The notes beneath the pieces were generated by a model. That model made no database searches. It saw only the letters and a list, made by a program, of their open reading frames with translations, and was not told where the DNA came from. This document shows positions 1 to 7,040 of a DNA stretch of 7,040 bases, piece after piece; the stretch's first letter is position 1, and each line of letters opens with the position of its first letter. A program made the position numbers and the translations under genes. Source of the DNA: Armatimonadota bacterium (GTDB lineage: Bacteria; Armatimonadota; Armatimonadia; Armatimonadales; Armatimonadaceae); contig JACMIS010000697.1 of the NCBI GenBank assembly GCA_014381035.1, forward strand, positions 1-7,040, given 5' to 3'.

Positions 1-118
1 CCTGTGCTACTGGTACGAGTGGCGTGTCCGGGATCGGTGTCTGTACAGCCCACCCCCGCGCTCCCAGCAACACGATTATTCCCGCAACCCATCCTGTATA
101 TCTCGTCGCGACTCGCAT
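1..118 (-). CDS. Start of an exported protein, truncated by the left window edge
   Basis: An ATG at 118-116 opens a frame that stays open to base 1, giving 39 codons plus one base. The visible product begins MRVATRYTGWVAG and continues with a hydrophobic run (IIVLLGARGWA) and then QTPIPDTPLVP. This is a classic signal peptide: basic n-region, hydrophobic core, and a likely cut after GWA or WAV. The proline-rich start of the mature protein resembles the start of the mature porin encoded just upstream (RQTPPVAPVPPP), so a second porin-like outer-membrane protein is possible but not shown. It lies 110 bases after the porin stop in the same direction, with a long hairpin between them. No strong Shine-Dalgarno is visible; the best is a weak AAAGAG before the ATG. 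Function is unknown from what is visible. Confidence 0.6.
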   Translation of the reverse strand, partial: MRVATRYTGWVAGIIVLLGARGWAVQTPIPDTPLVPVAQ

Positions 119-165
119 GGCTCTTTTTCACTTTCCGTCCGATTATTGCGGCTTCCCAAGACTGT

Positions 166-219
166 TTTCCTCTCTCCCTTCTTTTGTCCTCCGCGGAAGA
201 AAAGAAGGGAGAGAGGAAA
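166..219 (-). terminator. Perfect 20-bp hairpin downstream of the porin, terminator-like
   Basis: Bases 166-185 (TTTCCTCTCTCCCTTCTTTT) are exactly complementary in reverse to bases 200-219, leaving a 14-base loop at 186-199. The loop itself contains the palindrome TCCGCGGA at 190-197. On the minus strand the stem starts about 10 bases after the porin stop codon (229-231), where a transcription terminator or 3'-end protecting stem would be expected. There is no clean T-run directly after the stem on either strand, so it is not a textbook intrinsic terminator. One arm is all pyrimidine and the other all purine, which is unusual. It could also serve as an RNA-processing or stability element separating two co-directional genes. 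Confidence 0.55.
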
Positions 220-228
220 CAGAGCGTC

Positions 229-546
229 TCAGAAGTTTAGTTGGAGCCCGGCCAGGATTGCGTTCTCGACGGATTGATTGCCGGCCGGGAATCGGACGGA
301 ACGCCCGAAATCGGTCCGCTCATAGTTCAACTGCGCTTTTAACTGGCGGTTCAAGTAGGCGTTGATCCCGATGGTCACCGCATCCGCTTTGTCCGCCGAG
401 GTCAAGGGGTCCGCCAAACCGAGGGAGAACGTGTCACTATCACCGCGGAACCGCGAGTAGCGCACGGCTAATTCGTAGGCACCCGCGACCGGTAGCCGGA
501 TCATAGGGGCGACGCGCGGCGGGGTTGCGAAACGATGTCGGCTCAC
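229..546 (-). CDS. C-terminal part of the frameshifted porin
   Basis: This is the second frame of the broken porin. Its nominal GTG at 546 is an artefact of the open frame, since the real coding part begins around 481-500. From there it encodes the last 80 to 85 residues: GAYELAVRYSRF, then strands including ADAVTIGINAYLNRQLKAQL and NYERTDFG, and finally AILAGLQLNF. In PF07396 porins this end holds the last barrel strands, and the terminal Phe is needed for recognition by the BAM complex. A ribosome starting here would make no exported protein, because there is no signal peptide. It should therefore be read as one gene with the upstream frame. Confidence 0.75.
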   Translation of the reverse strand: MSRHRFATPPRVAPMIRLPVAGAYELAVRYSRFRGDSDTFSLGLADPLTSADKADAVTIGINAYLNRQLKAQLNYERTDFGRSVRFPAGNQSVENAILAGLQLNF

Positions 547-1589
547 CCGTCAGCACGTACGTCGCCTGCAGGTTGAATCCGTTCGTGACCGCGCGCGTCG
601 CGGCGGTCCCTTTGCGGATCTCCTGACGCGTCGTGAAATGCTCGCCGAGAAATCCGAGCGGACCGGCGTAGTAGAAAAACTGCGGCGCGATCCGGGTCCG
701 TTCGCCGTCCCCGGTCACGCCGTCCGCATAACGAAAGAATGCGGACCGCCCTGCTGTGCGAAATGTCTGCCCGCTTAATGGTTCCGAAGTCGAACCGGCC
801 GTCGCCGCGATCCCGACACCCAGCCCGCGAAGCCGCGACGTGGGTTGGGCACGGAACGGTTGGTAGAACACGCGTGCCGCGAATTCGAGGGCACTGTCCG
901 CGTTGCCGTCCGCCGCGCCGTTATCCATGACGCCGTTGAATATCCCGAACTCCAACTCCAGCCCGTTTTTGCCGGGATCGGTCATCAGCATCAGCCCCAC
1001 ATCGCGGATCGGGATCACGTTCCCGGCGATGGATCGCTCCAGAAACGGCACGTCCGCCGCCATTTGTAACCGTTCCAGGCTGTACGGGACCTTGAATTTC
1101 CCGGTGCGCAGACGCAGTTGCGGTCGGAGTCGCAGATCGATATACGCGTCCTGTAAGACCGCCCGCCCTTCGCCGAACTCCGGCATGAGACGGAACTCGA
1201 CGAACTCAAACAGAACGCCGTCTAAAATAGGGCGCACACGGCGTAGGCTGAACGCGCTATTCCCCGTGCGCCCGTTTTCGGGGAACGCGTGTAGATACGA
1301 TTGGATGAGTCCCCCGACTTTCAGGCGTGACTTGCCGTCGGCGGATTGGATCGCGAACGGTCCGGGAGCCATAGGGGGTGCCGCCGTCGGGTAGGAGGGG
1401 GGCGGCACCGGTGCAACGGGCGGAGTCTGTCGGGCGACAGCCAGAGACGGTAGAAACAGGAAAAATCCGCACATCGCGAGGCGAGCGGAAGTAGTGACGG
1501 CAAGAGTGGAGCGCGTAGAATCCTTGACGACGCGACTGAAATTGACAGTAAACACTTTATAGTCGGTCGGAATAATATAGATTGTCAGG

Positions 1590-1618
1590 ATTATACACAC
1601 TTCCACACGAGTAAGCAA
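1590..1618 (-). promoter_or_regulatory. Sigma70-like promoter of the porin gene
   Basis: Read on the minus strand, TTGCTT (1618-1613) and a perfect TATAAT (1595-1590) are separated by 17 bases, the ideal spacing for a housekeeping sigma-factor promoter. Transcription would start near 1583. This lies in the 18-base gap and first codons after the M28 peptidase stop (1637-1639), so the porin can be transcribed separately from the peptidase. It also means the TTG at 1618 cannot be the start codon on this transcript. GTG 1555 (leader of about 28 bases) or ATG 1474 become the candidates, though neither has a clear Shine-Dalgarno. Confidence 0.55.
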
Positions 1619-1636
1619 GCAGAAGTCTGTGCCTGT

Positions 1637-2992
1637 TTATGGGCGGGCAGGTCCGGCACTCGGCACTGTCGGGAGGCTTCGCGCCCCGCTTTTGCCAATC
1701 GTGCGCACCGCGAACAGGTAATCGTCTTTGCTAAAGGATAGCGTAGCTCGCGTTTCTGTCGCCGGAAACCGAACGGTCTTCTCCCAGTCGGGAGCCGTCG
1801 TCCGGCGGATCAGCACCTCATACCCGGCGACAGGTTCCGTGACGGCGTCCCAGGAAAGGGTGGTTTTCGCCGATAGGTCGCCTCGCAGTCGCACGTTGAC
1901 GGGAGAGAGTGGGGCGGACGCCAGTTCGGCGACGATGGCGGCGTTCACCTGCGCGACGCGACGTAAGTACGCGTAATCCACGAACTCGGGCAGGTCGCCG
2001 TATTGGACACCGTCCTCAGTCCGCAGGTCCTGATGCTGGTGTCGCCAATCCTCATTCGGCTCGGTCAGGCGCACCGCGAACGGGTAGCCATTTTGCAGGA
2101 ACGGCGTATGGTCCCCGCCGCGCCCGTAGCGGTCGTTGCGGTACACCAGTTCCACCCCGAAACCTTTGACATAGCGGCTCGCCGTGCTTTTCACGGCGCG
2201 GGCGAGGGTGCGGGCGGGGGAATCGGCATCGGTTCCGGCGGCGCGTTGGCGGGCAAGGTTCGCCGGTTCCACGCCGGGATCGAAGCCCGCCGAGAAAACG
2301 CGCACATGCTTGTCGTCCCTTTTGCCGTTCTCCCCGCGCGAGTTACCGACGATGTCGTTGGTGAGCATCGCGATCACGGTTTTGTTCTGTGCCTTGAGCG
2401 ATCTCGCCAGATATGCCGAACCGTACAAACCCTGCTCTTCCCCCGTCACTGCCGCAAAGATAACGGTTGCCGGGAAGCGGGTTTTAGACGACGCCATCGC
2501 CCGCGCCACTTCCAGCACGACCGCCACGCCGGACGCATCATCGTTCGCGCCGGGCGCGGCAGATTTCGCGTCGAGTACGTCCGTGACACGCGAATCATAG
2601 TGTCCACTGATCACGATAACTCGCTCCGGTGACGCGGTTCCGGGAAGCGTCGCGAGGACGTTGGTCAGTTCGGCGGGAGCGGGGATGCGGTTCCCGGCAG
2701 GCTCGGTCCAGGTTTGCTTTTCGACCCGTAATCGCCCTCCGCTCTCGGCGGCGATCTTGCCGAACTCCGTTTGCAACCACGCCGCGGCGGCGTCCACGCC
2801 GTTCGCACCGGACAGCGTGTGCCGGGTCGGAAACGCGGCAAGCCCCCGCACCGTTGTTTCCAATCGCGGGCGGGCGATCTGCTCGACGGCGGTTCGAACC
2901 GCCGGGTCTTGCGACGGCACGTCGGGCGCGGTTCGGGCAGGGATGGCAAGAACCAGAGGTAATGTAGCGAGGAGGGGAATAATCAGGCGCAT
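1637..2992 (-). CDS. Secreted M28-family zinc aminopeptidase with fibronectin-III-like tail
   Basis: This 451-residue protein is a two-zinc exopeptidase that would remove N-terminal residues from peptides outside the cytoplasm. Residues 1-21 form a signal peptide (MRLIIPLLATLPLVLA, cut near ART). Residues about 25-95 form a prodomain-like helical region with the RGLAAFPTRHTLSGANG stretch seen in this subgroup. The catalytic domain spans about 110-355. Its motifs are GHYDS (His131, first zinc ligand), GANDDASG (Asp151, bridging ligand), TGEEQGL (Glu185 general base, Glu186 ligand), NDIVG (Asp213 ligand) and WRHQHQD (His318 or His320, last ligand). All expected active-site residues are present, so it should be active. 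Residues about 362-445 look like a fibronectin type III domain (TTLSWDAVTEPVAGYEVLIRR). The ATG at 2992 has no Shine-Dalgarno but has a -10 element just before it. It runs divergently from the LPP20-like gene. The substrate is not predictable. Confidence 0.9.
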   Translation of the reverse strand: MRLIIPLLATLPLVLAIPARTAPDVPSQDPAVRTAVEQIARPRLETTVRGLAAFPTRHTLSGANGVDAAAAWLQTEFGKIAAESGGRLRVEKQTWTEPAGNRIPAPAELTNVLATLPGTASPERVIVISGHYDSRVTDVLDAKSAAPGANDDASGVAVVLEVARAMASSKTRFPATVIFAAVTGEEQGLYGSAYLARSLKAQNKTVIAMLTNDIVGNSRGENGKRDDKHVRVFSAGFDPGVEPANLARQRAAGTDADSPARTLARAVKSTASRYVKGFGVELVYRNDRYGRGGDHTPFLQNGYPFAVRLTEPNEDWRHQHQDLRTEDGVQYGDLPEFVDYAYLRRVAQVNAAIVAELASAPLSPVNVRLRGDLSAKTTLSWDAVTEPVAGYEVLIRRTTAPDWEKTVRFPATETRATLSFSKDDYLFAVRTIGKSGARSLPTVPSAGPARP

Positions 2993-3012
2993 AGTGAAGG
3001 TGATTGTAGCAC
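2992..3012 (-). promoter_or_regulatory. Extended -10 element giving a nearly leaderless peptidase mRNA
   Basis: On the minus strand TGC-TACAAT (TACAAT at 3008-3003, preceded by TG) lies only 10 bases before the peptidase ATG at 2992. A start about 7 bases after the -10 would leave a leader of only three or four bases, too short for a Shine-Dalgarno, and none is seen (CACCTTCACT precedes the ATG). An extended -10 can work without a -35, and no good -35 is visible. The call rests on pattern alone. Confidence 0.35.
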
Positions 3013-3041
3013 GCCAGACACTAATTCATCGTGCCGTATCA

Positions 3042-3058
3042 ATTTCATCCGATGAAAT
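3042..3058. repeat. 17-bp palindrome in the divergent intergenic region, possible operator
   Basis: ATTTCATC at 3042-3049 and GATGAAAT at 3051-3058 are perfect inverted copies around a single central base. It lies between the divergently transcribed M28 peptidase and LPP20-like genes, about 50 bases behind the peptidase start and about 108 bases ahead of the LPP20-like start. A centre of one base is too tight for an RNA hairpin but suits a dimeric DNA-binding regulator. It could control either or both genes; no regulator gene is in the window. Confidence 0.35.
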
Positions 3059-3149
3059 CGCCTGCAAAAAATATCGAGGATAATTTCGCAGAAAATACCG
3101 GTCTTCGTCACAAAACCAACCGGAAAAACGTTAACCGAGCAAGACCCAT

Positions 3150-3155
3150 AGGAGG
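3150..3155 (+). promoter_or_regulatory. Strong Shine-Dalgarno fixing the LPP20-like start
   Basis: AGGAGG at 3150-3155 is a full match to the Shine-Dalgarno consensus, 10 bases before ATG 3166. The same frame extends upstream to GTG 3031 and ATG 3052, but those starts have no such site and would bury the signal peptide behind about 40 polar residues. The start is therefore placed at 3166. Confidence 0.7.
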
Positions 3156-3165
3156 CTTCGCACCG

Positions 3166-4128
3166 ATGATTGTTTCGCTACTTTCACTTACCCTTTTTCT
3201 CGCCTACGCGCCGCAAGCAGCGACGATGGTGACAACCACGACAACCACGGTGCGCCGCGACACCGATCCGCTCGTGGATACCAGCGCGAACGGCAAAGCG
3301 CGCGTCAACTTCAACGCCGGTGTGATCAAGGCGACCGGTTCCGGTGCGCCGCCCGCCCCCGGCGTCGCCTCGAACGACGCGCAATCCCGACTGATGGCAC
3401 TCGGTGCGGCGAAAGCAGACGCCCTGCGGAATCTGGCGATGATGGTTTCCAGCGTACAGGTGACCAGCGAAACCCGCGTCAAAAACTTCCAGACCGAATC
3501 GGACATCGTGGAAACCCGTCTTGAGGCGGTCCTGCGAAATGCCCGCGTCATTCGCGAGGAGTTCAAGGATGGGATCGCCACGGTGACGGTAGAGATGGCA
3601 CTCTACGGCGATAACTCGGTCGCCGAAGCGGTATATCCAGAAATCTTGCCGGAAACACCCGCGTCGTCTGACTGGGAAGGACCACGTGAACCGGCTATCG
3701 CGTTGCCGCCCGCGACCGCGCCGCGACCGCTCCCGCCGCTTTCCCGCGAGCCGGGCTTGACTCCTGAATCAGACAACGGACCATTCACCTCGGTGATCGT
3801 GGACTGCCGGGGAATGGGCATCGAAGCCGCAATGGCTCCGAAACTGATGGACGATTCCGGGAACGAAGTGTACGGCACGGTGCGCGTTTCCGCCGATTAC
3901 GCGATTGCCGTCGGTATCGTCGGGTATCCGCGCTCCATGTCGGAAGCGATTCGCTCGAAACGTGCCGGATCGCACCCGTTGATCGTTCGTGCGACGGGGG
4001 CAGGGGACAAGCACCGCTATAACCCGACCATCTCGCGACGCGATGCCGAGCGTATCCTTTCAGCCAATTCCCGCGACCACTTTTTAGAGCGAACCTCGGT
4101 TGTGTTTCTGGTAGACCCGTTGAAGTAG
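3166..4128 (+). CDS. Exported LPP20/FlgP-like protein
   Basis: The product has 320 residues. Residues 1-19 are a signal peptide (MIVSLLSLTLFLAYAPQAA) without a lipobox Cys, so it is likely periplasmic and soluble rather than a lipoprotein. A Thr-rich stretch (residues 23-28) follows. Residues about 44-147 match the pattern of LPP20-type domains: an Ala-rich helix (AQSRLMALGAAKADALRNLA), then VQVTSETRVKNFQTESDIVE, then VIREEFKDGIATVTVEMALYG. A proline-rich linker (about 158-205) leads to a second domain (206-317). That domain has SVIVDCRGMGIEAAMAPKL, DSGNEVYG, YAIAVGIVGYPRSMSEA, NPTISRRDAERIL and ERTSVVFLVD, an arrangement I recall in bacterial LPP20/FlgP-related proteins. Vibrio FlgP belongs to this family and builds an outer-membrane ring around the flagellum. 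The next gene, a CsgG/FlgT-like protein, starts 20 bases downstream, so the two are probably one operon. The exact role is inferred; no flagellar gene is visible. Confidence 0.75.
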   Translation: MIVSLLSLTLFLAYAPQAATMVTTTTTTVRRDTDPLVDTSANGKARVNFNAGVIKATGSGAPPAPGVASNDAQSRLMALGAAKADALRNLAMMVSSVQVTSETRVKNFQTESDIVETRLEAVLRNARVIREEFKDGIATVTVEMALYGDNSVAEAVYPEILPETPASSDWEGPREPAIALPPATAPRPLPPLSREPGLTPESDNGPFTSVIVDCRGMGIEAAMAPKLMDDSGNEVYGTVRVSADYAIAVGIVGYPRSMSEAIRSKRAGSHPLIVRATGAGDKHRYNPTISRRDAERILSANSRDHFLERTSVVFLVDPLK

Positions 4129-4148
4129 AAAGACAGTAGGTGCAGACT

Positions 4149-6194
4149 ATGCCAATCCGACTCCGCGCCCTGACGCTCTGCGCCGTTTACGCGGCACTGC
4201 TTTTTCTCGTGTCCGCTCCCGTTTATGGGGGACGGGCACGAGAGGGTGACGTACTGAAGATCTTCAATAATCAACGGGTGTACGTGATCAGCAATGTGGA
4301 AGCCGACGCTCCCGCACTTGCCGACCTACTCCTTGCCGACTGTCCGGTAAAGGAGCGCCGCGTGTTGACACTAAACGAGTGGAACGCCCTACCGAAGGAG
4401 ACGCGCTGGTATGTGACCTGTGTCTACCTGATCGACCGGGAGCGAATCGCGCCGTGGGCGCAGGTGCCGCTCAATTGCCGCGCCGAAACCACGGAAAACT
4501 GGATCGAAGTGATTCGTACGGGGCGTGACTGGGGCATCGCGCATGATATTACCGTTTCCGCGCCCGACCTGTCGAACCTGCGCCGCGCCATTAAAGCATT
4601 TCGTAATTTGAAGGAATCGCCGCGCAAACCGCTCACCGAGACCGTGCGCTCGCTCGCCGTGATACCAATCGGCGACGGCGCGGAACAAGCGGCGCAACCG
4701 TTCCTCGGCGAGACGCCGCGCGGGACACGCCCGCCACACCATTTACCGGTCGGGGAGTACGAATCGCGCCAGGGGCGTTTGACCGCCACGGACGAGGTAG
4801 TGTTGCTGGATCGCTCGTCGGCGGTCGCGACCGCGATTCCGACGGCGTTCGCGCCGGTGTCGGACAAACTGCTGACACCGGGCGGGGACGTGTTCGCGTG
4901 GCGCGAAACCAAGCCGGGCGGCTACGTCCGCGCCTATATTTCTGCCCCCACCACCGGAATGCTTCGTGCGGTCCTGCAGAAAAGCGAGGGTAACCTGCTT
5001 TCGTTAGCCGCGTTCGAGAAGCCGACCGTGTTGGCGACCGCCCGCGACCTGCGCCCGGTGCGGCGTGTCGCGGTGGCAACGATTGGCGGCGAACGCATTG
5101 ACGACGCGGCGGCGAACCGGATCGCGGGGCTGGCGGCAAGCGAACTACGCGGGCTGAATGCGTTCGAGGTGCTGGAGCGAACCGCATTGACTGCTGTTTT
5201 AGCCGAGATCGCGCTGGATCAGGCGGGTCTGACCCGGGGCGCGAACCGGGCAAAAGTCCGCCAGTTAGCGGCGGCGGACGCACTGCTCATCGTGGATCTA
5301 TCGCGCTCCGAAGGCGGTACGGACTATTCCTCGTCTGCGAAGCGAACCACGCCGCCGTTGCCGGGACCGCCGCGCCGTCCGTCCGAGCCGTCGCGCCTCA
5401 AAACCGATTTGAACGTCGGCGGCAAAGACAGCGAGATCGTGCGCGTGGTCGCGGAAAGTCTGCTGAGGGGCGTCGTGGGCACCAAAACCGATGCCGAATA
5501 TTCCTCCGCACTGAGGGAGTACCGCCGTAGCACCTTGCCACTCTGGGAACGGTCCGTCGCCGACTACAACGCCCGCGCCGATTCGCGGCAGATCGAATGG
5601 CGACAGACTATCACGGCGCGAAGCACGGTACGCGTCGCCGGTTCCCTGCGCCTCGTTGATCTGGCGGACGGTCTGGTGCTCTGGGAGGTGCCTATCGCGT
5701 CGAGTGACAAAGAGGAACGCACTCAACAGACCCGAACCGCTTACTCCACCGGCGAATCGTCCACCGCGCCCGACGCCAGCGATCTGCCCAGTATAAACGG
5801 CGAGATTCCCGGCGAACTGCTTGCCCGCACCGCCGAAACCGCGGTCGCCGAGTCGCTCAAATCGCTCCCCGCGACCGCGCTTCTGCCGGTCGCGACAGCA
5901 TCCTCTGCCGCGCTCGCACCAAGCCCCGACCCAGCCGAAGAAAAGGAGGAGGCTATCAGTGGAAAGGTGATCGACGTGGACGGGGGGACGGTCTTAATAG
6001 GACTCGGCGCGTCGGACCGGGTAAAGATCGGCGACACACTGGAAATCGCCACCGCCACCGGAACAAAACTGCGCGTCGTCATTCGCCGCGTCCGCCCGCG
6101 CACCTGTGACGCGACATTCGTCGCCAGCACCAATCCGGCGCACCGGACCCGTGTGCAGATCGGCGATGTGGTGAAGCCATTCGTCAAGCCGTAA
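4149..6194 (+). CDS. Exported CsgG/FlgT-like envelope protein
   Basis: The product has 681 residues from ATG 4149, preferred over GTG 4140 because AGGTG at 4138-4142 is well placed. The signal peptide is about residues 1-26 (LTLCAVYAALLFLVSAPVYG), with no Cys at the cleavage site. Residues about 30-165 form an N-terminal domain I do not recognise, with three Cys (65, 91, 110). A CsgG-like region spans about 304-577: RRVAVATIGG, then AFEVLERTALTAVLAEIALD and QAGLTRGANRAKVRQLAAAD, ALLIVDLSRSEGG, and later VRVAGSLRLVDLADGLVLWE. CsgG is an outer-membrane secretion channel subunit, and the same fold occurs in FlgO/FlgT ring proteins. A Pro/Ser-rich insert (about 394-418) interrupts it. After a low-complexity Ala/Pro/Glu linker, residues about 604-640 (SGKVIDVDGGTVLIGLGASD, then KIGDTLEI) match the FlgT C-terminal type of small beta domain. 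The gene is tightly spaced on both sides. Domain type is fairly clear; cellular function is inferred. Confidence 0.7.
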   Translation: MPIRLRALTLCAVYAALLFLVSAPVYGGRAREGDVLKIFNNQRVYVISNVEADAPALADLLLADCPVKERRVLTLNEWNALPKETRWYVTCVYLIDRERIAPWAQVPLNCRAETTENWIEVIRTGRDWGIAHDITVSAPDLSNLRRAIKAFRNLKESPRKPLTETVRSLAVIPIGDGAEQAAQPFLGETPRGTRPPHHLPVGEYESRQGRLTATDEVVLLDRSSAVATAIPTAFAPVSDKLLTPGGDVFAWRETKPGGYVRAYISAPTTGMLRAVLQKSEGNLLSLAAFEKPTVLATARDLRPVRRVAVATIGGERIDDAAANRIAGLAASELRGLNAFEVLERTALTAVLAEIALDQAGLTRGANRAKVRQLAAADALLIVDLSRSEGGTDYSSSAKRTTPPLPGPPRRPSEPSRLKTDLNVGGKDSEIVRVVAESLLRGVVGTKTDAEYSSALREYRRSTLPLWERSVADYNARADSRQIEWRQTITARSTVRVAGSLRLVDLADGLVLWEVPIASSDKEERTQQTRTAYSTGESSTAPDASDLPSINGEIPGELLARTAETAVAESLKSLPATALLPVATASSAALAPSPDPAEEKEEAISGKVIDVDGGTVLIGLGASDRVKIGDTLEIATATGTKLRVVIRRVRPRTCDATFVASTNPAHRTRVQIGDVVKPFVKP

Positions 6195-6205
6195 AATAGA
6201 AACTA

Positions 6206-6778
6206 ATGGCAAGCACAACAGATAAAAAACTGCCGCAACCCTGGCACACGGAGTCGTTTCATCGCGCTCGCTTGGTAGGGCTATCGGCACTTATCGTTTT
6301 CCTGAGTGTTAGTGCTATCACCGATGGCAAATATCACGGCATGATTGTCTTCGGAGTAATGTTCTTAGTTGCGGATATGAAATCCCTTGGAGATTGGAAA
6401 CGGAGGACTGTTATCACTGCGCCACTACTGGCTTACGGCGCGTTCGGAAGCAAAGAACAACATCAAAACTTGTGGATAGCTATCGGTGGATTCTGCAGCA
6501 TGCTTTTGATAGCAATGGTCACATTTGGGCAGGAGATTATGGATAGCTCCGAAAACCTGTTGCTACGAATCGTCGCATTTTTCGGCATCAACCTGTTCGG
6601 TTGGTTTCTGATACCCTGGCTAAAAGAAACACTTCCTATGATTATTCGCTACTACTCTCCCTCAAATGTAGGGAGTATTCTTGTTTCCTCATCTACTGTC
6701 ACCGCATCGCCGCAAACGCAACCGACTCCTCAAACCCATTCCCAACGGCTACTCGCAGGAAGCGGTATCCGCCCATGA
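6206..6778 (+). CDS. Small multi-pass membrane protein of unknown function
   Basis: The product has 190 residues and I do not recognise the family. Hydrophobic segments are at about 22-38, 43-57, 90-108 and 119-139, with a weaker one at 68-80, giving four or five membrane passes. They are followed by a Ser/Thr/Pro/Gln-rich tail (about 160-190). Short charged loops (DMKSLGDWKRR, GSKEQHQN) separate the segments. The ATG lies 11 bases after the previous stop with no real Shine-Dalgarno (AAAATAGAAACTA), so translation may be coupled. Its base composition differs from its neighbours: 6301-6360 has 27 G/C of 60, while 5101-5160 in the preceding gene has 43 of 60. This may reflect transfer, recent insertion into the operon, or membrane-protein codon needs. 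Its stop overlaps the next start (ATGA), which supports co-transcription with the exported proteins on both sides. Confidence 0.65.
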   Translation: MASTTDKKLPQPWHTESFHRARLVGLSALIVFLSVSAITDGKYHGMIVFGVMFLVADMKSLGDWKRRTVITAPLLAYGAFGSKEQHQNLWIAIGGFCSMLLIAMVTFGQEIMDSSENLLLRIVAFFGINLFGWFLIPWLKETLPMIIRYYSPSNVGSILVSSSTVTASPQTQPTPQTHSQRLLAGSGIRP

Positions 6779-7040
6779 AAAAACCATTCGCTCTAGCCAT
6801 TTGCGTATGCCTTGCCGCTCTCCCCGTGCGAAGCACGTTCGGCGAGCGTATAGCGGCTGAAGCCGATTTCGCGGAAGCCACCGAGCGACCAATTTCAATT
6901 GCTCACAAACCGATTGCTCACCCTGCAATCGCTCGCACGGACAACGCTACCGATTCGCAAATCGTGCTCGCCGAAGGACGCGCCGCCGTGGGACCCGCCG
7001 AAACCGGAGGCGCACTCGCCGCGAAACAAGCCGCCGTCGC
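6775..7040 (+). CDS. Start of an exported protein, probably LPP20/FlgT-N-like, truncated by the right edge
   Basis: ATG 6775 overlaps the previous stop as ATGA, and the frame stays open to the window end (88 codons plus two bases). Residues 1-23 form a clear signal peptide (MKKPFALAICVCLAALP, cut near STFG). The segment after it is low-complexity, with near-repeats PISIAHKPIAHPAIAR; DNA repeat ATTGCTCAC occurs at 6898 and 6913. The last visible part reads QIVLAEGRAAVG and then GALAAKQAAVA. This resembles the opening of LPP20/FlgT-N-type domains, where an 'aeGrA' strand is followed by an Ala-rich helix of Ar..Ai..A type. If correct, the operon holds at least three proteins of this envelope family. 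The evidence is only a short stretch, so the family call is tentative; the gene itself is well supported. Confidence 0.6.
   Translation, partial: MKKPFALAICVCLAALPVRSTFGERIAAEADFAEATERPISIAHKPIAHPAIARTDNATDSQIVLAEGRAAVGPAETGGALAAKQAAV

Follow-up and report, generated by a model that had tools for sequence, protein, structure and literature searches.

A conserved Armatimonadota gene trio with flagellar-ring-type modules, also present in genomes where flagellar genes went undetected

Three genes of an Armatimonadota contig, here called g1, g2 and g4, encode proteins built from modules of flagellar accessory rings, occur together in related genomes and are also present in genomes in which flagellar genes were not detected. 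We tentatively propose, with somewhat less than even confidence, that their products form a periplasmic ring or scaffold at the outer membrane, made of flagellar-accessory modules and not dependent on a flagellum. Every recognised module is already known; what is new is how the modules are arranged, the tandem alpha/beta domain, and the occurrence in genomes where flagellar genes were not detected.

Layout of the locus

The window (the whole 7,040-base contig that was analysed) carries four plus-strand open reading frames in the order g1-g2-g3-g4, spaced by 20 bases and 11 bases and then overlapping by 4 bases. Frames and spacings are as described in the first-pass annotation of this DNA, which had suggested a possible non-flagellar FlgO/P/T-like envelope complex encoded in one operon. 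Its remark that no flagellar gene is in view is true within the window.

3166..4128, plus strand: g1, 320 aa; N-terminus resembling a signal peptide, SHS2-like domain of FlgP/LPP20 type, linker rich in proline, Tp0624 D2-like domain
3331..3612, plus strand: FlgP-like domain of g1, residues 56-149; match to 9hmf_C
3751..4116, plus strand: Tp0624 domain-2-like domain of g1, residues 196-317; match to 5jir_B
4149..6194, plus strand: g2, 681 aa; tandem alpha/beta domain, CsgG/PelC/FlgT-M-type domain and FlgT_C-like barrel
4236..5048, plus strand: N-terminal part of g2 (residues 30-300), made of a pair of related alpha/beta units
5046..6191, plus strand: FlgT middle and C-like part of g2, residues 300-681
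6206..6778, plus strand: g3, 190 aa; with three hydrophobic segments according to a simple scan
6775..7040, plus strand: g4, 5' part, running off the contig end; full length 383 aa at L001:8057-9208

A longer g1 frame opens at 3031, and a GGAGG at 3151-3155 precedes the start at 3166; for g2, an in-frame GTG is also found at 4140. The same four genes occur at L001, a locus of an Armatimonadota MAG (G001) that was found by scanning genome contigs with g2. Between the window and L001, protein identity is 92.5% for g1, 89% for g2, 86% for the divergent M28 peptidase and 69% for the first 88 residues of g4. No RNA families were found. Scans of L001 returned 8 terminator-like sequences (shuffle mean 6.6) and 4 promoter-like sequences (mean 1.2, sd 1.1), none of the latter directly preceding g1 on the plus strand.

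A FlgP-like domain and a Tp0624-like domain in g1

Compared with Pfam as a single sequence, g1 scored below the curated cut-offs for both FlgT_N (E = 4.1e-5, 24.5 bits, cut-off 28.8) and LPP20 (E = 2.4e-4). Its L001 homologue reached 28.0 bits against FlgT_N (cut-off 28.8), and precomputed annotation labels the close relatives P0055 and P0057 as LPP20 and FlgT_N. A profile of 33 g1 sequences was then searched against the PDB. Its N-terminal domain matched five PDB sequences, the best being 9hmf_C ('Lipoprotein, putative', E = 1.4e-15) and the others 8z5n_2 ('FlgP', E = 2.7e-8), 9yds_Aa ('Lipoprotein | FlgP', E = 1.9e-6) and two entries named 'Lipoprotein' only, 9yfg_Ha and 9yec_Fa. Used alone, the window protein matched 9hmf_C (E = 1.5e-6) and 5jir_B (E = 2.3e-5).

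9HMF is the motor scaffold of Campylobacter jejuni (PMC12222027), and its chain C is presumably FlgP. In the FlgP/FlgT family, ring formation correlates with an insert that follows the SHS2 helix and precedes the second strand (PMC12222027). The alignment of g1 with 9hmf_C is gap-free from the SHS2 helix onward, through the ring-hairpin insert stretch of FlgP, and we infer that g1 contains a candidate ring-forming hairpin insert stretch at this place. The N-domains of g1 and g4 are homologous to each other (hhalign probability 96, E = 4.7e-9), and their alignment is likewise gap-free over the part from the helix onward.

The C-terminal domain of the g1 profile matched Treponema Tp0624 (5jir_B, E = 9.4e-17). 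After allowing for chain numbering, the matched stretch appears to correspond to domain 2 (D2) of Tp0624, whose domain boundaries are given in section 14 of PMC5104382; as reported in 2016 in section 16 of that paper, this domain was without a structural analogue. No cysteine was seen by eye in the N-terminal part of window g1 where a lipobox would lie, and a lipobox regex was positive in 7 of the 120 listed g1 relatives.

FlgT-type domains split between g2 and g4

The g2 protein scores over the Pfam cut-off for CsgG (23.2 bits, cut-off 20.8) and below that for FlgT_C (E = 0.0078, 17.1 bits, cut-off 27). Its best PDB fold match is FlgT 3w1e (Foldseek E = 1.1e-10), the next being 8z5n_0 of the LPHT ring (5.0e-10), which we take as FlgT. 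The first-pass annotation had pointed to a large N-terminal domain of unknown type, and g2 does have one: no Pfam family was found for residues about 30-300, which consist of an internal duplication of an alpha/beta unit (hhalign probability 85, E = 6.2e-6), and no VIA fold match to this part appeared among the matches listed. The sole PDB match of the g2 profile by sequence search, a kinesin (E = 0.11-0.12), was judged a chance match. Two neighbouring ORFs of another genome (G061:C237 7186-7677 and 9352-9843, locus L049) match the g2 profile only at positions 136-305, in the N-terminal alpha/beta part, and because they match that stretch alone, this domain may also occur without the CsgG-like part.

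The truncated g4 of the window matched no Pfam family. At full length in L001, g4 has FlgT N- and M-type domains followed by a C-terminal domain, with Pfam scores below the cut-offs for FlgT_N (E = 0.049, 14.6 bits, cut-off 28.8) and LipL46 (E = 3.8e-4, 19.2 bits, cut-off 400); a distant g4 relative in L048 does score over that for FlgT_N (29.6 bits, cut-off 28.8). The best Foldseek matches of g4 are FlgT 3w1e (E = 3.1e-7) and 8z5n_0 (E = 4.2e-7), and its profile reached 9hmf_C in the PDB at E = 0.05 only, or 0.0032 once more distant relatives were added. By Foldseek, the M and C parts of FlgT are thus found in g2 and the N and M parts in g4. The LPP20/FlgP, CsgG/FlgT and FlgT-N labels given in the first-pass annotation, weak when judged by single-sequence HMM searches, are upheld by the profile and fold comparisons.

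The g1-g2-g4 trio is conserved and g3 is an insertion

Searches retrieved at least 54 relatives of g2, at least 189 of g1 (120 listed) and at least 17 of g4. Where organism names are given, the relatives are from Armatimonadota, P0002 being also labelled Akkermansiaceae and P0098 also Cytophagales. Among 201 genomes of the phylum, g2 was matched in 40 at E ≤1e-3 and in 6 below 1e-100 (with no more than 5 candidates scored in each genome), and an order-level search returned the same 6 of 19 genomes as having close g2 homologues. All six (G001, G042, G119, G094, G080 and G145) carry g1, g2 and g4. The three genes lie in order on a single contig in half of them, at L001 (G001, with g3 in between), L034 (G042) and L035 (G080); in G119, G094 and G145 all three are present and every break in the order is a contig end. 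The first-pass annotation had staked its reading on matches to these families or folds and on a gene order kept in related genomes; both were found.

Across L034, L035, L036, L038, L060 and L067 the three genes keep together, with about 38-58% identity at the protein level. Identities in G119 are 71% for g1 and 66% for g2 (to the window) and 64% for g4 (to L001). Annotated flanks of L034, L035, L037 and L038 differ from one another, and an M28 peptidase gene is common to the window, L001 and L037. This pattern bears on whether the three are simply separate periplasmic proteins of common folds, for instance factors that activate or stabilise peptidoglycan or outer-membrane enzymes, transcribed together without making a joint ring. 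We regard such an explanation as unlikely. It draws on the generic nature of the folds, on the overlap in Pfam of CsgG/TolB_N/LpoB/FlgO-type families for the L057 proteins and on Helicobacter pylori Lpp20 (HP1456), which shares the fold and whose loss left flagella and motility normal (PMC11756786). However, the trio stays together at the above identities in the loci named, with mostly different flanks, and the candidate FlgP-type insert stretch in g1 would favour a shared assembly.

Conservation of g3 is of a different kind. Window and L001 g3 share 37% identity, as against 86-92.5% for the neighbouring g1, g2 and M28 genes and 69% for the start of g4. DNA similarity (window 6206-6778 versus L001:7485-8060) is lost about 70 bases into the gene and returns about 60 bases before its end, so that about 20 codons at the start and about 15 at the end are conserved and the middle is strongly diverged, unlike in the neighbouring genes. 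A hydropathy scan gave three hydrophobic segments in the window protein and one in that of L001, and no Pfam family exceeded its cut-off; a match to an L-lysine exporter family (E = 0.0025, 17.6 bits, cut-off 213.65) was judged to be chance. Matches to g3 were found in 2 of the 201 genomes, namely G001 and, as a stop-interrupted remnant at a contig start, G119, and no g3 lies between g2 and g4 in L034, L035 or L036. The idea that this membrane protein is an embedded component of the complex is therefore not borne out: g3 is a dispensable, fast-changing, clade-specific insertion and not part of the core.

More distant relatives retain a g2-g4 pair (L041, L043, L044, L045 and L048) or a g1-g4 pair (L068, L069 and L070). 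In L057 (G045) and L065 (G023), a protein with both a CsgG-like domain and D2 (L057:8008-9339, L065:8549-10012) is followed by g4 and g1, and equal frame lengths for the CsgG and D2 matches in G055, G065, G073 and G095 point to the same fusion. Small proteins consisting of D2 only are encoded at L054:12924-13466 and L055:15675-16211. The Tp0624 D2-like domain looks like a mobile envelope module, since it is found behind a CsgG/FlgO-like domain and also alone in small proteins. When hits on the same strand and within 3 kb by coordinates were taken as neighbours, g1 and g4 hits were neighbours in 31 of the 201 genomes, and any gene pair in 44, 33 with FlgI and 11 without it; these counts include cross-hits of the shared N-domain (at least in G047, G064, G145 and G154) and are somewhat high for that reason, the limited number of candidates per genome acting in the opposite way.

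Outer membrane and export

The presence of an outer membrane is supported by a Porin O/P gene in the window. LptD (PF04453) was absent in all six close carriers, which gives no support to an outer membrane of the LPS type. The Porin O/P frame (440-1618, minus strand) ends early, a likely C-terminal part lying in another frame at 229-546. The L001 porin homologue (1328-2791) also seems, by eye, to be out of frame, elsewhere in the gene; sequencing error or decay could account for this. An OmpA-domain gene is also near the operon in L001: downstream of it, L001:12180-14042 encodes a solute-binding-like protein (NMT1, weak, below cut-off) with a C-terminal OmpA domain, within a run of genes that resemble ABC transporter parts by sequence.

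The operon could instead encode an export portal, with g2 (and g4) forming a ring of the CsgG or PelC kind above a pore in the outer membrane through which a polysaccharide or protein would pass. We consider this quite improbable. No lipobox was found in window g2 (P0001) by regex or in g4 of the window and L001 by eye, and the regex was positive in 2 of 54 listed g2 proteins. In the predicted model of g2, helices 428-443 and 448-479 stand between long strands where CsgG would carry beta hairpins. Apart from the porin, the annotated flanks are without a pore, synthase or exporter. Neither CsgF nor curlin repeats were found in any of the six genomes, E. coli controls being positive in both cases; on these two families, the curli-like export system that the first-pass annotation had listed as a possibility is not supported.

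Flagellar genes in carriers of the trio

FlgI was found in 120 of the 201 genomes and FHIPEP, a family that also includes type III secretion proteins, was over cut-off in 132. Among the six close carriers, the closest genome G001 and also G042, G119 and G094 were without both, and G080 and G145 carried the two of them. Flg_bb_rod, the rod family, followed the same division (0/4 versus 2/2). Since FlgI, FHIPEP and rod families were not found in four of six close carriers, the trio can, subject to genome completeness, exist without these flagellar genes. Those four genomes support the non-flagellar character suggested for the locus; the other two count against its being wholly non-flagellar. Against a flagellum-free scaffold, g1 relatives are commoner in FlgI-positive genomes across the phylum: with relatedness ignored throughout, FlgI was present in 50/65 carriers of g1 relatives versus 70/136 non-carriers (p = 7e-4), in 36/51 versus 84/150 for g4 (p = 0.07) and in 25/40 versus 95/161 for g2 (p = 0.72).

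These figures bear on the possibility that the set is, or was ancestrally, the Armatimonadota analogue of a flagellar H-ring or basal disk, and that a remnant has been kept, or is fading, after the loss of flagella in the relatives of the window. In its favour, the modules match FlgP and FlgT, the g1 family is enriched as above, two of six close carriers are flagellated by gene content, and three genomes have a g1-like (D1-D2) gene at a distance of about 5-10 kb from flhA (L054 of G021, L055 of G035 and L056 of G162); in G021, MoeA- and cyclophilin-family genes on the opposite strand lie between the two. Yet the genes remain well conserved in carriers without the three flagellar families (G119), g2 shows no association with FlgI, and Pfam detected no flagellar family in the examined flanks of L034, L035, L037, L038, L057 and L065. 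On balance we hold this flagellar reading to be improbable.

A model for the scaffold

The scaffold that we favour would assemble in four steps. First, g1, g2 and g4 would be exported to the periplasm by N-terminal signal peptides, which were recognised as hydrophobic stretches by eye and by hydropathy. Second, g1 would polymerise laterally by way of the candidate hairpin insert and the FlgP-like SHS2 domain. Third, g4 would join through its homologous N-domain, bringing a CsgG/PelC/FlgT-M-type domain. Fourth, g2 would contribute a second domain of that type together with its FlgT_C-like barrel and could direct its tandem alpha/beta domain towards some client. The resulting ring- or disk-like scaffold would lie on the inner face of the outer membrane, with modules as in the FlgP basal disk and the FlgT H-ring, and might brace or centre an envelope-spanning structure, or the outer membrane itself. 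Because relatives without detected flagellar genes still carry the trio, its flagellar-ring-type parts probably serve the cell envelope in some other structural role. H. pylori HP1456 offers a precedent for an Lpp20-type protein without a motility role (PMC11756786).

Flagellar basal disks and H-rings are regarded as motor parts. It is conceivable, though rather doubtful, that the trio is a flagellum-independent outer-membrane ring machine of Armatimonadota, in which FlgP- and FlgT-type modules have been redistributed among three genes and combined with the new tandem alpha/beta domain and the Tp0624 D2 module, and that both it and the H-rings and basal disks derive from a general envelope-ring toolkit. 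If this were true, flagellar accessory rings would have been recruited from the toolkit and not invented for motility. A trio without detected flagellar genes provides a system in which to ask what such rings do without rotation, and where they came from.

Comparison with known systems

Like FlgP, the protein of the Campylobacter basal disk and a ring lipoprotein in Vibrio, g1 has an SHS2/LPP20 domain that aligns gap-free through the ring-hairpin stretch. Unlike FlgP, it is without a lipobox, has an added Tp0624 D2-like domain and is present in genomes without detected flagellar genes. FlgT consists of three domains in one protein. FlgT of the H-ring (3w1e, 8z5n_0) is the top Foldseek match both of g2 (M and C part) and of g4 (N and M part); here, unlike in FlgT, domains of this type are split between two proteins that have extra domains. 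With CsgG and PelC, g2 shares a score over the Pfam CsgG cut-off and the fold class, and it differs from them in having no lipid anchor, no CsgF or curlin partners found and modelled helices in place of beta hairpins.

Literature searches did not find LPP20, CsgG and operon treated together, nor 'LPHT ring', and matches for Armatimonadota with flagellar and outer membrane concern, by title, Dehalococcoidia and SAR202. As described in PMC11756786, the H. pylori HP1456/HP1454 operon likewise encodes Lpp20-fold proteins together; unlike here, the cell is flagellated and FlgP and FapH are still among their interaction partners. Tp0624 of Treponema (5jir) has a domain 2 like the C-terminal domain of g1, which is without the OmpA-like domain 3 of Tp0624. 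D2 is reported to occur only together with D1 (PMC5104382, section 17), whereas Armatimonadota also have it by itself or following a CsgG-like domain. The D2 domain of Tp0624 is now placed beside a FlgP-like domain, in an operon outside the spirochetes.
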